From Gammaproteobacteria bacterium (GTDB lineage Bacteria; Pseudomonadota; Gammaproteobacteria; VBWC01): 64,000 nucleotides of DNA. Below, piece by piece: positions 1-64,000 of this stretch (positions are counted from its first letter, which is position 1; the number at the start of each line of letters is the position of its first letter). Below the pieces are notes generated by a model. It did not search any database. It was not told where the DNA came from and saw nothing but the letters and a program-made list of their open reading frames with translations. The stretch covers positions 1 to 64,000 of the forward strand of contig JAHFRU010000004.1 of assembly GCA_023266115.1 (NCBI GenBank), given 5' to 3'. The position numbers and the translations under genes are program-made.

Positions 1-103
1 CCGGTGCGAAAAGACCCTTGCGGTACAAAACTCGCGCGGCAATGTAGAAGCGGAAGGAACGGTTCTGCCAAGCGATGTACTTCAACTCATGCGCGCGAAA
101 CAT
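1..103 (-). CDS. Partial unknown protein of cassette 4, cut by window edge
   Basis: The frame opens with ATG at 103, sixteen bases inside the cassette 4 leading core, and stays open to position 1, giving 34 residues. The peptide begins MFRAHELKYIAWQNRSF and continues through an IAARVLY stretch. This aromatic and Arg/Leu-rich start faintly resembles the first helix of HEPN-like helical proteins, which is weak inference from so few residues. Placement just after the attC core and the open frame argue for a real cassette gene. No clear Shine-Dalgarno sequence precedes it. Confidence 0.4.
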   Translation of the reverse strand, partial: MFRAHELKYIAWQNRSFRFYIAARVLYRKGLFAP

Positions 104-113
104 TGGCTATGAC

Positions 114-177
114 GCCCAACGTTCAAATTGAGGGGCGCGCCGCTTTTGGCGCGTCCCTCTCGAACGTAGGGTTAGAC
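114..177 (-). other. attC site closing cassette 3
   Basis: This is an imperfect palindrome. On the - strand it starts with inverse core GTCTAAC (171-177) and ends with core GTTGGGC (114-120). Between them are GC-rich complementary arms around GGGGCGCGCC and GGCGCGTCCC. The inverse core complements the GTTAGAC core that opens cassette 3 at 444-450, which ties this site to that cassette. Confidence 0.88.
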
Positions 178-449
178 CTAGCTTGTGGTTTGAACGAAAA
201 ACGAAGTAAGGGAGAAACACCCTTGCGGATGCCCAATTGATACTGGCCCCGATCAATTGCCTGCGCCACGGAATAATAACTCCGGGAAAAGTCGGCCTCC
301 CTCGGGGGTACACAAAAATTTGAGCAAGAAACCACCCCCTTTCGACTGCCATGAATGACAGCGATCAGATGTTGCCACTTGCTATGCATCGGCGCAAGGT
401 TTTCGTTTTTTTCTTGAAAGATCGCATAAAGAGGGTTTGAGAGGTCTAA
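120..449 (-). mobile_element. Integron cassette 3, no convincing gene
   Basis: This is a cassette of about 330 bp between two attC cores. On the - strand there are overlapping open frames of 81 residues (from 352) and 88 residues (from 389). Both run into the attC hairpin and have an Arg/Pro-rich composition typical of chance translation. A 20-codon frame from 427 starts MRSFKKKTKTLRRC and ends at a stop in the same frame as the 81-residue frame. None is preceded by a clear ribosome site. It may be a gene-less or RNA-encoding cassette, or hold a very small or decayed gene. Confidence 0.6.
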
Positions 450-501
450 CGGCTGAATTCAGCGGACGCCGAAGGCGGTCCGCTGGAATGATGGGTTGGG
501 C
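444..501 (-). other. attC site closing cassette 2
   Basis: On the - strand it runs from inverse core GCCCAAC (495-501) to core GTTAGAC (444-450). An inner hairpin built from GCGGACCGCC and GGCGTCCGC lies between them, with ATTC-containing outer arms as in classical attC sites. The inverse core complements the GTTGGGC core at 911-917 that opens cassette 2. Confidence 0.9.
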
Positions 502-504
502 GTC

Positions 505-891
505 TTACCACGGCCCACCCGTGACTTTGACCTCGAACTCGGCCGTGACGGGCTGAACGAATGTGTTGTTTCGCATGCGGATGTTCGAACCGCCGGAAAT
601 GCGAATACCGGAACCGGTAGCACCGACAAGACTGCGATAGTAGCGCTCAACAATGGCTCGGAACGCTTCGTAATTGAAGGGCCCTTTGTAGTTTGCGGGA
701 TTGGACACCTCAAGCGCGGATGTTTCAAATGAGCCACCGATGGACTGCTTGATGTCCGCATGTAGCGCTTCATATTTCTTTCCTTCAATCTCCATATCGA
801 AAAAGACCCGGGAGACCATGTGCTCGTCGTTGCTCCCATAGTCTTGTGAGTCTTGGATCAACTTTTGAAGCGTGATTATTGCGGTTGCCAT
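505..891 (-). CDS. Unknown 128-residue integron cassette protein
   Basis: I do not recognise this protein. It is the only gene of cassette 2. Its ATG lies 25 bp inside the cassette and is preceded by a good ribosome site (AAAGGAG), and its stop lies directly beside the attC site, a compact fit typical of real cassette genes. The product is soluble-looking, with no signal peptide or membrane segment. It has a helical N-terminus (MATAIITLQKLIQD), a central acidic and aromatic region with FFDMEIEGKKYEALHAD, and a Gly/Ser-rich stretch (TGSGIRISGGSNIRMRNN) before a beta-like C-terminal end (TAEFEVKVTGGPW). No catalytic motif is evident. Confidence 0.75.
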   Translation of the reverse strand: MATAIITLQKLIQDSQDYGSNDEHMVSRVFFDMEIEGKKYEALHADIKQSIGGSFETSALEVSNPANYKGPFNYEAFRAIVERYYRSLVGATGSGIRISGGSNIRMRNNTFVQPVTAEFEVKVTGGPW

Positions 892-910
892 TCGAGGCTC
901 CTTTCAAGAC

Positions 911-970
911 GCCCAACGCCTGAATTAAGCCGCGCCGCGAAGCGGCGTCGGCTTGAATGAATTGTTAGAG
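911..970 (-). other. attC site closing cassette 1
   Basis: On the - strand this is a classical short attC. Inverse core CTCTAAC (964-970) is followed by ATTCATTCAAG, a GCCGACGCCGC/GCGGCGCGGC hairpin, TTAATTCAGG and core GTTGGGC (911-917). The inverse core is the exact complement of GTTAGAG at 1747-1753, the junction with attI, so the cassette 1 circle can be reconstructed. Confidence 0.93.
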
Positions 971-980
971 TGCATCTGAG

Positions 981-1688
981 CTACGCCTGAAGTGCAACTA
1001 GCTCAGCGATCTTCTGCGCGACTACAGCCATTGAATCTTCTGCGGTATCTAGACCACTTCTGGAAGCAAGCATAGGGCTAACATTGCGAAGAGCGTCATA
1101 AGTCGTGTTATGCACGATAGGAACAAGCTGATTACGTGCCAACAGGGTCGAAAGCTCTTTGTCGGCGACACTTTCTTTTGGCAGTCGCTCAAGAAGCGCA
1201 GGCGTTACAAGCACAAGCCCGATTTTTGAGTTCGCTAAGCCCTTGTCGATGGCGCGCATCATCGGTACACCGAGGCCAAGGTCCTTCTCACTGAACCAAA
1301 CTTTGACGCCAGCTGCCACGAGCAACTCATGCAGCTCTTTAGCTGATTCTTGCCGGTCGTCCCATGCGTGGCATAGAAATACGTCACGGAGGTCGGGTTG
1401 CTGAACTGCCCGCGCTTCAACGGTTTGGCGGATCGGTGTCAGTGCCACGATTTGGGCAGGCGTATATGAAACAGATGAGCTCGCTCTCGACCAGCGTGGT
1501 CTTGAACTGCTGCTGGATCTGCCACTGCCGCCGCCACTACTGCTATAGCTGCCTCCGCTGCTGCCCGACGACGAGTATGGCGAGCTGTAACCGCTGTAGC
1601 CGTAGTTGCTGCGGTAACGGCACGCTGGACACGCTGCTGCCGCTGCCGCTGAGTGATGTCCGCGTACTGGAGCTGTGCATCTAGCCAT
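981..1688 (-). CDS. TIR-domain protein with Cys/His N-terminus (cassette 1)
   Basis: This 235-residue protein is the only gene of the integrase-proximal cassette. Residues 1-23 carry a possible zinc knuckle (C4, H11/H12, then CPAC at 20-23). Residues 27-75 are a low-complexity Ser/Gly/Tyr/Arg linker. Residues 101-235 form a TIR domain: RDVFLCHAWDD (strand A), then VKVWFSEKDLGLG with candidate catalytic Glu134, then MRAIDKGLANSKIGLVLVTP. Bacterial TIR domains commonly hydrolyse NAD+ or make cyclic ADP-ribose signals, often in antiphage defence. That activity is inferred here from the family and the Glu, not shown. I recall similar Cys/His-Ser-rich-TIR architectures in other bacteria. A G-rich site (GGGGGGA) precedes the ATG. 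As first cassette it would be best placed for expression from an integron promoter. Confidence 0.82.
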   Translation of the reverse strand: MARCTAPVRGHHSAAAAAACPACRYRSNYGYSGYSSPYSSSGSSGGSYSSSGGGSGRSSSSSRPRWSRASSSVSYTPAQIVALTPIRQTVEARAVQQPDLRDVFLCHAWDDRQESAKELHELLVAAGVKVWFSEKDLGLGVPMMRAIDKGLANSKIGLVLVTPALLERLPKESVADKELSTLLARNQLVPIVHNTTYDALRNVSPMLASRSGLDTAEDSMAVVAQKIAELVALQA

Positions 1689-1746
1689 CTTGTGATCCCC
1701 CCATTTGCTTTTGGTATTTCAAGTAGCGACTAAGTTTGTTGATGCG

Positions 1747-1866
1747 CTCTAACTAGTATTCGACACCCTAATTGGTGTCTTGTTTTACACCAACATGGTG
1801 TGTAACACTTTCTCGTCTTACATAAATCAATTACTTAAACCGAATACTACCGGGAAATACACCCTA
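1747..1866. other. attI region and integrase/array intergenic segment
   Basis: The recombined junction core GTTAGAG (- strand, 1747-1753) marks the boundary between cassette 1 and the resident attI. The remaining sequence up to the probable integrase start is AT-rich and repeats the motif ACACC. A 10-bp direct repeat, ACACCCTAAT, occurs at 1763-1772 and 1859-1868, and further ACACC copies occur at 1787 and 1882. Some of these may be integrase-binding repeats of attI. The cassette promoter should also lie here, but I see no convincing -35/-10 pair on the - strand. Confidence 0.7.
1762..1801. promoter_or_regulatory. Paired ACACC/GGTGT palindromes upstream of intI
   Basis: There are two inverted repeats 24 bp apart. 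One is GACACC-6-GGTGTC at 1762-1779. The other is ACACCA-3-TGGTGT at 1787-1801, extendable to TTACAC and GTGTAA. A weak promoter on the + strand could be TTGTTT (1780-1785) with TAACAC (1803-1808), spacer 17, which would put the second palindrome between -35 and -10. This does not match the LexA box seen elsewhere in the window, so a different regulator or IntI itself may bind. Function is inferred. Confidence 0.4.
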
Positions 1867-2886
1867 ATGAAATCGGAAAGTACACCACGAGTAACGGATG
1901 CCATTACCAATACGGGATTGGCGCCTTCAAAGCCTCGGCTGATGGATCAGGCACGGGACCGGCTGCGCACCATGCACTACAGTTTGCGCACCGAACATGC
2001 GTACCTGGGATGGATCAAACGCTTTATTCTGTTTAATGATAAACGCCATCCGCTGGAATTGTCGGCAGCGGATGTCGAGCGTTTTCTTTCTCACCTTGCC
2101 GTAGCCGGCAATGTGGCGGCTTCGACGCAAAATCAGGCGTTGGCAGCGGTATTGTTTCTGTACAAGGAGGTGTTAGGGCATCCGTTACCCTGGCTGGACA
2201 ATCTTACCCGCGCGAAACGGCCGGCACGTTTACCGGTGGTGTTAACGGTAACCGAGACGCAAGCGGTGTTGAGCCGGGTACCCGGCACGGTGGGGCTGGT
2301 GTTGCGCCTGTTGTACGGCACCGGCATGCGGCTGATGGAAGCCGTGCGATTGCGGGTCAAGGATGTTGAGTTTGAGCGCCGTGAAATCGTGGTGCGCGAT
2401 GGCAAGGGGCAGAAGGACCGGGTGACGATGTTGCCGGAGTCTTTGATCGCGCCGCTGGGTGAGCATCTGGCGCAGGTAAAAGTCTTGCATGAGCAGGCAC
2501 GTGCGGCGGGACATGGTGACGTCTATCTGCCCTATGCTCTGGCGCGCAAGTATCCAAATGCCGGCCGCGAATGGGGCTGGCAATATGTGTTTCCGGCGCG
2601 CGATATTTCGATTGATCCGCGCTCGGGCGCGCGGCGCCGTCATCATCTGGACGAGAAGGCGGTGCAGCGGGCGATGAAGCAGTCGGTGCGCGATTCCGGT
2701 ATGGTCAAACCCGCAACCCCGCATACTTTGCGCCACTCATTCGCCACCCACCTGCTGGAAGGCGGGTACGATATCCGCACTGTGCAGGAACTGCTCGGGC
2801 ACAAGGACGTGACGACGACGATGATTTACACGCACGTGTTGAACAAGGGCGGACGGGGCGTGCGCAGTCCGCTGGACCGCATGTGA
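1867..2886 (+). CDS. intI: Integron integrase IntI (tyrosine recombinase)
   Basis: IntI catalyses attC x attI and attC x attC recombination to insert, shuffle and excise cassettes. From ATG 1867 the product has 339 residues. It has an N-terminal SAM-like DNA-binding domain ([20 protein letters not shown] onward) and a C-terminal catalytic domain with the conserved Arg in [13 protein letters not shown], the beta-hairpin Lys in [20 protein letters not shown], the second His in [15 protein letters not shown] and its Tyr nucleophile. The integron-specific extra segment is present ([13 protein letters not shown] onward to [14 protein letters not shown]), as is the typical C-terminal [12 protein letters not shown]. 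An ATG at 1780 would add 29 residues of poor similarity and lies in the palindromic region, so 1867 is preferred. All catalytic residues are intact, suggesting a working enzyme. Confidence 0.95.
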
Positions 2887-2939
2887 CATCGTTCCTGTAA
2901 CGGGATAATGGACCGAACCATCACGCCGCACCTTTCCCG

Positions 2940-3695
2940 CTAGCCAATCATCAGCTTCACACCGATCAGCAAGGTAATCACTTCGAAGACGCGTTTGATC
3001 GCGCCGCTGCCCTTGATGATAGCGAGGTGCGCGCCGATGTAGCCGCCGATCAGCGAACCCGCCAGCAGTGCCGGCAGCCAGTCCCATTTGATCTCGCCGA
3101 GCAGGCCAAGCGTGACCGCGCCGGTGCCGTTCCAGAACATGCCGACAAGAATCAGGGTGTAGGCGACGGCGCGTTTGTAGTCGAGCCCGAACCAGTAGAC
3201 CAGCCACAGGGTGACAAACAAGCCGGTGCCGGAGGTCAACGAACCGTTCAGGATGCCGATAACGAACAGAACCAGCCCGCCGCCGAGATACCCCCGTGTA
3301 TCACGGTGGGCCGGAACATGGCTCTGGCCGAGGCCGGGTTTGAGCCAGGAATAAATACCCAGCGCGGCGGTCAAAACCCCCAGGGCGATTTCCGCCGGGC
3401 GGTCAGGAATTCTGAGTATGACGATGGCACCGAGTAAAACGCCGGGCAGTCCGGCGGCCAGGATAAACAGCGCGAAGCGGCGTTCGATGGTCGAGGCGCG
3501 CCTGTGCCGCAGAGTCGCGCCGATGCCAAGCGCGACACTCGCCACCTTGTGCGTGGCGAGCGCGATGCCGAACGGCAGGCCGAGGAAGATCAGCACCGGG
3601 AACTGGATCAACCCGGCGCCACCGCCGGCGAACGCGGAGAAGATGTTCGCGACCAGCGAGATGACAAACAATACGAGCTGGTCTATCCAGTCCAT
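2940..3695 (-). CDS. TauE/SafE-family anion exporter
   Basis: This is a 251-residue polytopic membrane protein with about seven or eight hydrophobic segments. It has the typical TauE/SafE (former DUF81) start, including the glycine-rich AFAGGGAGLIQFPVL motif in helix 1-2 and an internal repeat with NGSLTSGTGLFVTLWLVYW. Members export sulfite, sulfoacetate or other organosulfur anions across the inner membrane. The substrate here cannot be read from the sequence. It stands alone, tail-to-tail with the integrase gene and divergent from the DUF4124 gene, with about 60 bp between them. Confidence 0.88.
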   Translation of the reverse strand: MDWIDQLVLFVISLVANIFSAFAGGGAGLIQFPVLIFLGLPFGIALATHKVASVALGIGATLRHRRASTIERRFALFILAAGLPGVLLGAIVILRIPDRPAEIALGVLTAALGIYSWLKPGLGQSHVPAHRDTRGYLGGGLVLFVIGILNGSLTSGTGLFVTLWLVYWFGLDYKRAVAYTLILVGMFWNGTGAVTLGLLGEIKWDWLPALLAGSLIGGYIGAHLAIIKGSGAIKRVFEVITLLIGVKLMIG

Positions 3696-3756
3696 GTCCG
3701 TTGGTCCCCCGGGTCGATCGAGTGACTAATTTATTACCGCTTACTATACTTGTGCC

Positions 3757-4443
3757 ATGCATCGCTTGCTGTTTCCCGACATCGCCGACCTGACAAGAAT
3801 CGTCCCGCTGCTGCTTCTTTTCGGCGTGCTGTTCATGATAACGCCGGACGATGCGCTGGCGGCGAAATTCTACCGTTGGGTGGATGAAAGCGGACAGGTG
3901 TATTACAGCGACAAGGTGCCGCCGGAACACATCCGGCAAAAGCGCGAGGAGCTGAACGACCGCGGTCTGGTCGTCAATACCGTCGATGCGGCAAAGACGC
4001 CGGAGCAATTTGCCGAGGAAGACCGCCAGGCCAAACTGCGCGAGGCGGAAGCAAGCCGGCGCAAGGCGGTCGAGCTGCACGATCAGTGGCTGGTATCGAC
4101 CTATCGCAACGAGCAGGACCTGATCCGCGCGCGCGACGACAAGCTCGCCTCCGTCGAGGCCGCCGCCAAACTGACCCGCGAACGGGTCGACGCACTCAAG
4201 CGGGAATTACAGGGGCTGCGTACCCAGGCCGCCAATCATGAGCGCGCGGGCCAGGCGGTACCGGAGCAGCTGGTAAAGGATATCGACGACGTCGAGCGCC
4301 AGGTCGCCGTCAATCTGGATTTCTTCCTGCGGAAAAAACAGGAACAGGCGCAATTGAAAACCGACTACGACCGCGACCTCGAAAGGCTCGGCGAGCTGCT
4401 GGGGAACAAGAACGCGGGGAGTCAGGCCCTGGGGGGCAGGTAA
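3757..4443 (+). CDS. DUF4124-domain exported protein with coiled coil
   Basis: This is a 228-residue protein. A hydrophobic N-terminal segment (IVPLLLLFGVLFMITP) ends in an Ala-rich ALAA region, consistent with a signal peptide. The mature part starts with a DUF4124 domain: KFYRWVDESGQVYYSD followed by KVPPEH. From about residue 80 onward it is charged and helical (Glu/Arg/Lys/Gln-rich), likely a coiled coil. Such proteins are common in beta- and gammaproteobacteria and probably act in the periplasm, but their role is unknown. The gene ends 10 bp before the convergent argB stop. Confidence 0.8.
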   Translation: MHRLLFPDIADLTRIVPLLLLFGVLFMITPDDALAAKFYRWVDESGQVYYSDKVPPEHIRQKREELNDRGLVVNTVDAAKTPEQFAEEDRQAKLREAEASRRKAVELHDQWLVSTYRNEQDLIRARDDKLASVEAAAKLTRERVDALKRELQGLRTQAANHERAGQAVPEQLVKDIDDVERQVAVNLDFFLRKKQEQAQLKTDYDRDLERLGELLGNKNAGSQALGGR

Positions 4444-4453
4444 CGGCGGCGGC

Positions 4454-5374
<921 letters not shown>

Positions 5375-5430
5375 TCATGGTGACTGGTGGTTATTCTCGC
5401 AAAACGGCAACCGCTTCGCTCCGATCACGG

Positions 5431-5499
5431 CTGGATTCCGGGTCTACGCCCGGAATGACGAAGGCAGGAGTGTCATTCCCGCGAAAGCGGGAATCCAGC
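5431..5499. repeat. Dispersed REP-like inverted repeat
   Basis: Two hairpin units lie back to back. CTGGATTCCGGG with CCCGGAATGACG is at 5431-5460, and GTCATTCCCGC with GCGGGAATCCAG is at 5472-5498. The whole block begins CTGGATTCC and ends GGAATCCAG, so it is also palindromic at larger scale. A related copy is at 16714-16852. It lies in the gap between argB and the phosphomutase gene, possibly as a structured intercistronic element or a short non-autonomous repeat. Confidence 0.75.
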
Positions 5500-5582
5500 C
5501 CTTCCAACAATCACCGACCCCCGGCCGACGACACACCCTGACCACAACGACAACTTATTCAGACCCATCGCAGGCCGCTGTC

Positions 5583-8123
5583 TCAGAACGGCAGTGTCAG
5601 CTCGTGATCGATACCAAGGATCAGTTTACGGAAATCCTCCTGGATGCGGGTCATCGCCTGCGGATTATCCGCCTCGAAGCGCAGTACCAGGCAAGGCGTG
5701 GTGTTCGATGCGCGCACCAGGCCCCAGCCGTCGCTGAAGTCGACGCGGATACCGTCGATCGCGGTTATCGAGGCGTGCGGGAAACTCGCTGCCCTGGTGA
5801 GCTCGTCCATGAACTTGAAATGGTCCTTGTCACCCATCTCCAGCCGCAGTTCCGGCGTGTTCAGCGCGTTTGGCAGTTTGCTGAATACCTCGCTGGTCTT
5901 GCCCTTGTGATTCGACAGTATCTCCAGCAGGCGCGCGGCCGTGTACAACGCGTCATCGAAGCCGTACCAGCGTTCCTTGAAAAAGATATGACCGCTCATC
6001 TCGCCGGCCAGCAGCGCGCCGGTTTCTTTCATCCTCGCCTTGATCAGCGAGTGACCGGTCTTCCACATCACCGCATTGCCACCGTCGCCCTTGATCGACT
6101 TGGCGAGGTTTCGCGAACACTTGACGTCGAAGATGATCTCCGCGCCGGGGTTGCGGCTCAGCACATCGCGCGCATACAGCATCATCTGCCGGTCGGGCCA
6201 GATGATTTCGCCGGAGGAATCGACCACGCCAAGCCGGTCGCCGTCGCCGTCCAGCGCCAGGCCGATGTCCGCGCCCTGCTGTTTGACGTGACGAATCAGG
6301 TCTTGCAGATTTTCCGGCTGACTGGGGTCCGGATGATGGTTGGGGAAGTTGCCATCGATGTCGCAGAACAGTTCGGTGACATCGCAGCCGAGTGCCTGCA
6401 GCAACTGCGGCGCTACGTCGCCGGCCGCGCCATTGCCGCAATCCACCACCACCTTCAGCGGCCGCGACAGGCGGATATCGCTGGCAATGCGCTGGATGTA
6501 ATCGGGCGCCACGTTCATCAGTTTGATGCTGCCTGCACCGGTGCGAAAATTCTGCTTTTCGATACGCTCGCGCAGCGCCTGTATCGCGGTACCCGACAGC
6601 GTGTCGCCGCGCAGCACGATCTTCATGCCATTATATTCCGGCGGATTATGGCTGCCGGTGATCATCACGCCGGACGCCGTGTTCATGTAATGGGTCGCGA
6701 AATACAGCACCGGCGTCGGCACCAGGCCGATGTTGATGACATCGCGGCCGGACGCGCAAAGCCCCCTGACCAGCGCTTCGGTAAATTCCGGACCGGACAA
6801 CCGGCCGTCGCGCGCAACGATCACGCTTTGCTGGCCGCGATCAAACGCCTCGCTGCCGATCGCCAGGCCGATGTCATAGACAATCTCCGGCGTCAGCGTC
6901 ACACCGACGATGCCGCGGATATCGTAGGCCTTGAAGATCGACCCCGCCGGCACCTGCGCCCGGTCCGCCACTTCCAGCGTGTCCACGCTCACCGAATTCT
7001 TGTCCTGATACATCAAACCCACCGGCGCATCGCTGTCCGGCGTGTAGGCCCTGGCCGGTTTGCGGTAGGACGTCGTCGGCATCGACGGCGTCATGCTTGT
7101 CAGTATCTCGGCGGCACCTTCGAAATTTTTCAGGCGCATCGTGTGATCGCTGTCCGGCGGACGCGCGACATTCTTTTCGCCGACGATGTCGATCAACGTC
7201 AACAGATCGGTACGTACCAGGCCGGAAAGATAGCGGCCCACGGCGACGATCACCACCCCCAGCAGGATCACCGCCACGGCAAACGGCCACCAGAACTCCT
7301 GGCTGCTGACACCGGCGCCGGAAACCACGGGCCAGTACGCCAGCTCCCAGCGTGTCCCGGGTATGGGTTTGCGCAGCGGGGCACCGCGGTCGCGCAACGC
7401 GCGGTCGCCGTCGGCGGCCAGCACCAGCTCGCTGTCCTTGGCACGTTGCACGATCTCGGCGTAACCGGGCGCGACGATCAGCGACTTCAACGCCTCGCCG
7501 ATCATCGCAACATTAAAACTCAGCAAGACGAAGCCGCCCGCGATATCGTCGGCCGGGCCTTCGACACGCGCAACCATGTCGATATGCTGTTGCGTCGTAC
7601 CGAACATATGGGTCTCAAGCGGTGTCGCCGTCCGTAACGCCGCCTGGCGTATCAGTTCGATGTCGGCAAAACTCAGCCTGGGAAAATCCCCGCCGCCGCT
7701 GGTGGATTCAGTGATATCCGGCTCCAGCAGTGCAACACGCAATGCGGCCGGGAACATTAAACTGAGTTCCGCTTCACGCTGGCGCAGCATCTGCTCATCG
7801 CCCCATTGCAACGCGCGCGCGATGATCGGGTCCGCCGCCAGCGCGCCGACACTCGTTTGATACTGCGCGAGGCGTCCGCCAAACGACGTCACCAGATTCG
7901 TCGCGACCGTTTCGACCTGCCGGGTTTCCGAGTCATCGCTCAGCAGCCCCACCTTGTTGTAGATCACCATGCCGGCCGCGATGATCAGCGCGCAGCCGGC
8001 CACGCTCAACAGCAGAAACAGTTGATCGACGCTGGTCGTCCTGGCGACGTGGCGACGCACACGCGGCGGCTTTTCACCACCACCGCCTGCCGCCGCTTTT
8101 TTGAACGGATTGCCGATTTTCAT
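5583..8123 (-). CDS. algC: Membrane-anchored phosphomannomutase/phosphoglucomutase
   Basis: The C-terminal half (from about residue 394) is a complete alpha-D-phosphohexomutase that interconverts mannose-6-P/mannose-1-P or glucose-6-P/glucose-1-P for nucleotide-sugar, LPS and exopolysaccharide synthesis. Motifs are FKAYDIRG, the catalytic Ser491 in TGSHNPPEYNG and the metal loop DGDGDR at 625-630. The N-terminal 300 residues add a membrane segment at 34-56, a probable periplasmic domain of about 220 residues and a second membrane segment near 278-298, followed by a 90-residue linker. Extended AlgC proteins of this layout are known in Pseudomonas. The extension may sense something outside, which is inference. 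It sits between dut and argB on the same strand. Confidence 0.9.
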   Translation of the reverse strand: MKIGNPFKKAAAGGGGEKPPRVRRHVARTTSVDQLFLLLSVAGCALIIAAGMVIYNKVGLLSDDSETRQVETVATNLVTSFGGRLAQYQTSVGALAADPIIARALQWGDEQMLRQREAELSLMFPAALRVALLEPDITESTSGGGDFPRLSFADIELIRQAALRTATPLETHMFGTTQQHIDMVARVEGPADDIAGGFVLLSFNVAMIGEALKSLIVAPGYAEIVQRAKDSELVLAADGDRALRDRGAPLRKPIPGTRWELAYWPVVSGAGVSSQEFWWPFAVAVILLGVVIVAVGRYLSGLVRTDLLTLIDIVGEKNVARPPDSDHTMRLKNFEGAAEILTSMTPSMPTTSYRKPARAYTPDSDAPVGLMYQDKNSVSVDTLEVADRAQVPAGSIFKAYDIRGIVGVTLTPEIVYDIGLAIGSEAFDRGQQSVIVARDGRLSGPEFTEALVRGLCASGRDVINIGLVPTPVLYFATHYMNTASGVMITGSHNPPEYNGMKIVLRGDTLSGTAIQALRERIEKQNFRTGAGSIKLMNVAPDYIQRIASDIRLSRPLKVVVDCGNGAAGDVAPQLLQALGCDVTELFCDIDGNFPNHHPDPSQPENLQDLIRHVKQQGADIGLALDGDGDRLGVVDSSGEIIWPDRQMMLYARDVLSRNPGAEIIFDVKCSRNLAKSIKGDGGNAVMWKTGHSLIKARMKETGALLAGEMSGHIFFKERWYGFDDALYTAARLLEILSNHKGKTSEVFSKLPNALNTPELRLEMGDKDHFKFMDELTRAASFPHASITAIDGIRVDFSDGWGLVRASNTTPCLVLRFEADNPQAMTRIQEDFRKLILGIDHELTLPF

Positions 8124-8148
8124 GCGTTATCGTTTCGTTTGCATCGGG

Positions 8149-8604
8149 TCAGGCACGGCCGGAATGGCCGAATCCGCCTTCACCGCGCCGCGATGACTGG
8201 AAGTCGTCGACCACCTCGAAGATCGCCTGCTCCACCGGCACCATCACCATCTGCGCGATGCGCTCGCCGACGTTAATCGTGAACGGTTCGCTGCCCCGGT
8301 TCCAGCACGACACGAATATCTGCCCCTGGTAATCGGAGTCGATCAACCCGGTCAGGTTGCCGAGCACGATGCCGTGCTTGTGGCCGAGACCGGAGCGCGG
8401 CAACAACACCGCGGCGAGGCGCGGATCGCCGATGTGTATCGCAATGCCGGTCGGGATCAGATGGGTTTCGCCCGGCGCGATCGTCAACGGACCGTGCAAC
8501 AGCGCTCGCAGGTCCATGCCGGCCGCGCCACTGGTCGCATAATGCGGCAGCGGAAACTCGTTACCGATGCGTGCGTCCAGTATCTTCAGTTGTATGCGTT
8601 TCAT
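8149..8604 (-). CDS. dut: dUTP diphosphatase
   Basis: Dut hydrolyses dUTP to dUMP and pyrophosphate, keeping uracil out of DNA and feeding thymidylate synthesis. All five trimeric dUTPase motifs are visible: [41 protein letters not shown] and the C-terminal Phe motif [10 protein letters not shown]. Start ATG 8604 ([14 protein letters not shown]) matches the family start and has a GAGAG site upstream. An ATG at 8619 would add five residues. The start lies 44 bp inside the end of coaBC, implying translational coupling. Confidence 0.96.
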
Positions 8605-9793
8605 GGTATCTCTCGGCAATCAGACTGATCAGTTCGCGGGCCAGCCGGTCCTTCGGCGCCCGCGGCAATTCCCGCGCGCCGCCGCGCCAGCACACGGTCA
8701 ACGCGTTTTCGTCCGCGTCGAAGCCTATGCCGTCGACCGCAACGTTGTTCGCCGCGATCATATCCAGCCCCTTGGCGGCGAGCTTGGTGCGCGCGTTCTG
8801 CGCCACCGCTTCTGTCTCCGCGGCGAAGCCGACGCAAAACGGCGCATCGGGCAACGCGGCAACCGCCGCCAGTATATCGGGTGTCGGCGTCAGCGTCAGT
8901 TGTAATGCCTGTCCGTCTTTCTTGATTTTCTGCTCCGCCGCCTGCGCGACGCGATAATCCGCCACCGCCGCCGCGCCGATGAAAATATCCTGTGCGCCGA
9001 TCTGAGCCATGACCGCGTCGTGCATCTGCTGCGCAGTCCGCACGTCGATTCGCCGGGTGCGCGGCGGTGCCGGCAATGCCACCGGGCCACTGATCAGCAC
9101 TACGTTGGCGCCTGCCTCGGCGGCCGCGAGTGCAACGGCATAGCCCATCTTGCCCGAGCTGCGATTCCCGATAAACCGCACCGGATCGATGTCTTCCAGC
9201 GTCGGGCCGGCCGTCACCAGCACGCGCCGCCCGGCCAGCCGGCCGGTCGCAAATAGCCCGGTGACCCGCCGCACCAGATCGGCTGGCTCGAGCATCCGCC
9301 CCGGACCGGTTTCGCCACAGGCCTGCATGCCTTCGGCCGGCCCATATATATAGATGCCGCGACTGCGCAGCAGCGTCACATTGTCCACGGTCGCGCGGTT
9401 GTCCCACATCTGTCGGTTCATCGCCGGCGCCACCGCGACCGGCGCCCCGGTCGCGAGGCACAGTGTCGACAACAAATCGTCCGCCGCACCGCGGGCGAGC
9501 CGCGAGAGGAAATTGGCGCTGGCGGGCGCGACGAGCACAACGTCCGCCCAGCGCGCCAGCGCGATGTGGCCCATCGCCTGCTCGGCGTCGGCGTCCAGCA
9601 AGGTGGTCGCCACCGGGTGATTCGACAATGCCTGGAAGGTCAGCGGCGTGACGAATTCGGTCGCAGAGCGCGTCATGACCACACGCACGTCGGCGCCAGC
9701 CTCGCGCAAACGGCGTACGAGATCGGCGCTCTTGTAGGCGGCGATACCGCCGGTCACGCCGAGCACTACTCGCTTGCTGGATAAATCCGTCAT
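8561..9793 (-). CDS. coaBC: Bifunctional phosphopantothenoylcysteine decarboxylase/synthetase
   Basis: CoaBC makes 4'-phosphopantetheine from 4'-phosphopantothenate and cysteine in coenzyme A synthesis. The 410-residue protein has an N-terminal FMN-dependent CoaC domain ([16 protein letters not shown], then AMNRQMWDN) and a C-terminal CTP-dependent CoaB domain opened by [20 protein letters not shown] and KMGYA. Length and motifs are normal. It overlaps dut, the next gene on the same strand, and is divergent from radC across about 125 bp. The dut-coaBC-radC-rpmBG neighbourhood is widely conserved in Gammaproteobacteria. Confidence 0.96.
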
Positions 9794-9918
9794 TGTGTAG
9801 CCCCGCGTCGCTATCGGCCTGGATCAGTGTTTCGGCCGGTGACGAGTCAATTTGAATAAGGTATTGTAACAAAACTAAAAGTTCGACTGCCATGGAGAAC
9901 CACTACCGGGACGCGATT

Positions 9919-10593
9919 ATGCCGATCACCGATTGGCCCAATGAAGAACGGCCGCGCGAGAAACTGTTAAGCCGCGGTCCGGACAGCCTGTCCGACGCCG
10001 AGCTGCTGGCGATATTTCTGCGCACCGGCGTGCGCGGTAAGACCGCGGTCGATCTGGCGCGGGATTTATTGACCGAGTTTGGCAGCCTGCGCGGCCTGCT
10101 GGCGGCGGACCATGCGCGTTTCTGCCGCGCCAAGGGGCTAGGCACGGCGAAGTTCGCGCAATTGCAGGCGGCGCTGGAGATGTCACGGCGCTATCTGCGC
10201 GAGGTGATCGACCGCGGCGACAGCCTGTCGAGCCCCGCCGAGACACGCGATTATCTGACCAGCCGGCTGAAACATTATCCGCACGAGGTGTTTGCCTGTT
10301 TGTATCTCGATAACCAGCACCGGCCGATCCGCTTCGAGGAACTGTTCCGGGGCACCATCGACAGCGCCAGTGTCTATCCGCGCGAGGTCGTGCGCAGCGC
10401 CCTCGAACACAACGCCGCCGCGGTGATCCTGGCGCATAACCACCCGTCCGGGCATACGGCGCCGAGCCGGGCGGACGCCCAGATCACGCAGCGCCTCAAG
10501 GCGGCGCTCGCGCTGGTCGACATCCGCGTGCTCGACCACCTGATCATCGGCGACGGGCCGGCGCTGTCACTCGCCGAGCACGGTCTGGTCTAG
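9919..10593 (+). CDS. radC: RadC-family JAB-domain protein
   Basis: The 224-residue product starts [17 protein letters not shown], the usual RadC opening, so ATG 9919 is chosen over 9892. It has an N-terminal helix-hairpin-helix region ([19 protein letters not shown], then [15 protein letters not shown]) and a C-terminal MPN/JAB metal-binding domain with [17 protein letters not shown]. The JAMM-like His/Asp residues are present, so it could be a metalloenzyme. The old DNA-repair name rests on a misassigned mutation, and the cellular role is not settled. It precedes the ribosomal genes rpmB and rpmG, which have their own likely promoter. Confidence 0.93.
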
Positions 10594-10641
10594 CGGGCCG
10601 GACCCGATCCGGCCAGCGGCCGGCCTATTTCCGCCGCCGCG

Positions 10642-10669
10642 TTGTACGCCGGGCGGGTTCTGGTATAGA
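10642..10669 (+). promoter_or_regulatory. Likely sigma-70 promoter for rpmB-rpmG
   Basis: TTGTAC (10642-10647) and TATAGA (10664-10669) are separated by 16 bp, about 60 bp upstream of rpmB. The position downstream of the radC stop fits a separate start for the ribosomal-protein operon. Confidence 0.55.
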
Positions 10670-10731
10670 ATTGCCCCCTTTTTCGCACACCGCCGGGCCA
10701 GCGTGCCCGCCATTTTCTGGAGTCAGTTGTC

Positions 10732-10968
10732 ATGTCGAGGGTATGTCAGGTCACGGGCAAGCGCCCGATGGTAGGGAACAACGTGTCGCACGCGAACAAT
10801 AAAACCAAGCGGCGCTTTTTACCGAATCTGCACAAGCACCGCTTCTGGGTCGAGACCGAGAACCGCTGGGTCAGCCTGCGCGTGTCATCGAATGGCATGC
10901 GTATCATCGACAAGAAGGGTATCGACCAGGTACTGGCCGATCTCCGCCAACGCGGCGAAAAGTTTTAA
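10732..10968 (+). CDS. rpmB: 50S ribosomal protein L28
   Basis: This is a 78-residue basic protein of the large ribosomal subunit. It starts [17 protein letters not shown] with the typical [16 protein letters not shown] motif. A GGAG site precedes the ATG. It is followed after 12 bp by rpmG, the usual rpmB-rpmG operon. Only one Cys is present, so it is the non-zinc form. Confidence 0.98.
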
Positions 10969-10980
10969 GGAGTTATCACC

Positions 10981-11136
10981 ATGCGCGACAAGATCAAGTT
11001 GGTATCCAGCGCCGGCACCGGCCACTACTACACGACCACCAAGAACAAGCGGACGATGCCGGAAAAGCTTGAACTGAAGAAGTACGATCCGACCATACGC
11101 AAGCACGTGATCTACAAGGAAGCCAAGATCAAGTAA
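10981..11136 (+). CDS. rpmG: 50S ribosomal protein L33
   Basis: This short gene encodes 51 residues starting [20 protein letters not shown] and ending [12 protein letters not shown], the standard L33 sequence. It lacks the Cys pairs of the zinc-ribbon type, so it is the zinc-independent form. AAGGAG lies upstream of the ATG, in the 12-bp gap after rpmB. A terminator follows about 30 bp downstream. Confidence 0.98.
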
Positions 11137-11165
11137 TCGGGTGTTTGTGTCTGATTGATCCAACA

Positions 11166-11196
11166 AGAACCCGCCATTGGCGGGTTTTTTGTTGGG
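11166..11196 (+). terminator. Rho-independent terminator after rpmG
   Basis: ACCCGCC and GGCGGGT form a GC stem around ATT, followed by TTTTTTGTT. It ends the rpmB-rpmG transcript. The flanking AACAA and TTGTT extend the stem, so it may also stop exbD transcripts arriving from the opposite strand. The terminator at 16636-16674 has nearly the same stem and tail. Confidence 0.88.
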
Positions 11197-11230
11197 CGGC
11201 ACGCGCCGGAGGTTAGCGGAATCGCCGGAA

Positions 11231-11644
11231 CTACGTCCCGGGTTCCGTGACAAAACCCAGTTTGAGGATTCCCGCCCGCTGTGCGGCCGCCATCACGCGG
11301 ATCACATACTCGTAATCGACGGTGCGGTCGCCGCGGATGTGGATCTCGGGCTGTGTTGGTTGCGCCGCTGCTTCGGCGAGGCGGAGCTGCAGGGTCGCCT
11401 CGTCGAGCGGTGTGTCGTTCCAGTGGACCGTGCCGTCGGCGGTGACCGACAACGTGACGTTATCGGGCTTGACCTCGTTGGGCGTGACGGTGGCGCGTGG
11501 CAGGTCCAGTTTCACCGAGTGGGTCAGCACCGGGACAGTGACGATGAAGATAATCAACAGGACCAGCATGACGTCGACCAGCGGTGTCATGTTGATCTCG
11601 CTCATGACATCGCCGCCCTCATCAAGACCATTGCCGATGGCCAT
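11231..11644 (-). CDS. exbD: ExbD/TolR-family energy transducer
   Basis: This is a 137-residue protein of the inner-membrane ExbB-ExbD-TonB complex that couples proton flow to outer-membrane uptake. It has a single N-terminal membrane helix (PLVDVMLVLLIIFIVTVPVL) with the conserved Asp needed for proton use, then a periplasmic domain ending with IHIRGDRTVDYEYVIRVM and GILKLGFVTEP. The start at 11644 (MAIGNGLDEGGDVMSEINMTP) leaves one base between it and the exbB stop. A longer upstream frame is only antisense or overlap sequence. Confidence 0.93.
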   Translation of the reverse strand: MAIGNGLDEGGDVMSEINMTPLVDVMLVLLIIFIVTVPVLTHSVKLDLPRATVTPNEVKPDNVTLSVTADGTVHWNDTPLDEATLQLRLAEAAAQPTQPEIHIRGDRTVDYEYVIRVMAAAQRAGILKLGFVTEPGT

Positions 11645-11645
11645 A

Positions 11646-12380
11646 TCAATTACCTCCCGCGACCGCCGCGACGATCTTGGCCGCCGGCCGTTTTGCGTTG
11701 CGCGCCAATGGCGCACCGGTGATGAAGTAGGCATGCAACTGATGGGCAAACCGGTTGAGTCTGCCGAGCAGTGCCTTGTTGCCACGCACCAGGGCGTTGT
11801 AACCGACCACGGCGGGGATCGCGACGGCAAGGCCAAGCGCGGTCATGATCAACGCTTCACCGACCGGTCCGGCGATTTCGCCGATGCTGGCCTGGCCGGC
11901 GGCGCCGATACTCACCAGCGCGTGATATATGCCCCACACCGTGCCGAACAGGCCAACGAAAGGCGCGGTCGATCCCACTGACGCCAGCACCGACAAACCG
12001 CTTTGCATCCGCTCGACCGATTCGTCGATGGCGCCGCGCAGACAGGCGGCCAGCCAGTCCGTCAGCCGGAGCTGGCCGTGCAAATCAGTCTGGTTGCTGG
12101 CGTGATGATCCACCGCTGCCTTGCCCTCCTCGGCCAGAAGACGGAAGGGATTGCCATGATAATCACCCTCAATAATATGCAGCCCCTCGCCAAAGCTTTG
12201 CGCGTGCCAGAAACTGGCTGTCGCCTGCGCGCAGCGGCGCAGTTTCATGAGCCGCCAGGCGCGGCTGACGATCACATACCAGCTGGTGATGGACATCACC
12301 AGCAACAGCATGGCAATCCCCCTGATGACGAAATCTCCTTGGGCCCAGAGCGTGGTGACACCGTAGATGTTGCTTGTCAT
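11646..12380 (-). CDS. exbB: ExbB/TolQ/MotA-family proton channel
   Basis: This 244-residue inner-membrane protein has three predicted membrane helices: one near the start (GDFVIRGIAMLLLVMSITSWYV region) and two later ones, within SVGSTAPFVGLFGTVWGIYH and ALIMTALGLAVAIPAVVGYN. These are classic ExbB/TolQ motifs. It forms the proton channel with ExbD. The gene sits directly between tonB and exbD in the iron-uptake cluster, so an ExbB role is preferred over TolQ. Confidence 0.93.
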   Translation of the reverse strand: MTSNIYGVTTLWAQGDFVIRGIAMLLLVMSITSWYVIVSRAWRLMKLRRCAQATASFWHAQSFGEGLHIIEGDYHGNPFRLLAEEGKAAVDHHASNQTDLHGQLRLTDWLAACLRGAIDESVERMQSGLSVLASVGSTAPFVGLFGTVWGIYHALVSIGAAGQASIGEIAGPVGEALIMTALGLAVAIPAVVGYNALVRGNKALLGRLNRFAHQLHAYFITGAPLARNAKRPAAKIVAAVAGGN

Positions 12381-12392
12381 GAGTCAGGTTCC

Positions 12393-13046
12393 TTATTGCG
12401 GTTGAGGATGCTGCAACGAGAACGAAACAGGCTGCACGTACCAATACGCGATGGCGACGTCGCCGCGCCGTGCCGGGACATAGCGCCAGCGCTTGACGGC
12501 CTCGCGCGCGGCGGTATCCAGACGCGAAAATCCGCTGGACGCTTTCAACCTGATCTCACCAACCGTTCCGTCGGCAAGAATATAGACGTCGAACAACACC
12601 CGCCCCTGTTCGCCGAAACGGCGCGATATTGGCGGGTACGCGGGCGCGGGGTTATTCAGATGGGCGGCGTCGGAGCGCGGCGGGATCACCGGCGCAGGTC
12701 CGATTCCCGATTCTGCGGCTGCCATTGGCGCGCTCGGTGGCGGCGGTGGAGGCTCGGGCTCCGCAGGAATCGTGATCGCATTTTCCGCCGGTGGCGGCGG
12801 CTTCATGCGCTGCACGGGACGCGGGCGCGGCGGCACCGGCTTCGGCTGTGGTGGCATCACGACGGGCTCCGGCACCGGCGGCGCGACCAGTATCCCTGTC
12901 ATCGTCGGCAGTGCTAACGACAGCTCGGGTTGCAGCGGATGGCTGTTCAGCCAAACAATCAGCAGCAGATGCGCACTGATCACCACCGTCAGCGGCACAT
13001 ACCGGTCAGTGCCATCCGCTTGCCACACGGGAAAATATTGACCCAT
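12393..13046 (-). CDS. tonB: TonB-family energy transducer
   Basis: This 217-residue protein has an N-terminal membrane anchor (YVPLTVVISAHLLLIVWL), a Pro-rich periplasm-spanning region (repeated PEP, PKP and PPP) and a C-terminal TonB domain with GRVLFDVYILADGTVGEIRL and WRYVPARR. It contacts the TonB box of outer-membrane receptors. It lies between the PKHD hydroxylase gene and exbB, 12 bp from exbB, within a dedicated iron-uptake set. It most likely serves the siderophore receptor in the same cluster. Confidence 0.94.
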   Translation of the reverse strand: MGQYFPVWQADGTDRYVPLTVVISAHLLLIVWLNSHPLQPELSLALPTMTGILVAPPVPEPVVMPPQPKPVPPRPRPVQRMKPPPPAENAITIPAEPEPPPPPPSAPMAAAESGIGPAPVIPPRSDAAHLNNPAPAYPPISRRFGEQGRVLFDVYILADGTVGEIRLKASSGFSRLDTAAREAVKRWRYVPARRGDVAIAYWYVQPVSFSLQHPQPQ

Positions 13047-13047
13047 C

Positions 13048-13731
13048 TCAGATGTCCGCCCAGCTTCGTAACAAATTGTGATACGTGCCGGTGAGACGGA
13101 TCACCGGCTCGGTATCGCCGTGGCTCTGGCGCAACTGCAACAGCGCCATGTCCATCTCGTAGAGCAGCCGGCGCTGGCCGGTGTCGCGCACCATGCTCTG
13201 TATCCACATGAAACAGGCCAGACGATGACCGCGTGTGACCGGCATGACCTGATGAATCGACGTCGACGGATAGAGGGCCATGCTGCCCGCGCTGAGCTTG
13301 ACGGCCTGCGTGCCATAGGTGTCCTCGATCACCAGCTCACCGCCGTCATAGGCATCCGGCTCGGCGAGGAACAAGGTGGCAGAGACATCCGTGCGCAGAT
13401 AGCCGCTGCCATCCGGCAGCGGCCGCATGGCGTTATCGACGTGATTGCCAAAATAATTCGTCTCGCCACCATAGCGATTGAACAACGGCGGGAAAATGCG
13501 CCGCGGCAGGACCGCCGTGAAAAACATCGCATTGCGGTTCAACGCGGCCAGCACGGCGCCGCGCAGTGCTGGCAAATGCCCAGCGTCCTCGGACAACTGC
13601 TGGTTGTTCTTCACTTGTGCCGACTGGGTTCCGGCCGTGATGCCGCCGTGCGCCCATGACGACCGGGATAGCATGGCCTGCATGGCCGCCAGTTCCGCGG
13701 CCGTCAGCACGTCGTCGATGGTAATGAGCAC
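13048..13731 (-). CDS. piuC: PKHD-type Fe(II)/2-oxoglutarate hydroxylase (PiuC/YbiX)
   Basis: This 227-residue enzyme belongs to the Fe(II)- and 2-oxoglutarate-dependent dioxygenase family found beside catecholate siderophore receptors. The iron ligands are visible as H-x-D in NHVDNAM (about residue 97) and a distal His in [18 protein letters not shown], with the following Arg as the 2-oxoglutarate contact. It starts [17 protein letters not shown] and ends one base before tonB. The natural substrate is not known. A siderophore-linked role is inferred from the receptor gene immediately upstream. Confidence 0.92.
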
Positions 13732-13742
13732 TATCCCTCTCC

Positions 13743-15968
13743 CTAGAACTTGTATTCTCCCGACAGGATCAGCCGGCGACCCAGTCCCGGCACGGCGAAG
13801 CCGCCGTTGTCATACAGCGAGTCGTAGTAGACCTTGTCGAACAGGTTCTGCGCATTCAGCGCCACGGAATAGTGCTGCTGCTCATAACTCACCATCGCAT
13901 CCCAGCGTACATAGGACGGCAGCGTGTTCGGATGGAACGCTGTGTCTCCCGGCAGCGTCGGCACCGCTCCTGCGCCGCTGGGGTTGTAGCCGTAGCGCTC
14001 GCCTTTGGATTCCGCACCACCGCCGACTTTCCAGCCGCTGAAGATTTTGTAAGTGGTCCAGATGTTCGCCGTGTATGGCGGCGTGTTACGCGCGCGCTGA
14101 CCCTGGTAGCCGGCGTTGGCGACGGTGATAGCGCCGGTCGTCGGGTTGACGTTCTCCGCCACTTCGAGAATCTCCGAATTCATCAACGCCATGCCGGCGA
14201 AGACCTCCCATCTGTCAGTGACGCGTCCGGCGGCCTCAAGCTCCAGGCCATCAGTGCGACGTTTCCTGGTCAGAATGGCGGATGTCGACTCGAGGTCGGT
14301 ATTGCGCTCCCAGTCCTTGTTGGCGCGGTAGACCGCGGCGCGCAGCGCCAGATCACCTTCGAACAACAACCACTTGGCGCCGAGTTCCAGCACCTGGCTG
14401 CGCTCGGGGGGTAGCGGGGCGACCGTAAGCTGGTAGAGATCCGCCGTCGGACTGAACGAGTCGCTGGTACTGAGGTAATAGTGCGTCTCGTCCTCGGGAT
14501 GAAACGAGAGCGCGGCACGCGTACTCCATTCGCCGTATTTCAGATTCGGTGAGGTGGCACTGGAATAGTCCGCGTCCATGTAATCGCGACGTGCGCCGAG
14601 CGTTGCCTTCCACCGCGGAATAAACTCGACAGTATCCTGCGCGTATAGCCCGTAGGAGTCGGCATCAAACTCGACCGGCGTACCCGTCGAATTAATGTGA
14701 TACGGCAGGTAGAATGGCGGATTGCCGGCCGTTGTGCCACCCTCGTTCTGCAAGGTGTGGCGGAAGCTGTCTTCCTTGAAATATTCCGCGCCAACGAGAA
14801 ACTCGTGCTTCATATCGAATGCCTGGAAGGCATTGTTGTAGTCGGTTTGCAACGCCACTGTTTCGTAATCCATGGTGCGGGTCGGGCCGCCATTGGCTAC
14901 GCCGCCATTACCGATCACAATCCCGCCGGCATTCGGCGCCTGAGTGGCGTTCGGGCTCCGGGCCCAATAGCTGCGCTCGTAGTCGGCGTAGCGCAACTGC
15001 GTGCGCCATGAGCTCATTGGCGAAAAGCGATGCGTATAGGTGCCGGTGGTAATGTTGGTATCGCTCTCGTCAAAGTTGCGATAGGTACCCCAGTACGTCT
15101 CCGGCGGGAAATTGGTATTGGGCGCACGCGTATTCGTGTCGAAGCTGATGCCATAGTCGGGCTTGTCGTCGGTGAGTGTCGTCACGTGACTGAGCAGGTA
15201 TTCGTTGTCGGTGTTGATGCCATGGCCGACGCTCAAGGCGACGCCGTCGCGATGGATCTCGGGCTCGTCGCCGGTCGCCGGATTGGAACGCCAGCTGCCC
15301 TCGTCGCGCGTCATCAGGTTCAGCCGCACCGCCGTCGTGCTGGCCAGCCGTTTGTTGAAATCGCCGGTCAGCAAACGGTAATCGTCCGTGCCGATACCGC
15401 CACCGATCTCCTGGCGGTCGGCAAGAAACGGGGTCTTGCTCACCTGATTGATGACGCCGCCCGCCTGGCCGCGACCGAACAGCATCGCGGCGGCGCCGCG
15501 CAGTACATCGACCTGCTCCAGGTTGAAGAGCTCGCGGTTGTATTGGGCGGTATCGCGAATACCGTCGAGATACATATCGCCGAAGGTATAGAAACCGCGC
15601 AGCATCATGTTGTCACCGGCGCGGCCGCCTTCGGCAGCGTTAAAGGTGAGACCGGATACATTGCGCATCGCCTCGCGTAGCGAGCTGGCCTTCTGTTCAT
15701 CCATAAGTGTGCGCGTCACGGTCGTGACGGCCTGGGGTATATCGTGAGGATCCTGCAATGTCTTGCCAACGCGCGTCGTCGTCGCGCGCATGCCGTCCTG
15801 GGGAGCCTCGGCATCGGCGTTGACCGTTACGGTCGGCAGCGTCGGTTCGTCAGTTGGCGCAGGCTTCTCTGCCGACACGTTGCAGGTAAGTCCGGCCATC
15901 ATCGCCGCGAGCGGCAATAGTCTGGCAGGTGGGTATGATAAAAATAGCCTGTTGTTCCGGTTGGACAT
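13743..15968 (-). CDS. TonB-dependent siderophore receptor (Fiu-like)
   Basis: This is an outer-membrane beta-barrel receptor of 741 residues. It has a signal peptide ending near TCNVSA, a TonB box (LPTVTVNAD), a plug domain ([48 protein letters not shown]) and a barrel ending in the C-terminal Phe of LILSGEYKF. It resembles catecholate receptors of the Fiu/PiuA type. Start 15968 is chosen because GGAGG lies 8 bp before that ATG. The ATG at 15983 overlaps this ribosome site. It is followed by piuC after 11 bp and probably shares an operon with tonB, exbB and exbD. Confidence 0.92.
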
Positions 15969-16058
15969 CAAAGCAGCCTCCATGTGAGTGTTTTGAAAAA
16001 AACATGGCTGGCTGCCGCGAATGCACGTTCCTGGTGGCTGGCTCCTGTAGACGACGAA

Positions 16059-16235
16059 TTATTTGGTCAGAATCAGTTTGTTCTCCCTGGTCTGGCGCAG
16101 TATGTACGTTTGCCCGGCATGCAGAATCACGACCTGCCCGCCGCCGCGCAACAACTCGGAACTCTCGATCACCGGGAGCGGGGAAGGCCTTGTTTCCACG
16201 ATCTTCATCGTGGGGACAGGGAAAGAACCGTGCAT
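16059..16235 (-). CDS. hemP: Hemin uptake protein HemP
   Basis: This small protein of 58 residues has a C-terminal part carrying the HemP pattern: VIESSELLRGGGQVVI, a His-containing loop (LHAGQTYILR) and the terminal TRENKLILTK. HemP/HmuP proteins are iron-regulated and in some bacteria activate haem or siderophore receptor genes. The start is uncertain. ATG 16235 has a weak GGTAGGG site, and ATG 16208 would give 49 residues. The gene lies about 90 bp ahead of the siderophore receptor on the same strand, a typical HemP position. Confidence 0.85.
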   Translation of the reverse strand: MHGSFPVPTMKIVETRPSPLPVIESSELLRGGGQVVILHAGQTYILRQTRENKLILTK

Positions 16236-16362
16236 CGCGCGCCCTACCGTCGTACTCGCGGCGGCGGGACGGGCCATATGTAGGCGATGTACATCTCTGT
16301 CTCCATGACCTTGCACATTCCTACGAACGTATCTTCCTGTCGCTGTCCCGAACTGTGAACGC

Positions 16363-16396
16363 GGATGACAATACTTCTTATTTAGATTAATTGCAA
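16363..16396 (-). promoter_or_regulatory. Candidate promoter with Fur-like box for hemP/receptor operon
   Basis: On the - strand TTGCAA (16391-16396) and TATTGT (16368-16373) are 17 bp apart, about 130 bp ahead of hemP. An imperfect palindrome around AATAAGAAGTATTGTCATC overlaps the -10 and matches a 19-bp Fur consensus at about 11 positions. Iron control is expected for this gene set, but the match is only moderate. Confidence 0.4.
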
Positions 16397-16635
16397 CGGC
16401 ATTTTACTTGGTCAGTGTCGCCGACAAATCCCTTGTTTGCCGGCTGTTGTGGGCGATTCGTCGCAGCGTGTCATGCGCTTACTGCGAGGCGTCGGTTTAC
16501 CCACGTTGCGGCGAGGAAGACAAGCAGCACGAAGTCTTCTCACGTGCCTGCGAATCACTGTGTCGGATGTAACGTTCCTTGTCGGCAGGTGAGTTATCCG
16601 CGCGAAGACCAACAAAACCGGGATGTCCCGAATGA

Positions 16636-16674
16636 CCCAACAAAAAACCCGCTGGCGGCGGGTTTTTTGTTGGG
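16636..16674. terminator. Strong bidirectional terminator
   Basis: CCCAACAAAAAACCCGC and GCGGGTTTTTTGTTGGG form a near-perfect inverted repeat with A-run and T-run flanks on either side of a GC stem. It should end transcription from either direction. It lies in an otherwise gene-free stretch between the hemP promoter and the desaturase gene. The sequence from 16397 to 16635 shows no convincing gene; small frames there lack recognisable motifs. Confidence 0.88.
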
Positions 16675-16713
16675 TGGGCCGGAAGGTCTCGGCCTAAGGA
16701 GGCGCTGATGTGT

Positions 16714-16852
16714 CGTCATTCCGGGCGGAGCGCAGCGGAGACCCGGAATCCAGCGCTTTCGAAACAGGGTGTTACTGGATTCCTCGGCGGCCGTTCCCGA
16801 CACCGCCCTACCTCGTCCATCCGTGGACTCGCGCTTTCGCTGGAATGACAAC
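16714..16852. repeat. Second copy of dispersed ATTCC-type repeat
   Basis: CGTCATTCCGGG (from 16714) pairs with CCCGGAATCCAG (to 16752). About 20 bp later a second half starts ACTGGATTCC (16774) and ends CGCTGGAATGACA (to 16850). The same CATTCC and GGATTCC/GGAATCCAG modules occur at 5431-5499. The block ends 8 bp before the desaturase stop codon, so it may act as a 3' end structure. Confidence 0.65.
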
Positions 16853-16859
16853 AAGATGA

Positions 16860-18080
16860 TTAATCAGAGCTTCCCAAAATCATAACCGGCCGTAGCGAGT
16901 AACCGCGCAGCGCCCGCGCAAAGTCTTCCAGCGCCTGAATACCGGTTTCCTCGGCCTCGCGGCACCACTCCTGCAACGCATGCAGCAGCTGGTCCTGCGT
17001 TGCCGCGGAGCGTTTGCCAATGTCCTGCAAGGTCTGCTTGAAGCGATACACGGTCTTCAGCGTCTGACTGCGGCTTAATACCGAATTCAGGCGCAGACGG
17101 GCGTGCTCGTCCATCAGGCTTTCCTCGCGCACCAGCAACCGGCGCGCGCGCTTGAGCATGTTGCGGTAGGACTTGTCCGCCACGCGCAGCTCGTCGCGGT
17201 GCACGTGTTTCAGCACGTCACGGCAATAATGCGACATGATCTGGAACCGGTTCGATACCACCGCCTTCAACGTGTCCATGTCGACCGCGCCCTTGTGCGG
17301 ATCGACCACCATCTCGGGGGGCAACTTCTTGACCGTGGCAAGACCCAGCGCCGCCAGTATCCGGACATACATCCAGCCGATATCGAACTCCCACGATTTC
17401 GACGACAGCTTGGCGGAACCGGCGTAGGTATGGTGATTGTTGTGCAGTTCCTCGCCACCGACCAAGATGCCCCACGGCACGATATTGGTCGCCGCGTCCG
17501 GCACCTCGTAATTGCGGTAGCCCCAGTAGTGGCCGATGCCATTGATCACGCCAGCGGCGAAAAACGGAATCCACAGCATCTGGATGGCCCAGACCGTCAG
17601 GCCACCAACGCCGAACAGCAGCAGATCAACGATCAACATCAGGCTGATACCGGAGTTGATGGACCGGGCATAGACGTGACGTTCCAGCCAGTCGTCCGGC
17701 GTGCCGTGACCATACTCCTGCACGATCCCGGCGATCTTGCTGGCCTGGTTATAGAGCTCGGCGCCCCGCCACAGCACCTCGTTGATGCCTCTGACCTGCG
17801 GGCTGTGCGGGTCTTCCTCGGTTTCGCATTTCGCGTGATGCTTGCGATGGATCGCCACCCATTCCCCGGTACGCATGCCGGTCGTCAGCCACAGCCAGAA
17901 CCGAAAGAAGTGACTGACCAGCGGGTGCAGCTCCAGCGCCCGGTGCGCCTGGTGACGATGCAGATAGATCGTCACACTGGCGATGGTGATGTGCGTCAGT
18001 ATCAGCGCCGCCACGACGTAACCCCACACCGGCAGATCCAGCAAACCCTGGCTTAAGAAATTCAAAGACGCGTCAATCAT
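16860..18080 (-). CDS. Membrane fatty-acid (acyl-CoA) desaturase
   Basis: This 406-residue integral membrane di-iron enzyme is related to delta-9 acyl-CoA desaturases, which introduce a double bond into saturated acyl chains. Three His boxes are present: HRHQAH near residue 40, HRKHH near 80 and HNNHH near 215. Hydrophobic pairs flank them (VWGYVVAALILTHITIASVT, LMLIVDLLLFGVGGLTVWAI). The C-terminal 120 residues are charged and helical, longer than the minimal enzyme. It stands alone on the - strand between a repeat and argJ. Exact regiospecificity is not readable. Confidence 0.9.
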   Translation of the reverse strand: MIDASLNFLSQGLLDLPVWGYVVAALILTHITIASVTIYLHRHQAHRALELHPLVSHFFRFWLWLTTGMRTGEWVAIHRKHHAKCETEEDPHSPQVRGINEVLWRGAELYNQASKIAGIVQEYGHGTPDDWLERHVYARSINSGISLMLIVDLLLFGVGGLTVWAIQMLWIPFFAAGVINGIGHYWGYRNYEVPDAATNIVPWGILVGGEELHNNHHTYAGSAKLSSKSWEFDIGWMYVRILAALGLATVKKLPPEMVVDPHKGAVDMDTLKAVVSNRFQIMSHYCRDVLKHVHRDELRVADKSYRNMLKRARRLLVREESLMDEHARLRLNSVLSRSQTLKTVYRFKQTLQDIGKRSAATQDQLLHALQEWCREAEETGIQALEDFARALRGYSLRPVMILGSSD

Positions 18081-18206
18081 TCGTACAAGAGCCTCCCATT
18101 GACCTTATCGAAATGCAGAATACGGGCCAGATTCTAGCAGCGGCCACCGCCACATGTCATCGACCGGGCTATAACCGATTAATTTACTGCGATAATTGCG
18201 GGTATA

Positions 18207-19439
18207 TCAGGTGCGGTACTCGGCGTTGATGCGCACGTACTCGCCGGACAGGTCGCAGGTCCAGACCCGGGCGCGGCCGGTACCGCGGCCGAGATCGATC
18301 TGAATGACGATTTCCTGCTGTTGCAGCACCTGGCGGCCGGCCTGTTCGGTGTAGCTGGGCGCGCGCGCGCCGTGGAGGACGATGTCGACATCGTTAAACC
18401 GGATCGCCACCTTGTCGATGTCGAAATCCGTCACGCCGGCGCGACCGATCGCGGCCAGCACCCGGCCCCAGTTCGGATCGCTGGCAAAAAACGCTGTCTT
18501 GACCAGCGGCGACAAGGCCACGGCATCGGCCACGCGGCGGCATTCCTCGCCGTCCCGGCCATTCTGCACATCGACCGTGATGAACTTGGTGGCGCCTTCG
18601 CCATCGCGGATAATCGCCTGCGCCAGCGTCGTACATACCTCGAGCACGGCGTCATAGACCCTCCGGTAGGCGTTGCTGTTGCGGGTGTCGATCACCGGGT
18701 GGCCGCTGGCGCCGGTGGCGATCAACACGCACGCGTCATTGGTCGAGGTGTCGCCGTCGATGGTGATGCAGTTGAACGTCGTCGCCACGGCATCGTTCAA
18801 CATCCGGCGCAATGGCCCCGGTTCCAGCGCGGCGTCGGTGGCGATAAAGGCAAGCATCGTCGCCATGTCGGGATGGATCATGCCCGCACCCTTGGCGATA
18901 CCAGTCACGGTGATGCGGTGACCATCAAGATCGAACTGCCGCGACGCGCCCTTGGGTACGGTATCCGTCGTCATGATCGCGTGGGCGGCGACTGACCAGC
19001 CGTCTCCGGACAGATTGCCGCAGGCCGCCGGCAATGCCGCAGTGATCTTGTCGACGGGCAGCGGTTCGCCGATCACACCGGTCGAAAACGGCAATACCTG
19101 TTCGAGGCGGGCATCGCTCAGTTCGGCAACCGCCCGGCAGGTGGCGCGCGCATCGTCGATGCCGCGCTTGCCGGTACCGGCGTTCGCGTTGCCACTGTTC
19201 ACCAGCAGGTAGCGCGGCGTGGAAGATTCCAGATGCCGGCGCGCCACGATCACCGGCGCAGCGCAAAACGCATTGCGCGTAAAGGTCGCATCGGTGATCG
19301 CGTCGGGGCCGATTTCGATCAGCAACAGATCGGAGCGATCGCGCTTTTTAATACCGGCCGCCGCAGTACCCAGACGCACGCCACCCACGGCGTGCAATGG
19401 CGGCAATCCTGTCAAACCAACGGCCATCGCTCTGTCCAT
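18207..19439 (-). CDS. argJ: Ornithine acetyltransferase / glutamate N-acetyltransferase
   Basis: ArgJ transfers acetyl from N-acetylornithine to glutamate, recycling the acetyl group in arginine synthesis. The 410-residue proenzyme cleaves itself before a Thr. The site is visible in KGAGMIHPDMATMLAFIATD, giving alpha and beta subunits. The start MAVGLTGLPPLHAV at 19427 matches many homologues and may be the true one. ATG 19439 adds four residues. Presence of argJ implies a cyclic arginine pathway together with argB. It lies downstream of secA on the same strand, with a 45-bp gap. Confidence 0.95.
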   Translation of the reverse strand: MDRAMAVGLTGLPPLHAVGGVRLGTAAAGIKKRDRSDLLLIEIGPDAITDATFTRNAFCAAPVIVARRHLESSTPRYLLVNSGNANAGTGKRGIDDARATCRAVAELSDARLEQVLPFSTGVIGEPLPVDKITAALPAACGNLSGDGWSVAAHAIMTTDTVPKGASRQFDLDGHRITVTGIAKGAGMIHPDMATMLAFIATDAALEPGPLRRMLNDAVATTFNCITIDGDTSTNDACVLIATGASGHPVIDTRNSNAYRRVYDAVLEVCTTLAQAIIRDGEGATKFITVDVQNGRDGEECRRVADAVALSPLVKTAFFASDPNWGRVLAAIGRAGVTDFDIDKVAIRFNDVDIVLHGARAPSYTEQAGRQVLQQQEIVIQIDLGRGTGRARVWTCDLSGEYVRINAEYRT

Positions 19440-19484
19440 ACCCGCCAGGAATTAACCATCATCACCGACTTGACGAGAGACGCC

Positions 19485-22199
19485 TCAGGCGACCTCACCA
19501 TGACAACGCTTGTACTTCTTGCCGGAGCCGCACGGACACGGTTCGTTGCGGCCGACCTTGGGCCCTTCGCGCACAACGGTCTGCACCACCGCACCGGCCT
19601 GTTCCGCGACCGAGCCACCACGTTCCGCAGCGGCCAGCGCCGACGTCTGCGCGTGCTGGAACTGCATGGCCGATTTCGCGCGCCGCTGTTCCTCGACCGC
19701 CTGCACGTCTTCTTCCGCGCGGACCTGGACCTTCGACAGGATGCTGACGATCTCTTTCTTGATCCGGTCGAGCATCAGGCCAAACATTTCAAACGCCTCG
19801 CGCTTGTATTCCTGTTTCGGATTCTTCTGCGCATAACCGCGCAGGTGGATGCCCTGGCGCAAATGATCCATCGCCGCGAGATGATCCTTCCACATCGCGT
19901 CGAGCACCTGCAGCATGACGGCCTTCTCGAAATGCCGCATCACGTCGGCGCCGGCCAGCGCCTCCTTGGCCGCATAGGCGTTCTCGACCTCGTCGAGCAA
20001 CCGGACACGCAGCGTTTCCTCGTGCAGACTGTCGTCCTGCGCCAGCCATCCGGCGATATCGAGCTTCAGGCCGAAATCACCCTCCATCGCCTCCATCAGA
20101 CCGGGGATGTCCCACAGCTCGTCCAGACTGTGCGGCGGAATGTACAGGTCGATCAGGCTGGTCAGCATGTCGGCACGCACCGCCTTGATCGTCTCGGATA
20201 TGTCGCTGACGGACATCAGCTCATTGCGCTGCTCGTAGATCACCTTGCGCTGGTCGTTGGCGACGTCGTCATACTCGAGCAATTGCTTGCGGATATCGAA
20301 GTTGTGCCCCTCGACCTTGCGCTGGGCGTTTTCGATCGCCTTGGTCACCCATGGATGTTCGATCGCCTCGCCTTCCTGCATGCCGAGCTTCTGCATCAGC
20401 CCCGCCATGCGGTCCGATGCAAAAATGCGCATCAGGTTATCCTGCAGCGACAGATAAAACCGGCTGGAACCGGGATCGCCCTGACGACCGGAACGGCCGC
20501 GCAACTGGTTGTCGATGCGGCGCGACTCGTGGCGTTCCGTGCCAACGACGTGCAACCCGCCGCTCGCGACCACCTGATCGTGACGCTGCTGCCACGCCTC
20601 GCGCAGCCGCCGCATGGCCAGTTCGTCGGGCTGACCCAGCCCGGCAGTCTCGGCATCGAGATTACCGCCAAGCACGATATCGGTACCGCGGCCCGCCATG
20701 TTCGTCGCGATCGTCACGACGCCGGGGCGGCCCGCCTGCGCGACAATCTCGGCCTCGCGTTCGTGATGTTTGGCGTTAAGCACCGAATGCACGATGCCCT
20801 CTTTTTTCAACAGCCCGGACAGATGCTCCGAGGTTTCGATCGACGCCGTACCGACCAGCACTGGCTGGCCGCGCTGCTGGCAGTCCTTGATGTCCTCGAT
20901 GATCGCCGTAAACTTTTCCGCCGGCGTCAGATAGACGAGGTCGCCGCGGTCATCGCGGACCATCGGGCGGTGCGTCGGAATCACGACCACCTCCAGCGCA
21001 TAAATCTGCTGGAACTCGTAGGCCTCGGTGTCAGCCGTGCCGGTCATGCCGGACAGTTTCTTGTAAAGACGGAAATAGTTCTGGAAGGTAATCGATGCCA
21101 GCGTCTGGTTCTCGTTCTGGATCGCGACACCTTCCTTCGCTTCCACCGCCTGATGCAGGCCTTCCGACCAGCGCCGGCCCGGCATGGTGCGGCCGGTAAA
21201 CTCGTCGACGATGATCACTTCGTTGTTACGGACGATGTAATTAACGTCCTTCAGATACAGCGCGTGCGCGCGCAGTGCCGCGTTCACGTGATGCATCATG
21301 CTGATGTTGGCGGCATCGTAGAGGCTGGCGCCCTCGCCCAGCAGGCCATTCTGTGCCAGCAACCCCTCGATCTTTTCGTGCCCCGCCTCGGTCAGGTAGA
21401 CCTGCTGCGCCTTTTCGTCGACCCAGTAGTCGCCGGGGCCGTCTTCGACCTTCTGGCGCACCAGCCTGGGAATCAACGCATTGATCTTGGTGTACAGATC
21501 GCTGTTATCGTCGGTCGGCCCGGAAATGATCAGCGGCGTGCGCGCCTCGTCGATCAGAATCGAGTCGACCTCGTCGATGATCGCAAACGCCAGATCGCGC
21601 TGCACCCGTTCGGCCGAGCTGAACGCCATGTTGTCGCGCAGATAATCGAAACCGAATTCGTTATTGGTGCCATAGACGATATCGCAGGCGTAGGCCGCAC
21701 GCTTTTCCTCGGAGCTTTGCCCGGACAGAATCACGCCCACCGACATGCCGAGAAAGCGGTAGATCTTGCCCATCCAGTCGGAGTCGCGTTTGGCCAGGTA
21801 ATCGTTGACCGTGATCACGTGCACCGCGGTGCCGGGCAGCGCATTCAGGTAGGCCGCCAGCGTCGCAACCAGCGTCTTGCCTTCGCCCGTGCGCATCTCG
21901 GCGATCTTGCCGCTGTGCAGCACCATGCCACCGATCAGCTGCACGTCGAAATGCCGCATGTGCAGCACGCGTTTGCCGGCTTCGCGCACCACGGCGAAGG
22001 CGTCGGGCAACAATGCCTCGAGCGCCGTGCCGGCTTGAAGGCGCGCGCGCAAATCGTCGGTCCTGGCGCGCAATTCTGTATCCGACAGCGCGCTGATTTC
22101 AGGTTCCAGCGCGTTGATCACCCCGACCTGTGAATGCATGCGCTTGATCAGCCGGTCGTTACGGCTGCCAAAAATCTTGCTGAGGAAATTGCCTGCCAT
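19485..22199 (-). CDS. secA: Protein translocase ATPase SecA
   Basis: SecA drives export of unfolded preproteins through SecYEG by ATP hydrolysis. It is full length at 904 residues: Walker A in [17 protein letters not shown], Walker B/DEAD-like [16 protein letters not shown], helicase motifs in [10 protein letters not shown] and [15 protein letters not shown], and a C-terminal zinc motif ([17 protein letters not shown]) that binds SecB and phospholipid. The start [17 protein letters not shown] is standard. It is divergent from the dciA-like gene across about 130 bp. The lpxC-dciA-secA region follows dcw as in many Gammaproteobacteria. Confidence 0.98.
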
Positions 22200-22330
22200 T
22201 CGCCAAAGGGCACAAGGGCCACACGGTTGTAAACTCGAAGCGGGTATTCTATAACATTGATGATGAAAACGGTTGACGGAAAGTCATCCCAATGGCTGCC
22301 CGCATAAATGACGCGCCGCGGATCGCATCG

Positions 22331-22810
22331 ATGAAGCAATTTCCTGCCAAAACCATTAACCAGTTACTAGCCGGCGACGCTGGCAACCTGCGGTTGCTCG
22401 TCGAGCGCGCCCGCATGTTGCAGCATCTGACGACCGTGCTACGCCAGCATCTGCCGCTCGCCATGCGCGACCATTGTTCGGTCAGCGCCGTCGACAAACA
22501 CACGCTGAGCGTTTGCGCCGACTCCGCCGCCTGGGCCAGCAAATTGCGTTTCCACGCGCCGACACTGGTACCGCGGCTGTGCGAAACGCCGGCATTATGC
22601 GACCTGCAGCAGATCCGCGTAAAGGTGGCGCCGGCGGTCACCGCCGCGACCAGCCCGGCGGTCGCACGCCGCCTGGTCATGTCGGCCTCGGGTGCGCAGG
22701 CCATTGACGGCTGCGCGCAGGCGATCCGCGATCCCGCGCTGAAAACAGCGTTACAACGGCTGGCAACCCGTGCGCAGCAACGCGACCGGCCGCCGAACGG
22801 AAAAAATTGA
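22331..22810 (+). CDS. DUF721/DciA-like replicative-helicase helper
   Basis: This 159-residue basic protein starts MKQFPAKTINQLLAG. The DUF721 core follows (LVERARMLQHLTTVLRQHLP, then VSAVDKHTLSVCADSAAWASKL and LRFHAPTLVPRL). DciA proteins are the ancestral helpers that load DnaB in bacteria lacking DnaC/DnaI. That role is family knowledge, not shown here. ATG 22331 is chosen over 22292 because homology begins there. The gene lies between lpxC (convergent) and secA (divergent), its usual neighbourhood. Confidence 0.85.
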   Translation: MKQFPAKTINQLLAGDAGNLRLLVERARMLQHLTTVLRQHLPLAMRDHCSVSAVDKHTLSVCADSAAWASKLRFHAPTLVPRLCETPALCDLQQIRVKVAPAVTAATSPAVARRLVMSASGAQAIDGCAQAIRDPALKTALQRLATRAQQRDRPPNGKN

Positions 22811-22865
22811 GCGGGGGCTCGTGTCAGAGCGGACGTCTGTCGTCCGGATATGGCGCAGCGCGGTA

Positions 22866-23777
22866 TCAGGCAACCGGAATCGGCTGCAAGTAGGAAATCG
22901 GCGCGTTTTCGCTGTTTTCAAACGTCACCAGTTCCCAGGCATCCTCATTCGCGAGCAGCGCCCGCAACAGCTTGTTGTTCTGCGCATGGCCCGACTTGTA
23001 CGCGCTGAACGCACCGATCAGGCTGTGCCCCAGCAGGTAAAGATCGCCGATCGCGTCCAGCACCTTGTGCTTGACGAATTCGTCCTCGTAACGCAGCCCG
23101 TCCTCGTTGAGGATACGGTAATCGTCGACGACGACCGCGTTATCGAGACTGCCGCCGAGCACCAGATTGCCGGCACGCAGCGTTTCCAGGTCGCGCATGA
23201 AACCAAAGGTGCGCGCCCGGCTGACTTCCTTGACGAACGACGTCGTCGAGAAATCCACCGTCGCGGTCTGACCGCGGTCCTTGAACGCCGGATGATCGAA
23301 ATCGATGGTGAACGACACCTTGAATCCATCGAGCGGATCAAAACGCACCCATTTGCCGTCTTCCTCGACCTTCACCGTGCGTTTGATGCGGATGAAACGC
23401 TTCGGCGCGTTCTGTTCCTCGATACCGGCTGACTGAATCAGGAAGACGAACGGTCCCGCGCTGCCGTCCATGATCGGCACTTCGGCCGCGCTCAGATCGA
23501 TATAGGCGTTGTCGATACCCAGCCCTGCCAGCGCTGACAACAGATGCTCGACCGTCGAGATACGCACATCACCGCTCGTCAGTGTCGTCGACAAACGGGT
23601 ATCGCCGACATTGTCCGGATGCGCGGCGATCGCGACGACGGGGTCGAGGTCGATGCGCCGGAAGATGATGCCGGAATCCACCGCCGCAGGCCGCAGCGTC
23701 AGATAGACCTTCTCGCCGGTATGCAGTCCGACACCGGTGGCGCGTATTACGTTCTTCAGCGTGCGTTGTCTAATCAT
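22866..23777 (-). CDS. lpxC: UDP-3-O-acyl-N-acetylglucosamine deacetylase
   Basis: LpxC is the zinc-dependent, committed step of lipid A synthesis. The 303-residue product starts [21 protein letters not shown]. It carries the zinc and active-site motifs [17 protein letters not shown], and [17 protein letters not shown] with a later HAQN region. Length is normal. It is the last gene of the dcw cluster on the - strand, separated from ftsZ by 159 bp, enough for its own promoter. Confidence 0.98.
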
Positions 23778-23936
23778 GTCGTTGGCTCATGTTCGACGCC
23801 AAGCACCCGGGCCGTAGCGATTTGGTGAGATGCTAAAAAAGCGCAACATCGTATCACGTTATCGCTCCCTTGCCTACCACATCGCCCCCCCGCCCGGGGG
23901 TCGTCGTCGATTACCGCCCGGACCGGACGCCGCCGC

Positions 23937-25088
23937 TCAATCGGCCTGACGGCGCAAAAACGCCGGCACATCCAGGTATTCCAGGTTGCTGTCGTCCAGC
24001 CCGGCACGGCGATCCGTTGCCGCCTGATTGCGCATGACCGTCGGACGCTCCAGGTCCCGGTAATCGAGCTCGCCGCCGTTGGCTTCCTTGACGACCAGGC
24101 GCATCGGCTTGTCTTCCTGGGCGCGCCGCGGCTGACCGAGGCCGGTCGCGACCACCGTCACCCGCAGCTCGTCGCCCATTTCGGGATCGATGACCGTACC
24201 GACCACAACGGTCGCGTCCTCGGAGGCGAACTCCTTGATGGTATTGCCGACCTCCTCAAACTCGCCGATGGCCAGACCCAGACCGGCGGTGACGTTGACC
24301 AGGATGCCGCGCGCGCCGGTGAGGTTGATATCCTCCAGCAACGGGCTGGCGATTGCTGCCTCGGCCGCCTCGCGCGCGCGGTGCTCGGGATGGGAGCTGC
24401 GGCCGGAGCCCATCATGGCCATGCCCATTTCCGACATCACGGTACGCACGTCGGCAAAGTCGACATTGATCAGGCCCGGACGGGTGATCAGCTCGGCGAT
24501 ACCCTGCACCGCGCCGAACAACACATTGTTGGCCGCCTTGAACGCATCGAGCAGCGTCACGTTCTTGCCGAGCACCGACAGCAGCTTCTCGTTCGGAATC
24601 GTGATCAGGGAGTCGACGTACTGCGTCAACTCCTTGATGCCGTCGAGGGCGATCTGGTTGCGCTTCTTGCCTTCAAACGGAAACGGCTTGGTCACGACAG
24701 CGACGGTCAGGATGCCGAGTTCCCTGGCGATCTGCGCCACCACCGGCGCACCGCCGGTACCGGTACCACCACCCATGCCGGCGGTGATGAAGATCATGTC
24801 GGCGCCTTCCACGACTTCGGCGATCCGGTCACGGTCCTCCATCGCCGCCTGCCGGCCGACCGCCGGATCGGACCCGGCCCCCAGACCCTTGGTAATGCTG
24901 CCGCCGAGCTGCAGCACGGTGCGCGCCGATGAGTTCTTCAGCGCCTGGGCATCGGTGTTGATGCAAATGAAATCGACACCATCGATATTGGCCGACACCA
25001 TATGTTCCACGGCGTTGCCACCGCCGCCGCCGATACCGATGACCTTGATGACTGCATTCTGACTGTAAGCGTCAAGTAATTCGAACAT
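23937..25088 (-). CDS. ftsZ: Cell division GTPase FtsZ
   Basis: FtsZ polymerises into the cytokinetic ring. The 383-residue protein has the tubulin signature GGGTGTGGAPV, an N-terminal nucleotide-binding segment (VIGIGGGGGNAVEHMV), the T7 loop region with NVDFADVRTVMSEMG, a short acidic linker and the conserved C-terminal tail LEYLDVPAFLRRQAD that docks FtsA/ZipA. A GAGGGG site precedes the ATG. It follows ftsA after 70 bp in the dcw order. Confidence 0.99.
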   Translation of the reverse strand: MFELLDAYSQNAVIKVIGIGGGGGNAVEHMVSANIDGVDFICINTDAQALKNSSARTVLQLGGSITKGLGAGSDPAVGRQAAMEDRDRIAEVVEGADMIFITAGMGGGTGTGGAPVVAQIARELGILTVAVVTKPFPFEGKKRNQIALDGIKELTQYVDSLITIPNEKLLSVLGKNVTLLDAFKAANNVLFGAVQGIAELITRPGLINVDFADVRTVMSEMGMAMMGSGRSSHPEHRAREAAEAAIASPLLEDINLTGARGILVNVTAGLGLAIGEFEEVGNTIKEFASEDATVVVGTVIDPEMGDELRVTVVATGLGQPRRAQEDKPMRLVVKEANGGELDYRDLERPTVMRNQAATDRRAGLDDSNLEYLDVPAFLRRQAD

Positions 25089-25158
25089 AGTGGTTTCCCC
25101 TCGTTTCCTTGTTTATAAAAAAGACCTTGTATATTTCCTTAACCTGCCCGACCAACCT

Positions 25159-26394
25159 TCAATAATTACCCTGAAACCAGCTGCGCATTCTTTCCCAGAC
25201 ACCTTTTATTCCGTTGAACTTCGCCTCCTGCACATGACCGTAACGGCGCTGCTGATGGCCGAACAACAACAGTCCGACACCGGTCGCGTATATCGGATTG
25301 CGCACCACGTCGACTAGGCCGGTGACATACTGCGGCACGCCGAGGCGCACCGGCATGTGAAAGATTTCCTCGGCCAGCTCGATGACACCGTCCATCTTCG
25401 AGCTGCCGCCGGTCAGCACGATGCCTGCCGCGACCAGGTCCTCGAAGCCGCTGCGGCGCAGCTCGACCTGGATCAGCGTCAGCAGTTCCTCGTAGCGCGG
25501 CTCGACAACCTCGGCCAGCGTCTGCCGCGACAGCCGCCGCGCCGGCCGGTCGCCGACGCTCGGCACCTCGATGGTCTCGTCGGCCGTCGCCAGCTGCGTC
25601 AACGCGCAGGCGTATTTGATCTTGATGTCCTCGGCATGCTGGGTCGGCGTGCGCAGCGCGACCGCGATATCGTTCGTCACCTGGTCGCCGGCGATCGGGA
25701 TTACCGCGGTATGGCGTATCGAACCCTCGCTGAACACGGCGATGTCGGTCGTGCCGCCGCCGATGTCGACCAGGCACACGCCCAGTTCCTTCTCGTCCTC
25801 GGTCAGTACCGAATGGCTCGACGCGAGCTGTTCGAGAATGATGTCGTCGACCTCCAGCCCGCAACGACGCACGCACTTGATGATGTTCTGCGCGGCGCTG
25901 ACCGCGCCCGTCACCAGATGCACCTTGGCCTCGAGCCGCACGCCGGACATGCCGATCGGCTCGCGTATCCCTTCCTGGTTATCGATGATGAATTCCTGCG
26001 GCAGCACGTGCAGTATCTTCTGGTCGGCCGGCACCGCCACCGCGCGCGCCGCGTCGATCACCCGGTCGATATCGCCCTGTGTCACTTCCTTGTCGCGAAT
26101 TGCGACGATGCCGTGCGAATTCAGGCTGCGGATATGACTGCCGGCGATACCGGCGTAGACCGAATGGATCTGGCAGCCGGCCATCAGCTCGGCCTCCTCG
26201 ATAGCGCGCTGGATCGATTGCACCGTGGACTCGATGTTAATCACGACACCGCGCTTGAGCCCGCGCGATGGATGCGAACCGATGCCGATCACCTCTATCG
26301 CGCCCTCACGCGTTACCTCGCAGACGATCGCCACCACCTTGGAGGTACCGATATCCAGCCCGACAATCATTTCTTTTTCCGGTTTCTTGGCCAT
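25159..26394 (-). CDS. ftsA: Cell division protein FtsA
   Basis: FtsA is an actin-fold protein that tethers FtsZ to the membrane and recruits later divisome proteins. The 411-residue product has the phosphate-binding start IVGLDIGTSKVVAIV, a second ATP motif VDIGGGTTDIAVF, an adenosine motif ivLTGGSSKMDGV and a C-terminal amphipathic membrane-targeting helix (GVWERMRSWFQGNY). It lies 25 bp downstream of ftsQ and upstream of ftsZ. Confidence 0.98.
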   Translation of the reverse strand: MAKKPEKEMIVGLDIGTSKVVAIVCEVTREGAIEVIGIGSHPSRGLKRGVVINIESTVQSIQRAIEEAELMAGCQIHSVYAGIAGSHIRSLNSHGIVAIRDKEVTQGDIDRVIDAARAVAVPADQKILHVLPQEFIIDNQEGIREPIGMSGVRLEAKVHLVTGAVSAAQNIIKCVRRCGLEVDDIILEQLASSHSVLTEDEKELGVCLVDIGGGTTDIAVFSEGSIRHTAVIPIAGDQVTNDIAVALRTPTQHAEDIKIKYACALTQLATADETIEVPSVGDRPARRLSRQTLAEVVEPRYEELLTLIQVELRRSGFEDLVAAGIVLTGGSSKMDGVIELAEEIFHMPVRLGVPQYVTGLVDVVRNPIYATGVGLLLFGHQQRRYGHVQEAKFNGIKGVWERMRSWFQGNY

Positions 26395-26419
26395 CGATCA
26401 CTTCAACCTTTCATTTAGC

Positions 26420-27216
26420 TCACGTTCCGTTCCGTTTTTTTTCCGGTTCGACCCGGTTCACCGTAAAACCATTGCCGTAGCGCAGGTCGACGCGCGCGAT
26501 ACGGGCGGTCCCGTGCTCCTCATGCAGGCCGGCATAAAACCCGACGAAGCGCGCAATGCGCCGCTCAATGTCCTGACGCCCGAGCAGAATCTCCATGCCG
26601 GTATCCGTGGTCAGCTGCCACGAACGGCGTTCGTCCAGACGCAACTGCTGCACCTGCATGTCGAGCGGCGACAAGGCCTCGCGGAGCACGCGCAGGCCGG
26701 CGGCGACCTCGGCCTCGCTGTCGGCCGGGCCGAGCAACTGCGGCAGATCGGTCGGCACCGTATCGAGCGGCGGGAAAAACAGCCGGCCGAGATTATTGAC
26801 CACGGCGTTATCGCCCCAGCGCGCCAGCGCTACCTGCTCATACACCGTCACGCTCAGTGTCTCCGGCCATTCACGCCGCACGGTAACCGCATAGACCCAG
26901 GGCACCCCGGTCAACGCGCGCTTCAGCGCCGCGACGTCCACCGCAAAAAAGCCGTGGCTCGCATACGGTGCGACGATCTCCCGGACCTGTTCGGCGCCAA
27001 CGTGACGGAACTCGCCCGCCACCGCCAGCGCCCGTAACGGCAGTGTCTGCGGATCCAGCAATTTCACGATACCCAGACCGGCCGCCGCCACCAGCGCGGC
27101 ACCGATGCCGGCGCGCACGAGGCGTCGCCCGATCTGCCGCCAGTTCCAGGCGCGCCGCGGCGGTGGCGGCTCGACACGGCGATTCCTGTTTGCGTTTTTT
27201 TTCCGAAACCAGGCCA

Positions 27217-27217
<1 letters not shown>
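26420..27217 (-). CDS. ftsQ: Cell division protein FtsQ
   Basis: FtsQ is a bitopic divisome protein joining FtsB/FtsL to the early ring. The 265-residue product has a basic cytoplasmic tail, one membrane helix (GIGAALVAAAGLGIVKLL), a POTRA domain (LRALAVAGEFRHVGAEQVRE) and a beta domain with LDERRSWQLTTDTGMEILLG. ATG 27217 overlaps the murB-ddl stop by one base (TGATG). GTG 27220 is an alternative with a 4-nt overlap. Confidence 0.95.
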
Positions 27218-30654
<3,437 letters not shown>

Positions 30655-30662
<8 letters not shown>

Positions 30663-31785
30663 GCGCCGCCTCCAGGCACAGGGCCGCAACATGCGCGGCG
30701 GCATCGGGCCTGGCCAGGCGCCGCGCGGCGTCCGCCATTTCCTGCAGCCGCCGGCGCCCCTGTTCCGGCCACGCCGACACCAGCGTGCCGGCATCGCCGT
30801 TGTGCGCAATACCGCAGAACTGACCCAGCAGTTTTGCCAGCGTTGTTGCGTTCAACTTCGACTGCGGCAGCAACAGCGCAGCGCCGGCATCGACCAGGTA
30901 CGCCGCATTGCGCGTCTGGTGATCGTCGACGGCACTCGGGTAAGGCACCAGTATCGAGGCGATGCCGGCCGCGGCGAGTTCCGCCACGGTCAGCGCGCCG
31001 GCGCGGCAGATCACCAGATCCGCCCAGCCATAGGCCTCGGCCATATCGGTGATGAACGGATCGACGCGACCGGCGACGGCGTGTTCATGATAACGCGCGC
31101 GCGTGCGTTCCGCGTTCTGCTTGCCGGCCTGATGCCACACCTGCGGACGCACCGCGACGGCCATCGTCTTGAGTGCCTCGGGCACGGCAGCGTTGAGCGC
31201 TTCCGCGCCGAGACTGCCGCCCAGCACCAGTAAACGCAATGCACCGCCACGACCGGCGAAGCGCTGATCAGGCGCCGGCAGGCCGGCGATAGCGGCGCGC
31301 ACCGGGTTGCCGGTGATCACGGCGTTAGACCGCTTCGACAATAACCCCGGGAAGGCTGCCATGACGCGACTGGCCAGCGGCGCCAGCAAACGATTCGTCA
31401 TGCCGGCGACGGCATTCTGCTCGTGGATCAGCAGCGGCTTGCGCAGCAACCAGCTGACCAGACCGCCGGGCCCGGTGACGAAGCCGCCCATGCCGAGCAC
31501 TGCCATCGGCCGGCGCTGCATGATCACGATCAGCGTCTGCACCATCGCCACGCCGATACGCAGCGGCGCGAGCAGCCAGCTCAACCAGCCCTTGCCGCGC
31601 AGGCCGCGTATCGTGATCCACTCCATAGCGATGCCTGCTGCCGGCACGATGTCTGCCTCGAGTCCGGCACGCGTGCCCAGCCAGACCACTTCGACACCGC
31701 GGGCGCGCAATTCGTCGGCGACCGCCAGCGCCGGGAACACATGCCCGCCGGTGCCGCCCGCCATGATCAATACCCGCGTCACCAT
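30655..31785 (-). CDS. murG: Lipid II synthase MurG (GlcNAc transferase)
   Basis: MurG transfers GlcNAc from UDP-GlcNAc to lipid I on the inner membrane face. The 376-residue protein has [17 protein letters not shown] at the N-terminus, [27 protein letters not shown] and the donor-binding [16 protein letters not shown]. Start ATG 31785 ([11 protein letters not shown]) overlaps the ftsW end by 7 nt. Longer frames upstream are out-of-register ftsW sequence. Confidence 0.97.
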
Positions 31786-33074
31786 GCGCGTCCCTTCCGG
31801 CGTGTCGCGCTGAAGCGGGTGTCGCGCCAGCGCGGACGTTCGTCCTGCGGCCGGAAATACGGCTCCTGCCGCAGTTCCTGTCGCGGCGCGCGGGCGGTCC
31901 GTTCCCGCTCCACCGGCGAACGCGTCTCGTGATCCGCGCGCAACAGCAACGCGCACGCGATACAGGTGATGATGATGCTGGAACCGCCATAACTCATCAG
32001 TGGCAAGGTGAGTCCCTTGGTCGGCAGTACGCCCATGTTGACGCCGATATTGATGAACGCCTGCAACCCGATCCACAGGCCAATGCCATAGGCCAGATAG
32101 CCCGCGAAATGGTTGCCGGCCTTGCGGGCACGACTGCCGACAACGAAGGCGCGCCACAGGACGATACCGAACAACACGATCACGATCAGCGAGGCAAACA
32201 GGCCCAGTTCCTCGGCGAGCACGGCAAACAGAAAGTCGGTATGCGCCTCGGGCAGGTAGGACATCTTCTGGATGCTGGCGCCGAGCCCGACGCCGAACCA
32301 TTCGCCGCGGCCGAACGCGATCAAGGCCTGCGTCAACTGGAATCCCGACGCAAACGGATCGGCCCACGGATTGATAAACGTCGTCAACCGCTCCAGCCGA
32401 TACGGCGACGATACGGCGAGCGCAACAAACGTCGCCGAGAACAACAGCAGCAACATGCCAAAATGCCAGAAACGTACGCGCGCCAGGAACATCATGCCAA
32501 GCACCGTGGCCAGTATGACGACGGCGGCACCGAAGTCCGGTTCGAGCAACAGCAGCACGGCAAGCGCCCCGACCACGCCCACCGGCTTTAAAAACTCGAG
32601 TACGTGGGAACGTATCGCCTCGCGGTGTCTGACCAGGTAACCGGCAATGAATACGATCGCGAACAGCTTGGCCGGCTCGGAGGCCTGCAAATTAAATACC
32701 CCGAGCGGCAACCAGCGCGACGCCCCGTTGACCGCGCGACCGACCCCCGGCACCAGCACGATGATGAGCAGCAGGAAGCTCGCCACCAGCAGGACAGGTC
32801 CGGCCTTTTCCCAATAGACCAGCCGCGTGCGCAATACCGCCCAGCCGGCGAGCAGGCCGATGCCGACAAACAGCGCCTGGCGCCACAGGTAATAAAACGG
32901 TTCCCCGGTCTGGCGTTCGGCAATGCTCGTCGACGCCGAGCCTGTCATCACCAGACCGACAGCGAGCAGAACGATCAACGACCCAAGCAGCAGCGTATCG
33001 AAGCGGTAACCGGTACCGGCCAGGCGGTGCCGACGCGGCGTGATCACCGGGGTCGAGAGGATCACGCGACTCAT
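31779..33074 (-). CDS. ftsW: Peptidoglycan glycosyltransferase FtsW
   Basis: FtsW is the SEDS-family polymerase of septal peptidoglycan and partner of FtsI. The 431-residue protein has about ten membrane helices and SEDS motifs: NGASRWLPLGVFNLQASEPAK, the PYRLERLTTFINPWADPF loop, and SYGGSSIIITC near the end. The C-terminal 50 residues are Arg-rich and cytoplasmic. Start MSRVILSTPVITPRR at 33074 overlaps the murD stop (ATGA). Confidence 0.97.
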   Translation of the reverse strand: MSRVILSTPVITPRRHRLAGTGYRFDTLLLGSLIVLLAVGLVMTGSASTSIAERQTGEPFYYLWRQALFVGIGLLAGWAVLRTRLVYWEKAGPVLLVASFLLLIIVLVPGVGRAVNGASRWLPLGVFNLQASEPAKLFAIVFIAGYLVRHREAIRSHVLEFLKPVGVVGALAVLLLLEPDFGAAVVILATVLGMMFLARVRFWHFGMLLLLFSATFVALAVSSPYRLERLTTFINPWADPFASGFQLTQALIAFGRGEWFGVGLGASIQKMSYLPEAHTDFLFAVLAEELGLFASLIVIVLFGIVLWRAFVVGSRARKAGNHFAGYLAYGIGLWIGLQAFINIGVNMGVLPTKGLTLPLMSYGGSSIIITCIACALLLRADHETRSPVERERTARAPRQELRQEPYFRPQDERPRWRDTRFSATRRKGRAW

Positions 33075-34531
33075 CGCACCAGCCTCCGCACGGCGTCGAC
33101 AAACATGTCGCCGCGCTGCTCGTACCCGTCGAACATGTCGAAACTGGCGCAGGCCGGCGACAGCAGCACGGTATCGCCGGGGCCGGCGACGCCGCGCGCG
33201 GCGCTGACGGCGGCATACATGTCCGCGGCGTGCATGATGGGCGCCGCGCCGGCCAGCGCCCGTTCGATCAGCGGCGCGTCGCGGCCAATCAGCACCACAG
33301 CCTTCGCGCATTCCGCCACGACCGGCTGCAGCAATGCGAAATCCTGCTCCTTGCCAAGACCTCCGGCGATCAACACCAGCGACCGCGGTTTATCCCGGGA
33401 CGCGGACAGGCCACGCATCGCAGCGATCGTCGCGCCGATATTCGTGCCCTTGGAGTCGTTGCAATAGCGCACCCCGTCGACCTCGGCCACCCATTGCGTA
33501 CGGTGGGGCAGGCCGGGGAAACGGCGCAACACGTCGAGCATCGCCGCCTGCGGCAGGCCGACGGCCTCGCCCAGCGCGAGCGCCGCGAGCGCGTTCGACA
33601 GGTTGTGCAGTCCGGCAATGCGCAATTCCGACGCGCCGATCAACCGATCATCGCCCCGCGCCAGCCAGGGTTGGCCGGCCACCTGCCGCAGGCCATATTG
33701 AGCGGCGGCGGGTTCCGACAGGCCGAACGTCACGCAGCGCCGCGACCGGTCGCTGCACGCCAGCACATGGCTGTCATCGCGATTCAGGATCATGGCGCCA
33801 TCACCGTTGTAAACCCGCCGCTTGGCTGACAGGTACTCATTGAAATCGTGGTAGCGGTCCATATGATCCGGCGTGATATTGAGTACCGCAGCAGCACGGG
33901 CGTTCAGCGACGACGTCGTTTCCAGCTGAAAACTGGACAGCTCCAGTATGTATAGATCGGGCACGGCATCACCGAGCAGTTCCAGCGCCGGTGTGCCGAG
34001 ATTGCCGCCGACCCGCGCATGCTTTCCGGCCGCACGCGCCATCTCGCCGAGCAACGTGGTCACCGTACTCTTGCCGTTGGAACCGGTGATCGCGACGACC
34101 GGCGCGTCCAAGCAGCGGGCGAACAACTCGATATCGCCGAGCACCGGCGTGCCGTTGGCCAGTGCCGCCGCGATCAGCGGCTCACGCAGCGAGACACCCG
34201 GGCTGACGATAATTTGATCGGCGCGCGCAAAGGCCGCTTCATCGAAGCCGCCAACGAACAGCGCGACACCGGGCAGTTCGTCGCGCAGCGCAGCCAGCCC
34301 GGGCGGCTGCTCGCGACTGTCGGTGACGGCGATCGGCAGACCGAGGCCAGCGAGAAAGCGGGCGCACGACAGGCCGGTCTTGCCGAGGCCGACAATCAGC
34401 GTGCGGCCGCGCAGACCGATGCGTTCGGCATCAATCGCAGCGCGCGGTTGCGCACTGCGGCCCGCCGTGGCCGATCCGCCCTGCTCTGCGATTCCCCCGC
34501 GCGGGGATAAGCCCAGTGCACGCATCATCAT
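33071..34531 (-). CDS. murD: UDP-N-acetylmuramoylalanine--D-glutamate ligase
   Basis: MurD adds D-Glu to UDP-MurNAc-L-Ala. The 486-residue protein has the N-terminal LIVGLGKTGLSCARFLAG motif, ATP loop TGSNGKSTVTTLLGEMA and C-terminal NDSKGTNIGAT. Start codon ATG 34531 overlaps the mraY stop (TAATG), and two more ATG codons follow immediately. About 40 residues precede the core fold, longer than usual and Arg/Ala/Gly-rich. The extension may be real or reflect a later start. Confidence 0.96.
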   Translation of the reverse strand: MMMRALGLSPRGGIAEQGGSATAGRSAQPRAAIDAERIGLRGRTLIVGLGKTGLSCARFLAGLGLPIAVTDSREQPPGLAALRDELPGVALFVGGFDEAAFARADQIIVSPGVSLREPLIAAALANGTPVLGDIELFARCLDAPVVAITGSNGKSTVTTLLGEMARAAGKHARVGGNLGTPALELLGDAVPDLYILELSSFQLETTSSLNARAAAVLNITPDHMDRYHDFNEYLSAKRRVYNGDGAMILNRDDSHVLACSDRSRRCVTFGLSEPAAAQYGLRQVAGQPWLARGDDRLIGASELRIAGLHNLSNALAALALGEAVGLPQAAMLDVLRRFPGLPHRTQWVAEVDGVRYCNDSKGTNIGATIAAMRGLSASRDKPRSLVLIAGGLGKEQDFALLQPVVAECAKAVVLIGRDAPLIERALAGAAPIMHAADMYAAVSAARGVAGPGDTVLLSPACASFDMFDGYEQRGDMFVDAVRRLVR

Positions 34532-35613
34532 TACCTGAGTTTCAACGTCGATAAGCCGACCAGCACGAGTATCACCGTGATAATCCAGAACCGCACGATC
34601 ACGCGCGGCTCCGGCCAGCCTTTCAGTTCGAAATGATGATGCAGCGGCGCCATGCGAAAGATGCGCTTGCCGGTCAGCTTGAATGACACGACCTGCAGGA
34701 TCACCGACACTGTCTCCATCACAAACACGCCGCCCATGATCAGCAACACCATTTCCTGACGCGCGATCACCGCGATCACACCCAGTGCCGCACCCAACGC
34801 CAGTGCGCCGACATCGCCCATGAATACCTGGGCCGGATAGGTGTTGAACCACAGAAAACCGATACCCGCGCCAACCAGCGCGCCGCAGAATACCGCCAGC
34901 TCGCCGACGCCCGGTATAAACGGAAAATTGAGATAGCGTGAAAACTCGGCGTGACCGATTACGTAGGCGAAGATCGCCAGCGCCCCGGCCACCATCACGG
35001 TCGGCAGGATCGCCAGACCGTCGAGCCCGTCGGTCAGGTTGACCGCGTTGCTGGTGCCGACAATGACGAGATAGCCCAGCAGCAGGAAGCCCCAGCCCAT
35101 ATCGAGCGAAATACTCTTGAAAAACGGCACAATCAACTGTGTTTCGGCGGGCATTTCGGCCGTGGTATACAGCACGGTCACCGCCGCCAGGCCAACCACC
35201 GACTGCATCAGGTACTTGGCGCGCGGCGGCAGACCGCGCGAATCGCGCAATACCAGTTTGCGATAATCGTCGATAAATCCGATCAGGCCGAACAGCACTG
35301 TGGTGACAAGCACGACCCAGAAATAACGATTATGGAGGTCGGTCCACAGCAGTGTGCTGATCGTCACCGCCAGCAGTATCAGCGCGCCGCCCATCGTCGG
35401 CGTGCCGGCCTTGGCCAGGTGCGTCTGCGGCCCGTCGCTGCGGACGGTCTGGCCGATGCTGTGAAAACTCAGCCGCCGTATCACATACGGCCCGGCGAGA
35501 AATGAAATCAGCAACGCCGTCAGCGTGCACAGGATAGTGCGCAGCGTAATGTACTGGAATACGTTGAATATGGTGTGGGTCTGCGACAGATATTCTGCGA
35601 TGGCGACGAGCAT
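34531..35613 (-). CDS. mraY: Phospho-MurNAc-pentapeptide translocase
   Basis: MraY makes lipid I by transferring phospho-MurNAc-pentapeptide to undecaprenyl phosphate. The 360-residue, ten-helix membrane enzyme has the catalytic Asp pair region [28 protein letters not shown], a third Asp in [14 protein letters not shown] and the loop [14 protein letters not shown]. Length is standard. It overlaps murF by one base (TGATG) and murD by one base (TAATG). Confidence 0.98.
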
Positions 35614-37022
35614 CAGTGACTCCCTCCGCCGCTCGCCTGCAGCGCTGTCTCTGGCGTGCCCGCCAATGCCTTGACGATATTTTCCATGCGCGAGCTGCGC
35701 GAGCCCTTGACCAGAATCGTGACCGTTGCGCCGGACAGCCGCGCAAGATCGTCACGCAACGCGTCGATGAGCTCCGGCTGCGCGGCGAAATGACGGGCGT
35801 TGCTGCCGAATGCCTCCGCCGCATAGCGACTTAACACGCCCGTCGCGTAAACGCGTTCGACGCCAGCATCGCGTGCCTTGCGCCCGATGGCCTCGTGCAT
35901 CTGCGCGGCACGCTCGCCGAGTTCTGCCATGTCACCGATCACCAGCAGCCGCGTACCACCGGCCGACCCGAGTACATCGATCGCCGCCGTGACTGACGAC
36001 GGGTTGGCGTTGTAGGTGTCGTCGATGACCCGCACGCCGGCTTCGTTAATCCGCAGATCGAGACGGCCGCTGACCGGGCGCATCGCGGCCAGGCCATTGG
36101 CGACATCATCCAGCGTTGCGCCGGCCGCCAGTGCCGCAGCAGACGCTGCCAGCGCATTGACGACGTTATGGCGGCCGGCAAGCGGCAGACGGACGGCGCA
36201 GACACCGGATGGCGAGTGCAGCGTAAAGCAGGTGACCGCCGCGCCATCATCGATGGTGGTTGTAATGGTGTCCGGCAGCGCGCGCACGGTAGCGGAGGCT
36301 GCGTCGATAGCGAATGTCACGGTGGCCCGCTGGCCGACGCGACGACGCCAGTCACTGGCGTAGCGATCATCGGCGTTGATGACGCCGATGCCGTCATCTG
36401 CCAGACCGTCATAGATCTCGCCCTTGCCGCGCGCGACGCCATCAAGACTGCCGAAACCTTCCAGATGCGCCGCCCCGGCATTGGTAATCAGGGCGATGGT
36501 CGGTTGCGCGAGCCGCGTCAGATACGCGATCTCGCCGCCATGGTTGGCACCCATCTCGATGACGGCGCACTGATGCGAGGCGTTGAGCTGCAGCAACGTC
36601 AGCGGTACACCGATGTCGTTGTTCAGATTTCCCTTCGTCACCAGCATGCGGTAGCGCTGGCCGAGTATGCACGACAGCATTTCCTTGACCGTGGTCTTGC
36701 CGTTGCTGCCGGTAACGCCGATCACCGGCAGCGCGAAACGCGCCCGCCACGCGCCCGCCCAGTCGCCGAGGCCCGCGCGCGTGTCTGCCACGCGCACCAG
36801 CGGCATGGCGGTCTGCGACACCTGACTGACCATGGCGCCCGCCGCACCTTGCTGCTGCGCCTGATCGATAAAATCGTGACCGTCGAATTGCGGACCGCGC
36901 AGCGCGACGAACAGGTCGCCGTGACGCAGCGTCCGCGTATCGATGCTGACCCCGTGCAGCGTGGCGTCACCGCCGAGCAGTTCACCACCGGCCATTGTGG
37001 CTACCTCTGACATCGTCACCAT
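35613..37022 (-). CDS. murF: UDP-MurNAc-tripeptide--D-alanyl-D-alanine ligase
   Basis: MurF adds the D-Ala-D-Ala dipeptide made by Ddl, completing the pentapeptide precursor. The 469-residue protein has a substrate-binding N-terminus ([20 protein letters not shown]), the ATP loop [16 protein letters not shown] and the C-terminal [13 protein letters not shown]. The start is either ATG 37022 or ATG 37013, three codons inside. It lies 5 bp after murE. Confidence 0.97.
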
Positions 37023-37027
37023 TCCCG

Positions 37028-38563
37028 TTATGCAGCCTCTTGCACCAGCGCGCTTACCTCGCGGCGATCGCTGTACGGAATGCGCCGCTCGCCGATCAAC
37101 TGGTATTCCTCGTGCCCCTTGCCCGCGACCAGCACCACGTCGCCGGCGCCGGCCTGGCGCACCGCGCCGGCAATCGCCTGCGACCGCTGCCGCTCGACCA
37201 CTGCGGTCTGCGGGCGGCGCATGCCGGCGCGTATCTGCGCAACAATCGTCGCACCGTCCTCGGTACGCGGATTGTCGTCGGTCAGCACAACACGGTCGGC
37301 ATACTGCTCGGCGACCCGGCCCATCAGCGGCCGCTTGTCGCGATCGCGATCACCGCCGCAACCGAACACGCACCACAACGTCGCGCGGCAGTGTTCGCGC
37401 AACGACGTCAACACCTGTTCCAGCGCATCCGGTGTATGCGCGTAATCGACGACGACCAGCGGCCGGCCGGGCGTACCGCCAAACCGCTCCATGCGTCCCG
37501 GTACCGTGACAAACCCGGCAACGCGCGCGACCGCGACATCGAACGCCATGCCTGAGACGAGCAGCGCGCCGAGCACCGCGAGCAGGTTGGCACCGTTGAA
37601 CCGTCCGAGCAGCCGACTAGGCACCGTGCCGCTGCCCCATGGCGTCATGACCTGTATTTCGAATCCGTCAATATCGATGCGCGCGATACTGCCGGTAACG
37701 CGCAACAGCCCCGGCCTGTTCGCCGGTGATGGCTGCTCCGTCAGTGTATAGCCAACGACCTGCACGTCGTCGCCGAGCGTATCGATCAATCGACGGCCGA
37801 ACGGATCATCGAGATTGATCACCGCAAAACGTAGCCCGGGCTTTTCAAACAGGCGTTGCTTGGCGGCGGCGTAGGTGTCCATGTCACCGTGATAATCGAG
37901 ATGTTCATGGCTCAGATTGGTAAACACCGCGCCGGCAAACTCGACACCGTCGACACGCCCCTGATCGAGCGCATGCGATGACACCTCCATCACCACGGCG
38001 CGCGCACCCTGATCGCGAAATCCGGCGAACAGCGCCTGCAGTTGCACCGCCTCCGGTGTGGTGTGCGTGGTATCCGCGAGCTGGCCGTAAACGCCATTGC
38101 CGAGCGTACCGATCACGCCGCACGGCGCGTCATGATGCAACGCCTGCGCGAGAAACTGGCTGCATGAGGTCTTGCCATTGGTGCCGGTCACGCCGATGAC
38201 CCGCAGACCGCGTGATGGCTGCCCGTAGAAACGCGCGGCGATAGCTCCTGCCTTCTGCGCCAGACCGGGCACGCAGATCAATGCGACATCCGGCGGTAAC
38301 GCCTGCCACGACGTATCGTGCGATGGTGCCGTATCGTAAATAACCGCCGCCGCACCGCGCGCGATCGCATCGCGCGCGTAGCTCAGACCATGGGAGCGGC
38401 TGCCGGCACAGGCGATGAACAAGCCGCCGGTTACCGCGGCGCGGCTGTCCGCGGTGACCCCGTGTATGTCACGATCGACGCTCGCTGCCACGCGCACCAT
38501 ACCGTCGAGCAACTCACTCAGACGACGGATCGGCGGGATGTTCCGGTTATCGGTCATCATCAC
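37028..38563 (-). CDS. murE: UDP-MurNAc-dipeptide--meso-diaminopimelate ligase
   Basis: MurE adds the third stem-peptide residue. The 511-residue protein has TGTNGKTSCSQFLAQAL for ATP and the DNPR motif within VLTDDNPRTEDGATI, which in this family marks meso-diaminopimelate rather than lysine as substrate, as expected for a Gram-negative bacterium. The N-terminal GVTADSRAAVTGGLFIAC motif binds UDP. It overlaps ftsI by 4 nt (ATGA). Confidence 0.97.
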   Translation of the reverse strand: MMMTDNRNIPPIRRLSELLDGMVRVAASVDRDIHGVTADSRAAVTGGLFIACAGSRSHGLSYARDAIARGAAAVIYDTAPSHDTSWQALPPDVALICVPGLAQKAGAIAARFYGQPSRGLRVIGVTGTNGKTSCSQFLAQALHHDAPCGVIGTLGNGVYGQLADTTHTTPEAVQLQALFAGFRDQGARAVVMEVSSHALDQGRVDGVEFAGAVFTNLSHEHLDYHGDMDTYAAAKQRLFEKPGLRFAVINLDDPFGRRLIDTLGDDVQVVGYTLTEQPSPANRPGLLRVTGSIARIDIDGFEIQVMTPWGSGTVPSRLLGRFNGANLLAVLGALLVSGMAFDVAVARVAGFVTVPGRMERFGGTPGRPLVVVDYAHTPDALEQVLTSLREHCRATLWCVFGCGGDRDRDKRPLMGRVAEQYADRVVLTDDNPRTEDGATIVAQIRAGMRRPQTAVVERQRSQAIAGAVRQAGAGDVVLVAGKGHEEYQLIGERRIPYSDRREVSALVQEAA

Positions 38564-40314
38564 GTGCCACCCGGCAACGACAGGGCAACGCGCGGCGCGT
38601 CGTCGCCGCTTGCCGCCGCGTTGCGCAACTGCAATTCGCGGCCACGACTGTTCAGATCGTCCGGCGCGGAATCGAGCAGACGCAGCGCGCCGGCCATGAC
38701 GCTGGCAAATACCGGTGCGGCGATCACGCCGCCGTAATAGTCACCGGCGGACGGTTCGTCGATGGTGACGACCATAACGAGACGCGGATTCGTCGCCGGC
38801 ACCATACCGGCGAACATCGACGTGTAACGATCCTCCTGATAACCGCTGACACCGTTTTTGCGCACGGTGCCGGTCTTGCCGGCAGTCCGATAACCGGCGA
38901 CGCGTGCCAGCTGGCCCGTGCCACCGTCGTTGACCACGGTCTCGAGCATCGCACGTACCTGGCGGGCGACCTCTGGCGTCATCACCGGAATACCTTCGGA
39001 AATGGTAGGCTGGTATTCGAACGTCACCGGCCGCAGCTCGCCATCGGCCGCCAGCACCATGTAGGCACGCGCCAGCTGCAACGGGGTCACGGACAGTCCG
39101 TAGCCGAAGGCGATGGTCGCCTGGTCTATCGGGTGCCAACGCCAGTGACCCGTCAGTACGCCGCTCGCCTCGCCGGGAAAGCCGGTACCGGTCGCCACGC
39201 CAAAGCCGACGCCCGAGAACATCTCCCATAACTTTTCCGGCTCCAGCGACAGCGCGATCTTGCTGGTACCGACGTTGCTGGATTTCTGTATCACCGTGGT
39301 CACGTCGATCGAGCCATAGTTACGGATGTCGCGTATCGTGTTGCGCCCGACGCGCATGTAGCCCGGCGACGTATTGAGCACGGTCGACGCGCTGTATTTA
39401 CCCGATGCCAGCGCGACACCGATCGTGAACGGCTTGATCGTCGAGCCCGGCTCGAAGACGTCAGTGACGGCGCGGTTGCGATAATAGTCGCCACGCAGGC
39501 TGCTGCGGTTGTTGGGGTTGTAGGCGGGCTGATTCGCCATCGCCAGCACCTCGCCGGTACGCGCATCGAGCACGACCACCGATCCGGACTTCGCCTTGTG
39601 TTTCCTGACGGCCGCCTTCAGCTCGCGGTAGGCGAGATATTGCAGGCGCCGGTCGATGCTGAGCATCAGGTTCCTGCCGAGAACGGGCTCGCGGATATTC
39701 TCGACGTTTTCGACGATGCGGCCGAGGCGGTCCTTGATAACGCGCTTGGTGCCCGGCTCGCCAAGCAACCAGTGATCGTACGCCAGCTCCAGACCCTCCT
39801 GGCCGGCGTCGTCCACGTTGGTGAATCCAAGGACATGCGCAGTCACTTCGCCGGCCGGGTAATAGCGCCGGAATTCGCGCTGCAACGATATGCCGGGAAT
39901 CTGCAACGCCATCACCTTGCTCGCCAACGCGGGATGCACACGCCGCCGCAGATAAACGAACTCGCGCTGCTGATGACGCTCGACCAATGCCTCGAACCGC
40001 TTGTACGGAATGTCCAGCCCGCGCGCCAGTTCCTTCCAGCGATCGCGCGCCTGCATGAGTTCTTTGGGATTTGCCCAGACTGAATCGACCGGCGTACTTA
40101 CCGCCAGCGGCTCGCCGTGGCGATCGGTAATCGTGCCACGACTGGCCGGCACCGTGACGACGCGCAGATAACGCGCATCGCCCTGCTGTCGCAGGAAGTT
40201 CTTGCTCAGCAACTGCAGATCGACGACGCGCCACATCAATGCGGCCATGACGAGCACGAAGATCGCCAACACAAACCGCGGACGCGCTGCAGAGACGTTG
40301 TCGTTGTCGCTCAT
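38560..40314 (-). CDS. ftsI: Septal transpeptidase FtsI (PBP3)
   Basis: FtsI crosslinks septal peptidoglycan and is the FtsW partner. The 584-residue class B PBP has a short cytoplasmic tail, one membrane helix (FVLAIFVLVMAALMWRVV), a pedestal domain starting PASRGTITDRHGEPLA, and a transpeptidase domain with Ser291-x-x-Lys (PGSTIKPF), SSN at 345-347 and KTG at 480-482. All catalytic motifs are intact. It overlaps ftsL and murE by 4 nt each. Confidence 0.98.
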   Translation of the reverse strand: MSDNDNVSAARPRFVLAIFVLVMAALMWRVVDLQLLSKNFLRQQGDARYLRVVTVPASRGTITDRHGEPLAVSTPVDSVWANPKELMQARDRWKELARGLDIPYKRFEALVERHQQREFVYLRRRVHPALASKVMALQIPGISLQREFRRYYPAGEVTAHVLGFTNVDDAGQEGLELAYDHWLLGEPGTKRVIKDRLGRIVENVENIREPVLGRNLMLSIDRRLQYLAYRELKAAVRKHKAKSGSVVVLDARTGEVLAMANQPAYNPNNRSSLRGDYYRNRAVTDVFEPGSTIKPFTIGVALASGKYSASTVLNTSPGYMRVGRNTIRDIRNYGSIDVTTVIQKSSNVGTSKIALSLEPEKLWEMFSGVGFGVATGTGFPGEASGVLTGHWRWHPIDQATIAFGYGLSVTPLQLARAYMVLAADGELRPVTFEYQPTISEGIPVMTPEVARQVRAMLETVVNDGGTGQLARVAGYRTAGKTGTVRKNGVSGYQEDRYTSMFAGMVPATNPRLVMVVTIDEPSAGDYYGGVIAAPVFASVMAGALRLLDSAPDDLNSRGRELQLRNAAASGDDAPRVALSLPGGT

Positions 40315-40583
40315 CGTCGCACCGTCACCACGGATTCCGGCCCGGGAATCGTCATGCCGAGGCGGCTGACCGCGACGCTTTCCACCCGGCTCGGCGTCGC
40401 CCAGGTGCTCTGCTCAAGCTGCAACTGACCCCATTCGATATTCAGCTCATCACGCACGCGCTGAAGCTCCTGCAAATCGACGAACAGCTTGCGACTGTCG
40501 TGCTTGACGTACACCACGCCGAGTGCGGATACAATGACCGCCGCGCCGAGCGCGCCAGTCATCCACTGGTTGCGGCTGATCAT
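40311..40583 (-). CDS. ftsL: Cell division protein FtsL
   Basis: This 90-residue bitopic protein has an N-terminal membrane helix (WMTGALGAAVIVSALGVVYV) and a periplasmic coiled coil (KLFVDLQELQRVRDELNIEW), ending ESVAVSRLGMTIPGPE. FtsL binds FtsB and FtsQ to activate FtsWI. Sequence conservation is low in the family, so the call rests on layout plus position between rsmH and ftsI, with 4-nt overlaps on both sides. Confidence 0.95.
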   Translation of the reverse strand: MISRNQWMTGALGAAVIVSALGVVYVKHDSRKLFVDLQELQRVRDELNIEWGQLQLEQSTWATPSRVESVAVSRLGMTIPGPESVVTVRR

Positions 40584-41518
40584 TGCAGCCGCTCCGCCAC
40601 GCGCAGCACGGCGCTGCGTGCGCGCGGATTCGCCGCGATTTCAGCAGCGCCAGGCCGCAGCGATTTACCGATGATTTTCAACGGAGACCGAATCTGGTCG
40701 GCGGTAACCGGGATGCCGCGCGGCGGTTGTGCGCCGCGCGCCTGGTCGCGCATGAAGCGCTTGACGATGCGGTCCTCAAGGGAATGAAAACTGATCACCG
40801 CGAGCCGGCCACCGGGAGCCAGCATGCGCAGTGCCTGCGGCAGACACGCGCTCAGATCATCGAGTTCACGATTGATGTATAGGCGTATCGCCTGGAAACT
40901 GCGCGTCGCCGGATCCTTGCCATGCTCGCGCGTCGGAATCGCCGCGGCGATAATATCGCGCAACCGGCCGGTCGTCGTGATCGGCCCGGTGGCACGCTCC
41001 CGCACGATGGCACCCGCGATGCGCCGCGCGAAACGCTCCTCGCCGTACACCTTTAATATATGGGCGATATCCCGCTCTGCCGCCACGGCAATCCAGTCGG
41101 CAGCACCGGGGCCGGCCGCCGGATCCATACGCATGTCGAGCGGGCCACTGGTACGGAAACTGAACCCCCGCGCAGGATTATCGAGCTGCGGCGACGAGAC
41201 ACCCAGATCCAGCAGAATTCCGTTCACCTTTGTCGCCATTCCCCGGTTTGTGATGAGATTTTCGAGTGATGCGAAACTGCCCTGTTCAATATCAAAGCGG
41301 GGATCGTCGCCATGACTCCGGTGTGCCGCCGTGACGGCCTCCGGATCCTTGTCGATCGCGAGCAAACGACCGTTGGGCCCAAGGGCGCCCAGCATCCGCC
41401 CCGCATGCCCGCCGCGCCCATAGGTCGCGTCGACATAAAAACCTGCCGCGTCGATCGCCAAAGCCTTCATCACCTCCTCGAGCAGTACCGGCCGGTGATG
41501 ATCCGTTTCATCGACCAT
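40580..41518 (-). CDS. rsmH: 16S rRNA (cytosine(1402)-N4)-methyltransferase
   Basis: RsmH (MraW) methylates N4 of C1402 in the ribosomal P site using S-adenosylmethionine. The 312-residue protein starts with HRPVLLEEVMKAL and has the SAM-binding TYGRGGHAGRMLGALG, and LLDLGVSSPQLDNPARGF followed by SFRTSGPLDMRMDP. Its partner enzyme RsmI, which methylates the same nucleotide on the ribose, is encoded about 1.2 kb upstream of this start, beyond mraZ and rnpB. It lies 4 bp after mraZ. Confidence 0.98.
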   Translation of the reverse strand: MVDETDHHRPVLLEEVMKALAIDAAGFYVDATYGRGGHAGRMLGALGPNGRLLAIDKDPEAVTAAHRSHGDDPRFDIEQGSFASLENLITNRGMATKVNGILLDLGVSSPQLDNPARGFSFRTSGPLDMRMDPAAGPGAADWIAVAAERDIAHILKVYGEERFARRIAGAIVRERATGPITTTGRLRDIIAAAIPTREHGKDPATRSFQAIRLYINRELDDLSACLPQALRMLAPGGRLAVISFHSLEDRIVKRFMRDQARGAQPPRGIPVTADQIRSPLKIIGKSLRPGAAEIAANPRARSAVLRVAERLQ

Positions 41519-41522
41519 TTAA

Positions 41523-41978
41523 CTAGAAGGACAATGACTCCAATTCGGCCGGCAAGGGCTGGTCATCGCCGCTGCCCTGTTCAAACCATTCGTCACAACG
41601 CTCGTTCCAGCACGCCTCGTCCCACACTTCGAATTTGTTTCCCTGCCCGATCAGCACAATGGCCTTGTCGAGCTGGGCGAATTTGCGTAGCGGCGGAGGC
41701 AACAGGATGCGGCCCTGGCCGTCCAGCTCACATTCCGTGGCATGGCCGATCAGGAGCCGCTGAAGGCGGCGTGACTGCTTGTTCAACGTGGGAAGCTGTA
41801 CCAGTTTGCGCTCTATCTGCTCCCATTCCGGCAACGGATAGAGCAACAGGCAATGGTCGCGATCGATGGTGACGACAAGATGACCGCCGCATATCTCCCG
41901 CAACCGGTCACGGTACTTTGCAGGTATCGAAAGTCGGCCCTTCGCATCCAGGTTGAGCGCGTTGACACCGCGAAACAT
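41523..41978 (-). CDS. mraZ: Transcriptional regulator MraZ
   Basis: MraZ is an AbrB/SpoVT-fold DNA-binding protein that represses the dcw promoter. The 151-residue protein has two SpoVT-AbrB repeats: MFRGVNALNLDAKGRLSIPAKY at the start, and GHATECELDGQGRILLPPPL in the middle. The ATG is preceded at 5 nt by GGAGG. It is the first gene of the cluster, and its operator lies just upstream (42002-42027), giving autoregulation. Confidence 0.98.
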   Translation of the reverse strand: MFRGVNALNLDAKGRLSIPAKYRDRLREICGGHLVVTIDRDHCLLLYPLPEWEQIERKLVQLPTLNKQSRRLQRLLIGHATECELDGQGRILLPPPLRKFAQLDKAIVLIGQGNKFEVWDEACWNERCDEWFEQGSGDDQPLPAELESLSF

Positions 41979-42001
41979 CGAGCCTCCCCCGTTTGCCGAT
42001 A

Positions 42002-42027
42002 ACCCACATTAACCCACTTAAACCCAC
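42002..42027 (-). promoter_or_regulatory. MraZ operator, three direct repeats
   Basis: On the - strand GTGGGT occurs three times at exactly 10-bp spacing (42022-42027, 42012-42017, 42002-42007), matching the known TGGGN-N5-TGGGN-N5-TGGGN target of MraZ. The repeats lie between the predicted transcription start and the mraZ ribosome site. Confidence 0.92.
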
Positions 42028-42035
42028 AATGCTGC

Positions 42036-42063
42036 ACTATATACCCCACGCAACCACTGTCAA
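42036..42063 (-). promoter_or_regulatory. Main dcw promoter (Pmra)
   Basis: On the - strand TTGACA (42058-42063) and TATAGT (42036-42041) are 16 bp apart, a near-consensus sigma-70 promoter. Transcription would begin near 42029, just before the MraZ repeats. Gene overlaps downstream suggest it drives much of the cluster. Confidence 0.85.
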
Positions 42064-42257
42064 GTAAAAAGTCGGCATGAAAACACGGGTTTTCCCGGGT
42101 AAATTCATCACAAACGTCGCGCCCGAAGCCGCTCGTTTTCGGCAATCAGAACAAAATCAAAAAATTGATCTGGCTTGCTCAAGTAACAACTGAATAACAG
42201 CGGCATGGCAATCGAAGCGGAATTATTTTTCGACAGGAATACGATGCAAAAAATAAA

Positions 42258-42606
42258 AGTGGGAGTCGGCCTGTAAGCCGGGTTCTGTCGAGAACAGTCA
42301 TTCATCTGGGATGCGCGTTACCGCGCACCTCTAGCAACCTACCCGGAAGCAGTGCGGGCCACACTGTCGCTCCCTTATTTGGTCTTGCTCCAGGTGGGGT
42401 TTACCCTGCCACCGGTGTTGCCACCGGCGCGGTGCGCTCTTACCGCACCATTTCACCCTTACCAGCCTCTTGCGAGGCGTGGCGGTATATTTTCTGTGGC
42501 ACTTTCCGTCGGCTCGCGCCGCCCAGGCGTTACCTGGCACCTTGCCCTGCGGAGCCCGGACTTTCCTCCACGCCGATAACGACGCAGCGACTGCCCAGCC
42601 AACTCC
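42258..42606 (-). ncRNA. rnpB: RNase P RNA, bacterial type A
   Basis: This is the catalytic RNA of RNase P, which trims tRNA 5' ends. On the - strand the 5' end GGAGTTGGC (from 42606) pairs perfectly with GCCGACTCC at the 3' end (P1 helix). Conserved landmarks include GAGGAAAGTCCGGGCTCC, AGGGCAAGGTGCCAGGTAA and the 3' AACCCGGCTTACAGGCC block. The length of about 349 nt is slightly shorter than in E. coli. A T-rich tract follows the 3' end. It lies between rsmI and mraZ as in pseudomonads. Confidence 0.97.
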
Positions 42607-42612
42607 CGCGCT

Positions 42613-42642
42613 AGTTTACCCTTAATAGGTATTTAAATTCAA
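42613..42642 (-). promoter_or_regulatory. rnpB promoter
   Basis: On the - strand TTGAAT (42637-42642) and TAAACT (42613-42618) are 18 bp apart. The predicted start is 6-8 nt downstream, coinciding with the P1 5' strand of the RNA at 42606. Confidence 0.65.
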
Positions 42643-42672
42643 TATCTTGTGTGGAGCTTCCGGGACCTCGCG

Positions 42673-43533
42673 TCACTCGGCGCTGGCCGAGCCCTGCAAT
42701 TCAACCGCCAGATCGTACAAGTGGTTTCTGCTACGACCGGTCAGCTTGACAGCCAGCGCTACTGCCTGCTTCAGCGGCAACTCAGCGAGCAACACGGTCA
42801 GCGCACGCCGCGCCTCATCATCCACGACTGCGGTCGGCGCGCGCTGGCAGCCCTGCACCATCACGACAAACTCGCCTCTTTGCTGATTCGGGTCGGCCAC
42901 CATCCAGGCAAGCACGTCCCGAATACCGCCGCGGCGGATGGTTTCAAACACCTTGGTTAGTTCGCGCGCGATTACGATCACGCGCTCCTCGCCGACTGCC
43001 TCCCGCAGGTCACGTAACGCGCCCAAAATCCGGTGGGGTGTCTCGAAGAATACCAGCGTGCGGGATTCTTCCCGCAGCGCGTCGAGCCGCGCCCGCCGCG
43101 CCGCCTGTTTGGCCGGCAAGAAGCCTTCAAATACGAAACTGTCCGCCTGTAAGCCAGACGCCGACAGGGCGCTGACCAGACTGCTCGGGCCCGGTATCGG
43201 CACAACTGGAATACCCTGTTCGTGCGCCGCGGCGACGAGATGGTAACCGGGGTCGCTGAGCAACGGCGTGCCGGCGTCACTGACCAGCGCAACCGACTCG
43301 CCCTGCGCCATGCGCTGTATCAATTTTGCGCTGGCACGGCGCTCATTGTGCTCGTGCAACGCGGTGCACGGCGTCACGATACCGAAATGCTGCAGAAGCG
43401 TGCCGCTGTGCCGGGTGTCTTCGGCGGCAATAACGTTCACCGCCCGCAGCGTCGCCACTGCACGCGGTGACAGGTCACCAAGATTGCCGATCGGGGTCGC
43501 AACCACGTAAAGCGCGCCGTTATGATTTGACAC
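42673..43533 (-). CDS. rsmI: 16S rRNA (cytidine(1402)-2'-O)-methyltransferase
   Basis: RsmI methylates the ribose of C1402 in 16S rRNA, the same residue modified by RsmH. The 286-residue tetrapyrrole-methylase-fold protein has YVVATPIGNLGDLSPRAVA, AEDTRHSGTLL, SDAGTPLLSDPGYHLV and PGPSSLVSALSASGL. Length is normal. It is divergent from lpoA with about 100 bp between true starts, and rnpB follows it on the same strand. Confidence 0.97.
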   Translation of the reverse strand: MSNHNGALYVVATPIGNLGDLSPRAVATLRAVNVIAAEDTRHSGTLLQHFGIVTPCTALHEHNERRASAKLIQRMAQGESVALVSDAGTPLLSDPGYHLVAAAHEQGIPVVPIPGPSSLVSALSASGLQADSFVFEGFLPAKQAARRARLDALREESRTLVFFETPHRILGALRDLREAVGEERVIVIARELTKVFETIRRGGIRDVLAWMVADPNQQRGEFVVMVQGCQRAPTAVVDDEARRALTVLLAELPLKQAVALAVKLTGRSRNHLYDLAVELQGSASAE

Positions 43534-43631
43534 TGCCAGGCCCCATCAAGATACTGTCGTGCATGCAATCCACCCGTCTCCCCGTAACCGCCTGCCGGGC
43601 GAACGGCGCCGGCCAATCGCGGCGCGCACCA

Positions 43632-45494
43632 ATGAAACGAAAAGTTACCGGTTACCACATGCTGGCGATCGCGTGCTTGCTGTCGCTCGCCGGATGCGCG
43701 GCAATTCCGCCGCCAGCCGCACCCACACCGGTATCGCTGGAAACTCCGGATGATCTCCGACGCACCGCGGACGAGTATAGCAAACTCGCCGAAACGGCGA
43801 CCGGCGCCGAACGCGCGGAGCTACAGTTGCGCGCGGCGGAAACGCTGCTGCAGGGCGACGACCTCGCGCCGGCAAAACGTCTGCTTGAACCGATAGACCC
43901 GCGTGATCTGACGTCGCGGCAATTGATACGGCGGCAATTGCTGATCGCGCGCATCGCATTCGCACAGCGCGACACGCGGCAGGTGCTGCAGTCACTGGAG
44001 TTCGCGTTGACACCGGACATGACGCCGGCGACGCTCACCGAGATTCACCGATTGCGCGCCAATGCCTACGCGCTCGAAGGACACCTCGCCGAATCGCTAC
44101 AGGAACGCATCGCGCTCGAGCCGTTGCTGAGCGACTCGGACGAGGTACGCGTGACACGTGAATCGATCTGGCAGGGACTGATGATCCTGCCCGCCGACGT
44201 GATTGACGACATACGCAATCAGTTCACGCCGCCGCTGGTCGACGGCTGGTTCGAACTGGCGCATATTTCGCGCGTTTACCGGCAGCAACCAGACGAATTG
44301 GGCATGCGGATGCTCGCGTGGCGTCAGCAGTTTCCGGATCATCCCGCGACGACCGGTATCGTACCGTCGCTGCAGGCACTGCAAACGTCCGCCAGCGCGC
44401 GGCCGGTGCGTTTCGCGCTGTTGCTGCCGCTTACCGGCCAGTTCGGGCCTGCCGCCACGGCACTGCGCGACGGCTTCGTCAGCGCGTATTTCGAACGGGC
44501 GGACAAAACCTATCAGCCGTCGATCCAGGTGTACGATGTCGGCGGCGACAATCCCGACGTCCACGCGATTTATCAACAGGCGGTCAGCGACGGCGCCGAT
44601 TTTGTCGTTGGACCGCTGGCCAAGAATCACGTTACCGCGCTCGCCAGCCAGGCGGCACTACCGGTGCCGGTACTGGCATTGAATACCGTCGATCCCGGCA
44701 TAACACCGCCGGGAAATTTGTACCAGTTCAGCCTGGCACCTGAAGATGATGCGCGACAGGTCGCGGAGCGCGCCTGGCTCGATGGCCACAGCCAGCCGCT
44801 CGCCATTGTCCCGAGCGGTGAATGGGGCGAGCGTGTCCTCGCGGCATTCAAGGAGCGCTGGCGGCAGCTTGGCGGCACGGCGCCCTCGGCACAAGATTAC
44901 GATCCGCAAGCCAGCGATTATTCGACCATGCTGAAAAGCCTGTTCAATATTGATCAGAGCGAGGCACGCCACCGCACCTTGCGCCGCCAGACCGGCCTCG
45001 ACATCAAGTATGAACCGCGCCGCCGCCAGGACGTCGACTTCATCTTTCTTGCCGCGTTTCCTCGGCAGGGACGGCTGATCCAGCCGCAAATCAAGTTTCA
45101 CCGCGGTACCGGCCTGCCTGTCTACGCGACGTCACATATCTATACCGGCGCGCCCGACCAGGCGCTCGACCGGGATCTGGAAGACATAACGTTTTGCGAC
45201 TCCGCCTGGGTGCTGGCACAACCGCAGGCCGACCAGCCACTGCAACAGGCGGTATTGCGGCTGTGGCCGGAGGTAGCGCGCAGTTATCTGCGTTTCTATG
45301 CACTGGGTATCGACGCATTTAATATCCCGGGGAACCTGCAGCATCTGCGCGCGTATCCGTACGAACGTTACGACGGCGTCACCGGTAATCTGTTCATCGA
45401 CAGCGCCAACCAGTTCCACCGTCAGCTCGCCTGGGCCAGTTTTCACGGCGGCCGGCCGCGTCTGCTGGAGACCGGCCCGGTCATCCCGCCGTGA
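43632..45494 (+). CDS. lpoA: LpoA-type outer-membrane lipoprotein (PBP1A activator)
   Basis: LpoA activates the bifunctional peptidoglycan synthase PBP1A from the outer membrane. From ATG 43632 the product has 620 residues with a lipoprotein signal (KVTGYHMLAIACLLSLAGC, Cys as lipid site), a TPR-like N-terminal helical domain and a C-terminal periplasmic-binding-protein-like domain (ALLLPLTGQFGPAATALRDG, FVVGPLAKNHVTALA). Earlier in-frame ATG codons lack the signal at the N-terminus. Its stop overlaps the GTG start of yraN. Confidence 0.93.
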   Translation: MKRKVTGYHMLAIACLLSLAGCAAIPPPAAPTPVSLETPDDLRRTADEYSKLAETATGAERAELQLRAAETLLQGDDLAPAKRLLEPIDPRDLTSRQLIRRQLLIARIAFAQRDTRQVLQSLEFALTPDMTPATLTEIHRLRANAYALEGHLAESLQERIALEPLLSDSDEVRVTRESIWQGLMILPADVIDDIRNQFTPPLVDGWFELAHISRVYRQQPDELGMRMLAWRQQFPDHPATTGIVPSLQALQTSASARPVRFALLLPLTGQFGPAATALRDGFVSAYFERADKTYQPSIQVYDVGGDNPDVHAIYQQAVSDGADFVVGPLAKNHVTALASQAALPVPVLALNTVDPGITPPGNLYQFSLAPEDDARQVAERAWLDGHSQPLAIVPSGEWGERVLAAFKERWRQLGGTAPSAQDYDPQASDYSTMLKSLFNIDQSEARHRTLRRQTGLDIKYEPRRRQDVDFIFLAAFPRQGRLIQPQIKFHRGTGLPVYATSHIYTGAPDQALDRDLEDITFCDSAWVLAQPQADQPLQQAVLRLWPEVARSYLRFYALGIDAFNIPGNLQHLRAYPYERYDGVTGNLFIDSANQFHRQLAWASFHGGRPRLLETGPVIPP

Positions 45495-45868
45495 CACCGT
45501 CGGCCACAGACGCAGCGACCCGGGGCCGGCAGGCCGAAGAACTTGCGTGCCGGTATCTGGTCGAACAGGGATTGCAGATCAAACTGCGCAACTACCGGTG
45601 CGCGCGCGGCGAAATCGATCTGATCATGCATGACGGAGACACGGTGGTATTTATTGAGGTACGTTTCAGACGCTCAAACCGGTTCGGCAGCGGCGCGGAA
45701 ACCGTCGACCGGCGCAAGCAGTCGCGGCTGATTGCCACCGCCAGCCATTATCTGCAGTCCCAGGGCGGCGGCGGACCCGACGTCGCCGCGCGCTTCGATG
45801 TGGTCGCGCTGTCGCCGGGCGATGACCGGCAGACGATCGAATGGATACGTAACGCGTTTCAGGCATAA
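45491..45868 (+). CDS. yraN: YraN/UPF0102 family nuclease-like protein
   Basis: This is a 125-residue small protein of the UPF0102 family. It has a predicted endonuclease-like fold with RGRQAEELACRYLVEQGL, NYRCARGEIDLIM and VVFIEVRFR holding the acidic Glu-x-Asp...Glu pattern seen in Holliday-junction-resolvase relatives. Its function remains unproven. It starts with GTG 45491 overlapping the lpoA stop by 4 nt, indicating translational coupling, and is followed by dolP. Confidence 0.93.
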   Translation: MTPSATDAATRGRQAEELACRYLVEQGLQIKLRNYRCARGEIDLIMHDGDTVVFIEVRFRRSNRFGSGAETVDRRKQSRLIATASHYLQSQGGGGPDVAARFDVVALSPGDDRQTIEWIRNAFQA

Positions 45869-45923
45869 TAACGTAGATTTTCAAACACCCGGCGCGATGT
45901 CGCCGACCGGCAAGGAGAAAGAC

Positions 45924-46562
45924 GTGTACCAACGTGATGCAGCCCCCTATTCCGTAAAGATGGGCGATTCGTCCACGCCGCGGCGCGTTGTCCGGGCCGG
46001 CGGGGCCGCCGCCATGTGTCTACTGGCGCTATATATTCACGGCTGCGCCGGCGTCCTGGTGGCCGGCGCAGTGGGTGGCGCATCGATAGCAGCCGACCGC
46101 CGCGCCGCCTCCGTCATCGTCGACGATCAGGCGATCGAACTGAAAACGAGCAAGGCGGTTCACGCCAACGAAGAGCTGTCGGACAAGACCAATATTTCCA
46201 TTACCAGTTATAACGGCGTACTACTCCTGACCGGACAGGCGCCCACCGCGGAGCTGCGAGACGCCGTCGTGGTGGCGGTACGGCCCATCGAGAAGATCAA
46301 ACGCATTCATAATGAAATCGAGATCGCCGAACCGCTCCCGATGCGCGTGCGCGCCAATGACACGGTAGTCACGGGCCGGGTGAAAAGCGCGTTGCTGGCG
46401 GCCAAAGGCATCAATCCGCTACATGTCAAGGTCGTGACTAACGACGGAGCTGTTTATCTGATGGGGATAGTGACACAGGCCGAGGCGGGTTTTGCGACAG
46501 ACATCGTGCGCCGCGTTGAGGGCGTCCAGCGCGTCGTCCGGATCTTCGAGTATCAGGACTAG
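45924..46562 (+). CDS. dolP: Dual-BON-domain lipoprotein (DolP/YraP-like)
   Basis: From GTG 45924, preceded at 7 nt by AAGGAG, the product has 212 residues. An N-terminal hydrophobic segment ends with LYIHGC followed by AGVLVAGAVGGA, a slightly atypical lipobox with His at -2. Two BON domains follow (KTNISITSYNGVLLLTGQAP and LHVKVVTNDGAVYLMGIVT). DolP supports outer-membrane integrity and BAM function in enterics. In the related order yraN-diaA-dolP the diaA gene is usually present, but here it is missing. ATG 45897 is an alternative start without a clear ribosome site. Confidence 0.88.
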   Translation: MYQRDAAPYSVKMGDSSTPRRVVRAGGAAAMCLLALYIHGCAGVLVAGAVGGASIAADRRAASVIVDDQAIELKTSKAVHANEELSDKTNISITSYNGVLLLTGQAPTAELRDAVVVAVRPIEKIKRIHNEIEIAEPLPMRVRANDTVVTGRVKSALLAAKGINPLHVKVVTNDGAVYLMGIVTQAEAGFATDIVRRVEGVQRVVRIFEYQD

Positions 46563-46626
46563 CCCCGCCTTCGGGCTGTTCCCGTTATCGGGGCCCGGCC
46601 CCCGTCACCCAGACGTAATCGAGGTC

Positions 46627-48039
46627 ATGTTACCCACTGCCGCCCACCTGCTGCCGATAGCGGAAACCTTGCTCGGCATCGTCGGCGCGGAAAACCTGCT
46701 GACCGATCCTGCCGACTGTTGGCCGTACGGTTACGATAACAGCCGGCGCCATCGGCCACCGGATCTGGTTGCCTTCCCGACCACGCATGAACAGGTGTGC
46801 GATATCGCGCGCGCGTGCAACATTGCACGACTTCCGATCGTGCCGCGTGGTCGCGGCAGCGGCACCACCGGTGCGACGGTGCCCGTCACCGGCGGGCTGG
46901 TCCTGTCGTTCGAGCGCATGAATCGCATTCTGGCGATCGATACCGGCAATCGGTTAATGATCGTCGAGCCCGGCGTAACCAATCAGGAAGTGCAGGATGC
47001 TGCGGCGCAGCACGGTTTTTTCTGGCCGCCGGATCCGACCAGCGCTGCCTGGTGCACGATCGGTGGCAATCTCGCCTATAACTCGGCCGGGCCGCGCGCA
47101 GTCAAGTACGGTACGCCGCGTGAAAATGTGCTGGGCCTGCGCGTGGTGACCGGCGCCGGAGAGGAGCTGCGCACCGGCGTTCGCACCACCAAGGGCGTCG
47201 TCGGCTATGACCTGACGCGACTGATCATCGGCTCCGAAGGAACCCTGGCGATCATCACTGAAGCGACGCTGAAGCTGACGCCATTACCGCAAACAAAACG
47301 CACACTGCGCGCGATTTACCGCGATATTGATGCAGCGGCGCTGGCGATCACACGCATCATGGCGCAACCGGTGGTGCCGTACTCGCTGGAATTCATCGAT
47401 GGCAAGGCGATCGATATGATACGCGGCTACTCGACAACGCCGCTGCCGGCGCACGCCGGTGCACTGCTGATGATCGAGGTTGATGGCATGGAGGCCGCGA
47501 TGGACTCGGCGACAGAATGTATCCGCGCCGCCGCAACGGTCGCGGGATTGCTGGAATTCTCCCTGGCACGCACCGCCGAGGAAGTCACTGCGCTGTGGGC
47601 GACGCGCAAGGCGTTGTCACCCGCGCTCCGCAATATCGCACCGAAAAAGATCAATGAAGATGTCGTCGTTCCGGTCGCGGAGATCCCGCGACTCATTACC
47701 GGATTGAACGAACTGGCCGAACGCTTTGGCGTGACCATCGTCAACTTCGGCCACGCCGGTAACGGCAACATCCATGTCAATCTGCTGGTGAATCCGGACG
47801 ATCGCGATCAAATGGTGCGCGCCGAGCAATGTTTGTCGGCAGTGTTTGATCTGGTGTTGTCATTACACGGCACGCTGTCCGGCGAGCATGGCATCGGCCT
47901 GGAGAAACGTAATTTCATTGGCCGGGAACTCGAGCCCGCCGCGCTCGCATTGATGCAACGCATAAAGAACCAGTTTGACCCGAACGGCATCCTCAATCCG
48001 GGCAAACTGTTTCCTGACCCGACCACGGCGCAGCCTTGA
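46627..48039 (+). CDS. FAD-linked oxidase, GlcD/D-lactate dehydrogenase type
   Basis: This is a 470-residue flavoenzyme. The N-terminal FAD_binding_4 domain contains IVPRGRGSGTTGATVPVTGG and PPDPTSAAWCTIGGNLAYNS. The C-terminal FAD-oxidase domain has NFGHAGNGNIHVNLLV and GEHGIGLEKRNFI. Members oxidise 2-hydroxy acids such as D-lactate or glycolate. The exact substrate cannot be read, and no GlcE/GlcF partners are adjacent, which favours a single-subunit D-lactate-type enzyme. ATG 46627 follows a GAGG site. The gene is tail-to-tail with the macro-domain gene, one base apart. Confidence 0.88.
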   Translation: MLPTAAHLLPIAETLLGIVGAENLLTDPADCWPYGYDNSRRHRPPDLVAFPTTHEQVCDIARACNIARLPIVPRGRGSGTTGATVPVTGGLVLSFERMNRILAIDTGNRLMIVEPGVTNQEVQDAAAQHGFFWPPDPTSAAWCTIGGNLAYNSAGPRAVKYGTPRENVLGLRVVTGAGEELRTGVRTTKGVVGYDLTRLIIGSEGTLAIITEATLKLTPLPQTKRTLRAIYRDIDAAALAITRIMAQPVVPYSLEFIDGKAIDMIRGYSTTPLPAHAGALLMIEVDGMEAAMDSATECIRAAATVAGLLEFSLARTAEEVTALWATRKALSPALRNIAPKKINEDVVVPVAEIPRLITGLNELAERFGVTIVNFGHAGNGNIHVNLLVNPDDRDQMVRAEQCLSAVFDLVLSLHGTLSGEHGIGLEKRNFIGRELEPAALALMQRIKNQFDPNGILNPGKLFPDPTTAQP

Positions 48040-48040
48040 T

Positions 48041-48559
48041 TCAACCGGCGGTTGCGCGGCGAAACCGCGCGAGGGTTTGCCGGTACAAGCCCGCGTCTTC
48101 CTCGCTGAAGCAGCAGGCGACAATCTTGTCGAAATGGGATTCGAAATCGCGCATCGCGGTCAGCGCGATGGTTGCCGCCTCCGGCTTCGGGTACCCGTAT
48201 GCACCGGTACTGATGCAGGACAAGGCAATGGACTTGACCCGTTTCGCGAGCGCCTGCTCGAAGGCATTCAGATAACAGGCGGCCAGCAGCGCGGACTCGT
48301 TACTACCACCGCCCTGCCATATCGGTCCAACGGCATGTATAACCCAGCGAGCCGGCAGATCAAATCCTGGCGATATCTTCGCGTCACCGGTCCTGCAGCC
48401 GTTCAGCCGCTGGCAGTATTCCTGCAACTCCGGCCCCGCGGCGCGACGTATAGCGCCATCCACGCCACCGCCACCGCCACCACGCAAACCCGTATTGGCC
48501 GCGTTGACGATGGCGTCGACCTGCAATGTGGTGATATCCGTACAGACAATCGAGATCAC
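48041..48559 (-). CDS. Macro-domain ADP-ribose hydrolase (YmdB-like)
   Basis: This 172-residue single macro domain binds ADP-ribose and probably removes O-acetyl from O-acetyl-ADP-ribose or reverses mono-ADP-ribosylation. Motifs are VDAIVNAANTGLRGGGGG, GGVDGAIRRAAG and the phosphate loop CISTGAYGYP. It stands convergent with the GlcD-like gene and 17 bp ahead of the sspB stop on the - strand. A link to the NAD-related TIR cassette 47 kb away is conceivable but unsupported. Confidence 0.92.
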   Translation of the reverse strand: MISIVCTDITTLQVDAIVNAANTGLRGGGGGGVDGAIRRAAGPELQEYCQRLNGCRTGDAKISPGFDLPARWVIHAVGPIWQGGGSNESALLAACYLNAFEQALAKRVKSIALSCISTGAYGYPKPEAATIALTAMRDFESHFDKIVACCFSEEDAGLYRQTLARFRRATAG

Positions 48560-48576
48560 GGCAACCGCACGCCCGA

Positions 48577-48960
48577 TTACTTGACCACGGTGAGGTGTGG
48601 TTTTTCCACCTTGCCAGGCTCCGGACCGGACTTTTTCGGTTCATCCTGCTCGCTGAAGATCAGGCCCTGACCGTTTTCCTTGGCGTATATCGCCAGCACC
48701 GCGGTGGTCGGAAACGACACGTCCAGGGTACGGCCACCGAAGCGCGCACCGAATTTAATAACGTCGTTACCGAGCACAAGGTGACGCGCGGCGCCGGTAC
48801 TGACGTTGAAGATAATCTTGCCGGCGTCAACGTACTCCGGCGGCACACAGGCTTCGGGCGCGCCGGCATCGACCACCAGATACGGCGTCATGCCATTATC
48901 CAGGATCCATTCATGCAACGCGCGGATCAGATAGGGTCGCGTTGAGGTCATTTCAGTCAT
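48577..48960 (-). CDS. sspB: ClpXP specificity-enhancing factor SspB
   Basis: SspB binds ssrA-tagged proteins and delivers them to ClpXP. The 127-residue protein starts TSTRPYLIRALHEWILDN with the conserved TPYLVVDAGAP, GKIIFNVSTGAARHLVL and IKFGARFGGRTLDVSF region. A flexible, charged C-terminal tail ends in VEKPHLTVVK, the ClpX-binding motif. It is preceded by sspA on the same strand, 30 bp away, the usual operon. Confidence 0.97.
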   Translation of the reverse strand: MTEMTSTRPYLIRALHEWILDNGMTPYLVVDAGAPEACVPPEYVDAGKIIFNVSTGAARHLVLGNDVIKFGARFGGRTLDVSFPTTAVLAIYAKENGQGLIFSEQDEPKKSGPEPGKVEKPHLTVVK

Positions 48961-48990
48961 CGGTATCCACCTTGTCGCCAGGTTAGCGGA

Positions 48991-49617
48991 TCAGTCCCTC
49001 AAGTCCTTCTCTTCCCTGGTCAGGCTGGTGCGGAAGCCCGCACGATCAAACAGTCGTTCGCCATATTCTGTAACAGAACGCGCCTGCGGTGGCAACTCGA
49101 TTCCCCATGCGGGCAGACGCCATAACACGGCGGCCACCGCGCAATCGACCAGCGTGAAAGCATCGCTCATGAAGAACGGCTTCTGCTCAAAAACCGGCGC
49201 TATGACGGTGAGCGCATCGCGCAACATCTTGCGTGCTGCAACCAGCCGACTGCCGTCCGTGCTCTCGATGTCATCAAGCAGGCTGTACCAGTCACGATCG
49301 ATGCAATAAAGCATCAACCGCGAACGCGCCCGCGACACCGGATCGACCGGCATCAGCGGCGGATGCGGGTAACGCTCGTCAAGATATTCCATGATAATAC
49401 GCGAGTCGTACAACGCCAGATCACGATCCACCAGTGTCGGCACCGTGTTGTACGGGTTGAGATCGATCAGATCCTCCGGCAGGCAGCCGCGCGATACGGT
49501 AACCACGTTAACGCTGATGTTCTTTTCGGCGACCGCGATCCGGGTCCGATGACTGAGCGGACATTGCGCGTCAGAAAACAGCGTCATCACCGGTCTGCGG
49601 TTTGCTGCTAGCGCCAT
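48991..49617 (-). CDS. sspA: Stringent starvation protein A
   Basis: SspA is a GST-fold protein without GST activity that binds RNA polymerase and modulates stress and acid-response transcription. The 208-residue product has MTLFSDAQCPLSHRTRIAVA, NPYNTVPTLVDRDLALYDS and IIMEYLDERYPHPPLMPVDP. Either ATG 49617 or ATG 49587 may be the start; a GAGGAG lies upstream of the first. In pseudomonads the cytochrome bc1 genes precede sspA; here djlA does. Confidence 0.96.
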   Translation of the reverse strand: MALAANRRPVMTLFSDAQCPLSHRTRIAVAEKNISVNVVTVSRGCLPEDLIDLNPYNTVPTLVDRDLALYDSRIIMEYLDERYPHPPLMPVDPVSRARSRLMLYCIDRDWYSLLDDIESTDGSRLVAARKMLRDALTVIAPVFEQKPFFMSDAFTLVDCAVAAVLWRLPAWGIELPPQARSVTEYGERLFDRAGFRTSLTREEKDLRD

Positions 49618-49744
49618 TACGGGTAGGTCTCCTCGGTTCTGCGGAATGCGCGCACCATGCAGCGCTCACGGCGCCTGTGCTCCACTGGCGCAGTATAGCG
49701 TATTGCCGCGCCCGGGTGGGCGCCGCGTATCGGCGGAGAGCCCG

Positions 49745-50563
49745 TCAGAACCCGCGCTGCCGGCGAATCTGTTCGTAGGCAGTTTTGATTTCGTGCGTTT
49801 TATGTGAAGCGAGCTTCATCATCTCTTCAGGCAGGCCTTTCGCGACCAGCTTGTCAGGATGATGTTGATTCATCATACGGCGATAACTTCTCTTGATGTC
49901 GTCAATTTCTGCCTCGGGCGCCACGTTCAGCAACGCATAGGCATCGTTAAGTGACGTACGTGCCGGCGTGGTTCTTTTTCCCGCTTGACGTTGGTAGCCG
50001 CCCGAAAAATGCCGCTCCGCACGGATAATCTGCTCGAGGCGGGCAAAATCATGTTCGGTAACACCAAGCCGTCCGCAGATATGGATTAACAGATTGCGCT
50101 CGGCCGGATTCGGTTCCCCGTCGGCATAGGCCGCCGCCATCTGGATTTCGATAAACATCCAGATCAGCATGTAGTTGCGCCGGCACATGCGCCGGAACTG
50201 CTCAAGCACGTCATCGACGGCGAACCCGGGCTGCTTGCCCTCGTTGAACAGCTGGATCGCCAGTTCACGCATTTCCTGATTGAGCTCCATGCGCGCCATG
50301 ACTTTCTCGGCAAGCTCGATTTCACGCTCGGTGACACGGCCGTCGACCTTGGCCAGATAGCCCATCACGGAAAACGTCGTTGCAAAAAAAGCGCCCTGCT
50401 TGCGTTCACGGCGATTGCCGCCGAACAGCATGTGCGGCGAAAACCGCGGCTTGCCAGCGCGGTTATCGAGCTTATGCCCAAGCGCGACCCCGAGCACCCC
50501 GCCAATCGGACCGCCGAGCATCAACCCGAGCGCACCGCCAAACAGTTTTCCGCTCCAGCTCAT
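49745..50563 (-). CDS. djlA: Co-chaperone DjlA (TerB plus J domain)
   Basis: This 272-residue inner-membrane co-chaperone stimulates DnaK. It has a Gly-rich N-terminal membrane segment (FGGALGLMLGGPIGGVLGVALG), a TerB-like central domain with acidic metal-site helices (FFATTFSVMGYLAKVDGRVT, AAYADGEPNPAERNLL) and a C-terminal J domain with the HPD tripeptide in MMNQHHPDKLVAKG. Layout and length match DjlA. Confidence 0.94.
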   Translation of the reverse strand: MSWSGKLFGGALGLMLGGPIGGVLGVALGHKLDNRAGKPRFSPHMLFGGNRRERKQGAFFATTFSVMGYLAKVDGRVTEREIELAEKVMARMELNQEMRELAIQLFNEGKQPGFAVDDVLEQFRRMCRRNYMLIWMFIEIQMAAAYADGEPNPAERNLLIHICGRLGVTEHDFARLEQIIRAERHFSGGYQRQAGKRTTPARTSLNDAYALLNVAPEAEIDDIKRSYRRMMNQHHPDKLVAKGLPEEMMKLASHKTHEIKTAYEQIRRQRGF

Positions 50564-50818
50564 TGCGAAGAAATCGCCTCCTGCACCTGCATTGCTTGCC
50601 CCTTATCCGCTACCCGGTCTGATCGCCAAGGTCACGCGCGCGTTCCCGCCACTACGCGCCGCCGCCCCTCGGGCCATAACCGCCAGGCGGCCAATTATAT
50701 CTTGCGGCGTTCCGGAAAACATGCTAAATCAATTTGTTAATGACAGTCTGATTCGATTGACGACGGACCGGCTGGCAGCACAGGAATCAGAATAACAATT
50801 AACAGCCTGGAGAGAGTT

Positions 50819-51166
50819 ATGGCTTTTGTCGATCTCGACGAAGTCAAACCCGGAATGGTTCTCAAGTCGGATGTCGCGACCTCCAAGGGCCATCTGCTGC
50901 TGATCGCCGGCACCGAGCTGTCCACCAAACACCTGCGTATCCTCAAGGGCCGGGACATCACCATCGTCGATATCATCGGTGCCGATGATCTCTACGATAC
51001 GGAAGACACCACCGTTGCACAGATTCTGCCGATAGAGGCAACCGCGCCTATCACCGAGCTGTTCGCCAATACCGACACTGCCCATCCATTCATGAAGGAG
51101 CTGATGCGTCTGTGCAAAAAACGCGCACAGGAAAACCAGCCGAGACACGGCAACCATGGCGGTTAG
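50819..51166 (+). CDS. Small protein paired with HDOD gene
   Basis: This is a 115-residue soluble protein with a strong GGAGAGAG ribosome site. It starts MAFVDLDEVKPGMVLKSDVA and continues with GHLLLIAGTELSTKHLRILK, a beta-rich pattern like the small domain often found N-terminal to HD-type signalling proteins. The C-terminal part is Thr/Ala-rich then helical and basic. It overlaps the HDOD gene by 11 nt, so the two are probably made together and may form one functional unit. Function is unknown. Confidence 0.85.
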   Translation: MAFVDLDEVKPGMVLKSDVATSKGHLLLIAGTELSTKHLRILKGRDITIVDIIGADDLYDTEDTTVAQILPIEATAPITELFANTDTAHPFMKELMRLCKKRAQENQPRHGNHGG

Positions 51167-52025
51167 CCCACGCGAACTGGTGACCGGCAGCGTCGATATC
51201 GCATCGCTGCCCGATATCTTTTTCAAGGTCAACGAAATGGTCGAAGACCCGTATTGTTCGGCCTCGGATATAGGCGATGTAATTAAGAGTGACGCGCCAT
51301 TCACCGCCCGTCTGCTGAAACTGGTCAACAGCCCGTTCTTCGGTTTTCCGTCGCGCATCGATACCGTGTCGCGCGCCATCACCGTGATAGGCACGCGCGA
51401 ACTGCGCGATCTGATTCTCGCCACGTCCGTCGTCAAGAATTTCACCGGCATACCGGCCGATCTGGTCACGATGGACCAGTTCTGGCGTCACAGCATCTAC
51501 TGCGGACTGCTGGCCCGCATCATCGCGACGCATTGTCGCGAAGTAAACCTGGAACGTTTCTTTGTGGCCGGGCTGCTGCACGACATCGGCTCACTGCTGA
51601 TCTATCGAAAGCTGCCGGAACTGGCCCGCGAGACCCTGAACCGCGCCAACTACAACGGCCAAGTACTGCATCAGGCGGAACGCGAGGTGCTCGGGTTCGA
51701 TCACGCCGATGTCGGCGGTGAACTGTTGCGCACATGGCGGTTGCCGGAAAGCCTGATCGAGGGCATCGCGTTTCATCATGCGCCGGAACGCGCCACGCAT
51801 CATCCGCGCGAGGCGGCGATTACGCATCTGGCGAATATTATCGTCACGGCGATCGAACTCGGCCACCACGGTCCGGTGCCGCCGCTCGAGCAACGCGCGT
51901 GGGATCTGCTCGGCCTGCCGGTCGATTTTCTGGAACCGACGATCACCGAGGCGGATGCCAAATTTGCCGACGCGTTCAAGATGATCTATCTCGAGAACAC
52001 CAGCAAAAAGCAGCACGCCGGCTGA
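51156..52025 (+). CDS. HDOD-domain signalling protein
   Basis: This 289-residue protein is mostly a single HDOD domain: SLPDIFFKVNEMVEDPYCSA, SDAPFTARLLKLVNSPFFGF, SRAITVIGTRELRDLIL and FVAGLLHDIGSLLIYRKLP. The HD pair of the last motif is kept, unlike many degenerate HDOD domains. Such proteins are linked to signalling and motility control but usually lack shown enzyme activity. It is cotranscribed with the preceding 115-residue protein and convergent with dnaE2, 9 bp away. Confidence 0.9.
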   Translation: MAVSPRELVTGSVDIASLPDIFFKVNEMVEDPYCSASDIGDVIKSDAPFTARLLKLVNSPFFGFPSRIDTVSRAITVIGTRELRDLILATSVVKNFTGIPADLVTMDQFWRHSIYCGLLARIIATHCREVNLERFFVAGLLHDIGSLLIYRKLPELARETLNRANYNGQVLHQAEREVLGFDHADVGGELLRTWRLPESLIEGIAFHHAPERATHHPREAAITHLANIIVTAIELGHHGPVPPLEQRAWDLLGLPVDFLEPTITEADAKFADAFKMIYLENTSKKQHAG

Positions 52026-52034
52026 CTCGCTGCA

Positions 52035-55000
52035 TCAGTGAAAATCCCGCGAGGCGGTCACCAGCCTGCCGAGCAGATGGCTGTGGTCATGCAAATGATG
52101 CGCGATGATGTGGATCACCTCACCCTCGCGCTGTAATTCGCCACTCACGGCCAACAGCCGCGCCTGCAATAGCTCGCGGCGCTGCTGCTCGGCGAGCGCG
52201 CGCCAGACAATGATATTGGCTACCCCGGTCTCATCCTCGAGCGTCACGAAGATCACGCCCGACGCTGATCCGGGACGCTGACGGCAGATCACCAGACCCG
52301 CAATCTGCACCGCACTACCATGCCGCAATGTCCGCAGTTCCCTGCTGCATCGATAATCTTTCAGGCGATCGCGCAATAATGCCAATGGATGCCGCCCCAG
52401 CGTCAGCCCGACACTGGCGTAATCCTCCACCAGTTCCTCGCCTTCACTCTGACGCGCAAATTCAATAACGGATTCGCGCACTGCCTGCGCCGGCACCAGC
52501 GGCAACGTCGCTTCGACACCGGCCACCTGCCAGCGCGCCGCGCGGCGATGCCCGACGATATCACTCAGGGCATTGGCCGCGACCAGCGCCGCGAGATCCT
52601 TGCGGTTAAGGGCGGCACGTTGTGCAAGGTCATGCGTGTTCACGAAGGGCTGTTGGCAGCGCGCCGCCACAATGCGCGCCGCGGCCGCCACTGACAAGCC
52701 GTTGACGAGACGCAGGCCGAGACGCAATGCTGGTTCATGGTCAGAACGCTGCTCCAGCGTGCAGTCGTAGTCACTCACACACACATTTACCGCGCGCACC
52801 TCGACACCGTGGCGACGCGCATCCTGCACCAGTTGCGCCGGCGCATAAAAGCCCATCGGCTGACTGTTCAGCAGCGCACAGGCGAACGCGGCCGGCTCAT
52901 GGCACTTGAGCCATGCCGATATGTAGGCAAGCAGCGCAAAGCTGGCGGCATGCGATTCGGGAAACCCATATTCGCCGAAACCCTTGATCTGGTCGAATAC
53001 CCGGCGCGCGAACTGCTCGTCATAACCGCGCTCGCGCATGCCGTCGATCAAGCGGCGCTCAAACGGCTCCAGTCCGCCCTTGCGTTTCCACGCCGCCATC
53101 GCGCGACGCAACGCATCGGCCTCGCCGGCGGAAAAACCGGCGGCGACCATCGCCAGCTTGATGACCTGCTCCTGGAAGATCGGCACACCCAGCGTGCGTT
53201 CCAACACGCCGCGCACCTGTTCGCTCGGGTAAGTGACCGGCTCCAGCCCCTGCCGCCGCCGCAGATACGGATGCACCATATTGCCCTGGATCGGACCGGG
53301 CCGGACGATCGCGACCTCAATCACCAGATCATAAAACGTCGCCGGCCTCAGCCGCGGCAACATCGCCATCTGCGCACGCGACTCGATCTGGAACACGCCG
53401 ACTGTGTCGGCGTGTTGAATCATTTGATAGGTCGCCGCATCCCCGGCCGGCACAGCGGCGAGCCGCAGGGATTGTCCGCGGAAATCGTTGACCAGTGCCA
53501 GCGCGCGGCGGATCGCCGTCAACATGCCCAGGCCCAGCACATCCACCTTCAGCAGGCCCAGCGCCTCGAGATCGTCCTTGTCCCACTGAATCACCGTGCG
53601 CTCAGGCATCGCCGCATTCTCGACCGGCACCAGCCGGTGCAATGCATCGCGCGCGATGACAAAACCGCCGACGTGTTGCGACAGATGCCGCGGGAACCCG
53701 GTCAGCACCTCCACCAGCGTCCGCCAGCGCCGCATCACCGCACTGTCCGGATCGAACCCTGCCTCGCGCAGGCGCTCCGCCAGCACGCGCTGGCCATCCC
53801 ACCAGGCGCGGCTCCTGGCCAGCCGGTCGACCTGCGCCGCGGACATACCCAGAGCCTTGCCGACATCGCGCGCCGCGCTGCGGTAACGGTAAGTGATGAC
53901 CGTCGCCGCGAGCGCGGCGCGATCGCGGCCGTATTTCTGATAAATGTACTGAATAACTTCCTCGCGCCGCTCATGCTCGAAATCGACATCGATATCCGGT
54001 GGCTCGCCGCGCTCTTTCAAAATGAATCGCTCGAACAACATCTCCATGCGCGCCGGATCGACGGCGGTAATGCCGAGGCAATAGCAGACCGCCGAGTTCG
54101 CCGCCGAACCACGGCCCTGACACAAAATATCCTGGCTGCGCGCAAACCGGACGATGTCATGCACCGTCAGAAAGTACGCCTCATAGCGCAGCTCGGAAAT
54201 CAGCACGAGTTCATGCTCAATCAGCCGCTGCACCTTTTCCGGTGCGCCGTCCGGCCAGCGGTCGAGCATGCCGGCCTCGGTCAGTTGGCGCAGATAGCCG
54301 GCCGGCGTCTCGCCCGGCGGCACCAGTTCTTCAGGGTACTCATAGCGGAGCTCATCGAGTGAAAACGTGCATTGCGTGGCGATGCGGACCGTTTCGGCGA
54401 GAGGCGCCGGCGCGTAGATCCGCGCGAGTTTCTCACGCGCGCGTAAATGCCGCTCCCCACTGGCATGCAACGCCGCACCGGACGCGGCGACAGTCGTGCC
54501 GAGACCAATAGCCGTCAACACATCCTGCAACGCGCGGCGCTGGCGCACGTGCATATGCACATCACCGGCGGCCGCGGCAGGCAGGCGGTAACGCGCGGCG
54601 AGTTGTTCAATATGGATGCGCTTGACGTCATCATCCGGGCCGCGCAGCAGTTCCAGCATGAACCATGCCCGCACAAAGGTAGCGGCGAACCACGCAAGAT
54701 GTTCTTTACTGACAGTGTCCGGGTCCAGCAGCAGCGCCAGACAATCCGGTACGCCACCGGCGAGATCCGCGCGGCAGAGCTGATACTTGCCCTTACGGGC
54801 GGCGCGTCGCGCCTGCGTGATCACAGCCGACAGATTGCCATAGCCGTGACGGTTGGTGGCGAGCAACACAACCCGGGGCCCGTCGATCAGCTGGAATTCG
54901 CTGCCTATGATCAGCTTCAGTCCGGCCTGTTTTGCCGCGACATGGGCGCGCACGACACCGGCCAGCGAGCATTCGTCGGTGATCGCCAGCGCTGTGTAAC

Positions 55001-55100
55001 CGAGTTCCGCCGCGCACACGACCAGTTCTTCCGCATGCGATGCGCCGCGCTGGAACGTGAAATTGCTGACACAATGCAGTTCAGCGTACTCCGGCAACAT
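52035..55100 (-). CDS. dnaE2: Error-prone DNA polymerase DnaE2 (ImuC)
   Basis: DnaE2 is the C-family polymerase of the SOS mutasome, extending from lesions with ImuA and ImuB. The 1021-residue product has an N-terminal PHP domain (YAELHCVSNFTFQRGASHAE), the polymerase active-site acidic motif PPDIDVDFEHERREEV, FPESHAASFALLAY and a C-terminal OB fold with AVQIAGLVICRQRPG. ATG 55100, 7 bp after the imuB stop, matches the family start. A longer upstream frame overlaps imuB. It is the last gene of the lexA operon. Confidence 0.96.
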   Translation of the reverse strand: MLPEYAELHCVSNFTFQRGASHAEELVVCAAELGYTALAITDECSLAGVVRAHVAAKQAGLKLIIGSEFQLIDGPRVVLLATNRHGYGNLSAVITQARRAARKGKYQLCRADLAGGVPDCLALLLDPDTVSKEHLAWFAATFVRAWFMLELLRGPDDDVKRIHIEQLAARYRLPAAAAGDVHMHVRQRRALQDVLTAIGLGTTVAASGAALHASGERHLRAREKLARIYAPAPLAETVRIATQCTFSLDELRYEYPEELVPPGETPAGYLRQLTEAGMLDRWPDGAPEKVQRLIEHELVLISELRYEAYFLTVHDIVRFARSQDILCQGRGSAANSAVCYCLGITAVDPARMEMLFERFILKERGEPPDIDVDFEHERREEVIQYIYQKYGRDRAALAATVITYRYRSAARDVGKALGMSAAQVDRLARSRAWWDGQRVLAERLREAGFDPDSAVMRRWRTLVEVLTGFPRHLSQHVGGFVIARDALHRLVPVENAAMPERTVIQWDKDDLEALGLLKVDVLGLGMLTAIRRALALVNDFRGQSLRLAAVPAGDAATYQMIQHADTVGVFQIESRAQMAMLPRLRPATFYDLVIEVAIVRPGPIQGNMVHPYLRRRQGLEPVTYPSEQVRGVLERTLGVPIFQEQVIKLAMVAAGFSAGEADALRRAMAAWKRKGGLEPFERRLIDGMRERGYDEQFARRVFDQIKGFGEYGFPESHAASFALLAYISAWLKCHEPAAFACALLNSQPMGFYAPAQLVQDARRHGVEVRAVNVCVSDYDCTLEQRSDHEPALRLGLRLVNGLSVAAAARIVAARCQQPFVNTHDLAQRAALNRKDLAALVAANALSDIVGHRRAARWQVAGVEATLPLVPAQAVRESVIEFARQSEGEELVEDYASVGLTLGRHPLALLRDRLKDYRCSRELRTLRHGSAVQIAGLVICRQRPGSASGVIFVTLEDETGVANIIVWRALAEQQRRELLQARLLAVSGELQREGEVIHIIAHHLHDHSHLLGRLVTASRDFH

Positions 55101-55107
55101 GACCGCT

Positions 55108-56568
55108 TCAGCCGAAAATACCGTGCAGAAACCAGCGCCGTTGCCCGGTCGCGTCCGGACATCTCTCACGGAATAGCCACACGCGGATGCCGTCGTCGTG
55201 CCGCGCGGCAAAGTAATCACGCATTACGTCGCCACCATCCCACCAGCCGCTTTCGATACGCTCGGGTCCGCGCTGCAGCGTCAGTGCGCCGTGATGGCCC
55301 GGTAGTAACGGCCGTTGGTCACGCTGCCTTAACAACAGCGGCTCAACCAGCAACCACAATGGCCGGGCCGCATCGCTCATTCCCGGCCCGTCTTCACCCG
55401 GCGCACAGTAATGCCATGCGCGTTCAGGCCGGTGATCGGCAACCAGCTGCAGACCCGTCACGGCATTGTCACCCAACCGCGCGCGCAGCTGCTCGACCAG
55501 CGCCGTCCAGTGATCGCTGCCACGTGTTTCCGCCGTATCAAACAGCGTCGTCGCAGTAGCGGCCAACGGCCGAATATCGCGCGCGACCAGTGCCACCTCA
55601 TGCACGCCATCCGGCAACGGTGTCTGCTCCAGCTTCGTGCGCACCAGACGCAGCAGATGCGCGGCATCGCGGCTGGCGCTGACCAGGCCGATGCTCACCG
55701 TTGTCGGCACCTGCCCCGGATGATAGAGCTGCAGCACAAATCCCGGCACGCCGGCCTCACGCGCCTGCAGAAACCCGGCGAGCTCCAGCACCAGCCGGTG
55801 TATGGCAAACAGCAACATCGCACAATCATCGACGGCGGCAGGCAACGGCAGGCGGCTGGTGAAATACGGCGGCAGCACAAACAGCGGCCGCGGATCGGGG
55901 GCGTCGCCGAGCGCACGGTCGAGCATGTTGATAAACGTTGCACCGCAACGGCGTGCCAGAGCGTCGCGCGGCAGTCGCAGGCAATCGCCAACCGTACGCA
56001 ATCCGACACCCTGCAACACGGCCATCACGTCGCTCTTCAGTGCCATACCACGCAATGGCACGCGCGCCAGCGCGGCGCGCAATTGTTCGCGGTCGGTTGC
56101 CGGTTCGGCGATGTTCGCGCGCGCCAGCCACCATGCGCCGAGCGGCGTCGGCGCGATACCGGTCTGCACGTGATAGCCGAGCGCCGTGATGCCGGCATCA
56201 ATCGTCTGTCGCAGCGGCGGCAGGCCACCGAACAAACGCAATGACGCACCGATCTCAAGCAACACGGCATCAGGAGACAACAGACTGACAGTGGAGGTGA
56301 ACTGTCCGCACCACGCGGCGATGCTGGAAACCGCGGCTTGTTCGGCCGCTGCATCACGCGTCAGGACATGGAGATCATCGACAAGGGTTTGGGCAGCGGA
56401 GAGGCGCATTTCGGCGTGAATGCCGCGCACGAGGGCGGCAGCATTTGGGACCAACACCTGGAGGCGCGTCTCCGGCCCAAAAACAATAACCCGCGGCACG
56501 GGAGAGCAATCGCCGCGGGCCAGTACATCAAGGGAGAGTGATCGAAAATATAGACACAACCATAACAT
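55108..56568 (-). CDS. imuB: ImuB, catalytically dead Y-family polymerase homologue
   Basis: ImuB is the scaffold of the ImuABC mutasome and binds the beta clamp. The 486-residue protein starts MLWLCLYFRSLSLDVLARG and has the Y-family palm, finger and little-finger layout (SLLSPDAVLLEIGASLRLFGG, TPLGAWWLARAN, GLRTVGDCLRLPRDALARR). Typical ImuB C-terminal sequences follow (IRVWLFRERCPD, RRWFLHGIFG). Family members lack most catalytic acidic residues. ATG 56568 is chosen by family start. ATG 56616 would add 16 residues. It is preceded by imuA and followed by dnaE2. Confidence 0.93.
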   Translation of the reverse strand: MLWLCLYFRSLSLDVLARGDCSPVPRVIVFGPETRLQVLVPNAAALVRGIHAEMRLSAAQTLVDDLHVLTRDAAAEQAAVSSIAAWCGQFTSTVSLLSPDAVLLEIGASLRLFGGLPPLRQTIDAGITALGYHVQTGIAPTPLGAWWLARANIAEPATDREQLRAALARVPLRGMALKSDVMAVLQGVGLRTVGDCLRLPRDALARRCGATFINMLDRALGDAPDPRPLFVLPPYFTSRLPLPAAVDDCAMLLFAIHRLVLELAGFLQAREAGVPGFVLQLYHPGQVPTTVSIGLVSASRDAAHLLRLVRTKLEQTPLPDGVHEVALVARDIRPLAATATTLFDTAETRGSDHWTALVEQLRARLGDNAVTGLQLVADHRPERAWHYCAPGEDGPGMSDAARPLWLLVEPLLLRQRDQRPLLPGHHGALTLQRGPERIESGWWDGGDVMRDYFAARHDDGIRVWLFRERCPDATGQRRWFLHGIFG

Positions 56569-56653
56569 ATTGGTTCCCGCCAGCAACTGAATTCCCTCTG
56601 CGCGGCAATCCCCCATGAAATTATTACAGTTTTCCTGTTCAACCCGTACGCCG

Positions 56654-57253
56654 CTACAGATTCAGCACGACCGGCCCGGCCGCCCAGCCACCGCGCCGCT
56701 TCAGGATATGCACCTCAATTCCGCCGGGTAGCGGCTCGAGTTGCAAGCGCAGCGCTACCGGCGCCGGCTCCATATCCTGTTCCCGGCGGAACAACACACC
56801 CCAGGACTGCCCCGCCTCGGCCGCCAGCTGTAACCGCCGCCACATCTGCCGGTCACCACCGACGGGCCAGGCCAATACAGCGGCACAGGTACCGGATCGC
56901 AACGCCTGCTCGATCGCCCAGAAGCCGTCGGTCGTCGCGCGCGGCCGCACGATCAGCGTCCGCGACAGATCGACACCGCAGGCCGCCAGCGCCGGTGCAT
57001 ACGGGATATAGGGTGGCGCGATCCATGCGGTCCAACGTTTCTTGCGGCTCAATCGCGCCAGCGCCGGCATGATCAACTGCAGTTCGCCGATGCCGGGGAA
57101 TGGCAGCAATATCTCGGTCAGTGCGCCGACCGGCCAGCCGCCGCCCGGCAGTTTTTCATCCAGCGCGGCGAAACCGGTCGGAATACCGGCCGTGGCGGGG
57201 AGGCGATCCCCCCGCCAGATGTCGGCACGTTCCAGCAGGCTGTCGAGACTCAT
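56654..57253 (-). CDS. imuA: ImuA, SulA/RecA-like mutasome protein
   Basis: This 199-residue protein of the ImuA family is distantly RecA/SulA-like and part of the damage-induced mutagenesis cassette. It opens [22 protein letters not shown], then [20 protein letters not shown] and [25 protein letters not shown]. It overlaps lexA by 4 nt, so it is the second gene of the SOS operon. An 85-bp gap separates it from imuB. Confidence 0.9.
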
Positions 57254-57852
57254 AAGGGTTGGCCGCGGCGGATGACGCCGACACCGCAGCCCTCGATCAC
57301 GAGCGGCTGGCGGCGGATATCGATTTTGATCGGTTCAAACTCGTCGTTTTCCGGCAGCAGCTGGACCTGATAACCGCGTTGCCGGAAGCGCTTGACCGTG
57401 ACCTCGTCATCCAACCGCGCTACGACGATCTCGCCGTTCTGCGCCTCGCGCGTGCGATGTACCACCAACAGGTCGCCGTCGAGTATGCCGGCGTCGCGCA
57501 TGCTCATGCCGCTCACCCGCAGCAGGTAATCGGCCCGCGGCCGGAACAGCCGGGCATCGAGCTGGTAATGCGCCTCGACATGCTCCTCGGCGAGTATCGG
57601 GCTGCCCGCCGCAACCCGGCCAATCACCGGCAGACCGGTCTCTTCCAGCACACGGATGCCGCGCGATGCACCGGGCACCATTTCGATGACGCCCTTGCGC
57701 GCCAGCGCCCGCAGGTGTTCCTCGGCGGCATTCGCCGAACGGAAGCCGAACGCGGCGGCGATCTCGGCACGTGTCGGCGGAAAGCCGGTGTCCGCGATCG
57801 CGGCGCGAATCAGCTTGAGTATTTCGGCCTGGCGTTGTGTCAGCTCGATCAT
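57250..57852 (-). CDS. lexA: SOS repressor LexA
   Basis: LexA represses SOS genes and cleaves itself when RecA filaments form. The 200-residue protein has a winged-helix N-terminus ([20 protein letters not shown], then [20 protein letters not shown]), the cleavage bond Ala82-Gly83 in RVAAGSP, catalytic Ser117 in [14 protein letters not shown] and Lys154 in [11 protein letters not shown] 57852 gives the standard start. The LexA box ends only 4 bp upstream, leaving no room for a ribosome site, so the mRNA may be leaderless. It heads lexA-imuA-imuB-dnaE2. Confidence 0.97.
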
Positions 57853-57854
57853 GA

Positions 57855-57874
57855 TACTGTATATATATACAGTA
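57855..57874 (-). promoter_or_regulatory. LexA (SOS) box controlling lexA-imuA-imuB-dnaE2
   Basis: TACTGTATATATATACAGTA is a perfect 20-bp palindrome with the CTGT-N8-ACAG core of enterobacterial-type LexA boxes. It overlaps probable -10 sequences (TATATA, TATACA), and a TTGCCG lies about 18 bp before the first. It gives autorepression of lexA and SOS control of the mutasome genes. Confidence 0.95.
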
Positions 57875-58018
57875 TCCGGCGGCCCGTCGGCAAGTACCTC
57901 CTGATTAAAGCCCCTGCACTCCCTGTCGCTATCATGACGAGTGACAAAACACACGGAAGTGTCGACCACAGACACTGTTTCCCATCATTATTCAAACGGT
58001 AATCAGAGAAGTGGGCCT

Positions 58019-59365
58019 ATGAGCAATATCAAGCATTTAAAGACCCCCTCACAGAACTATATCGCGGCGTCTATCCACCGGAATTTCTATTTCAACGAGG
58101 ACCTGGGCGCGCCCACGCTGATCAAGGAATACGAGAAAATCGAACAGCTGCTGACGGAGTCAAAATTCGTCGCCTGCGTCACGATCCAGGTTCCCCAGCT
58201 GCACAAGATCGAATACGAGTACGGCAGCGGCATTTACAACGATCTGCTCGCCAAAACGACGGCCCTGGTCAAGGCGCTGAAGGAAAAGGAGTTTCGTGAA
58301 CAGGACATTTTCACCGTTGACCTGTTCGATGTCGACACGTTTATCATTTTTCTGTCCGCACCACGCAAACCCGAGACCCAGCTGCTGGACCATCTCGAAC
58401 CTATCGCGGAACGGGCGCGGATATATCTCGACCAGGCTGTCTTTCACATCTTCCATCCCTTCACCAAAGACTATGCGCGCCCCTCGGTCGGCTACGCCCT
58501 GGTGATCAAGAATCCGATGATCAACAACATACGCCTGATCATGCAGCTGGTCAGCAACGCCAAAAAAATGGGCGAATTCACAGCGACCAAGCACCATTAC
58601 CAGAGCAATTACAATCTGCAAAAAATCATCATCGAACAGAAAATTCAGACCGTTTTTCAGCCTATTATCGCGCTCGACACACTGGACATCATCGGCTACG
58701 AGGCGCTGTCACGCGGGCCGAAAGACACGGAGTTCACCAGCCCGCTGATGTTGTTTACCCTGGCCTCCGAATATGGCCTGTCGTTTGAACTCGACACACT
58801 GTGCCGCAAAAAGGCCTTCGAGCGGGCCCGCAACCTCGACAGCCACATCAAGATATTCATCAATACGCTGACGATGACCATACACGATCCGCAGTTCCGC
58901 GGCCTGTACCTCGAGGAGCTGATGCAGGATCTAAAAATCAAACCGGAGAACGTGGTTTTCGAGGTCAATGAAAAGCTGGCCATCGATAATTACGACGTAT
59001 TTCGTCGCGCGCTGAAAGATTATTCCGATATCGGCATCGTGCACGCCAGCGACGATATCGGTAGCGGGTTCTCGGACCTGGAACGCATCATGGAATTGCA
59101 GCCCGGTTATATGAAACTCGATATCGCGCTGATCCGCGACATCCACAAGAGTTACATCAAGCGCGAAATCGTCCGCTCGATGACCACCCTCGCCATCAGC
59201 ATCGGCTCTCATGTGATCGCCGAAGGCGTCGAAACGACGGAAGAATACCGGACCCTCAAGGAAATCGGCGTGCACTACGGCCAGGGATATTTGTTCGGCA
59301 GGCCTGCCGATGCATTGGAACCCGTCAATCCGGAATTTCTGGCGAGTATCGCTGCCGCGCCGTAA
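58019..59365 (+). CDS. EAL-domain c-di-GMP phosphodiesterase with degenerate N-terminal domain
   Basis: This is a 448-residue cytoplasmic protein with no membrane segment. Residues 30-195 resemble a degenerate GGDEF-like domain without a GGDEF motif. From about 205 a complete EAL domain follows: YEALSRG (Glu228), FINTLTM, VVFEVNEK, ASDDIGSGFSDL (DDFG-loop variant DDIG), YMKLD, VIAEGVET and YGQGYLFGRP. The metal and general-base residues of active EAL enzymes are kept, so hydrolysis of cyclic di-GMP is likely. ATG 58019 is preferred over 57941, which lies near the divergent lexA promoter. No partner is overlapping. Confidence 0.9.
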   Translation: MSNIKHLKTPSQNYIAASIHRNFYFNEDLGAPTLIKEYEKIEQLLTESKFVACVTIQVPQLHKIEYEYGSGIYNDLLAKTTALVKALKEKEFREQDIFTVDLFDVDTFIIFLSAPRKPETQLLDHLEPIAERARIYLDQAVFHIFHPFTKDYARPSVGYALVIKNPMINNIRLIMQLVSNAKKMGEFTATKHHYQSNYNLQKIIIEQKIQTVFQPIIALDTLDIIGYEALSRGPKDTEFTSPLMLFTLASEYGLSFELDTLCRKKAFERARNLDSHIKIFINTLTMTIHDPQFRGLYLEELMQDLKIKPENVVFEVNEKLAIDNYDVFRRALKDYSDIGIVHASDDIGSGFSDLERIMELQPGYMKLDIALIRDIHKSYIKREIVRSMTTLAISIGSHVIAEGVETTEEYRTLKEIGVHYGQGYLFGRPADALEPVNPEFLASIAAAP

Positions 59366-59736
59366 TCATGCTCGCCGACAGCACGCCCGTCGCGCTGTAA
59401 CATCAACGCAATCAGCGTTGCGACATCCTTGTCGTCCTCACAGACCAACACCCGCGGGACATGACCGATTTTCTGCGCCAACTTATCGATGCCGGAATCA
59501 ACGGCCGAGACGTACACCGGCCGGTCAAAATAAAAGGTCGTCGCGACATCTTCCTGCTGCGTCACCCTGGTTGACGCCTCATGAAACGCGACTAGCGAGT
59601 CCAGCACGGCGAGATTCGACTCGATTGCCACCTGAATAGCGGCAACACGCTCCTCCGCGGCCTCCGTGATGGCGACGAGCTGCCGCTTGTGGAGCAGTTC
59701 GGCGACTACGCTGTGCCCGGTGCCGCCCTGGATCAC
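59366..59736 (-). pseudogene. Collapsed CHASE-histidine kinase-receiver gene remnant
   Basis: The - strand frame reads three kinase pieces in the wrong proximity. First comes a CHASE-sensor start (LVAITEAAEERVAAIQVAIE, then SNLAVLDSLVAFHEAS and TRVTQQED). It is followed at once by the end of a HATPase_c domain (TTFYFDRPVYVS) and the first part of a receiver domain (PRVLVCEDDKDVATLIALML). The rest of CHASE, the His-phosphotransfer helices, most of HATPase and the receiver phosphorylation site are missing, and no leading membrane helix is present. The simplest reading is an in-frame internal deletion plus truncation at both ends. The open frame continues antisense into the EAL gene to 59275. 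Confidence 0.65.
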
Positions 59737-59782
59737 GGTTCGCAGACCGGCAACTGGCGAGCCGGCGGTTCCGCCGCCGCTG

Positions 59783-60709
59783 TTACCCCTTGGCGTTCGC
59801 GACGGTGGCCAGAAATTTCAGCCACTCTATTTCCTGCGGCCCCAGACAGGCCTTTCGCCACTGCTGCCCGTCCTTCAACGCTTCCGCGTAGGTGTTGGTG
59901 ACCGCCTTCGCGGTCAGATTGAACATGCGGCGCTTGTCGCTGGTGGTGTATTTGTCATCATCGAGATTGAATGTCTGAACCTCGGTGTGGGCCTGACCGG
60001 GATTCTTCAGCGCGATATCCAGTTCGCGCAACATCGGATTCTCGATATAGTCCGTCGCCACGCCGCGGAACTCCTTCAGCACCTTTTCTTCTGCCGCCGT
60101 CAGCTCTTTTTGCAGCTTTCGATCGCGCAGACGCTGACTGAGACGCTTCAATCCGAACCGCGACGCAATCACCGGGGGTGACGGTAACAGCGCCTGCGCC
60201 GCGATGATCAGTCCGGCGACCGGATGCGCGAACGCGACGATGCCTCCCAACAGCATTGTGCCGTGCGCGATCTTCTTGTCCACCTTGTCGATACCGTCGG
60301 CCAGGCTGTTCAATCGACCGGCCAGGGTTCCCGAATCCTTCAATGTCTTGTCATGGATGAAATCGCGTACCCGCCGCAACAGAATCAGTTCCACATCATC
60401 GGCGCCGCGCTGATCCGGAAAATGGAAGATGCGTTTCTTCGGCAGATTATTGACCAGCGGCGCATTCTTGGGCAGGCAGCGCATCGAGTACAAGGTATAG
60501 CCGTCCTCGGCAAGACGGTAAGGGATGACAAAATAGTGTTTCTCGTCGACACCCTTGCCTTCATAGGTGGACGAACGCTCCTTTGATACGACAAAGTTCA
60601 GGGTACCGAGGGATCTCTTGATAAAGCCGATGCCGTGCTGAATGAAACCGGACGACTGCTCCGGCCCGGCTGGCGCGGCCCGGGATACGTTGGCGGAGGT
60701 ACTACTCAT
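59783..60709 (-). CDS. Unrecognised 308-residue protein
   Basis: I do not recognise this protein. From ATG 60709 (MSSTSANVSRAAPAGPEQSS) it has a low-complexity N-terminus. A conserved-looking soluble part follows (FIQHGIGFIKRSLGTLNFVV, YFVIPYRLAEDGYTLYSM), then one hydrophobic hairpin (MLLGGIVAFAHPVAGLIIAAQALLP). Last is a charged helical region (KRLSQRLRDRKLQKELTAAE) and a C-terminal helical end (GPQEIEWLKFLATVANAKG). A TTG at 60754 could extend it by 15 residues. Codon use and length support a real gene. It lies among c-di-GMP signalling genes, with no enzyme motif visible. Confidence 0.8.
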   Translation of the reverse strand: MSSTSANVSRAAPAGPEQSSGFIQHGIGFIKRSLGTLNFVVSKERSSTYEGKGVDEKHYFVIPYRLAEDGYTLYSMRCLPKNAPLVNNLPKKRIFHFPDQRGADDVELILLRRVRDFIHDKTLKDSGTLAGRLNSLADGIDKVDKKIAHGTMLLGGIVAFAHPVAGLIIAAQALLPSPPVIASRFGLKRLSQRLRDRKLQKELTAAEEKVLKEFRGVATDYIENPMLRELDIALKNPGQAHTEVQTFNLDDDKYTTSDKRRMFNLTAKAVTNTYAEALKDGQQWRKACLGPQEIEWLKFLATVANAKG

Positions 60710-60877
60710 ATCAAGCGACCACGAGTGTTGATTACTGGTGAAAACACAACGCAATTTCGCCTAAATTCCCTGCCCCGTCAACCCTGCCGGGAAACCGCTT
60801 GAACAACTCCCGCAATCGAGAATCAGTTTCAACTACAAGGAGGCCAGCGCGTGACTCCTGGCGTGCGGAGGAATCGA

Positions 60878-62527
60878 CTATTTCAAATCGTCCGGGCAGC
60901 CGGGAATCGTCGCGAAATCGACGTCATCGATTTGTTCCGGCTTCAGAAACCGTTCCCCGTAACGCAGATATACCTTATCACGCAGGAACACATCGAACAG
61001 ATCGGGATCGATATGCCCATCGAGCTTCATGCGCCCGAGTATCGTCAGCGCGCCCGACAGCGGCATCGGTTTCTTGTACGGCCGGTCAGCGGCGGTCAAC
61101 GCTTCAAAGATATCGGCGATGCCGAGTATGCGCGCCTGCACCGACATCTGCTCGCGCAGGAGCCCGCGCGGGTAGCCCTTGCCGTCCATGCGTTCGTGGT
61201 GGCCACCAGCGATTTCCGGCACATTGCGCAGGTGCTGCGGAAACGGCAACGATTCGAGCATGCGTATCGTCGTCACCATGTGGCCGTTAATGATCTCGCG
61301 CTCTTCCCTGGTCAGGGTTCCTTTTGGCGTACACAGGTTGTAAACCTCGTCGTCGGACAACGCCGGCGCCGCACTGCCATCAAGCGTCGTCCACGTATAG
61401 CGCGTCGCGATATCGCGGACACGCTGCTGCAGCCCGGCGGCCATGAACTCGCCGCCGATATTGCAGTGGTGGAGAAACTCGCGGTCATTGTCGATCTCCT
61501 CGACGAATTGCCGGTGGCTTTTCTCGAGCGCCCCCGCCTGCCGTGAGTCGCCGGGCTCGCTCGCGGCGAGACGCTCTTCGAGCATGGCGATCACGGCATC
61601 CCGCTTGATCACCTCAAAACGCGTATCGATCAGGTTTATACGATCGAAAATGGTCTCCAGCTTGGTCGACTTGTCGACGATATGCACCGGCGTCGTGATC
61701 TTGCCGCAGTCGTGCAGCAGTCCGGCGATCTTCATTTCATAACGCTCGAGTTCAGACAGGTCGAAATCCTTCAGCGGACCGTCACTGGCGGCACAGGCCG
61801 CTTCCATCAGTAGCATGCCCAGCTCCGGCACACGCCGGCAGTGGCCGCCGGTGTAAGCCGATTTTTCGTCGATGGCGAGTGCGATGACCTCGATAAACTT
61901 CTCCAGCAGTTCACGCAGCTCGTCGATCAGTCGCTGGTTGGTCAGCGCGATCGCCGCCTGTGACGCCAGCGATTCGACGAGACGCTGATCCTCGGCAGTG
62001 AACGGTACGATAGCCTGCGTGTCACGGTCGAGCGCGTTGATCAGTTGCAATACGCCGATGATCGCGCCGGTGTGATCCGTCATCGGCACCGTCAGAAATG
62101 ATTGCGAGCGATAGCCGATGCGCTGGTCAAACGCCAGCGTACCGCTGAAATCGTAGCCGGCAGCGGCATAGGCATCCGCGATATTGACCGTACGACCCCG
62201 CAACACGGCGTGGGCCGCGACCATGTGATTGTTCGGCGCGCCGCTGTTGTCATGCAACGGTATGGGGTCGAAATCGATCGTCCTGCCACTGGTGCCGCCC
62301 ATGGCGATGTTCAGCCGGTTGTTGCGCAGGATCTCGAAGCGCAGCCGGTCATCAACCGTCTTCAGGTACAAGGTGCCGCCATCGGCATTGGCCAGCCGCT
62401 GCGCACCGCCGAGTATGCGTTCAAGCAAGCGCGGCATATCGCGCTCCGCCGACAACGCAATACCGACGCTGTTCAGCAGCTCGACACGCTCGAGCAGATT
62501 CGTTGTCGACGAGACCTTGGAATCCAT
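60878..62527 (-). CDS. GAF-HD-GYP c-di-GMP phosphodiesterase
   Basis: This is a 549-residue cytoplasmic protein. Residues about 15-200 form a GAF domain (LSAERDMPRLLERILGGAQR to VESLASQAAIALTNQRL). Residues 210-525 form an HD-GYP domain with GGHCRRVPELGMLLME, the HD pair 272-273 in GLLHDCGKI, GGHHERMDGKGYPRGLL with GYP at 451-453, and IADIFEALTAADRPYK. HD-GYP enzymes hydrolyse cyclic di-GMP or related dinucleotides. The HD and GYP motifs are about 175 residues apart because of an inserted helical segment. ATG 62527 is chosen; upstream frame to 63016 is Arg-rich and unlike coding sequence. Confidence 0.9.
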   Translation of the reverse strand: MDSKVSSTTNLLERVELLNSVGIALSAERDMPRLLERILGGAQRLANADGGTLYLKTVDDRLRFEILRNNRLNIAMGGTSGRTIDFDPIPLHDNSGAPNNHMVAAHAVLRGRTVNIADAYAAAGYDFSGTLAFDQRIGYRSQSFLTVPMTDHTGAIIGVLQLINALDRDTQAIVPFTAEDQRLVESLASQAAIALTNQRLIDELRELLEKFIEVIALAIDEKSAYTGGHCRRVPELGMLLMEAACAASDGPLKDFDLSELERYEMKIAGLLHDCGKITTPVHIVDKSTKLETIFDRINLIDTRFEVIKRDAVIAMLEERLAASEPGDSRQAGALEKSHRQFVEEIDNDREFLHHCNIGGEFMAAGLQQRVRDIATRYTWTTLDGSAAPALSDDEVYNLCTPKGTLTREEREIINGHMVTTIRMLESLPFPQHLRNVPEIAGGHHERMDGKGYPRGLLREQMSVQARILGIADIFEALTAADRPYKKPMPLSGALTILGRMKLDGHIDPDLFDVFLRDKVYLRYGERFLKPEQIDDVDFATIPGCPDDLK

Positions 62528-62976
62528 AGGCCGAATCTGGTTTTTACTTACCGTTTCATCATGATGGGTCCGCAGCGTATCAATCGGCCCACCGGGATAA
62601 TGCTTGAGAAATACCCGCGAAACCCGTTTGTTGCCATGCAGGTCCGTTGCGCCGGTATCGCACATGCGTTGCCGCGAGCGCCGGCGGGATTCCGTTAACA
62701 GAGCAAGCCGGGGGTAACCCTGGCAACGGTTATCGGGCGAGCGCGGATCACCTGGCGGTCGCCTGCGATCAACGGTCGCCGTGCCGGCGCCACAGGTCGT
62801 CCGGTCGACACGTGTTCTTGAATCGATACACAACGCGGCGCCCGGCGCTATACTATGGCGCGATGACGGGGTGACGCCGCGTCCGGCCAACCCGGCCGAA
62901 ACTTTTGCCCGCCTGGCGACACGCAGCGAACCTATCGTCACCGCCCAATAGCGCCGATCCGACTCGACACCGCACC
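62528..62976. other. Gene-free interval between HD-GYP and ECF sigma genes
   Basis: This is a 449-bp divergent intergenic region. No small gene with a convincing ribosome site or motif is visible. Long frames across it are extensions of the flanking genes with Arg/Pro/Gly-rich composition. It should hold the promoters of both neighbours, possibly including one recognised by the ECF sigma factor itself, but I could not pick out a clear AAC/CGT-type ECF pair. Confidence 0.5.
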
Positions 62977-63525
62977 ATGCCAACATCCGCCGACGATCTG
63001 GTAACACTCCTGGCACGTTGCGCGCTGCGTGACGCCAAGGCCCTGGAACAACTATATAAATCCACTTCGTCGCAACTGTTTGCCGTCGCGCTGCGTATAG
63101 TCAACAGGCGTGACTGGGCCGAGGACGTCGTGCAGGAAGGTTTTGTGAAAATCTGGGCGCATGCGAACGGCTACCGTGCCGACCGCGGCGCGCCGTTGAC
63201 CTGGATGGTACGGATCGTGCGGAACACCGCGATCGACTGGCTGCGGCGTCAGCCGCCGGAGGTCAACGCGGCGTATGAGGTAGACGAAGCGCACGACCAT
63301 AACGCGCCGTCCCCGGCGGCACAGCTGAACGACAGCCGCGAGGCGGAGCAACTGCGCAAGTGTCTGGAGACGCTCGATGACGCACAGCGCAAGGCCCTGA
63401 CGCTGGCGTATTTCCGCGGCTTTACCCACCAGCAGCTGGCGACGCGGCTGAAAAGCCCGCTCGGCACGGTGAAGAGCTGGATCCGACGCGGCCTGCAAGG
63501 CCTCAAACGATGTCTTGAGCCATGA
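62977..63525 (+). CDS. ECF-type RNA polymerase sigma factor
   Basis: This is a 182-residue group 4 sigma factor. Region 2 contains ALEQLYKSTSSQLFAVALRI, the -10-binding RRDWAEDVVQEGFVKIW and DRGAPLTWMVRIVRNTAIDW. Region 4 has ETLDDAQRKALTLAYFRGFT and the helix-turn-helix HQQLATRLKSPLGTVKSWIR. Start ATG 62977 (MPTSADDLVTLLARCALRD) fits the family, and upstream codons to 62905 look non-coding. It overlaps the following anti-sigma gene by 4 nt, the standard paired arrangement. Confidence 0.95.
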   Translation: MPTSADDLVTLLARCALRDAKALEQLYKSTSSQLFAVALRIVNRRDWAEDVVQEGFVKIWAHANGYRADRGAPLTWMVRIVRNTAIDWLRRQPPEVNAAYEVDEAHDHNAPSPAAQLNDSREAEQLRKCLETLDDAQRKALTLAYFRGFTHQQLATRLKSPLGTVKSWIRRGLQGLKRCLEP

Positions 63526-64000
63526 ACTATCGCAACCGACCACTGCTGGACCGACTGGCGGCCGAATACGTGCTGGGCACGTTGACGGGACCGGCGCGGC
63601 GACGCTTTGAGCGGCTGCTGCATGAATTGCCCGAGGCACAGAGCGGCGTCGACTGGTGGTCCGCGCGGCTGGATACGCTGGGCACGTCGCTGCCCGCTGT
63701 CACCCCGCCCGCGCGGGTCTGGCACGGCATTCAGCGCCGCCTCGGCATGACCGCAACGACGCTGCCCGGGTGGCACAGGCTGTGGTTGTGGCAAGGCGCG
63801 GCCGCGCTCGGTGGTCTCGCCACGGTGGTGCTGGCGGTATATATCGGGCTGCTGGCCCCGCCGGTCGATCGTCTGCCGGAGCAGGCGCCGCCCGGCTACG
63901 TCGCTGTTATCAATGACGAGGCAACACGCGCCGCGTGGCTGCTGAGCTTTGACGTCGCCGCACAAAAACTGCGCGTGCAGGCACTGGCCGGCCAGACCCT
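63522..64000 (+). CDS. Anti-sigma factor, RskA-like (partial, runs off window)
   Basis: ATG 63522 overlaps the sigma stop (ATGA). The visible 159 residues start MNYRNRPLLDRLAAEYVLGT, then LTGPARRRFERLLHELPEAQ, the helical anti-sigma domain seen in RskA-type proteins (no zinc HxxxCxxC). A membrane helix lies near residues 95-112 (AALGGLATVVLAVYIGLLA). The part after it would be periplasmic. It should hold the ECF factor inactive until a signal triggers release. The C-terminus lies beyond position 64000. Confidence 0.88.
   Translation, partial: MNYRNRPLLDRLAAEYVLGTLTGPARRRFERLLHELPEAQSGVDWWSARLDTLGTSLPAVTPPARVWHGIQRRLGMTATTLPGWHRLWLWQGAAALGGLATVVLAVYIGLLAPPVDRLPEQAPPGYVAVINDEATRAAWLLSFDVAAQKLRVQALAGQT

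Follow-up and report, generated by a model that had tools for sequence, protein, structure and literature searches.

A mobile single-gene TIR family, found here as the first cassette of an integron, as a candidate anti-phage effector

The 64,000-nucleotide stretch of DNA analysed here, hereafter the window, holds an integron near one end whose first cassette encodes a small TIR-domain protein, and the question that this locus raises is whether such a protein serves in defence on its own or belongs to some larger system. The features on which the answer depends are as follows, with positions given in the window.

981..1688, minus strand: TIR-protein gene, ATG at 1688 and stop at 981; 235 aa, intact open reading frame
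1620..1679, minus strand: N-terminal Cys/His cluster, candidate zinc knuckle; residues 4-23, C4-x6-H11-x8-C20-x2-C23
1497..1619, minus strand: low-complexity Ser/Gly/Tyr/Arg linker; residues 24-64, from composition and disorder
996..1388, minus strand: TIR domain; residues 101-231, from profile and fold matches
1155..1157, minus strand: codon of E178, candidate catalytic Glu, aligned to AbTir E208
1287..1289, minus strand: codon of E134, invariant, aligned to AbTir E168 and adjoining D167
917..1752, minus strand: whole TIR cassette, about 836 bp from attI junction to attC crossover
1741..1753, minus strand: attI/cassette junction GTTAGAGCGCATC, G^TTAGAGC at 1753/1752
911..970, minus strand: attC of the TIR cassette, crossover 917/916, G^TTGGGC box
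505..891, minus strand: second cassette, 128-aa protein, from gene call and profile searches
444..501, minus strand: attC of the second cassette, from R''/R' boxes and folding
114..177, minus strand: third attC, from R''/R' boxes and folding
1867..2886, plus strand: integron integrase IntI (TIGR02249, E=2.6e-143); open frame from 1780, ATG at 1867 likely

The integron itself is of the ordinary layout, with IntI divergent and reading away from the array. R'' and R' boxes are present at all three attC-like sites, and single-strand folding relative to shuffled sequences gives z = -2.9 for 911-970, -3.6 for 444-501 and -4.5 for 114-177. With one open reading frame per cassette and with attI and attC sites beside IntI, the integron is genuine, and the TIR gene occupies its first cassette. 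The array is cut off at its far side because the window starts at a contig end (G000:C6:1). The protein of the second cassette matched no Pfam, NCBIfam or PADLOC family over the cut-off and had no plasmid match.

With respect to domain architecture, residues 103-214 match Pfam TIR_2 (E=1.8e-14, 54.7 bits against a cut-off of 28), and the PADLOC model PDLC00424 (ThsB1|ThsB, TIR-like) covers the whole protein at E=1.6e-124. A second PADLOC model, PDC-S66, which describes a candidate defence TIR, matches residues 91-231 at E=7e-27 and leaves the N-terminus outside the match. An AlphaFold (AF2) model for which 70 sequences were aligned, with a mean pLDDT of 73, contains an ordered TIR fold that Foldseek matches to TcpB/BtpA, PdTIR, BtTir and AbTir at E of about 1e-9, with target-normalised TM scores of about 0.75-0.85 to TcpB, PdTIR and AbTir. 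The linker is disordered in this model, with pLDDT below 50 over residues 28-64, and the N-terminus, modelled metal-free, is of low confidence (pLDDT 58-73). In sequence, the N-terminal cluster is nearly invariant: C4 is kept in 69 of 70 relatives and H11, C20 and C23 in all 70, with the 6-8-2 spacing preserved. These four conserved residues are candidate metal ligands of the kind expected in a zinc knuckle or zinc ribbon, and zinc-ribbon models of Pfam match the region below threshold only. When plasmids were searched with this N-terminal module, almost every annotated match listed was a TIR protein.

The linker varies in sequence and keeps its make-up, averaging 37% Ser, 22% Gly, 13% Tyr and 11% Arg over 70 relatives, with three to seven Tyr per linker and acidic residues almost absent, a regularity that is inflated by the kinship of the sequences compared. 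Median dN/dS is 0.05 for the TIR domain, 0.13 for the N-terminus and 0.31 for the linker, values that are rough because synonymous sites are near saturation. Purifying selection is strong in the TIR domain and N-terminus and relaxed in the linker; conservation across phyla, together with the TIR value of about 0.05, rules out chance. An earlier note on this DNA, made from its letters, had described an integrase-proximal, single-gene cassette for a full TIR domain joined by a Ser/Gly/Tyr-rich linker to a small Cys/His cluster, and every element of that description was borne out, to which we add that the gene lies on the minus strand. As the note supposed, the cluster may bind zinc or nucleic acid.

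The same note had proposed Glu134 as the catalytic residue, and in this respect our analysis leads elsewhere. E134 is invariant; two alignments nonetheless place it at AbTir E168, beside D167, and align E178 with the catalytic E208 of AbTir and with the corresponding Glu of PdTIR. E178 is kept in 69 of 70 relatives, the remaining one having Lys, and it falls near the start of a predicted helix (residues 176-184), as would suit a catalytic Glu in the C-helix region. An earlier AbTir profile alignment, which lacked a four-residue gap, would put E208 at a position other than E178, and it is the PdTIR profile alignment and the predicted helix that favour E178. We therefore regard E178 as the candidate catalytic Glu. 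The pocket Phe (F104) is invariant, and the surroundings differ from those of AbTir: S140 and D167 are replaced by C106 and S133 in all relatives, and W204 and Y238 by V/I174 and V/I203 among relatives. The WxxxE motif and these other NAD-pocket residues of AbTir, taken as marks of a bacterial TIR NADase, are lacking. Mutation at AbTir S140, D167, W204 or Y238 inhibits NADase activity, and the equivalents of W204 and Y238 are dispensable in TcpC (PMC11374754). Since four AbTir pocket positions differ, NAD+ cleavage by the protein is plausible rather than to be taken for granted, and its product may not be the usual one.

The family to which this protein belongs is large and scattered. When one genome per species was scanned, the encoded relatives numbered more than 470, and the best 80 of these are nearly all full length, share 63-87% identity and come from Pseudomonadota, Bacteroidota, Bacillota, Cyanobacteriota, Myxococcota and Thermodesulfobacteriota. 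Within the window's own class the family occurs in 2 of 370 genomes, one of them the window's, and identity this high across phyla combined with so sparse a presence indicates horizontal transfer.

Residence in integrons also recurs, which answers a search suggested alongside the original description. In 11 of 80 loci, among them that of the window, the stop codon is followed within 35 bp by the attC R'' box [CT]TCTAAC, where 0.14 would be expected from its frequency of 0.17% in background windows; the cassette-end signature GTTAGAGCGCATC is found upstream in 15 of 80 loci (1.5 expected) and GATGCGCTCTAAC downstream in 14 of 80 (0.3 expected), these signatures having been picked after viewing the window's own attC and then tested against background. 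The excess is too large to come from that post-hoc choice. A strict attC pattern matched three loci only, and a loose one stayed near background. In one relative (L044) a GNAT cassette precedes the TIR gene within an integron that has an IntI of its own, and in another (L042) it lies about 100 bp from IntI and is frameshifted. Scoring 14 rows of the family tree as cassettes requires 10 state changes, so that integron residence was gained or lost many times. Our literature search, beyond whose reach lay the cassette screens published in Science in 2025, found no description of this TIR family as a cassette. Two further observations concern individual copies. The L042 gene (8003-8694) has its frameshift within the Cys/His region and is a decaying copy; in Brevibacillus (L078, 7460-9300) the TIR gene sits between direct repeats of about 390 bp that are 91% identical and may mark a mobile unit.

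The recombination site of the window's cassette connects it to a much better known population. All 60 positions of its attC agree with the site that follows qacF in class 1 integrons carried by plasmids of Klebsiella grimontii and K. pneumoniae, and the aadA1 attC, also from class 1 integrons, is 95% identical to it; attC sites of this type occur at 80% identity or more in at least 5000 plasmid records. Ghaly et al. (PMC8352920) assign the attCs of qacF and aadA1a to Xanthomonadales, with chromosomal integrons as their most likely source. By virtue of this shared attC, the TIR cassette looks like a member of the same cassette pool, and IntI1 could in principle move it, to judge from attC identity. 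In the five plasmid loci examined, no TIR cassette adjoined IntI1. The attC at 911-970 is, in itself, of the chromosomal source type for resistance-cassette attCs.

Outside integrons, the family is found in 108 of 5426 E. coli genomes, in 196 plasmid records, mostly of Klebsiella, and in 20 viral contigs (L112-L131) at several different prophage positions. In a P2-like prophage (L121) the TIR gene has gpA, a P2-type gene for replication, on one side and the portal gene on the other, which is the gpA-gpQ site described as an anti-phage hotspot (Rousset et al., PMC9122126) and noted again since (PMC9519451). Two other copies (L117 and L118) break head/tail modules on the opposite strand in the fashion of cargo genes, another (L119) is near an Abi-alpha-like gene, and an E. 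coli island places the gene near MAD and Abi genes. More broadly, 139 immediate-neighbour proteins matched 147 PADLOC models at E<=1e-10, compared with 5 for 94 control proteins; this comparison counts models, which overlap, and takes its control from other regions, mostly core genome, of some of the same genomes, and for these reasons it indicates an association with accessory and defence regions and nothing beyond that. Integron cassettes are themselves well known to harbour anti-phage genes (PMC12409362). Taken together, these contexts make a defence role for the TIR protein likely. Among the 80 family loci we found no common neighbour, no conserved antitoxin and no shared secretion genes, and a full-length single-gene family of this kind probably needs no fixed partner.

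The PADLOC assignment nonetheless raises the possibility of an orphan ThsB, a TIR protein that makes an ADP-ribose signal for an effector of ThsA or other type encoded elsewhere in the genome. The sequence match is indeed full length, and ThsB-like working of the protein is possible. Profile searches found neither STALD nor ThsA_Macro in the window's genome, both profiles giving matches elsewhere in its class as a positive control, and among 50 genomes that hold the family a STALD-type ThsA is present in three and ThsA_Macro in none, which leaves 47 without the former and all 50 without the latter. In the window's class, STALD-type ThsA passes the cut-off in 2 of 370 genomes, and the higher share among holders of the family (p=0.013, uncorrected, between samples that differ in taxa and size) is the second point in favour of this account, though one on which we do not rely. 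In none of the three relatives was ThsA found beside the TIR gene, in keeping with the lack of a shared neighbour at the 80 loci, and at most of the STALD ThsA loci that we examined there is a separate TIR-like gene, which has no phmmer match to the window's TIR protein. The ThsB label is unsupported by context, as Thoeris membership entails being encoded with ThsA, and we consider an orphan ThsB unlikely. One apparent neighbour, the ThsA of Brevibacillus (G050:C64), looked adjacent at first and lies outside the TIR locus. Separately, a genome of the window's genus that has no member of this TIR family holds a locus for a ThsA of STALD type (482 aa), accompanied by TIR-like neighbours and a 984-aa gene (L106).

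The altered pocket allows a different objection, namely that a host effector responds to some other product of the domain (a different isomer of cyclic ADPR, a conjugate bearing ADP-ribosyl or the result of base exchange), or that the protein works non-catalytically. The four replacements of AbTir NADase residues are fixed across phyla, E134 is invariant beside S133, and the ThsB pocket of macro-type Thoeris is likewise altered (PMC11204291); against this, E178 and F104 are retained and two of the four positions are those that TcpC can spare, and we hold this account, too, to be improbable. Plasmids, islands and integrons would also favour a toxin-like gene kept for its own persistence, that is, for stabilisation of the cassette or plasmid rather than for phage defence, and toxin-antitoxin genes do lie near some copies. 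The lack of a conserved antitoxin, the sporadic occurrence in the class and the placement in the P2 hotspot make this a distinctly weaker candidate, with a low probability in our estimate. Finally, the presence of TcpB/BtpA among the closest solved structures could suggest a protein aimed at eukaryotes, which would disturb TLR signalling of hosts or predators. The bacteria that carry the family are mostly environmental and include a cyanobacterium and Paenibacillaceae, its contexts are prophages and integrons, and secretion genes are not shared among loci, such that we give this explanation very little credence.

The reading towards which we lean, with modest confidence, is a horizontally mobile, stand-alone anti-phage TIR effector that acts through NAD+. 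The abortive-infection effector proposed in the earlier note survives here as the best reading, supported by the single gene, the TIR fold and the defence contexts, and without its catalysis by E134. As the main other conserved element, the N-terminal cluster is likely a sensor or multimeriser: this Cys/His module, probably binding one zinc ion, would recognise an infection product or multimerise the protein. The flexible Tyr/Arg-rich linker would tether several TIR domains and perhaps help to condense them. Domains clustered in this way could build head-to-tail active sites as in other TIR NADases, with E178 driving NAD+ cleavage, and loss of NAD+ or an NAD-derived signal would halt the infected cell. 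There is precedent for such a scheme in other TIR NADases, which become active once another domain gathers them; SpbK, which combines an N-terminal sensor and a TIR domain in one protein, is gathered on the phage portal protein YonE and defends by self-association-dependent NADase activity (PMC12847820). A bolder version, which we put forward as speculation with the odds well against it, would have one-gene immune TIRs crossing phyla as cassettes with a resistance-type attC, condensed by a FUS-like Ser/Gly-Tyr linker together with a metal-binding sensor knuckle and releasing from their remodelled pocket an NAD-derived product undescribed for other TIRs.

Three results of this work add most: the family recurs as a cassette, its member in the window has an attC in common with resistance cassettes, and the ThsB label lacks contextual support. 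If the preferred reading is correct, the protein would rank among the smallest complete TIR immune systems, with 235 residues in one movable cassette and a distribution over many phyla. The anti-phage and antibiotic-resistance cassette pools would be joined by one shared recombination site, by way of which class 1 integrons might in principle come to hold defence genes of this kind, and a database label would be corrected, as PADLOC names this family ThsB and it does not travel with ThsA. With its altered active site, the protein would allow a direct check on which residues of the TIR pocket each product requires.

Among known systems, the proteins described by PDLC00424 are the same family over the full length, with a Thoeris label that is not borne out for want of a ThsA partner, and the candidate defence TIR of PDC-S66 shares a likeness confined to the TIR domain. 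AbTir, PdTIR and TcpB/BtpA have in common with the window's protein the TIR fold, about 30% identity and an aligned catalytic Glu, but they are not known as phage-defence proteins, and the AbTir residues S140, D167, W204 and Y238 are not kept. The qacF and aadA1 cassettes share the attC and, unlike the TIR cassette, carry resistance genes in mobile integrons. SpbK of Bacillus subtilis differs at its N-terminus, in place of which the window's protein has a short Cys/His cluster and a disordered linker; like that protein, it joins a non-TIR region at the N-terminus to a TIR domain at the C-terminus within one chain, and it works alone.
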